The notes beneath the pieces are model-generated. The model did no database searches. It saw only the letters and a list, made by a program, of their open reading frames with translations, and was not told the origin of the DNA. The position numbers were made by a program, and so were the translations under genes. Shown here piece after piece: positions 1 through 64,000 of a stretch of 64,000 nt of DNA. The stretch's first letter is position 1. The number at the start of each line of letters is the position of its first letter. This DNA is from Microvelia longipes (Eukaryota; Arthropoda; Insecta; Hemiptera; Veliidae): contig JACMZG010001914.1 of assembly GCA_018340805.1 (NCBI GenBank), positions 47,688,263 to 47,752,262 of the forward strand, read 5' to 3'.

Positions 1-512
1 TAGTACCGATACGGTGTTTTTATATCGGAAGACGAGCTGATGAGTCCAAACGTGCCGTGTACCTACGGTGATTTTTATATTCGGAAGACGAGCTGAGTGG
101 TCCAAAGACCTGCGTTATACGGTGATTTTAATCGGAAACGAGCTAAGTGAGTCTAAAGACGTGCCGTAGTACCTACGGTGATTTTATATCCGAAGACGAG
201 CTATGAGTCCAAAGACGTGCCGTGAACCTACGGTGATTTTTATATTCGGAAGACGAGCTGAGTGAGTCCAAAGACGTGCGTAGTACCACGTTGATTTTAT
301 ATTCGGAAACGAGCTGAGAGTCTAAAGACGTGCCGAGTACTACGGTGTTTTTATATTCGGAAGACGAGCTGAGTGAGTCCAAAGACGGCCCGGTACTACG
401 GTGATTACGGTCGTGAGTTATTATAGGTCGGAAGACGAGCTAGTGAGTCCAAAGACGTGCCGTATACCTACGTTGATTTTATAATCGGAGACGAGCAGGT
501 GAGTCTAGTAGT
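1..512. repeat. ~60-bp tandem array with hairpin core
   Basis: About nine degenerate units of 55-60 bp run from the window edge to about 512, so the array may continue to the left. Each unit has a TTTTATATTCGG spacer, then GACGAGCTGAGTGAGTCC (stem GAC/GTC), AAAGACGTG, and a second hairpin CCGTAG-TAC-CTACGG. Units differ mostly by one-base losses. The first hairpin resembles the GACGAGCGAAGCGAGTC module of dispersed family A (for example 13,970). No protein is implied; reading frames across it are repeat translations. Confidence 0.9.
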
Positions 513-3144
513 GAGGATGACGAATTTGAGTAATGAAAAGCTGCGATTTTTAAATGTTAACCATAACCAAGAATATAGTTTGGGTCCTGTTGTAATCCTC
601 TGCAAAATAAGGATTTTAGCTGGTTGTCTGAATATGCTTGTCTTCTCCATGGTGATAGTAGCAAAATAAAGGAAATATGGGTGAGTAAATAGTAACAAAT
701 AAAGGAAATATGTAAATTGAATGTCGTTACAATATAAAAGTGAGTTTTATAGCCCTTATTTTCTTGAAAGAAAAAAAGGAAAACAAACTTATTTAGCTTG
801 AAGACAAATTTGTTAGGAGTTTTCTTTCTGATGTTTGACGTAAGCTTGTTTTAAGAGAAAATATTTGCATGCAACGGGAAATAAATGGGTATATATAAAA
901 TAAAAAAAAGGAAAAAAGCGCAGAAAAATAACACCGAGATAAAGGGTGTGAAAGGAAAAATGACTTCGCATCAAAACATCCGGGGAAAAGTACAAACATT
1001 GATGGAAATAAAGTGGAACGAGATTACCGGGGGGGGGAGAAGAAATGGGAACATATAGCGGAGTGGAAGGCAACCAAGACAGATCTTATACCGTAAGGAA
1101 CCCGTCAGCATTATAACAGCCCTTTTCAGGCAAAATATGTGTAAAGATAAATAGCTACAAATAACAATAAAGATTTCACTGCAGATTCTTTTTTGCTTGA
1201 CAAATCATGCACACAATATTAAAGAAAGCGAACAGAATCATGATAGAAATCGAAATGCATTTATCGTAAAAAGACAAAATTACACGAAACAATTAGAAAT
1301 AAGATGAAGAAGTGGGGGTACATTTTTGTTATTATCATATTACTCGTCCTTATAATCTCTAGAGGCCTTTAAAGATACTTTAAATGCATTTTAAGTTAAA
1401 ATAACTTTTGTTTATCAATATTTTGTTTTCAGAATTTCAACTTTCTTGAAACACTTTTAGTTTTTAAAATAAAGAAGTGAAAGTAGTTTATGAAAATGCT
1501 TTAAAAATAGCTGTAATAAAAAAATAAATGAGTTGCACAAACGAAAAGTAAGTAATGAAGGGAAGGAACTCCGAGCTGCTTTGAATAGGGTGCTAACTAA
1601 CTTCACGCTGACTTAGATTTTCACAATAGCACAATTACAAGAGTGAAAGAATTCGCTGTCAGACGTGTGTCGACAATTTGAGGTTTAGCAGTATATAATT
1701 GGCTGAGTGACTCATGTAGTGATTTTGGTTGTGTAATTATTACAACCACTTTTAGAGGGGGAATGATAATTTGATAGACAGTAAGCACCTATTGGTGAAA
1801 TTATTTTCTGTAAAATTAACTTTTATTTTCTTTATTGCGAAGATTTTTATTCTTAAACTAAAAGAATTCCAAAGGAAGTTTACTCTTTTTAAACATTGCA
1901 GAATAAATAGGTATCTTTACGAATCGAATATTTCAATTTTAAAACCTACTGAGCTAATTTTTTTGACTTCACTTCCTAAAATGCTTAATTAAGGCGTGAT
2001 TTGCATTATCATCACAGTTGCCAACTTGGCTTATTAGTATCAAGTCTTCCTCATCTGAGTTTAGCTCATAGTCACTTGCACGCCAGTTTTTGAATGTCTG
2101 TGGTCCAAGCATTTTCCCATAAACATTTTTTATACAATTTAAAACTAATAGCGATTAGGTAATGAAACTTGAATGAATATTTGTCGAATATATAAAAAAA
2201 CAATTTAACTAAAAATAATTAAGAAAATTTGCCAAGAATATCGCAAGCTATTTTTCTCAGGAAGAAAATGAGAAATAAGTTGTTCAACTTTATATTGCAG
2301 TTAAACTCTACTGCTAAACTAGTAATAGTAATAAAGATATTTCCTCTATAATTTTCAATTACAGTTCATAAATTGCATTAGTTTGTTATGTACCCGTTTC
2401 TTAGATAATTTTCCCCATGTTAACATCCTTAAGTCATAGTTTACTTGTAGGTATGATCTTATCTTAGCGTCTTCATTTCAAAGGATTACGAGGGACCAAC
2501 AAGGGTCAAGATGGCGGCCATTATAATCTTAAATAATCCAGATTTTAGGTCTAATGCGGTTTAAGACTTATGCTTTGGGTTATGTTTTCAATTTTGTTCT
2601 GTTTCTCTAAATTTAGTTGATTTGTGGTAGACAACTGCTTCTCATTACTTAAACGTAAACAGTTTAGCTGTGGACGATGACCGAAACGACCCTCTATTCA
2701 TGCGTTGTTGATTTTGTAATGCATTATGAAGTTACTCTTCCCTTAAAATATATTATTTATTTCAAAGGTATTTAAATTCACATTACTTCAATGCAGTTGT
2801 ATCCGGTATATATTTTTCCTATTCACTTTGACATCTCTTGTGACCTACGCGCCTAAATCTTGTTGGATTGATACTAATAAATTAGTGCCATCTGCAACTT
2901 TTGCAACTCAGTAAATGTGATTTTAATGTAAGAATTATTGAGAGAATATTCCTTAGCTTTCTTTTCCCTACATCTTAAACGGAGGTAGAAGCATTGCTTT
3001 AGCATAAAAAGTAACATCTTTATCACGCAACATATGAAACCACTGATTCAATATAAATGAAAGGGCATTATTCTCTTTGTATTCAGAAAATCTTTAAACC
3101 ATAATTATAAACATTTCTTCTCAAAACTTTTATCATAATTTTTT
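513..3144. other. AT-rich intergenic stretch, no gene seen
   Basis: No reading frame here shows recognisable protein features. It contains a G run at 1,029-1,036 and an isolated AAGATGGCGGCC at about 2,509, which resembles a YY1/Pho-type site but has no supporting gene start. Nothing else stands out. Confidence 0.6.
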
Positions 3145-3272
3145 ATGGCGTCAAGTTGGATTATTCCCGAAATCTAATCAGTCCTTTCTTTCACTGGACT
3201 CAATTTTTGTGCCCAAGAACCTAATGTCACTAAGAACTGATTAGATTTTAGTAATTATCCAACTCGGCGTAT
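3145..3272. mobile_element. Short foldback, MITE-like
   Basis: Arms of about 37 nt (3145-3182 and 3236-3272) are imperfect reverse complements sharing GTTGGAT-ATT and AAATCTAATCAGT, separated by about 53 bp. It carries no coding sequence. It looks like a small non-autonomous inverted-repeat element; no target duplication was identified. Confidence 0.6.
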
Positions 3273-5036
3273 CAAAATAGCGTAATTTTGAACTTCATAA
3301 AAAATTAAGATTAAAGTTTTATTTGATAAAATTAATTTTTTTAAAGTTTTTCTGAATCCAAAGAAGCCTAAACCACATCCGTGGCTAGCTCATTCCTCGA
3401 GACATTTCTTGTGAACATGCAAGCTTAAACAAAAATTAGCTCCTAAAATTTTTAAAATTAATTTTAAAATTTTTAAAATTAATTTTTAAGTTTTCATGAT
3501 TAGCAGGTTGTTCTAAAATACATACATTAAAATTAGCTTGGATAAAACTTAGTTAAAGTTTTATTTCTTTAAATTCTTCATTCATAGTTCAAAGCGAGTG
3601 CGCTCTAGTGTAAACTAAGGCTTTACAAATAAAGCTTATTTGTAAACTAGAGAAACAATAAGTGATGAAGATAATAAGTTCCTGTAATTGTAAGAAAATA
3701 CTTCTGTACTATTTTAGACATCGCCTATTATTTTTTTCTGTCCGCTTACAATTATTTTATTTGTTTTGATATATTATTAATTATTAATAATTATAATAAT
3801 AATTATTAATAATTATTATTAATTATTAAAGGTTCTTATATATAAGTTTTGAAATAAGAACCATTCGTTTGTCTTTTTCTGCGTTAATACCCTAGTTAGT
3901 AACTTTTAACAGATTTATCCCCCCTCCATCCTTTTGAAAAAGAAAAGCTGAGCTTTTTTTTTTGTAAAGTATTACAAAAAGATTTTTGTTAAAAAATGAA
4001 AGCAGTTAAGATTTTTTTGGCTCAAAAGTACATGCAGTAATGCAAGGGTGGATATTCGAGTCGGAATTTCTGTGGTTTTCAAAGTTGGAAGTACTTTTTT
4101 TACTTCCAAAAAAAAAGGTTGTCACTTGGGTCATTTGCCTCATTTTTTTTCAACTGCATTTTAAAGGGAGTAAAAAAAAGTTTAGTCCTTACAAGTCTTA
4201 CACGAGGCAAAAAGAAGGATGAAAATTATATTGTTTTAATGGTTTTAAGGACCTTTTTCTTAGCAGAATAAGAAATTTTCCTGAAGGAAGGTTTTTCTAA
4301 GACAGAGTGATACCTTTAAGCACCACTTTCCTTGAAACTTTTCACATAAAAGTATTAAAAAAAATATGGTGGCTGATTTTCTTATTGACAAAGGACTCTA
4401 GGGAAAAGTTTTACCAATATAAAGAAAATATATTAGAAAAACTTTTACTATTATGCAATATGTCTTAGTTTATTAACTATACTATGAATTAATCTATGTC
4501 AAAGAATAGTTATTCTACTCACTACTAAACTTTTTTATGAAATAAGTCCATTTTATACATAATTTTATCTAAAATTAATTACTTTACTATCTTCTACGTT
4601 GGAAGAAAGTGTAGTTATAGCCAAATGTGACACCTAATTTTTTTAACGAAGGTTTTAGCACCTACAGAGTACTTAAAATCGTTTTAGCATCTCGTTTATA
4701 GAGTATTTTGTGCGTCTGAAGTGTATTATTTCTTATACTTGATGCGCCATTATTAGAGGATTATTTATTGCCTATATTGTTGTCGTGTGCCTCTTTAGTT
4801 TTTTTTTTAATAATCAGTATACTACCAAGAATTATGTTTACAAAAATATAAAATTAAATAAATATAGTTAAAATTATAAATATAGATTTAAGCTAGTTTT
4901 AACATTTCTATCTTGAAATTATGCGGGGTAAAATAAATAAAAATTTTAGCCAGTTTTAACTTTTCTGTCGCTTATAAATCTATCTTGAAATCATACAGGG
5001 AAAACTTGTGTTCGTAGATCACTCGAGTGCCATTCC
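3273..5036. other. Intergenic, AT-rich
   Basis: No gene recognised. Holds AATTTTTAAAATTAA-type repeats near 3,450-3,485 and an almost pure ATTATTA palindromic tract at 3,770-3,832. Confidence 0.6.
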
Positions 5037-5382
5037 TCTATCCTATTTAGACGATTCTACTATCCTATTTAGACGATTCCACTATCCTATTTAGACGATT
5101 CTACTATCCTATTTAGACGATTCTACTATCCTATTTAGATGATTCTACTATCCTATTTAGATGATGCCACTATCCTATTTAGATGATTCCACTATCCTAT
5201 TTAGACGATTCTACTATCCTATTTAGACGATTCTACTATCCTATTTAGACGGACGATTATTATTTAGACGATTCTACTATCCTATTTAGACGATTATACT
5301 ATCCTATTTAGACGATTCTACTATCCTATTTAGACGATTCCACTATCCTATTTAGATGATTCCACTATCCTATTTAGACGAA
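5037..5382. repeat. 22-bp minisatellite
   Basis: About 15 head-to-tail copies of CTATCCTATTTAGACGATTC plus TA or CA. Variants are limited to GACGATTC, GATGATTC and GATGATGC. One unit near 5,250 is disrupted by a short insertion and loses CTATCC. High identity points to recent expansion. Confidence 0.95.
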
Positions 5383-6179
5383 CATCTGTATCGAGTTTAC
5401 CTTCCTATAAGTACATAGTCGCTGGATTAGCAAAAAGATTCCTTTGCCTGAAACAAATTTTTTAACATTAAATTTGTGAAGTAGTGCATGCTAAGAGTGA
5501 ACTGGTCCCACTAAGGGCAAAACAGAATAACTCTCATAGCTTGCTTTTTTGTAGGTTATACGTTCCTTAATACAGCGAATTAAACGACTAAAAATTGTCT
5601 TGTATGAGTTGTCTACTACCATTCTTTGATATTCTGAACGCTCACTAGGATCTTATTGAAAATGCCTTAAATAATTTGATTTAGAAAACGCCTCACAAGA
5701 AATAAAAATGTCTTGAAGTATCTGCATCTTAATTTAAAAAAAAAAAACATAAAAAGGAATGAAAATGTCTTAAAATATCAGAACCTTGATTTAAAAACAC
5801 CACACAAGGAATGAAAGGGTTTTAAAATATCATAATTTTGATTTAAATTTAGAAAACACCTCTAGAGAAAATGTGGGATAACTTAATTTCATTGGCTAAT
5901 TTTCAAAAATGACATTTCAAAGAAAATTAGAACAAGTGGGAAATCAGAAAGGGAAAGGTCGATTCCATTTTATCTGATTCCATAAGCGTAACACAGAGAA
6001 GTCCAAATTTCCTTCAGTTCATAATTTTGTGTGATCAGGAAAATTATGAACTACTAACGAAATTATGAAAATCATAAAATTATTAACAATTGCTTTCTGA
6101 AAATATCGTTTCTTGTTATGTATGATAATCATACTTACAATTCTTACTGTGGCGTTAGGTTTTTTTTGTATCATATTAC
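5383..6179. other. Intergenic, no gene seen
   Basis: No coding evidence. A loosely repeated phrase (AAAATGTCTTGAAGTATC, then AAAATGTCTTAAAATATC, then a third form) occurs at about 5,707, 5,763 and 5,815, suggesting an old ~55-bp triplication. Confidence 0.5.
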
Positions 6180-6215
6180 CTGATGATGCTGAGCTTTGCT
6201 TAGCAAAACATTGTA
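6180..6215 (+). ncRNA. Hammerhead-like core, solo copy
   Basis: CTGATGAT is followed by a 7-bp stem (GCTGAGC / GCTTAGC, one G-U pair, loop TTT), AAAA in place of GAAA, then CATTG and TA. The layout matches the foldback-arm motifs at 13,092, 21,151, 27,392 and 61,281. The first base of the conserved GAAA is changed, so cleavage activity is doubtful. A 3' segment ending in GGACTGCTGTCTTTATT follows at about 6,245. Confidence 0.5.
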
Positions 6216-7749
6216 TAAAGCTTTAAATTTAAATTAACAATACAGGACTGCTGTCTTTATTCAGTCCAAGAAAATAACTGTTTCAAATAACATTTAGAAT
6301 CAAAATAACATTATTTTCTATTATCTCTTAAAGACTTCATGTGCACTTAACCAGCACTCTCATAGCACTCAAGGAATCTAAGCTTGCACTCTAGACGTCT
6401 TACCTTGCCACTTAAAACATTTTAAATCTTAGGTTCTGACTTTAACACAGCTAATGAAACAGTAAATGCTTCAATAAAGTGCTCAGTTTGTGCTTTGTGA
6501 TTGTCAAGCTCTTCTTCTTTTAAGATTATCAATTAACGATAAATTTACATATTAAACTTAGAATCGTTGTATGTCGAGTTTATGAAAACTGGGTTTATCC
6601 GACTCATGTATTTACAATCGTGTGTTATACTCAAATCATAACCTCAATTTAAACTTCGGGGTTAAAAGATAACTCTTCACTTATTGACAAAGTCTAAATT
6701 AAATCTCCTCCCTTCATTGTGAGAACCGTAAGTTGAACAACTGTTAATTGTAAAGTTTAAAAGTCACCTCAGCCGATAGATATATTTTAGTTGAAAGACA
6801 TCTTTCTTTTTCTTCATGGAACTCCACACAAAATAGGTGGATACATTTTGTGTCCTTTTTTGCGGATTTTCAATTAAATGAACTTATGTTTTCTCCCTGG
6901 AACTCCACAACTCATTTGACTAACATTTTGAAATTTAAAAATTTTAACTCCCTCCCAAATACAAACTTGAGATTTAGGTGACCAAAACACTACAAAATTA
7001 AAAACTTACTATTACGCTCATGTTTTTATCCTCCCCGCAACCCTCTTTCTTACATCAAATAATAGTGCAGCCCCGTAAAAAAAGCATACAAGTGAAGTGA
7101 CTACCGAATCTGCTGTTTACTCAAAAAATGTCTCTGATCCTTAGCCTTACAAATCTTGCAAGCCTTAAAAATGAAAAAAATGTCTTAAAAATTACTGCTT
7201 CCTTTATAATTATTTATGCATAATTTATGATGGTTACACATTCTTTGTTTCAGGTATGGATAATGGTGTTTGATTGATACAAATTATTTTTAATAGTTGT
7301 AAGTAGGATTACACATTATATAATCACAGGATAGTATTTATTTTCTCAAATTTAACGATAAATAAGTTAAGAATTCTTTCCTAGAACTTTAATTAATCAT
7401 TGTTTATATTTTAATATTGCTTAGATTGTCACTCAAATATAATGTTAAAACAACCTGGGATATTAGAAACTAGGCTTCAACGTCTCGTTTATCTAAAGTA
7501 ATAAGAAACAAAAAGATCGCGTCCCACATTTTTAATTTTATGCTAGCCTCTTATACTTATTTAATGCATTATTTAACAATATTTATTAAATGCAAAATTG
7601 ACGCTATTTTCAGACACTGCGTTGGATTTCCTCTAAAATCTGATCGCAGTTTTTTCCCACATCAGACTTAAATTTTGAGTCAAGTTTCATTAATTTCACC
7701 TTTTAACGTTTATCAAAAACTTGAAAGTGAACACACACACAAACACGCT
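6216..7749. other. Intergenic, no gene seen
   Basis: AT-rich DNA without a recognisable gene, RNA or transposon protein. Confidence 0.55.
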
Positions 7750-7862
<113 letters not shown>

Positions 7863-8182
7863 TATGTATGTACGAGATTTTTTTCATATGATAACATTCG
7901 AACGCTTCCTCGGATCTAAATGAAATTTGGTACAAAAATCAACCTTGCTAATGTCCTGAACTGTTGTTTATGAAATATTTCTGACGTAATTAACCCACAA
8001 TAATGACCCTACAAATATGTCAAAAATCTCATGTTATTAACCATTTAATGTATAGGTAATAAAAAATATGAAATTTTATTGTATTTTCGGTCTAAGTTCT
8101 GATTTTTATTGATGGACACATATAACATAATGTAAAAAAATCACGTATTATCGAATATCCTTCGATGACGCTAATGAATGGC

Positions 8183-8184
<2 letters not shown>
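7863..8184 (+). repeat. Microsatellite-linked repeat (family B)
   Basis: The phrase CGGATCTAAATGAAATTTGG, then TACAAAAATCAACC, follows the (TA)n(TG)n tract. Its reverse complement recurs beside another (TA)n(TG)n tract at about 35,560-35,620, so the microsatellite seems to be part of a dispersed element. The rest of this stretch has no gene. Confidence 0.5.
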
Positions 8185-10051
<1,867 letters not shown>

Positions 10052-11086
10052 TATCACTTTTTCGATTTTAGGATTTTCTTATTAGGATTTTCGATTTTAG
10101 GACTTCGATATTTGTTCAAATAAATTAGGTGCTACGTTTTTTAACAACCTTTCCCTTCTATTATAGAGGAAAAGGAAGCAAATCTAAATTAAATCAAGTA
10201 GCTGCAAAACTTCTTAAAACATCTGCTCACGCTAGATCTTGCACGAACCTACTATTCAAAATGCTAATTAAGTTATTTTTCGTACAGAAAAATTGTGATT
10301 CATTGTGATGTTACAAATCAAATTAGTTTAGCCTAGCTCCACCAGATGGCACTGATACAATCAATATCATATAATGTGGTTTTGTGACCACATTCTTTTA
10401 TGTTCTCCCTCCCTAACCATAATATAGCTTCATGATATTATACTGGTTACTGAAAAACATACATTTGTTCTATTCATATTAAGCTCTTTATATTTCCTTA
10501 TTCAATATATTATTTATTTATAACCGTATAGACTTACAGTAACTAAATTATTAGTTTCCTGAAGTGAGAAAAAATGGATTTTTCTCCTTCTGGTAGAGGA
10601 AGAGAAGAGACACTTAACTCCGATGTAGAATCTCTCGGGAGGAAAGTATCTATTGGGAGAAAAGTAGCTTTGGTTATCATGGAAACTATTAAGCTCCCCC
10701 TGGACATTTCCTCTTTATCTTTAATGCTTAGTTAACATAATTATTTACAAACATTACATAAAAATAAATAAATAATTTATAAAGGAAACTTTATTCCTTT
10801 AAAATGTATTGAAAATAAATTGTTGAAAAGCTTTCACCCAGGGATCCTGAGCTTCGTCTACCGATGTTTAGAAAAATGCTTTTTTTGAGAACATTATTTT
10901 TTAAACTTCGGTTTAATTCTTACACAATTTTATGAACTTACGTTATAATAAAGTTTTAAAGGACTGAAGTCTTTATTAATAATTTTTGCAATTCGTAACT
11001 GTCTAATAGCTCTACAGTTATTATAGTTAATTACGTAGCAAGGGAGGAAACAGAGTCATTACGCCCCGGTTTTTTGTTGGGTCCTG
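10052..11086. other. Intergenic, no gene seen
   Basis: No gene. A phrase AAAGGACTGAAGTCTTTATT at about 10,958 recurs almost unchanged near 63,552, marking the end of another dispersed repeat. Confidence 0.5.
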
Positions 11087-11182
11087 AGGCGTAAGCCGAG
11101 GGAACCATTATGTTTAAACTCAGAGGCGTAGCCGAGGGGTGTATAGGGATGGTTCCCTCGGCTCCGCCTCAGGAACCAGCAA
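11087..11182. repeat. GC-rich inverted repeat
   Basis: CCTGAGGCGTAAGCCGAGGG followed by AACCAT (11093-11118) pairs with ATGGTTCCCTCGGCTCCGCC and TCAGG (about 11149-11173). A shorter third copy of the motif (CAGAGGCGTAGCCGAGGGG) sits in the loop, so the structure mixes direct and inverted copies. It is GC-rich against the AT-rich surroundings. Confidence 0.75.
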
Positions 11183-11811
11183 GTTTACTCTCGAGGTATA
11201 GCCGGGGTAGGAAATTAAATAGAGGTGTAATGTCTGTTTTCTCCCGTGGTACGTACAAGATTTTTCCTATAGAAGTGAGACAATTTTAACAGATAAAAGT
11301 TTAGTTTATTTAAACATGTAAGTTTTTGTATTATTTAAAATCTTTAATTAGATACTCACAACAATAACACTAAATACTCATAAAAACCACAAAATTGTTA
11401 TTTACCCAACAAGAAATGTGTAAAAAATAATAAAGAATCATAGATAAATAAAAAGATACAGAGGTTGGCTTGCTTAGTCATTCAATTCAAATTACCAGGA
11501 ATGCCAACTTAAATTTTACTTTTAATTTAAAGACAACACTGAATTTTTTTTTACTTCCCGAGCAATAAACAAATTTGTCAAGTTAATTTAAACAGTATCT
11601 TCTTTTCATTTTATCTTTTTTTCTTTTTGGTTGTTAAAAAACAAAATTTTTAAGTCAATAAATAACTACAACGCTGTCAAACATAATTATTTTAGACAAA
11701 AACAAATAATATGAAGAAATAAACGAAACTGATTGTTTACTAGTTTTTTGCATGCATGTGTTGATAATAATATTAATTAATGCCCCGGTTTATAGTAAAA
11801 TGATAAAAACC
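11183..11811. other. Intergenic, no gene seen
   Basis: No coding or RNA feature recognised. Confidence 0.5.
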
Positions 11812-11886
11812 ATGTTTCCCGAACTGGATTCGAACAACGAATCTTTAGATTTCCAATCAAATGTCTAACCGATTGCGCCAAACAGT
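11812..11886 (-). pseudogene. Decayed tRNA-like sequence
   Basis: On the minus strand the sequence TGGCGCAATCGGTTAGAC matches a tRNA D-arm/A-box, and TTCGAATCC near the other end matches a T-loop/B-box. Between them a 7-nt loop TTGGAAA would place anticodon GGA (serine). The anticodon stem has a mismatch, the T stem does not pair in the usual register, and the acceptor arms pair poorly. It is probably a tRNA pseudogene or a tRNA-derived SINE head; no variable arm typical of serine tRNAs is clear. Confidence 0.5.
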
Positions 11887-11913
11887 GGGCGGAAAGTGAC
11901 TTACTTTCCGCCC
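11887..11913. repeat. 11-bp perfect hairpin next to tRNA-like sequence
   Basis: GGGCGGAAAGT and ACTTTCCGCCC are perfect inverted copies around a 5-nt loop. GGGCGGAAAGT recurs at about 11,966. It lies directly upstream (minus-strand sense) of the tRNA-like sequence. Confidence 0.7.
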
Positions 11914-12686
11914 TGATTTTCACAAACAGGCCGTAATACGGTTTTTTCCTCCCTGAAAATAAGGGCGGAAAGTTAATTTTTTCTCCCTTCTAGAGGAAAA
12001 AAAATTCTTAAAATCTTCTTAATATCTTCTTAAAATTTACACAATTAATAATTAAATACACTTGATATCTACTCTTATCTATTTTTTTAAAATGGTAAAA
12101 TACATTTGTCTCAAAGTGGTTCTTCATCACTCTTGTCACAATATAAATGATAAGTGAAAAAGTATTTAAATCTTAGTGATAATACAAAAACCATCTTTAA
12201 GTCTTAGCTAAGTCTTATACGGGTACTTAATAAAAGGTCTTAAAAGTCCCATAACAAACTTACAAAGTTTTCGTTAGTGTTTATATTTTTGATAATTTTA
12301 ATATTTTAGCACGTATTTAAAAAATATTTACAGACATTGTTTTCTTTTTTTTCTTCTATCATTCTCAAACTTTGTGAACTACATTTTATTGGTTGACATA
12401 AATATGTTTATTTGTTATCAATCATAGTGTTATCAGTAAGAATCAAGTTAGTTGGTGAAATTGTAAAGTTTCTAATCATCGTGTGAATGCAAACAGAAGT
12501 TAAGAACTGTTTTCATGTGTCAAGATTTCAATCCTTTCAAGAGTATTATATAAAGGTAGACTTATTGTCACATGAATCAGGTATATAAGCGAAAGCGAAC
12601 CTTCATAACATCGAACAGATATTGAGCTTTGATAGTAAGATAAGTTGTGGAGTTTCCAAATAGGAGAAAAAAGAAAGATGTCACTC
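11914..12686. other. Intergenic, no gene seen
   Basis: No recognisable gene. TATATAAGCG occurs at about 12,582, but no transcribed product can be tied to it. Confidence 0.5.
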
Positions 12687-12709
12687 CACTTAGTATATAT
12701 TTATTGACA

Positions 12710-12741
12710 GAGCCGACTTTCAAACAACAGTTCATCATCAG
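12710..12741 (-). ncRNA. Hammerhead-like core (left arm)
   Basis: Minus-strand order: CTGATGAT, stem GAAC/GTTT around loop TGTT, GAAA, the short self-complementary GTCGGC, then TC. This follows the hammerhead order CUGANGA - stem II - GAAA - stem III - UH, with one extra U before stem II. Confidence 0.55.
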
Positions 12742-13091
12742 TGCCTACCAACAAAGTACCAAGCGAAATAAATATAAAAAGCTGCAAAACGAAAAAAAAA
12801 ATAAAAGCAAATAAATAAATAGAAAATAAAAAATAAACTAAAATAAATAAATAAAATAAGTAAAAAGATAAATAGGCATAACCTTAATAAATAAATAAAA
12901 TGAGGTAATAAAATAAGATAATAAAATAAGATAATAAAATACTTATTTTATTTATTTATTTTAGTTTATTAATTTTTTTCCCATTTATTTATTTGCTTTT
13001 ATTCATTATTTTTTCGTTTTGCAGCTTTTTATATTTTTTTTCGTTTTGCAGCTTTTTATATTTATTTCGTTTGGTACTTTGTTGGTAGGCA

Positions 13092-13125
13092 CTGATGATG
13101 AACTGTTAGGTTTGAAAGTCGACTC
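13092..13125 (+). ncRNA. Hammerhead-like core (right arm)
   Basis: CTGATGAT, stem GAAC/GTTT around loop TGTTAG, GAAA, palindrome GTCGAC, then TC. It mirrors the left arm copy with a longer stem II loop. Confidence 0.55.
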
Positions 13126-13146
13126 TGTCAATAAATATATACTAAG

Positions 13147-13383
13147 ATATTAAGCTGGTTCACAATTTAAAATTTTTGATCCCTTTGTCTTTTATTAAAA
13201 TATGAGGATAAGAGCGTTTTATAACTTTTGTGTAATGTTACTACTATATCTATAATAAACACATTTTTTGCTTATAAAAATTAATATTATTATTTTATGA
13301 CAGTGTGAGACTGGGGGAAGTAACTTTAGAGCTTAAAAACCAGAGCTCACACCCATTTTTAGCGAATTCATGAAGGAAAAATT
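13147..13383. other. Intergenic spacer
   Basis: AT-rich spacer between a foldback element and family A copy 1; no gene seen. Confidence 0.5.
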
Positions 13384-14062
13384 GGCTTTAGGAGGTTGGG
13401 GTCATGGAGAGACGAGAAGGTATATGTGTGTATCTGTTATCATCGTAGCTCTCTGTGTATTTATGCTAGAGAGTTGAAATTTTGCACAAAAATCAGTTTA
13501 TAGGTGCAGTTTTACTATTCGGATGTTTTTTATGACGTCATTAACCCCCAATTATGATTCAGCTAACATTTTGAAAAATCATAAAACACGGAATCATAAA
13601 AAAACGCATGTGGCCATGTATAAGACTAACATATGTGCCAAGTTTCATCTCATTATCAGCATTAGTTTTTTTTTTTTTTGAATATGACTTTTGTTCGTTT
13701 CATTTTAAATCGGAAAATAAGTCAATTTAGTTAAAATTATGTGCAAGTGTGAACTATTACTTAATAAATAAGTACACTAAGTTTCGTTTCAATACGATAA
13801 GTATATCCAAGATTTTTGTTGGATCATAAAAGTAATGCAGAATCGAGGGTGGTTAGTTGGATGCTTGGATGCTTGAACGCTGGAATGAAAAGGATGTCTT
13901 TACTATCTGAGGACGAGCAAAGCGAGTCCGAAGACGAGTTTCAGTATAAATTTAACGACTTGTATATTTTGAGGACGAGCGAAGCGAGTCTAAAGCAAGG
14001 AGGGTAGAGTAGCAAATCTAATATGTTGAGGAAAAGTTCCGAGGTACCCCGTACCCGATTTT
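13384..14062 (+). mobile_element. Dispersed repeat family A, copy 1
   Basis: Shares with copies at 49,206, 59,372, 60,950 and (minus) 61,880 the ordered landmarks CTGTTATCATCGTAGCTC, TGTATTTATGCT, TATGTATAAGACTAAC, AAGTTTCGTTTCAATACGAT, AAGTATATCCA, two GGACGAGCGAAGCGAGTC-type hairpins (about 13,911 and 13,974), TGAGGAAAAGT and GGTACCCCGTACCCGA. No sustained reading frame. ACTTTTCCTCA at the 5' end of copy 3 and TGAGGAAAAGT here are reverse complements, hinting at terminal inverted repeats and a DNA-transposon origin. Confidence 0.8.
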
Positions 14063-15601
14063 GTTCAAATTAATTTTAAATGATTTGTTTTTTGAAGAAA
14101 ACTGGTTAGTTTTAAATAGGAGCAATTAATTTAAAATATAAATATAGAAACCATGAAACAAATTTAAAATTGTTTCTTATAGGTTTTTTTTTTAAATACG
14201 AACAAAGTGGCAGTAGAACAAAAACAGTTTCATATTTTATGTGATTTTTTTATTAACAAAACAGATTAGATTAAAATAGAAGCGGGTTAATTTAAAAAAT
14301 AAACATAGAAACAAAGGAACTATTTTAAATACTGTTTTTTATGAAGATTACAGATTAGTATAAAATAAAAGCGGATTAATTTAAAATATAAACAAATCGG
14401 GAATAGAGCAAAAACAGTTTCATATTTTAGATGATTATTTTTATTAAGAAAACTTCTTAGTTAATTTTTCTTTCAACCAGGAATCTATACTACTGGGATA
14501 AACCTGTCTATTCTTAAGTTTATTTAAGTACCTGAACTAAAAAGGTTTAAAATCTAAAACTAGTTAAAAACCAAGTCTTAATAGTTATTTTAGTATTCTA
14601 GATGAGTTTTAACTTCTTTTAATTTTAACTAGAAACCTATAAAATCTTTTTCCCATTTTCTTGTGAAAAAATCTTATATCGCTTTATCTTAATTGGTGAA
14701 CCTGTAATAGTGCTCGCTCCAACCCCTATAAAGTACCATAAAAATGTTCAAAGTTTATATCAATTATTTTTTTAAAATAAATATGTTTGTATTTAAACTT
14801 AAATATACCTCAATAGGTTTTATTTTTTTTTTATTTTTAAATCTATAATTAAACCATTATTATTTAGTTTTATGGAAATAAAAAATTCCTATAAAAAAGA
14901 TACTTGTTTTCCCGCAAAAAATAAAGATGCTACTTAAAAGAAAAAATGCTGGTACGTGAAAATGGAGGGAAAACTGTTAAATTAAGCTGAAAGAATCCTA
15001 GTTGTATGAGGGAGTGGGAGTAAAATGACCAAATAATTGGAAAACTGCCGTGGGGGAAGTCGGGATGCAATTTTGGTTTTTTTCTCTTGTAAGGACTTGA
15101 AGGGCTTTGAGAAAGGTCTAAGTTATTGGTTTATAGGTTGGTCTATACTTTTACCAAATGTTTATACTTCAAATATAGCAGATAAAAATTATATGTCTAT
15201 CGATAATAATAAACATAATGTGGTGTATTTATATATAAAAAAAATATAATTCACTTTAATTTTATTAGCACTCGTATTTAAATTTATTTTGTATTTTTAA
15301 CTTATATATTATTTAATAATTTTACTATCTATAGTTATGACTTATTACGGGGCTCGAATGGTCTATATCAATAATACCAGCAGTCTCTCCACAAATAGTA
15401 TTAGTCAATTAAAACGTTTTAAACCTCATCATTAGTACTGGAGAGAATACTATAAAGATGACTGTCTCTACTAGGCTTTCATAGGACTCTCATTTCCATT
15501 CTCCAGTTACGGATAAAGCGAGGTTTTCATTTTTAAATGAATACTGTGGATAGGCATTTGTTTCAAAATTAATGAAAGTAATTATATAAACACACTCACA
15601 G
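14063..15601. other. Intergenic, no gene seen
   Basis: AT-rich. The block 14,085-14,260 recurs in variant form to about 14,450 (phrases such as AAAACAGTTTCATATTTTA and GATTAATTTAAAATATAAAC repeat), an old local duplication. No coding evidence. Confidence 0.55.
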
Positions 15602-15612
15602 ATATATATATA

Positions 15613-15677
<65 letters not shown>

Positions 15678-15700
15678 AGTATATATGTATGTATGTATTT
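15602..15700. repeat. (TA)n microsatellite with GTAT tail
   Basis: About 70 bp of TA repeats followed by GTATGTA repeats. Confidence 0.97.
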
Positions 15701-16233
15701 AAGAGGAATTGATTTAAACATCGATTCATATAAGTAAAGCATTATTCTATGTAAAAACATTTTATTATCTTCTTTAATAAATGGATTTGTGAAGTAAAAT
15801 TTTACGGCTCAAATAATAAAAACAAATTTAAAAAAAAAACTAAGTACTATTTTAAACGAGTAATTATAAACTGAGTTTACCTACTCAGTGTGATAAATGC
15901 ATTAAAATCAAACAAAATTAAGTAGACAGAAGGCTGTGGTGGTTTGCGGTTTTATGCCACAAACAATGTGGTGTCTTTGTGGCAAATTCTTTTGAGTGCT
16001 CTGTTCATTTTATAAATTGAATCAAACAAACTAAGCCTTTTTGTGTCAAGACTCTTCCCCACATAGATGTCATTATTTGTGACATACAACCACAAACCCA
16101 CTGTTTAATGTATATGTTATGTATGTATATGTTATTCCAGAGTGACATTACTGTATTGTTGAAGTTTTACCTAGCCTAGTACTAGCTATTACACTTGTAT
16201 TACTTATTAAAAGATGTCTAACATAATTTATGT
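15701..16233. other. Intergenic, no gene seen
   Basis: Nothing recognised except a duplicated ACAATGTGGTGTCTTTGTGGC-like phrase around 15,955-15,990. Confidence 0.5.
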
Positions 16234-16237
16234 ATTA

Positions 16238-16293
<56 letters not shown>

Positions 16294-16305
16294 TATATAT
16301 ATATT
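16234..16305. repeat. (TA)n microsatellite
   Basis: TA repeats with two phase breaks. Confidence 0.97.
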
Positions 16306-16505
16306 GTACATATAGAAATACCTATATATAGAAGTAGTATTTACATTTATCATAATTATAATAATATATTGTACTTCTAGGTACATAATATATACCAGGT
16401 ATTATAGGTTTCATGTCACATCATCGTGATGTTAAATTTTGAATAATAAGTAAAATTTATTCACACTAAAGGACTTTTACTACCCTTGCACCTGAGTCAT
16501 TTCAG

Positions 16506-16700
16506 CGTTTCTACTGTTCCGAATACTCTTAGAGTTTATGGTCGGTCCGAAGGTTCAGCATCTTTCGGTCACTCCACCCGCCCGTAGAACTTTGTCTTTA
16601 CATTAGCAACAGACAAACGTGGGTCCATACTTGTCTCGGACGAATTCTAATCTCGCATTTGCGTAACAGCCAATGAAAGACTGGGTTTGCCTTTATATCT
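16506..16700 (-). mobile_element. SINE-like core, headless old copy
   Basis: Shares an ordered core with the tRNA-headed element at 63,060-63,412: ATCTTTC, CCCGTAGAAC (CCCGCAGAAC there), AAACGTGGGTCCA (AAACGTGGATCCA there), ACTTGTCTCGGACGAA (ACTTGTCTCAGATGAA there), CGCATTTGCGTA (identical) and CTGGGTTTG/CTGGGTTGG. The two copies are co-oriented. The tRNA-like head is missing here, so the copy is truncated or eroded. Orientation is inferred from the headed copy. Confidence 0.65.
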
Positions 16701-18279
16701 TTACAGGATATAAATTAAATACTCAGAATATATTCATCGATTATCTCTGTAAACATAACATGAGACATGAGTGACATTTTTTACTTATTTGAATTTGATA
16801 AAGTTATGAAGTGTCGCCCAACGTGGAGATTACGAAATGACGCCCAACATGAGGGCGCCATTCTTCATAATAAGCAGACATTGGCAAACAAAAGTTTTCT
16901 AATCATAAAGGATAATAATAAGCGTAATTATTCTTATTCAACCATTCTAAATTGCCTAACAAATAATTATTACGTTTAAACAAAAACATATTATTTTTAT
17001 GTATTATTTCAGATATACTTTTTTAATCATTTGAAAAGATCCTTATAGTATGGAAAATGGATTTAATTTAAACCATACTTTCTTTTAAAATAGGTTGTTA
17101 CAATTGTTTATTAAACATAATCAGAAGATGACGTTTTCTTTAGACTATTAAAAATGTATTTTTTCTTTATAGATGATTAAAATTCATTTTATAAACCAAT
17201 TTAACTTACTAATTTTCTCTTCCATAAGTTTTAAATTTCTATAAAGATATTTTCCTCTGTGAAAATGGGACTTCAAATGTATCTTTTTTATTTTAAGCTG
17301 TTGATCACATAGGTTTCTTTTCTGATTTAAAAAAATCATATTGATCACTTTTTGTAATAATTGTTTTATTTTAAAATAGACATTTTCTATTTATTCAATT
17401 TATGTAATATTGTTTTTTGCGTTGTCCCATATGCTGTTTTCCGAACTAAAAAAAACTACCACACAGATTTTAAAGGGTTTTTCGAACTCAAGGCTTTAAT
17501 GCGGGTCATCTATATGCATGGAACATTGTTATTTTGCCACCCCAACTACGATGTGACAAGGGATATGTTGAAAATAACCAAATTCTGACAAAGCTGTTAG
17601 TCAAACTAAACGAATCTATATTCACAGAAATGGAGGGGGATACAACAACAAGTCAGAAAAATGCTAAATAAAATATTCATCAAATTTCGTTTTTATACCC
17701 AATACTTTCCCTTTTTTACAAGAAAAGAAAAAGCATAAAATAAATGAAAATATACAAATTTTAGACGCATTACACTATAACTGTATATTTATAATAAAAT
17801 TTATAGTGTTTTTGTAATGAAACTCCTTAGATTACTATAAGTCACAGAACCCTAGATATTAATAGGATAACACAAGAAAAAGAGTGGATAAAACAAAGCC
17901 TTCGATATTTAACTCAAAGATTTTATACTTAATATTTATTATTTTATTTATAACTATACTAATATTGGTAATATTATATACAAATATTAATATAATACTA
18001 TTCTATGAAATAATATAAATATTATTAATTATTCTTAACAAAAAATGTGCATGACGCAGTTACTTACGCAATAAGGGTTCAAATTTTGTTTTCACGCTTG
18101 ATGTCCAGTTTTCTCTAATAGAGGCCATCAGGCTGAGAGAGAAAAAAATAGATAGCTTCCGAGGCTAGACGAGGGAGTAAACTTTACTTTCAAAACCTAA
18201 ATTTACCAAGAGTGGAAATGCTTTGATCTATTATGTTGCATAGTAAATCTTATCTACGACTACATTTCAATGAAGAAAA
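16701..18279. other. Intergenic, no gene seen
   Basis: AT-rich. Contains two GCCCAACRTGRGG phrases at about 16,816 and 16,841 and a 75-codon frame at 17,361-17,588 that I do not recognise. No gene supported. Confidence 0.5.
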
Positions 18280-18312
18280 GTAGGTCACATCTTCAATGAA
18301 GATGTGACCTAC
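18280..18312. repeat. Perfect palindrome, 16-bp arms
   Basis: GTAGGTCACATCTTCA and TGAAGATGTGACCTAC meet around a single A. Flanks show no further symmetry. Confidence 0.95.
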
Positions 18313-18455
18313 CCTTTATTACACTACCTATTATTAAACGATAAAAATTGAGACACCCGAGAAATTTTTTTTATCTGTGATTCCCAGGAGGGTTTCTACG
18401 AGTTCCAGAACCCTTATACATACCTCAGGAAGGATAAAAATAACGTTTCCCATAT

Positions 18456-19555
<1,100 letters not shown>

Positions 19556-19712
19556 GTCAGTTAGTATTATAAATTCTGGCGCGATGGTCCGCTTCTCGGG
19601 CGAATTTCTATGCTATTTCTGTGCTGAACAATCTATTTCTTGCTTAAGGTTCCGGTTTATGCTTTATAACTAGAGCAGTAACTCAATTAAGAAGAACTAC
19701 AAGAACTACTCG
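19556..19712 (+). repeat. Dispersed repeat family D, copy 1
   Basis: Carries TTCTGGCGCGATGGTCCGC, GGGCGAATTTC, TTCTTGCTTAAGGTTCCGG, TTTATGCTTTATAACTAGAG and CAGTAAC. The same ordered phrases occur on the minus strand at 54,350-54,445 and as an inverted pair at 34,745-35,112. GC-rich start, no coding potential. Possibly a SINE, but no clear RNA-polymerase-III B box was found. Confidence 0.6.
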
Positions 19713-20924
19713 TTATTAATTTTCTCTGTATTTTTCAAATGAAATGCGCACAATTATCCTGTTGAGTATACTATACTATGTCTCTAAAAATTGAAAATTG
19801 GCAGTGCACACCATGCAATTAGCACTTTTTTAATACTCAGATCATTGGTTTTTTAAAGGTTGTAGCGCGGTTCGTGACCTCCCCAAGGTTGATTTTTGTT
19901 TTAAGTTTCATTAAAAAATAGTCGGGGGGAGTCGAACTTCGGACCATGACACTAATCCTTTTCAGAGCTCCTTGATCTTGAAAAATACAAATGGATGAGT
20001 CTAAATAGAGTATCTAATGTTGTCTAAAGAAAAATGTTATAAAATAAAATACATTTGAATAAAAAAATAATTTGCCTTTTGTTAACTTGCAGTCACATAC
20101 AGATGATGTTTTGTGGTTTTAAAAAAAAATAACGCTACACAAATCACAAATTAAAATACCAAGATTAGCTGTTAGGGAGCAACCGTGCAGTTTTTCTTCC
20201 GGGGGAGCTTTATCTTTTTTATTGTAGCGGGCCTCGCGAAGAGCTTACCAACATTAAAAAAAATCCCCGAGGTTTTTTGTTTGGTTGGCTCCGAGCCCGG
20301 AGATAATACTTGGAGAAATTGAAAAACAATGGTGCCCCTAGAGGTAAAGGATAAAAATCTACCGAATTTTTCACCCAGTGAAAAAGAGTTAAATAATAAA
20401 ATTATTAATATTTCTTCCTCCCTCCTGTTCCTCTCTCCCCTCCTGCTCACTGTTATCAAGATTTCCCAGCCCTACATTTCATAGAATTGATAAGAAAAAG
20501 AGAAAATGATATCTCCAACATGGCGGTTTAAGTGAAAATCTAAAAACAGAGCCCTTAATTTAAAACTTTTTTTTGAAAAACTGGTGTAATTAATCATTAA
20601 TCTTTTTGAGTTTTCTTATGGTATTTGTGACCAGACCAAGATTTAAGGTTGGTAATATTGTCTTTTAACGCTTGTTTAAGAAATGTCCATTTTATTTTCT
20701 TCTTATTTTTGGTTTCATAGAAAATATAAAAGTCATTTAACATACCAATATATATTAAATGATTATGTTATGATAAAAAGTAAACGTAGTCATACATCGC
20801 TTTTGTGTTCTATTCGTATTTTCGTCTAGTAAATAACTTATTCATACTTCATTACGAAATTAGTAACTAACTAACTAATTTTGTATACAGTCTAGTTAAA
20901 TATATATTCAATTTTAAAAAGGTT
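19713..20924. other. Intergenic, no gene seen
   Basis: A minus-strand frame at 20,172-20,459 (95 codons) has no recognisable domain. Nothing else supported. Confidence 0.5.
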
Positions 20925-20988
20925 GTATTTACCGCAAGTTAAAGAAGCAGCTACCGTCGATACTTGTTGTTGGATATGAATATCCCTA

Positions 20989-21017
20989 GACCGGTTTCGG
21001 CATAACGCCATCATCAG
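20989..21017 (-). ncRNA. Hammerhead-like core (left arm)
   Basis: Minus strand: CTGATGAT, stem GGCG/TGCC around loop TTA, GAAA, palindrome CCGG, TC. Identical to the right-arm copy. Confidence 0.6.
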
Positions 21018-21150
21018 CAGGCGGGGCATCACTCGAGCTCACAACTAATAAATTTATATCATCTTAAGAGGGGTCATCGTGCTCATTGAGACAAGAAGTT
21101 AATCACTGATATAACTTTATTAGTTGAGAGCTCGAGTGTTGTCCCGTCTG

Positions 21151-21179
21151 CTGATGATGGCGTTATGCCGAAACCGGTC
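21151..21179 (+). ncRNA. Hammerhead-like core (right arm)
   Basis: CTGATGAT, stem GGCG/TGCC (one G-U pair), GAAA, CCGG, TC, followed by CAGGGATATTCATATCC, which could contribute to a stem I region. Confidence 0.6.
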
Positions 21180-21262
21180 CAGGGATATTCATATCCAACA
21201 GCAAGTATCGAAGGTTGTTAGATATGAATATCCCTGAACCGGTTTCGGCATAACTGTCCTAC

Positions 21263-21799
21263 GTAGAAGTAAGTGGTTATTAATCCTCTTGATTAATAAC
21301 CAAATTAATTCGTAGAAGTTAATTAATATAGTTAATATGAGGAATAACAAAAGAAATTATTATAGAGATATAATCTTAATTTGTAGAAATGATTCTCATT
21401 TCTTTTGCTATCAAGATAGAGCGCGGATGCAGGCCGCCAGATAACTATAGGAAATACACCACGCTCTTGTAGACTGTCTAACCTCTAGTTTTGTCACCTT
21501 ATTACAGGATAGCGGGAACCCAGCGTGAATCATAGTATTTAGTTGCTATACTAATTCGAAGCTATAGCTAAAAGTTTAGTCAACAAGTTAGTTTCTCTTA
21601 GTCAAAATCCCCTGACCTGCATCACTTTGCATGTTATAATTACTTGCAACTCATGTATCTTCTTACTGTCCTACTGCGACTTATCTTGGCCTCATAGATT
21701 ATTGGCTCTTGATCTTATGGATTATTGGCTCTTGATCTTATGGATTCTTAGATCATGACCTTATTTATTCTAGGATTTTGATCTTATGGATTCTTAATC
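21263..21799. other. Intergenic with a short imperfect tandem
   Basis: No gene. At about 21,693-21,800 the phrase ATTATTGGCTCTTGATCTTA recurs in four decaying copies spaced about 25-30 bp. Confidence 0.55.
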
Positions 21800-22325
21800 T
21801 AAGCAAAAAGGATTTCAGAGACTAGTAACTGGACTATTAATTAGTCGCTATTATCTCGGCAAATACCTTCATATGCTTAATATGAACAAAGATAGCCCAG
21901 TATGCAGGCTTTACAAATCAGATACTAAAACCACTACATCAAACGGAACTCCGACTTCAATAGCATCACTCTTACTCTTAAGTTTGACTCTACCAATAGA
22001 TCACCGGTTAAGAAGATCATGTATTTTGTTTGGCGGAAAAGACGATTCTGGCATGGAGTATTTAAGAGGACTGTAGATGAGGACTGTGGACTGTACTGCA
22101 GAACTCTAATCGCAGTGCAAATGGGGTCCATCCTCGACCCCATCCCCATTCAATAATAATTGAATAATGCTAAGTATGTTGTGTACTGCTTTATAACTTA
22201 AAACGGTTTATTGTTTTTGTATAAATGAGCGTTGTTCATGAATTTCGTAAATTTTTACAACTGAAGCATATTCCCAATAATGTAAAGCACTTGTTAGAGA
22301 AATAAAATACATTTGATTTATACAT
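21800..22325 (+). pseudogene. LINE 3' end: post-RNase H tail and 3' UTR
   Basis: The frame from about 21,803 reads KGFQRLVTGLLISRYYLGKY and then DSPVCRLY, which resembles the segment after the RNase H domain in R1/Jockey/I-group LINE ORF2 proteins (a TG-x-L-x-x-YL-x-x-L helix followed by a CxxC half-site). The rest of the zinc-binding motif is lost. The frame stops at 22,074-22,076. The segment then runs through non-coding DNA to an AATAAA at about 22,302. No RT or endonuclease part is attached, as expected for a 5'-truncated insertion. It may be the same LINE type as the 40.3-kb RNase H remnant. Confidence 0.6.
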
Positions 22326-22909
22326 ACAAATTATAGTAAGTTTGTACAGATATCAGGGGTTCGAACCTCAAATCTTGATTCAACCTCAGCTCCAAGAAGA
22401 AAATATTTATAGGGATGATTTTCCTCAACGGAAATGTGGGAAATTTTGCCTTTAAATGTAAAACCGCAGCCTGATCCACCCCGCGCCGCGTTCATCAATC
22501 ACAGAAACCTCAGATTCTGAAATCCCCTCTTTTATTTTTGGGGATTTTAGTTTCTGTTAGGTTTTCAAAGCCTTTCTATGATGGATGGATTTTGAAAGGT
22601 ATCGAAACCAAAATACTCTACAATTTTCATGTTTCAAAAAACTTTAGAAAAGACTATAGAAACCTATTAAGTTAATATTATTATATTTTAATACTTTTCC
22701 TCATATTGTGTCAAGGAAAGTGAAAATGTTTTCTTGCAGAAAATGATGATTGATTATCAGAGTCGTTTCTCATTGATTGATTGGAGATGTACCGCAAGCT
22801 ACTTAAAATCTTTAGAGTAGACCAATTTTGACGTATGCTTGTATTGTACTTAAAGGGATCATGTGTGGCTGTTAGGGACATTGAACTTTATTGGGATATT
22901 TAAGCAGGG
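22326..22909. other. Intergenic, no gene seen
   Basis: Slightly less AT-rich; no gene recognised. Confidence 0.5.
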
Positions 22910-22921
22910 ATGTAAAGTTCT

Positions 22922-22990
22922 CACAATATAATTGTGCGAGAACATATTCAAAACATATGTTTTAAAAAACTTGGTAGTATCAAATGATAT
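22922..22990 (+). mobile_element. Truncated copy of hammerhead retroelement, 12-bp TSD
   Basis: A 69-bp insertion with CAATATAATTGTGCGAGA, AACATATTCAAAACATATG (changed) and GGTAGTATCAAATGATAT. It is flanked on both sides by the identical 12-mer ATGTAAAGTTCT (22910-22921 and 22991-23002). It matches the 3' end of the 55,866-56,225 element, so it is a strongly 5'-truncated copy. Confidence 0.8.
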
Positions 22991-23689
22991 ATGTAAAGTT
23001 CTATTTGTTCGAACTAAATGATTGAACAGTTTTTAATAAATACTGTATTTTATATTAATCTTACATTTAAAATTATATTTTGTTTCCCTCTGTAATAAAT
23101 ATTGTATTTATGATTTCGGTTTAGGTTTTAGAATTGCTAAACGATTGAAGAAGTTGGTGTAGTTGATGTAAAGGTTTATACGAAGTTCTGGTAAAGAGGC
23201 TTTGTATAAATTATTTGAGAAAGACAGTTGAATCACTATCGGGTTTAATACTTCTGATAATCCACTTAAAAAGTTCGGCGAGCCTAGGGCTTAAAAAACC
23301 CATCTGTCTTTAACTGTTTTATAGTCATGCCACCGACAAGGGATAATTTTTATGGCCATGAATATTCATATTTTATGTCTATCGACGAGAGATTTCATAC
23401 ATTTATTTAATTTAAATAAAAATCTCTTTAAAATGTTTTTTTATCTAATATAGACTGTTTTGATAAGATAATTTAGGAATTTTTGTGGAAAATATAGGGT
23501 TAACTGTATAAGATTCTCTTGTTTCATTCGGAAAATAATTGATTTGTTTTCTCATTTATACAGAACGTATATATTGGAAAAGTAGTGCCTTCATAATTGC
23601 AAATTGTGGTTCGAAAAAAAGTAAAATAAGTTAATGTAATTGAGTCATGGCAAATTCAGTTAAACTAATCTCATGATCAAATAATCTTT
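22991..23689. other. Intergenic, no gene seen
   Basis: Begins with the right-hand 12-bp target duplication. No gene recognised after it. Confidence 0.5.
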
Positions 23690-23998
23690 GAGACAATATA
23701 ATTGTGTATAATCTACCTAGTGATGCAACAAGCGAAATGCCATGATACATCTGGCAACTGTTCCATCATTCTTCATTACTGATGACTTGGCATAATTTCA
23801 TTTCCCACTCTGTTCTGTAACATCTAACTCATCACGGCACCGACACAACTCTTCCACACAAAATTCCGATGTGAAGTATTTCCGTAAACTAGCGATGCTA
23901 TGTTTCATGTCAGCATGTGCAACATGCTTGATATGAAAATCATATACCTTTTGATGAACTTAATTTTGCAAAACATGAATAGTTGACACAATAGCTTT
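23690..23998 (-). mobile_element. Decayed near-full copy of hammerhead retroelement
   Basis: On the minus strand this follows the 55,866 element in order: TCAACTATTCATGTTTTGC, AAATACTTCACAT, GTGATGAGTTAGATGTTAC, AGAACAGAGTGGG, AATGATGGAACAGTT, ATTGTGTATAATC-type end. The ribozyme region (about 23,808-23,850) has lost key residues: CTGATGA is GTGATGA, GAAAC has become AGAAC, and the stem III partner of CAGAG is changed. Stem II GUUA/UUAC is partly kept. The copy is old and the ribozyme almost certainly dead. Confidence 0.75.
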
Positions 23999-24004
23999 GC
24001 ACTT

Positions 24005-24146
24005 GCCTTGTTAAATTCCTTGTTATATTCCTTGTTACATTTCTTGTTACATTCCTTGTTAAATTCCTTGTTATATTCCTTGTTACATTCCTTGTTACAT
24101 TTCTTGTTACATTCCTTGTTACATTCCTTGTTACATTTCTTGTTAC
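24005..24146. repeat. 12-bp minisatellite
   Basis: About 12 copies of CATTCCTTGTTA with C/A/T and C/T variants. Because the unit is a multiple of three it yields an Asn-Val-Thr-Arg repeat on the minus strand and a Leu/Ser-rich one on the plus strand. Neither is a gene. Confidence 0.95.
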
Positions 24147-25084
24147 ATCTATCACACTACTATATCTATGAGTCAACTCACATGATATGTTAATTTCGGT
24201 AGAATCAGTTGATATAATTAGACACTTTTACTGACAAAATTAAATAAAATAATTAAATAAATAAATAAATAATCCTTTATTTCACATAATATACATTTCT
24301 GTAAATTGTAAAAAGTCAAAACAAAAAATTTAATAAAATTTTTATTAATAAAAATATTTTTTTTATTCAATAGGGGGTATCGCATTCTTCAAGCTAAATT
24401 CATACAATTTTTGTTGTTAACGGTACAGTATTTCAATGCCGCAATATTTTACAGAAATTGACTTAAAAATTACTTCACGATTTATTCAGTTCATTTAAAA
24501 CCAAATACTAACACTCCAAGCATTAATAATATTCACTTTACCTAAAAAAGCTTGATATCCAGTAGAATAACCATAAAACGTACTTAAAGTCGTTATTTGG
24601 TCAACTTTAATGAACTTAATCCATCAAGTTTTCAGAAGAACATAAAATTTCCCGCAAATTTTCACGATGTAAAAACAGTCGTAAAAAGTTCCTAAGTTAA
24701 CCATTTGAGAAAAGCTAAGTTTTTATTATGTGTCTACAGTAATCTACAAACCAAATTAAACAATGAGGCGAACATAAAATAAAATATGTTTTTAATTAAT
24801 TAATTAATAGTTATAAAAGAAAATTACTGAAATTATTTTTTTTTTTTAAATTTTCCAACCATGATGTTAAATTTTTACTATAACAACCGACATACAAAAC
24901 TTTTTAAAACTACACTGCTAAATTTTTAGTACATTCCCTTTTATTTCTGGTTAATTTTACAACTTGGAGCTACATATGCTCTGTTTATAGTTTTATGAGT
25001 ATTTCAACTTTAAGTAACATTATGGTCAGTTACTTTTAATTCTGTTTTATGTATGTATATTGTTATGTACTATATGCTTAACAA
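24147..25084. other. Intergenic, no gene seen
   Basis: No gene recognised; short AAATAAATAA runs near 24,245-24,275. Confidence 0.5.
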
Positions 25085-25424
25085 AATAAAGTAGGGAACT
25101 GAGTACCTCGGCACTTTTTCTCGCAACTTCAGACTAAATGGAATTTCTACTACTCATTTATAATAAATTTTCAAAATGGCGACCAATATCAATAGGAAAT
25201 TTTGTAGACTGATTGACAACATATAGATGTATATTTGTGTTCATTTTCAATTCGATCAGAATAAGACATTGGGTTACATAACAATGTATAATACTACTAT
25301 TAGCTTTGTAAGGATCACAGTCTCAGGACGAGCGATACGCTTCTGTTTTTATAATATCCGAGAATTTGTCAATTAATATATTACGTTAAGGAATAGCGAA
25401 GAAAGTATGGCAATAATGTAATTA
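25085..25424. repeat. Diverged family A-related sequence
   Basis: Contains GAGTACCTCGGCACTTTTTC (like the reverse complement of the family A 3' end) and CAGGACGAGCGATACGC at about 25,325, a mutated family A hairpin. It leads into the 42-bp array. Too diverged for exact borders. Confidence 0.4.
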
Positions 25425-25629
25425 TAAAATTTTAAGATCGAGCGAAGCGAGTCCGTTGTGTTATCATGAAATTATAAGTTCGAGCGAAGCGAGTACGTTG
25501 TATAATCATGAAATTATAAGTTTGAGCGAAGCGAGTCCGTTGTATAATCATGAAATTATAAGTTCGAGCGAAGTGAGTCCGTTGTACAATCATGAAATTA
25601 TAAGTTCGAGCAAAGCGAGTCCGTTGTAA
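25425..25629. repeat. 42-bp tandem array with GAGCGAAGCGAG core
   Basis: Five units: GAAATTATAAG, then TTCGAGCGAAGCGAGTCCG, then TTGTATAATCAT. The centre is the GCGAAGC mini-hairpin motif seen in family A. Units differ by one or two substitutions (GAGTACG, GAAGTGAG, GAGCAAAG). Confidence 0.95.
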
Positions 25630-25756
25630 AGAAAAATACCAATAATGCGTTTATCTATCACTCACAAAAAATGTTATTGTTATCAAGGTATCAACAATAC
25701 ATAATCTGAGTAATAAAATAAGTATCTCCACTGATGTTAATATTTATTCAAAATAT

Positions 25757-25790
25757 AACCACCTTTAAACCAACTAAAGGTCATCATCAG
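25757..25790 (-). ncRNA. Hammerhead-like core, single decayed copy
   Basis: Minus strand: CTGATGAT, stem GACC/GGTT around TTTAGTT, then TAAA in place of GAAA. It shares stem and flanks (CACCAGCACTGATGATGACC) with the 61-kb foldback, so it is a single-arm relative. Confidence 0.45.
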
Positions 25791-25971
25791 TGCTGGTGAG
25801 TGTTGGGAGGCTAGGTTTTGAGTCTTTTCTCACTGTTGACGGTTATAAAACTTATTTTATTATTCTTATTTCGATAAACTCATCTAGCTCTAATTATTTA
25901 AATTCCAATTATGTTTTTTGTCATCCTTTATAGTCGTGGAAAACTTGTGTCTCACTTATTTTTACACGTCT

Positions 25972-26000
25972 GTCGTTTTGATCAGGTCGATCAAAACGAC
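25972..26000. repeat. 12-bp perfect hairpin
   Basis: GTCGTTTTGATC and GATCAAAACGAC around a 5-nt loop AGGTC. Confidence 0.85.
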
Positions 26001-27109
26001 CGAAATGCCCCATACTCGTTTCGGTCAAGCGAGTAACTTGAATGTATCATGTTGAGGAATGTATAGGACTTGACATTGCCCTTTAGGGACATGTCTCGTT
26101 TATTTCTTAAACATTCCATACATTAGTAGTATTTATACCACTAACATTCCTTAATAATTTCATTCAAATCCAACCGACAGACTTTGAAAAACGCATTATT
26201 CAAAGTGAGGGGAGAGGTTCGAAAAGAACTTTAGATAAAGTTTTAGATAAATTTTAGATCTAAAGTTTAGATCTTTAGATAAAGTTTTATTATCTTATTA
26301 TTTTCAAAATTAAAAAAATAATGCGATAGCTTTCAAATATTAAAATGATATAATTTAAGTATAAAATTAAATTTAAAATATTTAATTATGTAGTTGAATA
26401 TTTATAGCATATAAATGAAAAATGTCCAAGTAAAATTTTCTATTAGGCCTTTTTTTATCTAAAAGGTCGGAAAATTCTTCAAAAAATTCAGTCAAGGGTT
26501 CCTTCACCTTCTCTTTCTCCAGCATTCGAGAGAAATGTGAGAGAAAAAAATCTTTTAAATTAATTCAATTATAAAAAGGACTGTCTGAAGTCCCTAGAAG
26601 ATTTTCAGGTTCGTTTAAAGGCTCATTTTTATTTAAAAAAGGGTTTTTCGAGCTGTCGCCCTTAGAATGTAGTGATTAGTCTCTCTTATGTTCCTTTAAT
26701 TAACCTAATATTTTTTTATAATTTAAACATAAAACTTACCATGGTCATTTTACTTAAAAAAGTATGAAAAATTAAAATAATAGTATTTAATTATTAAAAC
26801 AATAATTAATAAATATTGCAAGTTATACCCTGGGTGATTGGAAGATATATTAAAATAAAAAGTGTTTTTTACAGTGAATAGATTATAAAATTATTGTTTG
26901 TCATATAAAGTAACATTCCTCTATATTGGTCCTTTTGGTATTTTTAAGTGATTTTAAGTATTTTTTGTTTTAAAAAATATAACAAAGTTTCTTTGAAGCA
27001 TTTAAAATAAAGATCTTTGTTAAAAATGTCTTCTATTTACTTCTGGTGATACCGTTTTTTTACTTCTAATTAAAATTGTATTGCTTTTATTTTGTAAAAG
27101 AGTATTAAA
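26001..27109. other. Intergenic, no gene seen
   Basis: AT-rich; ATCTAAAGTTTAGATCTTTAGATAAAG-like short inversions near 26,255-26,285 only. Confidence 0.5.
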
Positions 27110-27197
27110 ATTAAAAAGGTTGTATTTACCGCAAGTTGAAGAAGCAATTGAAGAATCAGCTACCGTCGATACTTGCTGTTGGATATGATTATCCGTG

Positions 27198-27226
27198 GAC
27201 CGATTTCGGCATAACACCATCATCAG
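27198..27226 (-). ncRNA. Hammerhead-like core (left arm)
   Basis: Minus strand: CTGATGAT, stem GGTG/TGCC (two G-C, two G-U), GAAA, TCGG, TC. Confidence 0.5.
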
Positions 27227-27391
27227 CAGGAGGGGCAAAATTTGAGCTCTCAACTAATCAATTTATATCAGTGAATAACTTCTAATCTCAATGAGCATGA
27301 CGATCTTCAGAGTATCGTCGTGCTCATTGAAACTAAATGTTATTCACTGATATAACTTTATTAGTTGAGAGCTCGAGTGTTGACCCGCCTA

Positions 27392-27420
27392 CTGATGATG
27401 GCATTATGCCGAAACTGGTC
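27392..27420 (+). ncRNA. Hammerhead-like core (right arm)
   Basis: CTGATGAT, perfect stem GGCA/TGCC around TTA, GAAA, CTGG, TC. Compared with the 21-kb copies, the closing pair changes from G-U to A-U and pairing is kept. Confidence 0.6.
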
Positions 27421-27478
27421 CAGGGATATTTATATCCAACAGCAAGTATCGACGGTAGCTGATTCTTCAAAAGAATGA

Positions 27479-29207
27479 TAGATCGCCTTCATGGCCAGTA
27501 TTTCTAAGGCCTCTCAATATTTAAACCAGGCACTGACGAAGGTCTTGTGTTTGAAGTTTGAGTCTCTTCATTCTACGAACATTTAACATATTTCACTTAA
27601 GAGAGAAATAAGTTGAAGAGCAGGTGGTCCATTCCACCCTACTGTGGTCATCCATGCTAAGTATCAACTTCGGACAAACTTTTCCCTTAAACTTTACCCC
27701 TTTCATAACAACATGGCATCCAAAACGACAACGTCGTAAAAGCCCTCGAAAGGAATAAAATTACGTAAAAACAACCACGAAAACTTTGACGAAACTCCTA
27801 AAAAACTATCCCTTCTTGTGAAACATTAAAAGATTCTGGCTCAAGACGGAGTGAAAATGAGAAAGTAACTATATGGGACAGAAGATTCAACATTTTCAAG
27901 ATAAAGTTTGGCATCATGTTAGACCTTTCGCACACATTTCTGTATTGACATTCCTTTTATACATGTAGATTTTATAAATTCTTTAACGGCTGCTTGTGCT
28001 CGCTAAATGAATAAAAGATGAGGGTAAGTTTGTTTGTCAGCAAGATTACACAGATTTCTAAATCTACATTGTTTGGTCTTCATGACCAACTGTCATCACT
28101 TTTTGCACTTTATTAGACTTTTCTTTAATCACTTATCGCACTTGGCGTTAAATTCAATTTAATATTATAGTAATAATAAATTATTTATTTCCATTTTATA
28201 TTCCACCAAATTACATACTCCACATTATATGCATCTAAAATCTAACATTATTTAACGTAAGTTCAAAAATATTATATAAATTATAGAAATTTAGGAATTA
28301 TTTTAAAGTGGTCATTAGAGATTGAGTCCAAATTTAGTTAATTTAGATTTATCATTTTCCTAAAGTAACGTGTGAATTTGTGTTAAACGGAAGTCGATAA
28401 GAGATGGGATACTTGAATTATATGACACGATGTGACACGATATGAAGTACTGCATGACGGGGGTATGAGACTTTCAGTGACTTTGACAACCTCATATTAA
28501 CCCATTTCACTTTCATTGATTCCATAACATCATTGAATGTTGACTCTTCTAGACTGTATTTTGGTTAACTCCACGAATATTTATAAAGATGGCTTTAACA
28601 AAATACTCTAAATTAAAATATAAATAAATAAAATTTTACTTGAAGATAAGACCTATCTTGTCGTGTGTCAGCTACTTTTTAAAGATCTTTCAATAAACTT
28701 GGTATTGGGAAAGACTTAGCTTCAAAAAGATGAAAGAAAAGACTTACGGGAAAGACTAGCTTCAATTGAACTATATAGGATTCGTCTGACTCAGATTCAC
28801 CTGACTCACAGATGCAAAGACTTTTCATGACTCAAAGCATGCTTTGATTTTCATATTTAAAAGGAAACAAAGCGAATACTTCACTTGGTCATGACTATAG
28901 CAGACGCTGGCTTCCAATAGCTTGCATACAGCGGCTCGCACTAGCTCGTAGACACTAGCAAGCTACCGGAGCTGCTATTGTAGATTTCTACTGAAACCAC
29001 GTACTACTTTAGATAGTTATTAGCCTACAGGAAGTAATCATAGAACATCGATTATTCATATATCTCCTCTTGTAACTCGTAGTTACTGATTATTACAATT
29101 CACATAGTTCAATAATCTTATAATTATGCTTTTACTTTATATAAAATCTAAATTTGATTTAAGTTACATATATAAGCGTGAGTGGAGTCAACTTTTGATA
29201 AGATTTA
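27479..29207. other. Intergenic, no gene seen
   Basis: Mixed composition, least AT-rich at 27,640-27,800. No reading frame with recognisable features. Confidence 0.5.
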
Positions 29208-29245
29208 TACGAACAACTTTAATTCTACAATATTTTTTAAACAGG

Positions 29246-29280
29246 AACAATATATTTCAGTCCATTTAGATCATCTTCAG
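29246..29280 (-). ncRNA. Hammerhead-like core (left arm)
   Basis: Minus strand: CTGAAGAT, stem GATCT/GGACT (one mismatch), GAAA, TATA, TT. N7 of the CUGANGA box is A here, a position that is free in hammerheads. Confidence 0.5.
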
Positions 29281-29347
29281 GAAAGACTAAAATACAAAAG
29301 TACAAAAATATTACTTAAAACTTTTGTACTTCTGTTTTTAGTCTTTC

Positions 29348-29383
29348 CTGAAGATGATCCAAATGGATTGAAATATATTGTTC
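29348..29383 (+). ncRNA. Hammerhead-like core (right arm)
   Basis: CTGAAGAT, 5-bp stem GATCC/GGATT around AAAT, GAAA, TATA, TT. Its stem sequence is unrelated to the other families, but its layout is the same. Confidence 0.55.
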
Positions 29384-29420
29384 CTGTTTATAAAAAGCAT
29401 TGTAGAATTAAAGTCGTTAT

Positions 29421-30976
29421 TTTCCTAATAGTAACTATGGAATTCTGCAAAAAAAACGTTTCTCTCTTAAGAAGATATATAATTTTAAAATCATAAAGGC
29501 GAGCAGAATAAACCCCCTTAACAATTTAAAAGCTTTATTTTGTGATAGCTCTGCCCTAAAAGTACCTAAACCTGTTCATTTGGATTAACGGTCTGCCTAT
29601 CTATATGAGAAAGCAGTTTATGTCATATTAGCTTATTATTGTAGTACTTCATAAAATAATATAACTAAGGTATTAAATTTAAATTTTACAGTATACCTTA
29701 TTTCTCTTAATATGACATACTGACGTTAAGAAAATATAAAAAAATTATAATAAATTAAAAAGCCTATTTTTTATTAAAAAAGGAACAATTTTTAATGATT
29801 AAGACCTTTTCTAAATTTTCTTTTCAGTGAGGTAAAATTTTCAATAAAATTCATCTCATTTCCATGCTTCCTGCTCATCGTGGCTTACAATAGTCCCACC
29901 TGAGGCCTTTATATGTTGGAGGGGTATTTGAATTATAATGTGAAAATAATAAGAATAGGAGGGGGATTTTCACCGTATACACACTATTCCAGCACATACG
30001 ATAAATATACTCTTACTATACGCAGTTTTCAAAGTATTGAAATTTTCAAAGTAGGGGAAAAGAGGTTTTTTAAAAGGAAGGATTGTTTGCAAAATTAATA
30101 GCCTTATCAATTTGTACTTAGCGTGGAAGACCTCTATATTTCCTAGGCTGGCAATTTTCCCCTTTTTCCTAGATTGTAATATAAAACATTACTGCGGTAT
30201 CAACACGTTCAGGACTATGTGTTATAATTTCTACTTCCCGCCTCAAATTAAAGTCCCCTTTTAGTAAAACTTATTATAAACGCGTTAAGAGTTTTTAACA
30301 CAGAGCTGGGGTTGACAAAGAGTTGTTTGATATAATACCCTAGATTATCATATTTTACTATAGCAAATATTTCAGTTGCATTTTAAAATATTCTAAGTGC
30401 AGGTATTAAATATTAAAATGGATAATTTTATTTTAGCGAATTTTCATGCGAAATGACGCCTGTAAAATTTTCTGGATGACGGAAGTACAGGTAGAGGGCT
30501 GCTGCCACTTAGTCTCCTGATTTTAAAAATATAAATCTTAAAAAAGTTTGTATATCAGTGTTATATTAAAATGTAAACAGCTGTCTCCAAAAACATAATT
30601 TTGAGTTATAAGAATATGTCTGATCTTGATGAGCAAGTGAATTAATTTGTTCAATACCTTTCTAGTATAACCTGTTGATTTTACATTCCATATACTTGTT
30701 TTTGTTTTTCTTTACTAAAATTATTGTTTTAAATTATATTGCAAATTATTTAATTCTTTTACAGCATTATTTTACTACCTTTTATATTAATTTATTTGAC
30801 CTTAAGTTTATAACTTCGTGAGACAATTCTATTTTCGTAAGTCTATAGGACCATATTTCTCCTTTTAATGAAAAGGATTTAGTTTTGGTGAACCTGCAAT
30901 GTTTATCTGGTATATTGGTAAAACGCTTATAAATCAAGCATGAAGCCATCTTGAGCCCAATAAGATAAGATAGCCT
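29421..30976. other. Intergenic, no gene seen
   Basis: No gene recognised. Short frames at 29,913-30,098 and (minus) 30,782-30,979 lack any family signature. Confidence 0.5.
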
Positions 30977-32092
30977 CATGCTAGGTTGAAAACGCTATGC
31001 CAATACAAAACTCATGCTAGTTGAAAGCGCTAATCCAATACAAACTTCATGCTAGTTAGAAGCGCTATGCCAATATAAAAACTCATGCTAGGTTGAAAGC
31101 GCTATGCCAATACAACAACTCATGCTAGTTGAAAGCGCTAATCCAATTTCATGCTAGGTTAGAAGCGCTATGCCAATATAAAAACTCATGCTAGGTTGAA
31201 AGCGCTATGGCTAGTTGAAAGCGCTAATCCAATACAAAACTTCATGCTAGGTTAGAAGCGCTATGCCAATATAAAAACTCATGCTAGGTTGAAAGCGCTA
31301 TGCCAATACAACAACTCATGCTAGTTGAAAGCGCTAATCCAATACAAAACTTCATGCTAGGTTAGAAGCGCTATGCCAATATAAAAACTCATGCTAGGTG
31401 AAAGCGCTATGCCAATACAAAAACTCATGCTAGTTAAAGCGCTAATCCAATACAAAACTTCATGCTAGGTTAGAAGCGCTATGCCAATATAAAAACTCAT
31501 GCTAGGTTGAAAGCGCTATGCCAATACAAAAACTCATGCTAGTTGAAAGCGCTAATCCAATACCAAAACTCATGCTAGGTTAGAAGCGCTATGCCAATAA
31601 AAACTCATGCTAGGTTGAAAGTGCTATCCAATACAAAACTCATGCTAGTTAAAAGCGCTAATCCAATACAAAACTTCATGCTAGGTTAGAAGCGCTATGC
31701 AAAAAAACTCATGCTAGGTTATGCCAATAAAAACTCATGCGTTAAAGCGCTAATCAATACAAAACTTCATGCTAGAGAAGCGCTATGCATAAAACTCATG
31801 CTAGGTTGAAAGCGCTATGCCAATACAAAAACTCATGCTAGTTGAAAGCGCTAATCCAATACAAAACTTCATGCTAGGTTAGAAGCGCTATGCCAATATA
31901 AAAACTCATGCTAGGTTGAAAGCGCTATGCCAATACAAAAACTCATGCTAGGTTAAATGAGCAATGCCAATCAAAAAATGTATGCAAGGTTGAAAGAGCT
32001 ATGCTAATACAAAAACTCATGCTAAGTTAATAGCGCTATACCAATAATACAAAAACTCATGCTAAGTTAATAGCACTATGCCAATACAAATC
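30977..32092. repeat. 37-bp satellite with trimeric higher-order structure
   Basis: About 30 units built on CATGCTAGGTTGAAAGCGCT then ATGCCAATACAAAAACT. Three subtypes alternate: GGTTAGAAGCGCTATGCC with ATATAAAAACT; GGTTGAAAGCGCTATGCC with ATACAAAAACT; and GTTGAAAGCGCTAATCC with ATACAAAACTT. The order repeats about every 110 bp, forming a trimeric higher-order repeat. Units decay at the right edge (GCTAAGTTAATAGCGCT). Several units near 31,690-31,790 are shortened. Confidence 0.95.
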
Positions 32093-32981
32093 AGTCTTTG
32101 TGGAGAGATAGTTCTTTCATTAAAAAGGTTCTATATTCTCTTGGTATACGAATAAAAGAGAAACTTTATGGATAAACTTATTAGAATTCTGTACTTTATG
32201 GGTAAAAACTGCACTTTGTTGTCCTGAATCCTCTAGAGAAACATAAATTGACTTACAATTTTATGCTTTGCGTTTCTAATTCATCTTAATTAACGTTAAG
32301 AATCAAGTTATTCACTTTAATTAAGTCAACTGACCATCTTTAAGCATGGAATGTTTAAAAAAGGGAGAAAATGAATTAATCTTTTTTATTTAGGAATTTT
32401 TTATTGTGAAAATTAATCTGACCCTTGGGAGGCAAAGAATCCTTTAATTGACTTTTTCCGTTTAAAAGTCATTGAAGATGCATTTTTTACTTCAAAAGTT
32501 TTGGGGATTTTTTCAGGTAACGCATAAAAATACCATGGGTTTTCCAGAGGGGTTTTCCATATTTCTAAAAATGGTCAAGAAAAAATTGTGACTGAAATGT
32601 AAAATTGATGATTTATTTCTTTTAATACTGCGTACGAAAAGTTTTTCATTTAAAAAATATGAATAAAACGTGAATTATGTTTTTTAGGGTCGAAAATATG
32701 AGTATTAGGGGAGTGCCCTTTGGGAACCTTAAAAAGGACCGTACTTGTGACTGAAAATGTAGAAAAATTGGTATTAAAAGTAAAAGAATGTCTTTGATTG
32801 AAGATTAAATGTAATTCAAAATTAGATCCCCAACTTTCAAAATAAAGTAACCAAGTAGCTTTGTTAAGCAATAATGCTTTCTCTTTAAATGTCCACGTTT
32901 AAGCATCGATAGAATATATAATTTAAATAATTTTCGGTTGTCTTTATTTACGTGTGAGACTTATTTATATTTATAGTACGA
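32093..32981. other. Intergenic, no gene seen
   Basis: Two segments (about 32,520-32,640 and 32,690-32,790) share GGTCAAGAAAAA/GTGACTGAAA-TGTA-like phrases, an old duplication. No gene. Confidence 0.45.
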
Positions 32982-33142
32982 TACACGGATAAAATCAGTT
33001 GACAGTGCGGGAAAATAGAGTTGAGGAACCAATAAGGTTGGCCTGATTTGAAATTGAGGGCGTGGTTTTAAATCCAGGACTAACCTCATTGGCTCCCTTG
33101 TACTATTTTCTCACGCTGTCAACCGATTATAGCCGTGTGTTT
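32982..33142. mobile_element. Foldback/MITE-like element
   Basis: Arms of about 70 nt: left ACACGGATAAAATCAGTTGA, CAGTGCGGGAAAATAGA, AACCAATAAGGTT; right AACCTCATTGGCTC, TATTTTCTCACGCTGTCAAC, CGATTATAGCCGTGT. Pairing is imperfect (about four in five positions). No coding sequence. Confidence 0.7.
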
Positions 33143-33768
33143 TAGTATAATAGTGTTGATACTTTGTCAGTGTCATGACGTTGATATATATGTGAGAATA
33201 CGCCTCGGGTCTAACGAATGTAGGAAATTTTTCGGGCATAATTGAATTTCTTGAATAATATGTGGTCACTCAGAAAACAAGAGGCCTTCGGCCTCATGGC
33301 CGCTAAGTAGCGTAGACACTTTACACACATTACCACATCTCATGAGTTGAATCATGTCCATTGCGAAGTTTGCGTCACCGTTTTAGATTCTCTATTAGTT
33401 GATATAGTCGTGATAAGTAATAGATCAAATACAACTCCCGTCGCCTGAAGTTTTACTTGATATCTTTCTCGGCATAGAATATCCATACGTAATAATTAAA
33501 TTGTTAAAATATATATGTTTTGTGATGTGTTAAAGTTGAAATATGATATTGTAATTAATTCTATTGTTGAGTGATAAGCGGTAGAAAGTAAACAAAAGGT
33601 GCGAGATAAACGGTCAGTTACAGATGTGCCGGGACAAGTAAATCAATATCAATACTCTGTGCTTATTATAATTTCATATTGAGTATTAGAAGTCATTATT
33701 CCTAATACTTCAGATAAACGGATTATAGGATTAGGCTGGGTTACTGACCCACCCATAGGGTTATCAAA
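33143..33768. other. Intergenic, no gene seen
   Basis: Contains a small GC-rich hairpin GAGGCCTTCGGCCTC at about 33,281. No gene. Confidence 0.5.
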
Positions 33769-33780
33769 ATATATAAATTC

Positions 33781-33840
33781 AATATAATTGTGCGAGAGAC
33801 AACTATTCATGTTTTGCAAAACTCGGTAGTATCAAATGAT
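33781..33840 (+). mobile_element. Truncated copy of hammerhead retroelement, 12-bp TSD
   Basis: A 60-bp insertion: AATATAATTGTGCGAGAGAC, AACTATTCATGTTTTGC, AAAACTCGGTAGTATC, AAATGAT. It is flanked by identical 12-mers ATATATAAATTC (33769-33780 and 33841-33852). It equals the 3' terminal part of the 55,866-56,225 element and lacks the ribozyme. Confidence 0.85.
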
Positions 33841-34343
33841 ATATATAAATTCCCCTACATCTTACCTGCTACATTACAAACTACATATTATATAGTTTTT
33901 AAACAAAAACTGTTTTCATCCTACATCTGCCTTATTCAACAATAGCTGTATCATATCTATGATCTTCTCAGAGATACCTGCCATCTCAGATCATCTAACT
34001 TCGTAACTGTAGACTCTGGAGAGGGGAGCGTTTGTGGCCAAGCTAAAGAATTCCTTTAAACCCTCCGTTAAGTCAAGGCCCGGTCGCAAGTCTGTTGGTC
34101 AGAGTTTAACTTTTGATCGTTACAGCTTGACACCTACTCTGAACAAGTCGCCATAACCATTTCCTTTTCAATTTCAAGAAGTGCTCAAACCCTATTAAAA
34201 CCCAGTTTTTGACGGAAATAACCCGTTTTAATGACTCAGCAACAGGTTTTTAAAAAATCGGTTAAAATTCGTCGTTAAGAAAAAGTTCGTTTTTTGGTAC
34301 ACAAAAACGAATGAACTCTCATGATAACCGAAATTATCTACAT
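33841..34343. other. Intergenic, no gene seen
   Basis: No gene recognised. Confidence 0.5.
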
Positions 34344-34373
34344 GAAAGTTGATAACTTCGGTTATCAACTTTC
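34344..34373. repeat. 13-bp perfect hairpin with TTCG loop
   Basis: GAAAGTTGATAAC, TTCG, GTTATCAACTTTC. A related GATAACCGAAATTATC lies just upstream at 34,323. Confidence 0.9.
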
Positions 34374-34412
34374 AACTTTGTTCACTCTATGCGACAAAGA
34401 AGTTAAAAACAA

Positions 34413-34620
34413 GGTGGTAAATTTTAAAATACAGTAGGTAAACAGCAAATGTCGAGTTGGGTGTCGTGTTCAATGTTATTTGGTTGTAAAATCAAATAAA
34501 TCCGGACCGGATTTGATACGACCAAATAGTAAAAAAAAACACCCGTGGTAAATAACCGGAAATTTAAAAATACGGAAGGTAAACAACAAATGTCGAGTAG
34601 GGTGTCGTTTTTAATCTTTT
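34413..34620. repeat. 144-bp direct duplication around a CCGG palindrome
   Basis: GGTAAATTTTAAAATACAG, AGGTAAACAGCAAATGTCG and AGTTGGGTGTCGT recur about 144 bp downstream as GGAAATTTAAAAATACGG, AGGTAAACAACAAATGTCG and AGTAGGGTGTCGT. Between them is a nested palindrome: ATTTGGT ... AAATCCGG/ACCGGATTT ... ACCAAAT. Two units of a longer tandem or LTR-like repeat. Confidence 0.75.
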
Positions 34621-34744
34621 TTGGGTCTCTGAATAAAGTGAAACTAGTCTGGTGTCGATCCGAGTAATTTAATTACACAAACCCAGAAATCTGAATCTTA
34701 GTTCAGAAGAAAAATGTTTACTCAATAAGTTCAAAACTACTAAA

Positions 34745-35112
34745 AACTTCTGGCGCTGTGGTCTGCAAACCGAGCGAATTTCCTTCGAAACGCTCACTTT
34801 TTTGCTCACCTATCCAGTTCTTGCTCATATTTGTGCTACATAGTTGGAACAGTAGCAATTTTGACTGTAAGTTTGCATTTTTCAAAGGAAAAGCGCTATA
34901 GTGTTTAGAAGATTAGCATAAACTAAACTTTTTATGTCAGTCTAAAATTTACAACACGGACACTATGTGCAACCTATTAACGGATAAGTAGAATTGCTAC
35001 TGTTTTAACTATGTAGCATTAATCTGACAAAGAACTGGATTGGTGCGAAAGAAAGAAAGCATATCGAAGTAAATTCGCCCAGGTTGAAGACCGCACCGCA
35101 CCAGAACTTTAT
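34745..35112. repeat. Family D inverted pair
   Basis: Left: TTCTGGCGCTGTGGTCTGC, GAGCGAATTTCCTTCG, CTATCCAGTTCTTGCTC, GCTACATAGTTGGAACAGTA. Right: the same phrases reverse-complemented (TACTGTTTTAACTATGTAGC, AAAGAACTGGAT, CGAAGTAAATTCGCCC, GACCGCACCGCACCAGAA). It forms a foldback of about 370 bp. Confidence 0.75.
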
Positions 35113-35621
35113 GTTATGTATGTCATATATAACATGTTATATGTGTCATATGTAACATGTTATATATGTCATGCCAGAACGTATATGTTATATGTGTCAA
35201 TCAATTAAACCGGAACGATTACTGATGATAAAATGAAACTTCGTATTTGTGTTAACAATACATAACAGTACAAGTGTAAAACATTTCAGCCTGATCTAAA
35301 TACTTTTTGAAGATTGGTGATTATTTTAAATGTTTCTAGGGTCTATAATATTAACAATATTAACAACTGAAGTCATGTTTCTAGGGTCATTGTTGTGGAT
35401 TAAAGACGTCACACATGTTTCATAAACAATTGGGATCTGGAAATTAAATAAATAAATTTTATTTGCATTAAGTACAATTTTAAAGTACAATGGCAACATG
35501 TCAATAATAAATAATCTCAATTTACAATAATAATTTTTACAAAAAAATATTAACTAGGTTGATTTTTATACCAAGATTCATTTCGATCCGAAAAAGTGTT
35601 TAAAAGTTACACCCACACACA
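35113..35621. other. Intergenic with ATGTTATATGTGTCAT repeats and family B
   Basis: 35,113-35,200 is a short tandem of ATGTTATATGTGTCATA-like units. The stretch 35,560-35,620 is the reverse complement of family B (compare 7,905-7,940). No gene. Confidence 0.6.
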
Positions 35622-35622
35622 A

Positions 35623-35682
<60 letters not shown>

Positions 35683-35728
35683 TATATATATATTGTGTGT
35701 GTGTGTGTGTGTGTGTGTTTTTTTTTTT
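35622..35728. repeat. (TA)n(TG)n(T)n microsatellite
   Basis: About 70 bp of TA repeats, then about 12 TG repeats, then a T run. Associated with family B on its left. Confidence 0.97.
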
Positions 35729-35861
35729 AAATTTATTTTAAGACAGGTCAGGCAAAACAATATAGTCATTTGAAGAAGAAAAAGTTGGTATTCTATCCCA
35801 TCTAGTGTCTTGAACTTAATTTGAATAAATCTGTATTATGGTTTTGGTGGTGCAAGCACAT

Positions 35862-35879
35862 ATACTATATATATGTATA

Positions 35880-35933
<54 letters not shown>
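35862..35933. repeat. (TA)n microsatellite
   Basis: TA repeats with one GTATA and one phase break. Confidence 0.97.
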
Positions 35934-35936
<3 letters not shown>

Positions 35937-36597
35937 GGAAAACATAGACAAGCTCTAAATTAGCTGTTTATAAATTATGTGATGCAACTATGTTTTTATG
36001 AGAGCAATATAAGTTATCTAAATAAAGCAATTTCAAGTTGAAACCTAATTTTCTTTTTATTCAATTCTAAAAAGATTTCAACAATAACACTAAATTACTC
36101 CTGGAATTTATTTGAAACAATTAAAAACAAAACAAGGACTTGATTAAAAACTATCCTGCACTCTGGCGGAAATACTTGAAAAAGAGTTAAAAGTCATTAA
36201 AAACCCTGCACTTAATTACACTTTAAAGTGAGAACAGATAGTTAAATTTTTTAACTAAATAAAGAGGCAACAAATTTAAAACAAGACCTTTCAACGAGTT
36301 CATTTAAATTAACAAAATTTACCTGAAGTTTTTACGAGGGTGGCTCTTTTAAAGATGCTCCGACTTGGTTTGAAAGTCTCTTAAATTTTCTGAAAACCTC
36401 TTTAGTTAAAAATAAGTCTTTAAATTTTCTTCTTTTAAAGTTTTTTTCTTATTTTTTTGTTTTTTATTCACTTTTACTTCCTTTTGAATTTAAAGACTTA
36501 TTATTTTGTACTCTGAAACTTAGTAGAACTTTTAAAGAAGCTTGAAAGATAAAGTTGAGGAAAAATGATGAATTCTGATGTAGTGATGTAGTGTTGA
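35934..36597. other. Intergenic, no gene seen
   Basis: No gene recognised. Confidence 0.5.
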
Positions 36598-37276
36598 AAT
36601 AAAATACTAGTATATTAAACTAGTACTGCACTAGTGCAATAGAACTACACTATTACTACCCTAGTCCTACCCTAGTACTGCACTAGCCTTGCACTAGTAA
36701 TATACTAGCATTGGGCTAGTTCTACACTAGTACTGCCCTAGTACTGCACTAGTAATACACTAGTACTGCGATAGTACTACACTAGTCCTGCCCTAGTACT
36801 GCACTAGTAATATACTAGTACTGCGATATTACTACACTAGTACTGCCCTAGCCATACCTAGTATATACTAGTACTGCGATAGTAGCCCTGCACTAGTAAT
36901 ACACTACTGCGATAGTACTACACTGCCCTAGCCCTGCACTAGTAATACACTAGTACTGCGATATTACTACCTAGCCCTACTGCACTAGTAATACACCTAC
37001 ACTAGTACTGCACTAGTAATACACTATTTACTAGTCACTAGTAATACACTAGTACTATATTACTACACTAGTATGCCTTAGTACTAGTGCCTAGTACTGC
37101 ACTAGTCATGCTACTTGTACTACACTAGTCCTGCCTTAGTACTGCACTAGTCCTGCTTTAGTATTGCAATAGTCCTGCGCTTGTACTAGTAGAACACTAG
37201 TCTTGCCCTAGTACTGCACTAGTAATACACTAGTACTGCGTTAGTACTGCACTAGTACTTCACTAATACTAGTATA
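36598..37276. repeat. ~11-bp CTAG-rich minisatellite
   Basis: About 60 short units of the form ACTAGTACTGC with variants CCTAGTACTGC, ACTAGTAATAC, GATAGTACTAC and ACTAGTCCTGC. These combine into a longer period of about 55 bp over part of the array. The unit is built around the self-complementary ACTAGT. Several deletions occur in 36,850-37,110. Confidence 0.95.
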
Positions 37277-37325
37277 GTTAATTGGTTGTCTTTTTCTATC
37301 ATTGTCTGGTATAGAAATAAATTGC

Positions 37326-37577
37326 TTAGGCTAACACGGTTTTCGTCATGAAGAATAAGGTGTTTCGATGTCGGCGGCATGTAGTCGTATGTATTTGTAG
37401 AAACACATCACTGTGTTCGAATTCATCATCTGTGTTGACGTTGAGTCCGATATTTCGTTTCCACTGTGGGAGGTATCGTCTGGAATGGACATCATAGAGG
37501 TGTAGACAATGCTTTGCGAATCTGAAATAAAAAATTCCGTGTCTATCTTCTTTGTTCCTGAACTCTTTAGATTCCAA
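37326..37577 (-). other. Possible coding remnant, family unknown
   Basis: An 83-codon minus-strand frame with balanced composition (for example RYLPQWKRNIGLNVNTDDEF) stands out from the AT-driven frames nearby, and the local GC content is higher. I do not recognise a family. The frame begins inside the palindrome at 37,571, so any original start is lost or rearranged. It could be an exon or transposon scrap, or chance. Confidence 0.25.
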
Positions 37578-37625
37578 AGAAATTGTAATGTTCAGCGAAG
37601 CTGAACATTACAATTTCTTTGGAAT
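37571..37625. repeat. Perfect palindrome, 26-bp arms
   Basis: ATTCCAAAGAAATTGTAATG plus TTCAGC, loop GAA, then the exact reverse complement to 37,625. Not part of any visible element. Confidence 0.97.
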
Positions 37626-40317
37626 TGTGAACTCATCCACGATGTCCTACATTTCTGAAGATGTCTCTTACTGGTAAAGCGAACCGTCGGGTTTGTCATC
37701 TTCTTTGTCGAAGTCACCACTGAGAGAACAAAATCTTCATGGGATGGTTGGTATTACCAAGTATTCATATGCTCCTTGGTATTCCATTAGATAGCCGTTA
37801 AAACAAGTTATACGATTGATCCAATAGTTCCTACTAAAAGGAAGAACTAAATTATCTCCTCTTGAACAATACACTGCGTAGGCCTCTACGCTAATAAACT
37901 GCGTAGGCTTTCGCGGATATTTTCATGAAGATCTAGGGCTTCCAGTGGTGGCCGCGTCCATATAGATAAAGAATCCGACGATTCCCTTCCATTGTGAATG
38001 GAATCTTCTAGGAAGTAGGGCAATATGGATAAAAACACAATTCTCTACAAAACAGAACAGCGTAAAGTCGAATTGATCATCTACACTGACGCGGTCACCA
38101 CCGGAAGACCTAAACCTCCAGTATTTGCTCAGTAAAATTGGACAAAGATGTGAAAACGCTTAGTATCCACGTCATCAGTTTGTACTTTCGGTCAAATCCT
38201 AAACAAAACCAAAAAACCAGAAATAAAGACAAAAATCTAATTAATCATCATTTTTACGGAAAAAAAAACTTTCGTGTAACATCTTTACGAACAACTTTTT
38301 CTACATTTTTTAATCTGTGTTCTTTTAATTTTTTCTTTACTTTGCCAAAGGTTTATAAGAAAAGTATTGTGTTCATTTTTTTCTTCTTATAATTAAAAAA
38401 TAAAGTTTTTTTTATTATTATTCTTAATCCATTCCTTATTTCTTTATTAATTTGTCCATTGTTTCATTATTATTTTATTTTTAAACAACAAATGGATCTT
38501 CTCGGATCATAAGAGATTATTATGGAAGGAGAGGAGCTTGCTCTCGCTTTAAGTATTGGATCAGGGCTTAAACGCGGTAAAAATGTAAAGAATCGTTAAA
38601 GAGGAGAATAATCCAAATACGTATTTGTAGCGAATTATAAAAGGAATTTTCGCTAATGAAGTCCTTTCCATGAATTGAGGAATAGAAAAGAAAGGGGAGG
38701 AGGTTGGGACAAACGACTTAGCACCTCTTATTATAATAAATTTGATTAAAAAACTACTTATTAAACACTTCTTATAAAATAGTTCATTAAAGAAATTTTG
38801 AATGATTTCCGAAAAATTCAGGCTGCTATATTTTAGATTACATTGTTTATGTAAAAAAAAATTTTCCTGAGAATGTGAGGTGATTTTTTTTTGTATCACC
38901 GTATATTTTTTTGGAACTTTTGGAAAAAGTATACATATTGTGACGAAATATTTATTATTAGCACTCATTGTCCTTCAAAATGGTCGAGAAAGTGTTAAAG
39001 ACAAAGGAATTTTGCAAAGGAGGTCCTCTTGATCAGTAATGTATAATATTGTTTGAGGTATACAAGCAAGCTTATAAGCTCGTCTGAAAGCATGTCCACT
39101 CGCCGTAATTTACGAACGCTTTCTTGACTTTATATGAAACTTGACGAATAAATTTAGCTTATGTACGTTTAGAACCCTAGTTTTTATAAAAACTATAGAC
39201 GTCATTAAACCTACTTCGACCAATTAAAATTTAACAGGGACTAAGAGGTTTTATAATATTTGTAAATTTAAGTTTTTAATTGGCATCTTTAACTAATTAA
39301 AGACAGTAGTAGCTAGACCCCCCAAAAACTTAAGCACCCAACAACAAAGTAACCTTCACAATTTATGAATCACCTAAAAACATTTTGACTTTACAACAAG
39401 GTAGCCTCAAAAATGACACTGCAAGCTGGGAAGGCCTACATAACATATCTGCAAGGTAGCTGCAATGCTGTTCTATGATGTTCTATGATGGTATGCAATG
39501 TTATAATTAATATTGTAAAATGACGCTTAGGGACCATGGTGAGAAAAAAGTATTCAGGAGTCGAAGACGAACGCCTACTGTTTGAGTTAGGAACGCTGCA
39601 TCTTATAGACTTAACCAGAATTGCTCTTTATATATCTTCCTTCACGAGTTTTATCCCATAATGAAATAATGTTTTTTCTTGATTTGATCCCTTTATCCTA
39701 AAATGAAGAGAGGGTCCAGTAAATAACATTCCAAAAATTAGATGCGCCCTCCCGACAAATCAGAGGACTCTTTTAAACCAATCAAAGTCTTAAGACTTTG
39801 ATGCCATAGCAATCTGATTGTGAAGGATATGGAGTAAACAATTTTGGATTAGATGAGGGTCGATGAGACGTGGGGGAAAATTTATTGAAATATAGGACCA
39901 GGAGGGTAGGGAGTGATTTTTTTAGACAGAGGGAGCGATAAGTTGATAAATCCGTCAGATAATGACTAAGGGATCAGGAGTTTTCCTCTTGAGAGAAAAT
40001 CCCTTGATTTCGAATAAATTGCAATGCTGTAAATATAGCTATGTCAGTTGTACAGCGTTTTAACTGACAAACATTATGTCAATGTTAAACCTGTTGTCAA
40101 ACATTATGTAGCACAATGTTAAAGCTGTTGTCCGCTTGCTATGTGGAACCACTTGATTAAAAATTCGCTTCCCACTTGGCCACTATCTGTGGAAAAAAAT
40201 GTGACTTTGAAGGGACAACATTTTACAGAACCAGCCAAAGTGTCGAAATGGGCCAGCCGAAAAAGTTTCTGCGAAGCGACCTACTAATTTAAAATCGCTA
40301 GTAACTCGGCAAAATGA
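37626..40317. other. Intergenic; no gene supported
   Basis: 37,626-38,135 is richer in GC and includes a short clean frame from an ATG at 38,032 (MDKNTILYKTEQRKVELIIY and on to TGRPKPPVFAQ, then stop); family unknown. A 135-codon minus frame at 38,561-38,968 has no recognisable motif and is AT-driven. The rest has no feature I can support. Confidence 0.4.
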
Positions 40318-41030
40318 CATTTTGCTGCTCACGTGCTTTACAGATAGCTCGAAAAAGGGAAATGACGGTCAGGCAGGTTCTGGAATCTTTATATATAAAT
40401 ATTTTTTTTAGAATTTAGTAACTCTTTAGGTCTTCAGGCAACTGTAGAGATATGCTGTTTCAGGCAGAAGTATATGCTGTTCTTATGGCATTTACTCTTG
40501 ATGCTTGATGCTGTTTGCAGAAAACCTGAGAGCTACATCATATTTTACATTGATACTCAAGCTACAATACTTATCATCTGGTAGCTTATCTACTCTCGTT
40601 CAGAATGTAGGAGGAATCTATTACTCTTGGGTCAATCCAGAGAGGTGTTTCTTCAGTGGGTTCTAGGACACATCAGTGTAGCAGGCAACGAATAGGCTGA
40701 CAGGTTGGGTTGACTTGGAGCTAATATACTCTTTATTGGACCTAATGTAGGTCCAATCCCTCTTTCATTAAATCGAGTTTAGAAATCTCGCTTATATGAA
40801 ACCTCTAAATAGTTTAACTGCTTGTGTAGGGTGGGCAGGCAAAGATGTTCATAAGAGATCCCAGTAGAAAGCATATGCATTACTTCATATCTCTCAACAG
40901 ACCTTGTCATAGAAACCTAGTTAGCATAGTGACTGGCTGCTATTAACTAAACAACCTTTGCAGCCCCACATTTTTGCGTTTACTCTACAACACCTCCAAA
41001 AATTTCACAAATCAAAATTTGCTCTACCCT
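40318..41030 (+). pseudogene. LINE RNase H domain remnant
   Basis: Frames in register shifts spell an RNase HI domain of R1/Jockey/I-group LINE ORF2. They are: FTDSSKKGNDGQAGSGIFIY (first strand with the catalytic Asp) at about 40,340; VFQAEVYAV (catalytic Glu) at about 40,458; a YIDTQATI-like segment with the next Asp; and QWVLGHISVAGNE then ADRL (His/Asp region) at about 40,658-40,705, with a stop inside it. An IGP-type segment and RNLVSIVTGCY, a tail resembling the 21.8-kb fragment, follow. Many stops and at least three frameshifts are present. No RT part is attached upstream. Confidence 0.75.
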
Positions 41031-42228
41031 CCTTTAAGAGGTAGGTAAGCAATTGTTCAAAATACTTATATTGAACGAATGTATTTTTTTTGAATTATTT
41101 AACAATTTTTAACAATTATTAACGAATGTATTTTTAGAATTATTTTAACAATTATTTAACAATTTTTAAAGGTTTCCGTTTATTTGTTTCAGGTATAATT
41201 GCTATGAAAATATTTTTCAAACTCTACATCGGTTGTGAGTAATCTATTATTTTTATTTTTACATTATCTTAACAGCAAGTAATGTACGTGTCTTAAGTAT
41301 TAATTGAATATATTTCTCTAATTCTACTTTTATATATAATTTATATACTTCCTTTTATAGCTGGCTGGTAGGGATGCTAGAGTAGTGAACGGAAAGGAGA
41401 TTAAAGAACTTTTGAGAATGCCCTGAACTCTAGCGGTAACTGTTAAAGTCAAAGTACTTTTTTAAATCGCCGCTAGAATGTGCTACTATCTATTTTCTAT
41501 GTTTCAAAATCTTCGTATCTTTTTACTTCTCTTTTCTATCCAGTCTAATCCGAAAACTCGTAGAGGTTGGCATCATCCCATGAGAGGAAGTTAGATAGTT
41601 ACTTAGACATTTCAACCTCAGAATAGAAAAGCTTTTTTAGCAGTGAAGTGACTTAATAAATTTTCTAAACTTTCCCATAAAAAAAATACTTTTTTGCTTC
41701 TAAATGAAATTTATATTAAAGGCATTTTTCTATATAGAACAATTCTTGGACTTAAAATTAATATGAGTGACATTCATAACCTAGAATTAGTACAAATGAC
41801 AAGCACTATCTAAATCAATATGAATGGTAGATACTACCTAAAATTAATATAAATGACCGGGACGTTTACTTTTCGTTGCTCATTAAAAAAATATCTATTT
41901 TTCTGCCTAGGGATATAATAGATAGAAATAGATAGAATCGTATTTTTGGTATAACAAGCAGGCGTAAAAAATAGTTATTTTGCAACCAGAGTGGGAGAAG
42001 TCATGCATCTCATTATGTTACGTTTAAGTTTTCTCTAAAAGCACAACCGGAAGAGTAAATTTTATTGGCTCCCGAGTCCGAGAATAAATTATTTATCTCC
42101 CTGAGGTTGCCAAAGAAAATACTAATATTTTGCCACCTTGTGCATCTGCTGTGTAGGAGGCGCGGTGTGGGCTAAACAGACTAAATTAAGCCCATCCCCT
42201 TTTTGAATCCCTACTTAACTAAGTTTTT
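41031..42228. other. Intergenic, no gene seen
   Basis: Short repeats only: TTTAACAATTTTTAACAATTATT near 41,095-41,170 and three ATTAATATGAGTGACAT-like units at 41,757-41,860. Confidence 0.5.
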
Positions 42229-42292
42229 TGTCTGTCTGGTGCTTTTACTTAATCATTCTGTAGAAAGATTAAGTAAAAGCACCACACAGACA
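42229..42292. repeat. Near-perfect palindrome, 26-bp arms
   Basis: TGTCTGTCTGGTGCTTTTAC plus TTAATC pairs with its reverse complement at 42,267-42,292 with one mismatch; loop of 12 nt. Confidence 0.95.
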
Positions 42293-42296
42293 TCTG

Positions 42297-42336
42297 AATT
42301 TCATTTTCCTGCTCTGTAGAGCAGGAAAATGAAATT
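42297..42336. repeat. Perfect palindrome, 19-bp arms
   Basis: AATTTCATTTTCCTGCTCT and AGAGCAGGAAAATGAAATT separated by GT. It starts 4 bp after the previous palindrome and lies at the 5' edge of the LINE. Confidence 0.97.
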
Positions 42337-42547
42337 TACGATGAGACTGCTCTTAGAACTTACAATGCAAAGACTAAATTTTCTTACTCAGCTTTTGTAG
42401 TGCTAACATCGTAGTTAAATAGCTTCAATAGTTTAGTTTTGTAATAGTAATCAATTTAAATTAGACAATAGTTTTTATAAATCTCTGTTATTTCGTAATC
42501 TTAATTAGTTACTTATTATTTTATCTACTTATAAATTTACGTTTTTA

Positions 42548-43186
42548 ATGACATTATTTTCAAACTCAAATCTTTATTTAATACCCGAATTTGAAGAAGA
42601 AGACTACAACATCACGGGCTCTGCTAAAATCACTGAAACGAAAATGGATAGTGTAACAGCCATCACAAATAATATTCAAACAGACTTAGGTGAGTTAAAA
42701 ACCCTAAACTCGCATTTTAAAAACTGGGCTACATGTGAGGTTGAAAAGAGAAAAGTGCGATCATCTGAAGTTCGCTTTGATCAATTTATCGATCAAAATA
42801 ATAAGCTTTCTCTAACAATAGCTCAATTAGAAGAACATGTAAAAATGCTGATAGGGCTTTACTCTCCTTCCTCTAATTCAGTATTAGAGAGAAAAATTGA
42901 TGCGTTGGCTGAAAAAATAGAGTCAAATATTCCCGTAAAGCCGAGCTATGCGGAAATACTGTCAACAAACTTTAATAAAAAAATTAAATCTGATAACCTA
43001 GTAAACATAAATAAAATATTGCCAAAACAAGACGTATTAATTATAAAACCAAAAACACCGAAGGGAACAGAAGATGAAATAAATAAATACACCAAAGAGG
43101 ACATAAAAAAACAATTTGATAATAAAAATGACCTGAAAGTCAAAAAGTCAAAAACGGTTAAAGGTGGGGAGTCCTTCTTATCTTAG
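42548..43186 (+). pseudogene. LINE ORF1, N-terminal part (coiled coil)
   Basis: A 212-codon frame from ATG. Residues about 30-125 are charged, heptad-like and free of proline except near 107, consistent with a coiled coil that would trimerise an RNA-binding ORF1 protein. PSYAEIL at 132-138 matches a short motif common before the RRM in Jockey/R1 ORF1 proteins. VLIIKPK (163-169) looks like the first RRM strand. It ends at a stop in the RRM-like region (KTVKGGESF); downstream the protein continues in another frame, so a frameshift lies near 43,185-43,210, next to an AGAAAGAAAAA run. Probable role: chaperone and RNA packaging in the RNP. Confidence 0.75.
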
Positions 43187-43199
43187 GTGATAAATCGGA

Positions 43200-43784
43200 G
43201 AAAGAAAAATTATAAATAGTGACCTCATAAAATCAGGGAAATACACGGCATCCGAACCTATAAAGAAAAGACCCAAATTAATTTTTGATGTCCCATCGGA
43301 TCTTTTACCAGAAGAAATCATAGAAAACATAAAAAATAAAAATCCACACATTTTTCCTAATAGTTCTGATGTGGATGAATCTATAACACCTAGATTCAAA
43401 GTGGGGCCAAGAAATAGAGAATCGGTTCATTGGGTAGTTGAATGTGACCCACAAACTAGAAGGTCAATTTTAAATGAAGGTCACATCTATATAGAATGGA
43501 CATCTTGCAGAGTGAAAGACTACATAGTAGCCTCTCGCTGTTATAAATGTCAACAATTTTATCATGTGGCCAAATACTGCAAACTAGACGGTGAACCAAA
43601 CTGTGCACACTGTGCTGAGAGGCATGATGTGAAAAATTGCCCTAATCTAAAAGGCAAACCAAAGTGTTACAATTGTAAAAAATCGGGAAAACCAGATGAG
43701 CATAGAGCAAATGATGTAAACTGTCCAGGCCACATTAACGCTATCCAGCGAGAAATAAATAGGACTAACTATGGCACTGCTTAA
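43200..43784 (+). pseudogene. LINE ORF1, C-terminal part (CCHC zinc knuckles)
   Basis: The frame is open from 43,194 to the TAA at 43,782-43,784. It carries the second half of the RRM-like region (KLIFDVPSDLLPEEI; HWVVECDPQTRRSIL) and then three zinc knuckles: CYKCQQFYHVAKYC (CX2CX4HX4C, 43,539-43,580), CAHCAERHDVKNC (CX2CX3HX4C, 43,602-43,640) and a longer one, CX2CX8HX6C (43,665-43,724). This three-knuckle series is typical of Jockey/R1-type ORF1 nucleic-acid-binding proteins. An ATG at 43,771 in another frame overlaps the stop and may be a relic of the ORF2 start. Confidence 0.85.
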
Positions 43785-45700
43785 AAAATAATCTGGACTA
43801 GAGCAATTACAAATTGTAACACTTTTAATCATTACCCCAATAACACGAATAGAAGAACTATTGAACAAAAAAGTAAATTTCTGGTAACTAAGGAAACATC
43901 AAAAAGTAGAACATCAATTGTATACAACTTCGGTCAACATACAGATATTAATATCTCTTTTGCTACAAAATATGAAAGTAACTATAAATTATCAAAAGGC
44001 CTGTCTACAATATTAAAAACCAAGTATATAAAACAGAGAGAGAGACTAATATACTTGATTCTTACTCTACCTATACTTGCGACCTATCAACGAATCACGA
44101 AAATAAAATTATAATAATAAAATCAGATATTTATAATACATTCGAGAAATTCAAAAAAATCGTGAATGATTTAAATTATTGGGCTAAAAATAAATACCCG
44201 CTTGTGATTGGAGTTGATATCTTTGATTCACTGAATGATATATCCAGCTTAGAACTCCTAAGTTTAGTTACCGAAACAAACAATCTCAGATTTATTTTTT
44301 ATTATAAAGGCCTCGATACACTTAAATTCCTTAACATACCCATTCAGCACATTGAAAATAGTTCTGTTTACAATCTTCTACCTGCTACCAACAGACATGA
44401 AATCTTCATGAATAGCATGCTGGAGCTACGAAATTTACTATCTCAACGTGACCTCATAAACTCTATAAAATACCAACAAATATTAGAAAAACTAACTAGT
44501 AAAAACATTCTTGAATCAGCTAGAACTCTTAAAGAAGTCACTAGAAAAGGCATGAATATCTACAATAACTTCCAGAAACAATTTATCTGGCATACAAAAA
44601 ATACATATAGAATGGGTTACTGCCTGCAAAATAATGGATCTTACGTATCTTTTAATGAAAATGAAAACAAGTTTATGACATCAGAGAAATATATATTAGT
44701 AACACAGGATACCCAACTAATGCTTGATGGAGAACTAATATCTAAAATAAGTAAAATAAACATTGCTAGTTGTAAACTTCCTAATATCAAGTGGATCGAC
44801 GGAGTACCTGGTTGCGGCAAGACTCATTTTATTTTAAATGAACATACACCTGGACAGGATCTAATACTAACTCAAACAAGAGCAAACCTTAAAGAAATTA
44901 GAACATCCTTAAGGAATAATAATGAAATTAAGTATAAGAGAAGGCTCGAAAAGGACTACAGAACTGTTTCGTCATTCATTATTAACGGTTCGGACAAAAA
45001 GTAACGAGTCTTTATAGATGAGGCAATACTTATGCATGCCGGTTATGTTGGTTTCATTTCTGAACTATCGAAAGCTAAAGAAATAATATTACTCGGTGAT
45101 GGAAATCAAATACCATACATTGAAAGATCTTCCTTACCATCAGAGTGGTCCAACATTTCACAGTTCTGTAGCCCTAGTTTGACCCTTTCTGTTACTAAAA
45201 GATGTCCTTTAGATGTATGCTATCTTCTATCTGACTATTATAAAGACATTAAAACAACGAACCAACGAACTCGCTCCATCAGACCGACTATTACAGACGG
45301 AAGTCAACATCAACTGAAATCAGACACCCTTATACTGACCTTTACACAAACGGAAAAAAATATGGTTATTGAAGCTTTAAAAGGAAAATGTTATGGACCC
45401 ATACTAATTCATACTATACATGAAGCTCAGGGATTAATATCGAAACATGTAGTACTTATAAGAACAAACATAAAACACTTGGATGTTTATGAAAGCTTAC
45501 CGCATATTATAGTAGCTCTAAGCAGACATACTTATAGTTTTAGGTATTTGACAACTGTTTCTAATGATTTCATGACTTCACTAACAAACAGAATACAAAA
45601 TACTAGTGACGTTTTTATCAAGAACTACAAACATACGGATTATATAGGGCCTTTAAATAGAATAGAAGCAACGAAAATATTAATACCAACATCACCATGA
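43785..45700 (+). pseudogene. LINE ORF2: virus-type superfamily 1 RNA helicase
   Basis: The coding path is about 1.9 kb with two lesions: a frame change near 44,036 in an (AG)n run, and an in-frame TAA at 45,002-45,004. The C-terminal half has the full SF1 series seen in alphavirus-like RNA viruses. Motif I GVPGCGKT at 44,801-44,824; Ia LILTQTRANL; II FIDEA with DEA at 45,017-45,025; III GDGNQIPYIER at 45,095-45,127; a TKRCPLD segment; V HTIHEAQGL near 45,412; VI IIVALSRHT near 45,505-45,531. The N-terminal part (to about 44,300) has weak macro-domain-like spacing (LSKGLSTILKTKY; FEKFKKIVNDLNYWAKNKYP); treat that as speculation. Expected activity: NTP-driven unwinding of RNA or RNA-DNA. It sits between ORF1 and the EN-RT ORF and is read in the same direction. 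Confidence 0.85.
45697..45700 (+). promoter_or_regulatory. ATGA stop-start overlap between ORF2 and ORF3
   Basis: The ORF2 stop TGA (45,698-45,700) overlaps the ORF3 ATG (45,697-45,699). Such overlaps are used for termination-reinitiation in several LINEs and viruses, and here it is intact. It argues that the helicase and EN-RT frames evolved as one transcription unit, not as a chance insertion. Confidence 0.7.
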
Positions 45701-46821
45701 CAGCGACGACCCAAATTATGTCGGACCCTATTATTAACCATGACATAGAGACTGTAGAATTAGAAGATTATAACCTTAAACCTTTAATTAAAACTACCAA
45801 GTCGTTCATTAATATACTTAGTATAAATATCTGCAGTCTAGAGAAACATTATGATGAATTAGCAATACTTCTCGAATCAATAAATAAAGACGTACACTTA
45901 GTAGTATTAACAGAAACTTGGCTTAGAGTATTCCCTGAAAACTTATCACTACCTGGCTATATACCCATACCTGTAAATGGACAATTTAATAAAGCCGATG
46001 GAATAGTAGCTTTTGTAAAATACGATCTCCAATTAATATCTAGGCAAGAAAACCCGGTAGATCAATGTGCCAGTCTTCAATTTAAATTTAAAAATAATCA
46101 AAACAAAGTTTTTAGCGTAACCTTAATTTACAGATTATGGGGCTATAGCCTGGATCTATTTAATGCCTCTCTATATAATCATTTAAACAGTATAACAAAT
46201 GAAAATCATATAATATTAGGCGATTTTAATATTGATATTAAATCAGATAAATATAATTCACATACTGAAGAGTTTACCACTATGATGGCCCAATTTGGAT
46301 ACTATTCAAATATAAATACCTATACCAGAGTTCACAAAAATAGTAAATCCTGTTTAGACCATATTTGGACTAAACATAAAGAAACACTTAATACTATATC
46401 ATATAAATTAAATAGTAAAATAACAGATCATTTCCCAGTAGGAATAATATATAAATTTAACAACTGTGAAAACAAAGTTTCTGATAAAAAAAAGTTTTTT
46501 ATGAATAAAATAGATCTACCCAATCTTATTATCGAAGTAAACAACTTATCCTGGGAAAAATTATATGGCAATAACAATACAAACGAAATTGCATCTTATT
46601 TTATTAATACATTAAAAACTTGTATCAATAATCACACGAAAACTATAAAACTTAATAGGAAATTCATAAAAAGAAAACCATGGATAACTAAAAGTATAAT
46701 GGAGAGTATAGTGACTAGAGATAAAATGGCCAATCAAATCGACAAACAACCTAAAAATGATGACTTGAAATCTGCTTATAAAAAATATAGAAATCAGTTA
46801 AGTAAAATAAAAAATTGCTAA
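45697..46821 (+). pseudogene. LINE ORF3, AP endonuclease domain
   Basis: A 374-codon frame. Residues about 38-255 form an exonuclease-endonuclease-phosphatase (APE-type) domain with expected landmarks: Asn44 in LSINICSL, Glu73 in LTETWL, Tyr145 in IYRLWG, Asp176/Asn178 in LGDFNID, Asp221-His222 in CLDHIW, and Asp244-His245 in ITDHFPV. This enzyme nicks target DNA to prime reverse transcription. The remainder (KPWITKSIM through YKKYRNQL) is the linker found before the RT in Jockey/CR1-type ORFs. The frame breaks at 46,819-46,821; the linker continues in another frame, so the stop is a lesion. All catalytic positions look intact in this part. Confidence 0.9.
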
Positions 46822-47868
46822 AAATCAATATCTTACAAACGAAAAAAATCAGCTGGTAGCAATAATTACAAAACTTGGCAAATTATAAATGAGTCATTAG
46901 GAAGAAAAAAAAACCAAACTGAAATACGGGAGCTTAAACTACAATCCGGCAATACATTAGTTGATAACCAGGATATTACCAATGAATTAAACAGACATTT
47001 CTCTAGTATAGGTGAATCACTTGCTGATGAACAGAAAAATTACTGTGATTGTAGTTTAGACTCTAGTACGAGACATCTACCTAACATACCTGACTCTATA
47101 GTATTGCTACCAGTTACAGAGACTGAAATAACAACCACATTAGACAGCTTAAAAATATAAAGCCCAGGCTTAGATGAGATAACAACAAAACTTATAAAAT
47201 CTTGCCAAGACAGTCTAGCTAAACCACTTGTTCATATATTTAATTCAGCTTTTGATACTGGAGTCTTCCCCTGTATTTTTAAAAATGCTGTTATTATCCC
47301 TTTATTTAAAGAAGGTAGTAAATCAGACGTTATGAACTACCGACCAATATCACTTTTACCCACTGCAGCTAAGCTATTGGAAAAATGCATTGAAAATAGA
47401 CTTACACCATACTTTGAAAAGCATAAGATATTTCCAAAGACTCAATACGGATTTCAAAATAATAAAAGCACTGACGACGCTATTATGACGTTAACCAGAT
47501 ATATTACCACTAAATTAGATAAAAACAAAAAAGTAATTGCAGTTTTCTTAGACTTAAAAAAAGCGTTCGATACGGTAGACCAAAAGAAATTAATAGAAAA
47601 ACTGCAATACTACGGCATTAGAGGTAAAGTGTTAGATTTACTGACCGACTACATTACTAACCGACAGCAACAAGTTAAACTACTTAACCAACTTAGCTAT
47701 TGAACAAAATTAAATACAGGAACCCCACAGGGAACTGTTTTATCTCCTAAATTATTTCTAACTTATATAAATGACCTATACAACATCCCAAATTTCTTAG
47801 GGGAAATTGGTTTTGCAGACGACACTTGTTTATTATTTTCACAGAAAAAGAAACTTGGCAACAACTAA
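46822..47868 (+). pseudogene. LINE ORF3, reverse transcriptase domain
   Basis: After two compensating shifts (46,807-46,870) the same frame resumes, with TWQIINESLG, DITNELNRHFSSIGESLADE and a KSP-DEI-type segment containing an in-frame TAA (47,158-47,160). RT blocks follow: MNYRPISLLPTAAKLLEKCI (47,332 on), TQYGFQNNKSTDDAI, the catalytic FLDLKKAFDTVD (47,546-47,581), an in-frame TGA at 47,701-47,703, NTGTPQGTVLSP, and GFADDTCLLF with the catalytic Asp pair at about 47,815. FADD replaces the commoner YADD. The block order and spacing fit Jockey/CR1-superfamily LINEs. Inactive in this copy because of the stops. Confidence 0.9.
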
Positions 47869-48663
47869 TATCTCATGTTGAACAACAACTATCTCTCATA
47901 AGTAAATGGTTGCATACAAACCTATTATTTCTAAATACTAAAAAAACTAAATTTATAACCTTTTCGATCTCAAAAACAGGACAACCTACGCAGACTAATA
48001 AACTAAAATACACGACTGTAAGTGCAGCCGACTAAATAACCATACGGATTCAAATTGCAACTGCACTTCAATAGACAGAGTTTCGTCCATCAAATACTTA
48101 GGAGTAACCATAGACCAGAATCTGACATGGAAACGCACATCAAAATACTAACAAAATTCGAAAATTCATTTACTATTTCAGATCCCTAAGAGATTCTGCG
48201 ACAACATCTTGATGAAAAGGATTTACCACGCTTTAGTGGAATCTGTTCTCAGCTACGGTATAATTGGGTGGGGTTCTGCTAACCCTACACACTTATACTC
48301 ATTAGAAATAGCACAGAAAGCCGTGATAAAACTATTCTCAAAAAACCAAGACTTTACCCCACGGACCAGTTATTTAGAGACTTTCCAGTCCTCACAGTAA
48401 AAAATTTATTTACTAAACAAGTGCTACTAAAATATTTAATGAAAAAAAAGACTATATTAATCACGATCATAGTACAAGAAATAAAACAAAGAAAAGTCAA
48501 AACAGTTAAATGTAGAACATTATTGTTGCAGCGTCAGGCTTTTGTGGGACCTATTCTTTTAATACGCTACCCGATCATATTAAAACTAACTTACTATAAA
48601 GATTACAAAAAAGAAATAATAGAATGGATTAACCCTCCACCACTAGACAAACTTATTAAAAAA
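47826..48663 (+). pseudogene. LINE ORF3, RT thumb and C-terminal region
   Basis: A frameshift at about 47,840 (in CAGAAAAAGAAAC) moves the protein into a new frame: QQLSLISKWLHTNLLFLNTK is the thumb region. Further shifts follow at about 48,015 and 48,150. The frame at 48,209 reads RIYHALVESVLSYGIIGWGS and LEIAQKAVIKLF, a conserved C-terminal block of these LINEs. The last part (48,421-48,666) reads VLLKYLMKKK and ends YKKEIIEWINPPPLDKLIKK, then stop. No RNase H domain follows. Confidence 0.8.
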
Positions 48664-48723
48664 TAATTATATATTTCCATCTTATTTATTAACTTTAAAT
48701 TTTATTCAGTTTACTTTATTTTA

Positions 48724-48910
48724 TGTATAGTATATATACATTATTTATTTATTTTTTATTTATTTATTTATTTTTTATTTATTTATTTATTTATTTTTTT
48801 TTTTTTTTATTTTATTTTATTTTATTTTATATTTTATTTATTTATTATTTATTTTTTTTTTTATTTTTTTATTTTTTTTTTTTTCTCTCTTTTCTTTTTT
48901 TTTAGCTTCT
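48724..48910. repeat. T/ATTT-rich low-complexity tract in LINE 3' UTR
   Basis: Runs of TTTA, TTTTA and T up to 12 nt. The Tyr/Phe-rich frame through it is not a gene. A C/T segment TTTTCTCTCTTTTC follows. Confidence 0.9.
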
Positions 48911-49035
48911 TTTAGAAATATTTCATATGAATTAAAGAAGAAAACGATTTATAAAAACTTATTTTTCTCTTATACTTAATTTCATTATAAAGTACTAACA
49001 AAAAGTAGCTTGAGAATAAAAATCTAAACGAAAAG

Positions 49036-49070
49036 CTAGCCACGCACAAGCCCTAAGCTTATGTGGCTAG
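49036..49070 (+). ncRNA. LINE 3' UTR hairpin
   Basis: CTAGCCAC and GTGGCTAG form an 8-bp outer stem; AAGC/GCTT can extend it after a small internal loop, closing on CCTA. It lies about 135 nt before the element's end, a position where some LINE RTs recognise their template. Function not shown. Confidence 0.45.
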
Positions 49071-49205
49071 TAAGATCTTATTTATAATCAAATGTCATTA
49101 GGAATAGATGAACTAAGACTTTTAGAGCCTTTATTAGGATTGTATTGCGTATTACTTTTGTATATTATTTTTTAAATAAAATTATTATTATTAAAAAAAA
49201 AAATA

Positions 49206-49690
49206 ATAATTTTTACTTTTCCTCATTTATACTGTTGATATATAGAAAAAGTATTGCAATTGAAGAACCAGGTACTGTCGATACTTGCTGCTTAACAGCA
49301 AGTATCGACGGTACCTGATTCTTCAATTGCTTCTTCAACTTGCAGTAAATATAACCTTTTTGAAAAGTTTTTTTTTTTTGCAAAAAGTACCGAAACCGAT
49401 ATGTCATCTGAATTATTCGATTCAGGTGTTTAAAACCTCACAAGTGGTTTTAAAAAAATTGTCTGTCTGTATAAGTGCGTATGCGTATATGTGTGTGTGT
49501 CTGTTATCATCGTATCTCCAAGTGTATTTATGCTGGAGGGTTAAGCCTTGGTACAAAAATAAATATTTGGTTTGAGTTATGCTATTAGGAGAATAATTTT
49601 TAGACCTATAAACATAGAGATATATTACTAGACGGGGCCTATTGGTTGAATTTTGAAATATCGAAAAAGTAACCTGACCACATTCGATTA
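49206..49690 (+). mobile_element. Family A, copy 2, interrupted
   Basis: Begins TTTTTACTTTTCCTCATTTA as in copy 3 (59,369), is interrupted by a foldback fragment (49,257-49,364), then continues with GAAACCGATATGTCATC, TTCAGGTGTTTAAAACCTC, CTGTTATCATCGTATCTCC and TGTATTTATGCTGG. It is truncated before the GCGAAGC hairpin region. Adjacent to the LINE 3' end. Confidence 0.75.
49257..49364. mobile_element. Foldback-end fragment nested in family A
   Basis: Arms CAATTGAAGAACCAGGTACT plus GTCGATACTTGCTG, and the inverse (49,296-49,329), around CTTAA, then CTTCTTCAACTTGCAGTAAA. Only the outer ends of the 21/27-kb foldback family are present; the ribozyme-like cores are missing. Confidence 0.8.
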
Positions 49691-51600
49691 TCATTATCAT
49701 CAAATAAACAGAACAAAAAAAAAACAGTAAATTATATAGTAGAATGTTTAGAATACAAATCACAATAAACAATCTGCGGGAAGCCGAAAACAATTGATTA
49801 ATTATAACCTCAACTCCCTCTTGGAGGAGGTTTCAATGAGGTTACACAGAGCCCCTGAGAGCCCCATTAAATATGTTTCAGGCCTCTCAATGTATTAAGA
49901 TAGTCTATGCCCCCTCTAGTATATATCTCTATGCCTATAAAGCCATTCAAAACACCATCAAAAATATCTTTTGACAATATTAAAAAAATAAATAAAAAAT
50001 AATAATAATATAAAAAAAAATACCCAAACCAAAAAATTATCCTTAACCCAAACAAACCCCCTCACACCTCTAAAAAATAATCAAAATTTATATCACAAAA
50101 ATAACAAATAAATAAATAAAATAAAAATAAAGAGGCAAAAATTACCCTAAATCAATCATTAAAATATGACTCTGGTATACACAAAATAAATATTGTATTG
50201 CTTTTGCCAATAAAGAACATTTTATTGAAATCTAAAGAAAAAAATTAGACTATTAATCCGCATTAAGGATTCATGAGAATTCATAAAATACGGGAATTTG
50301 TTGATCTGTTTAAGATTTAGCACGCATTAACAAATACTATCTATTGTTTGAAAATTTAATTGTTTATTATTTTAGTTATTATTCAACTAAGAAGATTTCA
50401 AATTTTTTTTTGAAGAAATTCAAAAATTTAATTTTTATAAATTAAGTGCTAATGCAAATTAAATTAGTTGCTAGCTTTCATGAAATAGAAATTGGTCTAT
50501 CTCTGCGGACTTTATGATACCCTGCAGTATTAACTATTTAATTAATTAATAAAAACTTAGTAATAATTAATTATATCGTCATAATAAAGCATTCTAATAA
50601 TCAAAATTAAGAACTTAAAAATAATAAAACTATTTTTGATGTTAAAGTTATTTTGAAAGCTTTTTAAATTTAAAATATTTAATAACTTTGATTAAAACTT
50701 TTTTAATTTTAAAAATTGTATTTTTAATTGTCTTTTTGATGTTTGTTTAAAGTTAAAGAAATTATGAAACTTTTTTAATCATAAATTTCATCTCAACTCG
50801 GATTATTTAATTAAAAAATTAATATATTTTTATATTTAATTGATGTCCTAAAAGTCATATTATTTTATAACTTTAAAGGATTAATTTTTATATTATTCAA
50901 CTCATGTATTCGCTGCTAGCAAATCAAGTGGTCAAATTCGTTAGGGTCCTACAGTTTCCTTCTTTAATCGTATACTACTATTAATTAGTACGTTGACACA
51001 CACTTCTAGATCCACGTATCGTATTGGATCCGGAGGGGATCCGATCGCATACGCTAAAACTTAGGAGATGGAAATGGATTCCCCGATACGCTGTTTGTAT
51101 CTTTAGACACGATCGTATTTAACGGATAACCTTCTTTTCCAACTTTTATATCACTTTATTTCACTTCAATATTACCGTTTTTAATCAAATAACTTTTGGA
51201 ATATTATTTTTTTAGTGTAACTTTATTATTATCCAAAGAAATCACGATTTAATTAAATATATTTTTTGTTTCAAACTTCCTAATAACCAAAAGTGAACCT
51301 TCACTGTAAAAGACGCGATGTTTTGGCGGGATCAAATTTCACGTAATCTTACTCGGTCGACTAAACATATACGGTGCCAGAACCTTATAGTATTTAATGC
51401 GTATCCAATACGATCGCCTATTTAATACGCTGTGTTAAATTCTCTATTTTTTGGTTTTTGATGGGGTCACTTTTTTGTATCGCAAATCGCCTTAGTGCGT
51501 CATCCTCTTTATTCAAAATCCTTCATTAGCACGAAGGCCCAAATCTGCTTATTTAAACTTCTCAATAATAATGTATTAAACCCACCAACACTAATAGAAA
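49691..51600. other. AT-rich intergenic, no gene seen
   Basis: No gene recognised. 50,930-51,430 has slightly more GC and repeats of CGTATxxxATACGATCG-like words without a clear structure. Confidence 0.5.
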
Positions 51601-52500
51601 TTTTTTTTTTTTTTTCTTTTTTTTTATTTTATTAATTTATTTAATTCTTTTTTGTTGTGCCTTCTTGTTATGTGTAGATATTGAGATTTAGATTGGCTAA
51701 ATTTTGCTTATTTTTATGTGCCCAGATGTTAATAGTCATAAGAGATTCATTGAAAATTGCCTCTAGTTCTTCTGCTGTTCTGGCAGCTGCCAAAAGAAGA
51801 TAGTCGTCGGTGAATGCTAGTCCTTGACAGTTGGGTGGTAAAACTAGTCGAAGTAATGAGTCGTACTGAATAATCCAGAAGCCGGGAACTGGAGGATCCC
51901 TGCGAGCAGCCGCAGCTAGGTTATCGGTTTTATAAACTGAATCAAATCTTGATTTACTTTTTCTGTTGGTGAAGTAGGATTGCACAAGGAGTAGGAGATT
52001 AGCTGGACATTTATTTTCTCTTAGTCGGTGGATGATCGTGGGCTGCCATGCAGCGTCAAATAAATACCCCTTCAATGACTGATATCAATGCGACATGCAT
52101 TTTAATTTCTAAATTAGCTTCAACAAAGTTTTTTAGTTCATTGTGGCGTCGGTGGGGCTGGTTTATGGTCTAAAACCAAATTGGCGATTGCTAAGAAGAT
52201 CGTTGAAATGAAGATAGAGCATAATTCGGTCTATCATCAAACGTTCAAATAATTTAGCTAAAGTCGAAAGTAAGCTTATTGGTCTGTATTGGCATGCATT
52301 TTTAAGTGAGATCGACCTGGTTTTTCTATCATAATTATTTTTGAAGTTTCCAACAAGTGGGAAATATAGCTCTTTTTAGGCATTCATTAAAGATGGCAGT
52401 AAAAAGGTTTGGTAAAATTTCAAAAGTATTTTTTTCAAGTATGGCAAGAGTAATGCCGTCTTCACCTGAGGCTTTATTAAGAGCGGCTTTTGTAAAACAA
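51601..52500 (-). pseudogene. R1-like LINE reverse transcriptase fragment
   Basis: Reading the minus strand from about 52,495: KAALNKASGEDGITLAILEK and LPNLFTAIFNECLKRAIFP, then (new frame) YRPISLLSTLAKLFERLMID, SNRQFGFRP, then FDAAWQPTIIHRLRENKCPA, LLRLVLPPNCQGLAF, TDDYLLL and NIWAHKNKQNLANL. This order (fingers, palm, TDD box, thumb start) fits R1-type LINEs. The PQG-type block is garbled (PPVPGFW), and at least two frameshifts and several stops occur. The coding part stops at 51,668 and a long T tract on the plus strand (an A tail for this strand) follows at 51,601-51,635, so the insert was polyadenylated in or just after the RT. Confidence 0.8.
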
Positions 52501-52556
52501 TATGTATGTGTGTGTATGTGTATGTATGTATGTGTATGTATATATATACATATATT
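52501..52556. repeat. (TATG)n/(TGTA)n microsatellite
   Basis: TATGTATGTGTGTGTATGTG-type repeats running into TATATATACATATA. It marks the 5' limit of the R1-like fragment. Confidence 0.95.
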
Positions 52557-52950
52557 TCAATCCCTGTATTAATTTAAATTAATTTATACTAGTTTATTTT
52601 CAAAATTATAAGTATTTTAAAAACATTGAAAATTTACGATAATCTATTAGAAGTTAAAAAATAAAAAAATAAATAAATAAATAAAATTTTAGTATTTAAA
52701 ATATTAAATTCATCAAAACTAAAATGATAAATAATGATAAACAGAAGATTGCTACGAAAAAGAAAGAAGATTACAATTAAAGAAAAGAAAAAATAAAAAT
52801 AAAAAAGAATCATAATTATTCTTGAACCAAATGCTACAACTAAAATAAAATGAAAATGCAAAAAAGAAAAAAGAAGATAAAAGATCAACATGTTATGCGA
52901 AAGCGGTGCATGTTTAGAAAATAAAGAGCCATAGCAGGGATACTGTTATG

Positions 52951-52991
<41 letters not shown>

Positions 52992-53506
52992 AATAGAAAT
53001 ATGATATTTAATTAGCTCATCTATCTTACGCGGTATCCTAGAATTTTACATAAATATCTTCCTAGAAAATCTTAATCTATCTAATTTCTAGTTGAAAACA
53101 ATATAGATTGAAATCATCTTGAATTTGTTTCCTTATAAATCCTTGTCGATGTTTTTAATCTTTTATTAGGAGGTCCTAAAATTCTTTAATGCGGTATTAA
53201 AAGCTCTTTTAAGATTCTCAAAACATTCATATTAGAAGTGTCCTTTGTAACATTAACAAACCCTTTTAGAATACTAACAAGTCGGTTCGTTTGATGGCAG
53301 CCCTTATAGTCCGGCATGAGGAAGATGACAGTTAAACCCTCTATACATCATGTGGTGTAATCAAAACCACGTGGAGGACTAAACAACTCTTCCAACGATT
53401 GTATGACTTATGTTTTATTATTTATGTTGTTTATAAAAGGATTTTTTAAACATATGTAAAGTGTTATATCATCGGGTTTATATATGAATGATATGAAATC
53501 GTTGAG
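52557..53506. other. Intergenic; poly-A tract at 52,958-52,989
   Basis: A 32-nt A run follows A-rich, AAGAAAAGAAA-like sequence (52,660-52,890). It could be the tail of a retroposed copy, but no transcript body is recognised. Confidence 0.5.
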
Positions 53507-53745
53507 CCGTAGCGGTAATGATACGCTATACATGTAGCGGTAAAGATACACAATACATGTAACGTAATGATACACAATACATGGTAATGATACACAATAC
53601 ATGTAGCGGTAATGATACACAATACATGTAGCGGTAATGATACACAATACATGTAGCGGTAATGATACACATACATGTAATGATACAGTAGCGGTAATGA
53701 TACACAATTCATTAGCGGTAATGATACACAATACATGTAGCAGTT
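53507..53745. repeat. 25-bp minisatellite
   Basis: About ten units of TAGCGGTAATGATACACAAT then ACATG, some shortened by 5-9 bp. Minus-strand frames rich in CVSLPL/HVL are repeat translations. Confidence 0.95.
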
Positions 53746-54010
53746 GTCTTGTATATTACCTTTATTAGTAAATGCGAAATATTACTTTTATTTGGTTTCA
53801 ACGATATTAATGTTTTAGTCTTGAATTCTACAAATGATTTAGCGCCTGTTATATTCATTAAATGAGGGAAATCAATTATTGTTTAATATTGATGTGCTTA
53901 TTGCCTATAAGTAATAATAGTATTAACAATGAAATTAGTCTAGAAGATAAAAAACAATTTGCCAAAAATTTTAAATTTGTTGATGTCGTTATAAATTATT
54001 CTATACATAC

Positions 54011-54075
<65 letters not shown>

Positions 54076-54108
54076 ATATATGTATGTATGTATGAATGTA
54101 TGTATTTC
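53746..54108 (+). repeat. Direct-repeat module copy 1 with (TA)n
   Basis: Shares with 54,446-54,760: TTACTTTTATTTGGTTTC, CTTGAATTCTACAAATGAT, GGCGCC/TAGCGCC, TTATATTCATTAAATGAG and TTGTTTAATATTGATGTGCT, then a (TA)n(TATG)n tract (54,004-54,108). A 77-codon frame from 53,862 starts with a hydrophobic stretch (MREINYCLILMCLLPI) but runs into the microsatellite; copy 2 does not keep the frame, so coding is unlikely. Confidence 0.7.
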
Positions 54109-54349
54109 TAGACACTTTCTTGTAAACACGCTCTCGTGTTTATCTTTCAAAGTTTCGAAATGCACCAAAACCTTTAAAGATAAACAGTAACTAAGCTTTA
54201 AACTAGTGTAAATAATATTACGTACTGCTAATTTTAGAGGCGTAATTTTGTACAACCAACTGGATAATTATGGGCATTTCCTTTGAAAAATACAGACAAA
54301 ATGAGTTGTGATCAGTCCTTGATAATTGAGTAACTGCTTAAGTCCTAAA

Positions 54350-54445
54350 GCATAAACCGGAACCTTAAACAAGAAATGGGTTGTTAAGCACGGAAGCACG
54401 CATCCCAAAGGAAATTCGGCCGACCTGCGGCCCACCGCGCCGGAA
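54350..54445 (-). repeat. Family D, minus copy
   Basis: Reverse complement carries TTCCGGCGCGGTGGGCCGC, GGCCGAATTTCC, TTCTTGTTTAAGGTTCCGG and TTTATGCTTTAGG, the family D landmarks. Confidence 0.7.
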
Positions 54446-54751
54446 TTTTATTTTACCTTTATTTGTAAGTGTAAAATAAAACCTTTATTTGGTTTCGACG
54501 GTATTAAAGTTTTAGTGTTGTTGTCTTGAATTCTACAAATGATCGAAAACGAAAACATTTGGCGCCCATTATATTCATTAAATGAGAGAAATGAATGATA
54601 AATTGTTGTTTAATATTGATGTGCTAATAATTAATTACTATAACTAAGTGCTTATAATTAATACTATTATTAACAATACGCTTCGTAACATCCCCAAAGA
54701 TTAAACTCTTACACCTACACACACACATGTACATACATACATATGTATATG

Positions 54752-54823
<72 letters not shown>

Positions 54824-54836
54824 TGTGTGTGTGTGT
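54446..54836 (+). repeat. Direct-repeat module copy 2 with (TA)n(TG)n
   Basis: Second copy of the module at 53,746, with extra GATCGAAAACGAAAACATTT before GGCGCCC, ending in a (TATG)n(TA)n(TG)n tract at 54,715-54,836. Confidence 0.7.
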
Positions 54837-55853
54837 ATTTGGGAGGATTACAGAGGATCTCTTATGATAAATAACATAACAAACTGAATTATGAGTTTTG
54901 AAAAATCGGCTGTGGTGTTCCAAAAAGCTGGTGTTACTTTTCTAACAATAAAACAAAACTCAATAAACTTGTAATGTTATGATGGCTCTTCAAATGGTAA
55001 AAAGTTAACCTATCACTAACTAGTTTGTTCATAACCCAGGTCAGGGATGTCAAAAATAAATTGGACTTAAGGCCCTCACTTCTTTCCCCTAAATATGAGT
55101 CATTGTCAAATGCCTTTACTTACTAAGTAGTCACCCCCTCTTATTATACTTTAATTCTACTTAAAAAAAGCTTAGATCTCCCTGAATGCCTTTATAGATT
55201 GATCTAGGTTCCAATGAAGAAATTGATTTTTAGACAATTATGTATGTCACTCATTAGTTCAAAAAAAGAAACAAAAAAAGAGAACCTATTTTATTATTGG
55301 TTAAAAATTAGTTTTTAGGTTGTTATAACTGATTGTGATGTTTTCAATTACCATAACCACAAATAGTGAAATGAAATTGGGGGGCTTGTTCTAGATTCTA
55401 AATGACGCAGATGTTGCGTGTGTGTACACACACGCGTCTCTACTTAAATATTTTAGAAAAATCTCTTTCCGTCTTTATCTCTCAAGTATAGGGAAAAGTT
55501 TTTAACAAACAATTTAAGCTTTTTATTGTACTTCACTTGCCTGACTTAAACTGATAACGACTTGTGAAAAAAAATGTTAGAAAAATATCAGAAAAACCCC
55601 TTTTGTATTTATTTTATATATTTTCTCATATCTTTACCCTTTGCAGGATTTATTACCATACCATTTTTGGTTGAGTCAAAATCATCTGTTGTTGACTGTG
55701 ATGCATAAGGCAAAGTTTCGCCTTTTTTGAACCTTAATAAAACTCGCGCATCATACAAAATTTATCCCGACGTTTTGAACTGGTCATAGACGTTATGTCT
55801 ATGACCATAGATAATGGCCAATGCATGATTTCATGGTTTTGTTACTTCCAAAG
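54837..55853. other. Intergenic, no gene seen
   Basis: Contains the inverted pair GGTCATAGACGTTATG/TCTATGACC at 55,783-55,807 and GTGTGTGTACACACACG at 55,419. No gene. Confidence 0.5.
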
Positions 55854-55865
55854 CCATGCATTTCT

Positions 55866-56225
55866 GACACAACTATCCATGTTTTGCAAAATTCAGTAGT
55901 ATCAAATGATAAATTTTTGCTTGCCAAGCATGATGGCGGTAAGAGAGCACCGCTCGTCTCTGGTAAATACTTCACATTATATTCTACGGAATAAATTGAA
56001 GGTCAGAGTGAGTTCAGGCTCTGTCGGCGCCCTGATGAGTTAGACGTAACGAAACAGAGTGGGACATGACATTATGTCGAGCCATCAATGATGACAAATG
56101 TCGAATGATGGAACAGTTCCCAAATGTAGCAGAGCATTTTGCTTATTGCATTTCCTAGGTGTCTCTCGCTCAATTTTATTGTGTCAACTATTCATGTTTT
56201 GCCAAACTCAGAGTATCAAATGATA
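55866..56225 (+). mobile_element. Hammerhead retroelement, 1.15 units, 12-bp TSD
   Basis: Flanked by the identical 12-mer CCATGCATTTCT (55,854-55,865 and 56,226-56,237). The insert starts with about 46 bp (ACAACTATCCATGTTTTGC, AAAATTCAGTAGTATC, AAATGATA) that recur at its very end (56,184-56,225), so it is one 316-bp monomer plus a partial second copy. A type III hammerhead is at 56,019-56,059. No coding frame. Truncated copies with 12-bp duplications lie at 22,922 and 33,781, and a decayed one at 23,690 (minus). The pattern fits reverse transcription of a circular or multimeric RNA by a borrowed retrotransposon machinery. Confidence 0.85.
56019..56059 (+). ncRNA. Type III hammerhead ribozyme
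   Basis: Order: CUCUG (stem III 5' strand) - UC (cleavage after C) - GGCGCC (stem I, self-complementary) - CUGAUGA - GUUA GACG UAAC (stem II, 4 bp) - GAAA - CAGAG (stem III 3' strand). Every conserved core position is present: C3-U4-G5-A6-U7-G8-A9, G12-A13-A14, the A15.1-U16.1 pair and H17 = C. Stem III is 5 bp plus A-U. Stem I is very short, so self-cleavage may need a dimer, as for other minimal hammerheads. Confidence 0.85.
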
Positions 56226-56237
56226 CCATGCATTTCT

Positions 56238-57069
56238 CTTGCCACCTCAGCCCTCAGCATTGTTATAACCTATACTTAGTAGACTATAAAATTTCTCCCA
56301 GAATTCTATTATCTTCTCACGTCTAAAATCATATTTGATAAAATTTTCTTTACATATCAACTTTAATCAGTTCCTGTTTCCAATACTGCGTTTCCTTTGT
56401 TTACTTCGCCTTGAAGCCATCTTGAATTTCTTTAGTCAAGATCTCATGATCAAAGATGTCTTATATTTGTTAATTTAAAGCAGCTAAGTTTTGATGTTAT
56501 GACGTTGAAATTAGAAACGTTCTAATGTTACTCGTTTGTTTACATCCCTTTGTTCCTGATAAGCAAGTTTGTTTTTGAAGGTTTCTCAAATTGAATATTA
56601 TTTACCAAGTAATACACCATCTTGGTTATTCTCTATAGTTACAAAACCATTCCAGTGTAACAACAAAACATTGTTAATAAAAATCGAAGCAAGGAGTATA
56701 ATATATTATACTAATACTATACCCCTTGATCTGAGTATAAAATCGAATTGGCTTTTTGTTATTTTTGGAGAAAATGATGTAGCATAGGTATAGTTTACTG
56801 CTGATTTATATAACTACCAACATACTGTAACAAATATGCCTAACTAAATACAATTTATTTTGATATCATTGATTTGTCCTTTTCTAGGGGCGGGAAAGTG
56901 ATCCCCATCCACAAGCGATGTTGGAGTTGCTATTTTCGATAAAAGGAGTTAAAAAATCCGCATGCATTCCATAGAAAGCCTAGCTTGTGGACACCTTCAC
57001 GCTAGAATCTTTTTCTTTCCAATCTATTCACTAGCCTTTATTAATACTCACAAAGTTACCCACTTTTAA
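56238..57069. other. Intergenic, no gene seen
   Basis: No gene recognised. A 72-codon frame at 56,569-56,787 lacks a family signature. Confidence 0.5.
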
Positions 57070-57680
57070 AATCGGTGTGAAAGTAAACATAAGAAAACTT
57101 TTGCACCATGGCTACGCAACACTAATTTTTATTACGGACCTCCGCGCAAGAATTATTATGCAGTATTATATACTTATTCAGTATACGGTAGGACGGTACT
57201 GATACGGTATAGTTTCATTCAACCCATAGCTCCAATAAATATCGAACGCCGTTCGTCAAAGACATTGTTTCCTCTCGATACAATTCCTTTCATCCAAATT
57301 AGATTCCCATCCTAATCCTCTTGTCCAACCCTACATTCCAGAACCATTCCTTCTAATCCTCCGCAGCGCCTTCGACGACAGTGGCCGCGTGACCTTCTGT
57401 TGTAATCAATATTAATTTAAATTCAAAAACGCAAAACATTTCAGAAAATTCAAATTTAGTGAAAAATTTCTATTACACTAATTTAGTTCAAGCCAAATTT
57501 TTATATTATAAGTAAAATTTCAACATTTACCTAACCACGCCAAGGAGTATCACCACTGGGTGATTCCTTCTATCAAGACTGCCAAGTCACTTTAACCAGC
57601 ATTAGCTGATCAAAGCATAAATGTCAAATACATTTATTGTAGACAATAATCAATAAAGTTAAAAAAAAAAAAAAAAAAGA
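57070..57680 (+). mobile_element. Probable retroposed copy with AATAAA and poly-A
   Basis: Ends CAATCAATAAAGTT followed by 18 A (57,661-57,678), a polyadenylation signal about 10 nt before the tail. The body is unusually GC-rich at 57,080-57,400 (ACGACAGTGGCCGCGTGACC) and includes a short frame KEYHHWVIPSIKTAKSL. I cannot tell whether it derives from a host mRNA, a LINE 3' end or a SINE; the 5' limit is uncertain. Confidence 0.45.
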
Positions 57681-59365
57681 TTTTAGGATTTCTACAACAC
57701 TACTGTTTTAGCATAAGTACATTAAGTAAAAACCTTTATGTGTGACACAGCTTTGAAAAAAATACAATTCCTCCTTTGTTGCAATCCATTACAGTGTCTT
57801 AATAGTAAACATTAATTAAATCTGGATGTCACTTTTTTCAGACATTAAAATGCTTTACTGTCCTCAGAAAGGGAAGAGAAAGTAATACTTTTTATAACAA
57901 TGCTTTCTGTTTTAGCGTGAAGGGAACAGAACTGTTCTTTTAACCCTTTTCCTTTGTCGATTAATTATAGTTCTCTTTTATTTTTCTATGTATTTTAATA
58001 ATACAACCATACAAGTGAGAAAAATTCAAAATTAGCATAACATGTTTGTAGGTCGTGCTTCATAATAACAATACGAATTTAGTTTAATTTTATTTAATTT
58101 TTAAAACAATTTGTTTAATGACATAGATAAAGGACATAGATTAAGAAAACAAATTTAAAAGAATACAGCCTGCTTAATTGATGTCATCTATTATTATTTT
58201 TTTTTTATAGCCTCCCATAATTTTAACGAGACACTATGAAATATAGACTTTTAACCTACATAACATTTTAACTAAAAATAAGGGAGATTTGGGTTTTAAT
58301 ACTCCCTCTTCATATTAATGAAGACATAACAACCCTTTTTGCTCCCTGTGACGTCACCCAGGTCCTTTTTGTAGGAGTTCTTTTAGAAATTTCGACGGAA
58401 AAAAACTACGCTCAAAAAACCTAAGAGGTGTTTAATTCTATCATAATTAAAGACGGTTACCCTTCATTAATTTTACTTTAAAAAGATTCCAGTGAAGGTA
58501 AATTCAGTTTTGTTCTTTCATTTTTTTTTTTTGGTTTAAGAACCTGGATTTTTAATTGGATTCAAAGAACAATTTGGTGTGTTTTAATTTTATAAATCCT
58601 CTTTTATGTTTTTTTTACTTTCGTTCTTTTTAGTTCTGGGAATCTTTTTGTCCTTCTAATAGTTTGACTTAAATTCAAAATTTAAATATTTTTTACTTAG
58701 AATAAATGAAAAGAAAAGAGTTTTTGCACATACATTTTTTTTACTGTCCAAGCGCTTTCAAACTACCATGAGGTCATTATGATAATGGTCTCATACAATT
58801 ATGATAATATCCTGATACCATGATTATGGTCTCTTACAATCATAATGATGATCGTGGTCTCCTGAAATCCTTACGCTAGGATTTTTGTGAAGAGTGTCTT
58901 TGCATTCATCCATGATAAACGACCCAACTGGTGCTGAATGCTATCTGGTTGTTTACTAATTATAAAAATTATAAATTAATTAACATTCTATCTCATTATA
59001 AACAATAATAATACTAGAATTTCTCCTAATTGTTTATAAGTTTAGTTCTAGTATAACAGCTCTAAATAGAAAATAGCTTTGGAGACGCTGTCATCGTTAA
59101 ACTAGTAATATTGAAATTTATGACATCGTAAAAACTTCGTTTTTCTTCCACTTAATTTTTAAAATAGTAAAATTTGTAATAAACAAATCATTAACAACTG
59201 TATTAAAATTAATGTTTTTAACCTTAATGTTTCAATTAAAACATGTAGCATGTAAACCCGTGGTTGTATTAACTGTATTGATAATAAACTGTGCATACTT
59301 CTTTATAATATAAACGAATTCACTCGGGTCAAATTTTAATTTCGTGATATTTTTGATTTTAACAA
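57681..59365. other. Intergenic, no gene seen
   Basis: Near 58,785-58,865 a GATAATGGTCTCATACAAT-like unit repeats about four times. No gene. Confidence 0.5.
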
Positions 59366-60118
59366 ATTTTTACTTTTCCTCATTTATACCATAGGTATAT
59401 AGGAGAAGTATTGTGATTGCAAAAACATCTGAAACCGGGATATCATCGAAATTATCTGTTTCAGGTGTTTAGACCTCCTAGTGGTTTGTTTCACAAAGCT
59501 ATATGTATGTGTCTGTAATTATCGTAGCTCCCAGTGTATTTATGCTATAAAGTTAAAACTTTGAACAAAAATTAGTCTACCGCTGGAGTTGTGCTATTCG
59601 GAAAATATTTTTTATATCATTAATGACTCAGCAAAAATTTTGATAAATCATAATACACGGAAAAATATTTCGATCAATTCGAGATTTTGCACGCATCTAG
59701 CTATGTATAAGACTAATATATGTTCTTAGTTTCATATCGTTTTCAGCAATAGTTCAATTTTTATCAGATGAGTGTACGTTTTTTAAAAAATTAAAAAAAT
59801 TGGAAAATAATCTGATTGAGTTGAAACTTGGTACAAGTATACACCTTCACGTAATAATAAGTTAACTAAGTTTCGTTTCAATACGATAAGTATATCCATG
59901 ATTTTTGTTGAATCATAAAAGTTAAGCAGCATCGATTTTAATCAGTGCATAGATGTGTGAACGTTGGGAATGAAACTGATGTCGCTTCGTGTGAGGACGA
60001 GCGAAGCGACAACAATTTTTATATTCTGAGGACGAATGAATCGAGTCTGATGTAGGGAGGATAAGTGCAGCGAATCCGATGTGATAAAGAAAAACTCCGA
60101 GGTACCCCGTACCCGAAC
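59366..60118 (+). mobile_element. Family A, copy 3 (most complete)
   Basis: Runs from ACTTTTCCTCATTTATACC through GAAACCGGGATATCATCG, CTGTAATTATCGTAGCTCCC, TGTATTTATGCT, AAGTTTCGTTTCAATACG, the hairpins GGACGAGCGAAGCGAC (59,996) and GGACGAATGAATCGAGTC, to CTCCGAGGTACCCCGTACCC. About 750 bp, non-coding. Its right-hand TIR-like GATAAAGAAAAACT is decayed relative to copy 1. Confidence 0.8.
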
Positions 60119-60949
60119 TTTTTTAAGTAAAGCTAATGCGGAAAGATAAAAATGTCAATGAGATAAAACGCTATCTTGAAAACCGATGTTTTAAATTCTA
60201 TTTTTTTTTAAAAAATAATAAAATTCATTAATTCATTAATAAAAAAGAGAATGGACCCCTTTCCCCTCTCCCAACTCTCTCCGCCAACCCCGAGACCTTT
60301 TTAAGCGTCTTTTTATAAAGCAATTTAAACAGGCATTTAAACAGTATTACTGTGTGTAATACAGTAATATAAAATTTTGTACATAAAATAAAATAAAATT
60401 TAATAAATCCACACATTTAAAACTTAAAAATTCCTTACTAGCCTTAAATTTATTTGATAATACAAAGAGGAGAAACAAAATATTTATTTCCACATTTATA
60501 TAAATATTTAGAAGGGATCTTGATAAGAGAGTGTGATACAGTTCTTTATAAGGGTAATAATTAATAAGATATAAGAAAGGGATACATAAAATAAAATGAT
60601 AACAAGGCAAATCGTTGCAACGAGTTACACTAAGTGGAAATCGATCTAGGGAAACAACTTCTTATCGATTGCTTTCCACAGGCATGTTTTGGAAAAACAT
60701 CAAAAGGACATCTGGATAAATAGGGGGAGGCTGTGTTTTGAAGAACAAGTTGATATAAATACATACCTCTTAGTTTATATGTGTATTGTAGGAAAGTATG
60801 TATAAGTATTATCTTGTCAGGTGTTGATATGGGACTAATTAAAATGCCATTTTCGATTGTTTTAACAATTATATTGTAAGTTTTTTGACTGCATCTATAC
60901 GATATATATTTAAAAAGAAAGAACATATTTCATACTTACTTTTTATTTT
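60119..60949. other. Intergenic, no gene seen
   Basis: No recognisable gene; minus-strand frames of 62-98 codons here are AT-driven. Confidence 0.5.
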
Positions 60950-61148
60950 CATCTTTACTTTTTCCTTTTCCTCATATATACCGCAGTTACATATTACATA
61001 GTAACATGTTGCACAAAAACACCGAAACGTATAATAAAATAGACTTATCAATTATATTTGAATTTTCTTCAATAAATACTGAGATGTGGCATAAGCTTAT
61101 AAATAAATAAAGTTTGTCTTTCCACAGATGATTTATTATTATAAAACA

Positions 61149-61181
61149 AAGCCAGCTTTCAACCTGAACGGTCATCATCAG
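61149..61181 (-). ncRNA. Hammerhead-like core (left arm)
   Basis: Minus strand: CTGATGAT, stem GACC/GGTT around GTTCA, GAAA, GCTGGC, TT. Confidence 0.55.
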
Positions 61182-61280
61182 AGCCGGTGAGATGAGTCTT
61201 GATTACTTTTTAGCCGGTTTCTGTGGCCAAGGCAAGTATAAGACTCAATGTATAATGTATCTAGACTCATCTCACCGGCA

Positions 61281-61313
61281 CTGATGATGACCGTTCAGGT
61301 TGAAAGCTGGCTT
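61281..61313 (+). ncRNA. Hammerhead-like core (right arm)
   Basis: Same as the left arm: CTGATGAT, GACC/GGTT, GAAA, GCTGGC (two G-C pairs around UG), then UU as the U-H site. Confidence 0.55.
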
Positions 61314-61879
61314 TGTTTTATAATAATAAATCATCTGTGGAAAGACAAACTTTATTTATTTATTTGAATTTTCTATTTGAGGATTATCGTTTTAAAAATT
61401 CATAAAACACTGGAACATAATTATATTTTTTAGTAATTTAGTTCGCATAACGTATATTTTAGTATGACTAATAAATATATTTAGTTTCATCTTATTACCA
61501 GCATTAGTTCAGGTTTTATCAAATGACATGTATACATTTTTTTTAAAAATCCTTTAAGAATCAGAAAACCATGCACTATAGTTAAATGTAAGACTATTTT
61601 ATCCCTTACATTTATTAAACAAGTACATAAAGTTTTATTTCAATACGGCTGGGATATCGGCAGTTTTTATCGGTTCTGGATTTGTCACTGGGATTAGAAC
61701 TTTTCTGTCAAAGAACAAGCAAAGCCCGAAGATATAATAATTTATATATTTGATATATTTTAAATTCAGGAAATGAGCGAAGCGAGCCCAAATTGGTTAG
61801 AATGAGCGTATAGGATAGAGTGATGAAAAGTTCCTGTATAGTATTTCTCTTGCTTTGGCTTAAATGAAAAAATCTGGAC

Positions 61880-62492
61880 TCTTCTCGGAACTTTTCCTCA
61901 TCACTTCGGGCTCGCTTCGCCCGTCCTCAGAATATAAAAATTAGCAAATTTACACTGCAACACATCTTCGGATTCGCTTCGCTTGTTCTCAGATACAATT
62001 GTTAAATTCGCGGTGTTTACCCCTTCTGGCTCTGGCCACGCTCGATACTGCCTAACTTTTATAATCCAAGAAAATCATGGATATCGCAATGAAACGAAAC
62101 TTGGTGTACGTGAAGGTGTACACTCGCACCGAATTTCAACTCAATTGGATTATTTTTCGATATTTTACTTTTTTAAAAAAAACGTACAATAGGCATTTGA
62201 TAAAAAGTTAACTGATGCTGATAATGAGATGAAACATGCTGAATGGTGAAAACGTGATAAAACATTACTACGTGCGTACCAAATCTCAGTTCGATAATTT
62301 CTCCGCGTTTTATGATTTTTCAAAATTTTAGCTGAGTCATTATTACGGGGTAATGACGTCATAAAAAAATGTTTACCGAGTAGCACAACTATAGACTGAG
62401 TTTTTTTACAAAGTTTCAACTCTCAAGAATAAATACGCTGGGAGCTACGATGATAGCAGACAAACTCTCTCTCTCACACTCACACAGAGAGA
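61880..62492 (-). mobile_element. Family A, copy 5 (minus)
   Basis: Reverse complement reads TGATGAGGAAAAGTTCC at its end, with GGACGGGCGAAGCGAGCCC (61,907), GAGAACAAGCGAAGCGAATC (61,972), and further in TGTATTTATTCTTGAGAG and CTATCATCGTAGCTCCCAGC. It ends in a CT/CA microsatellite at 62,465-62,490. With copy 4 it makes a long imperfect inverted repeat. Confidence 0.75.
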
Positions 62493-62618
62493 GTTTTTTT
62501 TTTACGCTTTAACCCTTAGGGTCATTTAGCGTTTTCCCCTCACTCAACATTAACCCCTGAGTTTGTACACATCCCATCATCTAGGAAGCACGCTCTCCGT
62601 ACATGGTAGCACATATAA

Positions 62619-62810
62619 CCAGTTCACAGTGTGTCTAGTTCATCCAGCCCAACCAGACTCTATCCAAACTCACAGCTCTGGCTAGTATCTGCGACCAGTT
62701 CACAGTGTGCCTAGTTCATCTAGACCAGCTAGACTCTGCTAGGCCCACCGCTCTGGCTAGCGCCGACTACTAGTTCACTGTGTGCTTGTTTCGTCTTGTC
62801 TTACTAGCTC
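62619..62810. repeat. 76-bp tandem, about 2.5 units
   Basis: Units start at 62,619, 62,695 and about 62,770: CCAGTTCACAGTGTGTCTAG, TTCATC-AGACC/CC-AACCAGACTC, then GCTCTGGCTAG. The third unit decays after TTCACTGTGTGC. GC-rich; part of the same block as the SINE on its right. Confidence 0.85.
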
Positions 62811-63059
62811 CTCTGATCACATTAGTCTCACTTGACCTCGTCCTTCTAGTCTCACCAATCTCATCAGTTCCACTAGCATCTGGCTCTGGCCAGTCCAGCG
62901 CCACCCGACAAAGAACTCTAGCACCCAGATGTCAGCGTGTACAAACTCATTCTATAGCCCTGACCTGAAAGTCAAAACTCCGCAGTGCTATTAGGACACG
63001 TCTGTCTTAAAGAACAGAGCACTTTGTTCCTAGTCACTTACGTTACTCGTGTCGCCGCC

Positions 63060-63412
63060 ATCACTTTCACTGACTAAGTTTTCGGACATACAAAGGCTCA
63101 GTATATCTTTCCGACCTTCATCTCCCCCAGCCCGCAGAACATTAACTTTTCATGAGCTGGAGACAACGGAAACGTGGATCCAGACTTGTCTCAGATGAAA
63201 CTAGATCCAACCCCGCATTTGCGTATTAGTAGCCAAGGAAACCACGTAAAACCTTGGCTGGGTTGGCCGGCCTTGAATTCAAGACCTCCAGAGTGTACGG
63301 TACAAGGGATAACCTCATATTGAGGTCCTCCCCCGGCTGGATTTGAACCCTCGACCACCAGGTCGAAAGGCGAGCGCTCTACCACTGAGCTACCGGACTC
63401 GGTGAGAGAGTT
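63060..63412 (-). mobile_element. SINE with tRNA-like head
   Basis: Read on the minus strand, 63,412-63,340 is a tRNA-like head: GGTAGCTCAGTGGTAGAGC (A box) and GAGGGTTCAAATCCAGCC (B box), with a TCGACC/GGTCGA hairpin replacing a normal anticodon arm. The body follows with CCAAGGTTTTACGTGGTTTC, TACGCAAATGCGGGG, TTCATCTGAGACAAGTCTGG, ATCCACGTTTCCG and GTTCTGCGGGC. The middle is shared with 16,506-16,700. Transcription would be by RNA polymerase III from the internal boxes. The 3' tail is not clearly delimited. Confidence 0.7.
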
Positions 63413-64000
63413 GTTTGTCATACAAACAAACGACTCTTTGAAAACCACTTAAGAACTCCTGAAGAGAATAATTTCGATGGCAATCCGTTTTCGGAGCTTT
63501 TTGCAAACACAATACTTTTGTTATTAATGTTTATGTAAATAAAAACTCTAAAGGACTGAAGTCTTCTTTATTAACCTAGAATAAAATACTTTTGCTTTAT
63601 ACCTACGGCATGAATGAGTAAAAGTAAAATACCCTTTAAATTCTATTACTTATCAGATCTAAAAACTTTAAGTTCGTCAAGGTTGCATCAAAGTCATATT
63701 GCATTTTCATCCTGTAACAGCAAGTAGACAATAAAGATAAGAAATTACACTTTTGTTATCATATATCCTCTCTCGCATCCCAAAAGTGTATGATAACAAG
63801 CCACTAAGGAAATAAACTTTTTGTTTGGCGATGCTGTGATCTTGCTAATATCATTAAAAATATTAATCACTGGATGTATCTCATAGAGAACAATGAATGC
63901 CGATAGTTCGATTTACCCTGATAACGAGCCCTAACTATAACCCCCTAATTTTCACTTGTGAAAACTTAATCAAGATAAGATTTCAATAAGTGTGATGTGT
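63413..64000. other. Intergenic, no gene seen
   Basis: Has AAAGGACTGAAGTCTTCTTT at about 63,550, shared with 10,958. No gene recognised up to the window end. Confidence 0.5.

Follow-up and report, generated by a model that had tools for sequence, protein, structure and literature searches.

In the general view, a LINE needs no more than an RNA-binding ORF1 protein and an endonuclease–reverse transcriptase (EN-RT). An open reading frame (ORF) for a virus-type superfamily 1 (SF1) helicase in the middle of a LINE copy raises the question of whether the helicase belongs to the element, how it came to be there and what it might do. The copy considered here lies in a window of 64,000 nucleotides (64 kb) of the Microvelia longipes genome; the window holds this one copy, of about 6.8 kb (42381..49193, plus strand; family A), with an A-rich or (TTA)n tail after its 3' end.

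A virus-type helicase between ORF1 and the EN-RT of a LINE

The three ORFs follow one another on the plus strand. ORF1 (42548..43784) is gag-like, with a coiled-coil-like region followed by a knuckle part, and is split here over two frames (42548-43186 and 43194-43784); its three CCHC-type knuckles, of the pattern C-x2-C...H...C, fall within 43539-43724 (43539-43580, 43602-43640 and 43665-43724). The second ORF (43785..45700) carries the SF1 helicase core (44801..45532, motifs I to VI). The third opens with an apurinic-type endonuclease domain and its motifs (45697..46818; PF03372 at 3.1e-10, PF14529 at 4.8e-7), continues through a linker and the reverse transcriptase (46822..47865, in pieces in this copy, with the FADD motif in 47704-47865) and ends in a broken C-terminal part (47866..48666). 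The RT matches PF00078 at 4.5e-19 on the same strand, downstream of the helicase, and EN and RT, the domains that define a LINE, are both present. The arrangement read in the initial annotation, with the helicase on the same strand between a three-knuckle ORF1 upstream and an EN-RT ORF downstream, was borne out. The element is probably a LINE of the Jockey superfamily with a CR1/L2-like EN-RT and three ORFs, and our confidence is high, mainly as regards structure, that a knuckle ORF1, an SF1 helicase ORF and an EN-RT ORF make up one LINE.

The five helicase motif strings reported at first sight are all present and in order on the plus strand (I 44801-44824, II 45011-45025, III 45095-45118, V 45419-45433 and VI 45515-45532). 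The profile search proposed with them placed PF01443 on 45005-45697 at 3.8e-25; the preceding stretch, 43988-45001, reached 6e-4 and 20.1 bits, slightly below the 21-bit cut-off. The solved structures nearest to 45005-45697 were 3wrx (5e-23) and 3vkw (8e-23), then 6jim (4e-7) and 7y38 (2e-6), and the helicase of another locus, L029, matched 3wrx/3vkw, annotated as 'Replicase large subunit' and presumably tobamoviral, with 126 bits at 1.6e-35. This virga-type replicase helicase, the best solved relative of the L029 protein, has the same motifs, but no methyltransferase or RdRp was found beside the helicase in our element. Predicted structures of two helicase pieces, with a mean pLDDT of 35 and 32, were too poor for use. 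Since none of 8155 stop-to-stop runs in the flanks reached 231 codons (the longest had 138), the helicase runs of 338 and 231 codons are not open by chance.

Other features of the window include a stretch of 64 bases (42229-42292) that is 91% its own reverse complement and lies 89 bases before the LINE 5' end, and a fragment of another LINE's RT on the minus strand (51944-52360), 29% identical to the RT described here. Inverted arms of about 540 bases, 99.3% identical (8386-8927 and 9350-9889), mark a young palindromic or long-TIR element, and 30975-32090 consists of tandem repeats of about 107 bases, whose shifted self-matches are about 79-87% alike.

The helicase has its own start and stop

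Initially 43785-45700 was taken as one ORF. The helicase protein was recovered, but not as a single open frame in the window copy: 43785-44114 is open in one frame, which we follow to about 44040, and 43988-45700 in another, interrupted by an in-frame TAA at 45002-45004. Codon usage alone was indecisive for the frame of 43791-44036; the frame-0 reading of 43785-44040 matches the open helicase ORF of L029, and hence belongs to the same helicase protein. In L029 this ORF is open for 708 codons, 686 of them counted from the first ATG, and it contains no N; its core occupies residues 385-638, and the 384 residues before the core gave no Pfam match above cut-off.

A fusion of ORF1 and helicase in a single frame had been suggested by the lack of a helicase-frame ATG before 44408 in the window and by an ORF1 frame that stays open past its stop. 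It is ruled out by an ATG that overlaps the ORF1 stop in the other frame, in L010 and in family B. The ORF after ORF1 in L010 opens at an ATG with a 14-nt overlap, equal to window 43771-43784, and continues for 279 codons; the probable start in the window is therefore the ATG at 43771..43773, ahead of the ORF1 stop at 43782-43784. Four family B copies have an ATG that overlaps the ORF1 stop by 11 nt, and further in-frame ATGs upstream, the first 50 nt before the ORF1 end. At the other end the helicase stop TGA (45698-45700) lies over the EN-RT start ATG (45697-45699), and this ATGA junction (45697..45700) is kept in every one of the 20 family A and B copies fetched, as well as in L029 and L033 (family D); in family C (L031 and L032) the two ORFs overlap by 11 nt instead. 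With its own ATG over the ORF1 stop and its own stop at the ATGA, the helicase is indeed the separate middle ORF that it had been claimed to be.

Part of the breakage of the window copy may be assembly error, as judged from the sequence differences between copies, since indels outnumber substitutions within family A. Frame breaks lie near 43187 in ORF1 and near 44040 in the helicase, and stops at 46819, 47158 and 47701 in the EN-RT. The TAA at 45002-45004 was found in none of the 18 other copies spanning the site and the frame change near 44040 in identical form in none of seven, while the run at the ORF1/helicase junction was the same in two of seven copies and the ORF1 stretch at the break near 43187 in two of the three spanning it. 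Family A copies differed from the window by 10.6 indel openings against 8.5 substitutions per kb, and family B copies from L029 by 5.1 against 7.7. Of the 360 distinct family A indel sites, 289 were singletons and a fraction of 0.42 lay near homopolymers (0.22 expected; 0.41 against 0.19 for family B). No fetched copy from family A or family B was seen in which all three ORFs are open.

The helicase is a built-in part of the mobile LINE

A DNA search of the genome (664.6 Mb) with the helicase gave at least 41 matches, with 40 of 60 candidates scored; those listed comprise 12 at 93% or more (the window included), 26 at 73-77%, two at 68% and one of 64 nt at 86%. The profile search, in which all 108 candidates were scored, gave 89 PF01443 matches. 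Twenty matches were fetched with their flanks, 10 from family A and 10 from family B, and LINE sequence beyond the helicase aligned in every one, with the helicase ORF lying just before the EN-RT ORF and overlapping it.

Family A copies share a 3' end, at 49189-49213 in all nine copies in which it lies inside the fetched stretch, and differ in 5' truncation: L009 and L014 start exactly at window position 42381 and most of the others begin further in. Since a common 3' end with variable 5' truncation is what a LINE leaves, the helicase is a built-in part of the mobile unit. Repeats around the copies were looked for as target-site duplications, and no convincing one was seen. Copies differ by about 0.8% substitutions, from which we infer that the element was recently active. 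The initial annotation held that copies lacking the helicase while keeping ORF1 beside the EN-RT would speak against its being part of the element; no close copy of that kind was seen, an absence to be read with the fact that loci L001-L033 were picked by the helicase itself. No relatives of the helicase or the RT were found in a viral contig collection, nor of the helicase in a genome contig collection.

Helicase-free relatives carry a different ORF1

We also searched the genome with the RT, which gave at least 150 matches (150 of 6108 candidates scored). Pairing with the helicase used 79 of these, the 71 others being at 51% identity or less, and set them against 67 merged helicase loci from the profile and DNA searches. 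A helicase lay upstream of the RT in 6/7 matches at 90% RT identity or more, 22/34 at 66-89%, 3/4 at 60-65%, 2/8 at 56-59%, 0/15 at 50-55% and 0/11 below 50%, in identity bands to which frame breaks contribute as well as true divergence; of the five pairs below 66%, at least two (on contigs C531 and C496) sit at places of the 73-77% DNA group. The distance between RT and helicase was 1602-1711 nt in 30 of the 33 paired matches. At 66% or more, 28 of 41 RTs were paired, and the one examined of the 13 unpaired (L036) belongs to a LINE part that starts inside EN. Conversely, 34 of the 67 helicase loci had no RT partner among the RT matches listed.

Five helicase-free relatives were fetched, four of which extend to ORF1: L034 (60% RT identity), L039 (54%), L037 (52%) and L038 (48%); the fifth, L035, showed no ORF1 in the stretch fetched. 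These four place ORF1 beside the EN-RT without a helicase, but their ORF1 is of another type: Baculo_FP_2nd was above cut-off in all of them, together with a PHD finger that was above cut-off in L039, slightly below it in L034 and L037 and partial in L038. No knuckle match was listed in their ORF1, and the window and L029 helicase queries gave no match before their EN-RT. In L034, EN and RT share one open frame of 989 codons. One ORF1 type has been described for the Jockey lineage, and PHD ORF1s for CR1 and L2, in the accessible text of an earlier survey (PMC4120745), and the PHD ORF1 of the helicase-free relatives points to the CR1/L2 part of the superfamily.

ORF1 and helicase may have moved together between LINE lineages

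Four families (A to D) with the same gene order were seen, and their halves gave different pictures of relatedness. In alignments anchored to the window, identity to family A in the helicase core was 65% for family C (L031), 69% for B and 66% for D, and in the knuckle part of ORF1 53%, 56% and 58%, respectively. In EN, it was 45% for C against 64% for B and 60% for D; the linker and RT part of C covers 115 positions. In its ORF1 and helicase, then, family C resembles A almost as closely as B and D do, but in its EN-RT it does not. Across these four families, in one noisy assembly, the pattern suggests a single 5' unit of ORF1 plus helicase, a cassette that could be exchanged and that moved between LINE lineages. 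Downstream of the family C copy in L032, at 4789-6290, frames resembling a Penelope-like RT and a GIY-YIG nuclease were noted by eye.

Maximum-likelihood distances bear on the main alternative, that there was no exchange: helicase and EN-RT would have been inherited together, the EN-RT of family C would merely have evolved faster and L034 would have lost its helicase. The identical gene order in all four families fits this, as does the position of family C, whose helicase is also the furthest from the others (0.90-0.97 to A, B and D, against 0.69 for A-B, 0.78 for A-D and 0.83 for B-D). Family C is, however, far more distant in the EN-RT, and the two halves diverge in opposite order: among A, B and D the helicase has changed more than the EN-RT (0.69-0.83 against 0.48-0.51), whereas between C and these three it has changed less (0.90-0.97 against 1.20-1.38). 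The EN-RT tree, which leaves out L030 (169 residues), splits A, B and D from the rest at 100/100 and joins C to the helicase-free L034 at 33.8/57, a weakly supported place that leaves room for common inheritance. A PHD/FP-type ORF1 in all four helicase-free relatives that reach ORF1 also speaks against this alternative. We regard joint inheritance as a serious possibility, with a somewhat less than even chance. Our tentative preference, to which we give a little less than an even chance, is that a CR1/L2-like LINE had its PHD/FP ORF1 replaced by a knuckle ORF1 with a captured helicase, a pair later exchanged between lineages with different EN-RTs.

Selection on the helicase

Comparison of the window with 10 family B copies gave, for the C-terminal part of the helicase, a dN of 0.21 and a dS of 1.57 (ratio 0.13), and for EN a ratio of 0.09, at a dS near or beyond saturation; dS was not computable for the N-terminal part of the helicase, the knuckle part of ORF1 or the RT. 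Among unique variants within family B the helicase had 16 synonymous and 27 nonsynonymous changes and no stop (pN/pS 0.43, p=0.012), EN had a pN/pS of 0.26 (p=0.013) and the RT part five synonymous and no nonsynonymous changes. At the level of codon changes, this shows constraint on the helicase both between families A and B and inside family B.

Ratios of the window against family A are distorted by frame breaks, and unique-variant pN/pS was used instead. Here EN (0.28, p=0.0025) and RT (0.26, p=0.038) were both constrained, and the helicase, with five synonymous and 13 nonsynonymous unique variants (pN/pS about 0.7), was not different from neutrality; counts pooled over copies gave 1.1-1.6. 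These small numbers argue against strong recent constraint on the helicase in family A.

Relation to known helicase-bearing LINEs

Helicase LINEs of this kind are already known. The helicase does lie upstream as its own ORF, and the initial annotation had offered an independent capture or a different architecture, but it did not cite a 2017 report (PMC5563155) of LINEs of the Jockey family in which the helicase ORF and the EN-RT ORF already overlap by 2 nt. Those elements, from Hemiptera and Orthoptera such as Nilaparvata, Homalodisca, Gerris and Ceuthophilus (Morozov, Lazareva and Solovyev 2017, PMC5563155), resemble ours in that an ORF for an SF1 helicase of virus type directly precedes the EN-RT ORF. 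In the accessible text of that report, the helicase of the Nilaparvata lugens sequence AOSB01072940 has the full motif set, dozens of such sequences are given for that genome, and the 2-nt overlap, a stop codon over an ATG, can by deduction only be ATGA. The helicase ORF is there named ORF1 and is a single domain in AOSB01072940; the same text mentions no upstream knuckle ORF1, unlike here, and does not discuss helicase-free sister families or cassette exchange, both of which we describe.

A viral SF1 helicase has likewise been captured by TRAS (R1-clade) LINEs of Lepidoptera (Lazareva 2015, PMC4686597). In the parts of that report available, it forms a C-terminal ORF2 domain behind a spacer of more than 300 aa, whereas in the window it is a separate ORF before the EN-RT, and the distinction drawn initially from the R1/TRAS arrangement was correct. 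Horizontal acquisition of whole ORF1s has been proposed as part of a reticulate evolution of the Jockey superfamily, again as far as the accessible text goes (Metcalfe and Casane 2014, PMC4120745); 'helicase' does not occur in its main text, and the piece exchanged here would be ORF1 plus helicase. In the open-licence literature we found no account of a helicase preceded by a knuckle ORF1, of relatives that lack the helicase and have a PHD/FP ORF1, of an exchange of an ORF1-helicase cassette, or of a family with a close ORF1 and helicase but a far-diverged EN-RT.

Possible roles of the helicase

One transcript would carry all three ORFs, which would be translated by termination-reinitiation at their overlaps; AUGA is among the arrangements described for such coupling, a related one being used by the LINE SART1, according to the accessible part of one report (PMC5972666). 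The helicase would most likely join the ORF1 protein in handling the RNA of the element: by unwinding structured or double-stranded regions within the RNP it would ease both the loading of RNA and its reverse transcription, and it may also make Dicer-based silencing less effective. This role as a partner of RNA and ORF1 is the action that we favour, tentatively and with slightly less than even confidence. The accessible text of one report gives the helicase no more than an accessory part in retrotransposition (PMC6338049), and the published ideas, as far as the available parts of three reports go, are silencing suppression and aid to the RT (PMC4686597, PMC5563155, PMC6338049).

That the protein would mainly suppress silencing of the LINE by small RNAs (siRNA or piRNA), as has been proposed for TRAS helicases, seems rather unlikely. 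A Plutella LINE helicase moderately raised the cell-to-cell spread of a suppressor-deficient plant virus, but these observations are called preliminary by their authors in the accessible text (PMC4686597); the retention of motifs I-VI fits unwinding and is compatible with suppression too. Equally unlikely, in our estimate, is the role suggested in the initial annotation, in which the helicase would serve the RT at the target site by unwinding template RNA or RNA-DNA hybrids as target-primed reverse transcription proceeds. RNA-DNA duplexes are among the substrates that viral SF1 helicases can open, according to the accessible part of the 2017 report (PMC5563155), and the helicase ORF adjoins the EN-RT through the ATGA; against this, the cassette data link the helicase to ORF1, not to the EN-RT, and related LINEs manage without it.

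A viral fragment in another LINE of the same genome

That the window helicase is an independent RNA virus fragment, an endogenous viral element lying by chance in a LINE copy, is extremely improbable and was ruled out by full-length copies that share it: although the domain is virus-like and the genome does contain one such insertion (L030), L030 has a viral RdRp attached and the window element has none, the helicase lies within LINE sequence in 20 of 20 fetched copies and is joined to the EN-RT start by the conserved ATGA, and neither attached viral sequence nor boundaries independent of the LINE, the latter of which the initial annotation would have read as a sign of such an insertion, were found.

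L030 itself (G000:C1361:29106900-29113900, minus strand) is a virga-like virus fragment in the ORF1 region of another LINE, which we read by eye from its EN sequence as being of R1 type. The fragment comprises a helicase, 34% identical to that of the window, and a partial RdRP_2 (PF00978, 6e-14 and 5e-14); it is preceded by a stretch that by eye resembles the other part of ORF1 and followed by the LINE knuckle part (zf-CCHC, 1.8e-4) and then EN. With a query of 1301 bases over its 3' border, the 1146 viral bases matched nothing beyond themselves and one other place at 69%, and the LINE part matched 22 other places at 92-99%. A virus-type helicase match was also seen at G000:C565:20117377-20119208, where 146 bases nearby are 69% identical to the L030 virus fragment and which may be a second endogenous viral element. 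On the same contig, a helicase match at G000:C565:23696343-23696723 lies inside an open frame of 1883 codons, which may be masked sequence or a fusion. L030 offers a picture of how the capture of a helicase by a LINE might begin.

Implications for LINE biology

If ORF1 and helicase do move as one cassette, the helicase would work alongside the ORF1 protein within the RNP, not alongside the RT, and LINEs could acquire a viral RNA-handling function through swaps of their 5' halves. Since helicase-bearing and helicase-free relatives occur in one genome, the role of a captured viral helicase is directly testable there. A helicase ORF constrained between families, together with a conserved stop-start junction, implies that an RNA-unwinding or anti-silencing step can be selected in LINEs.
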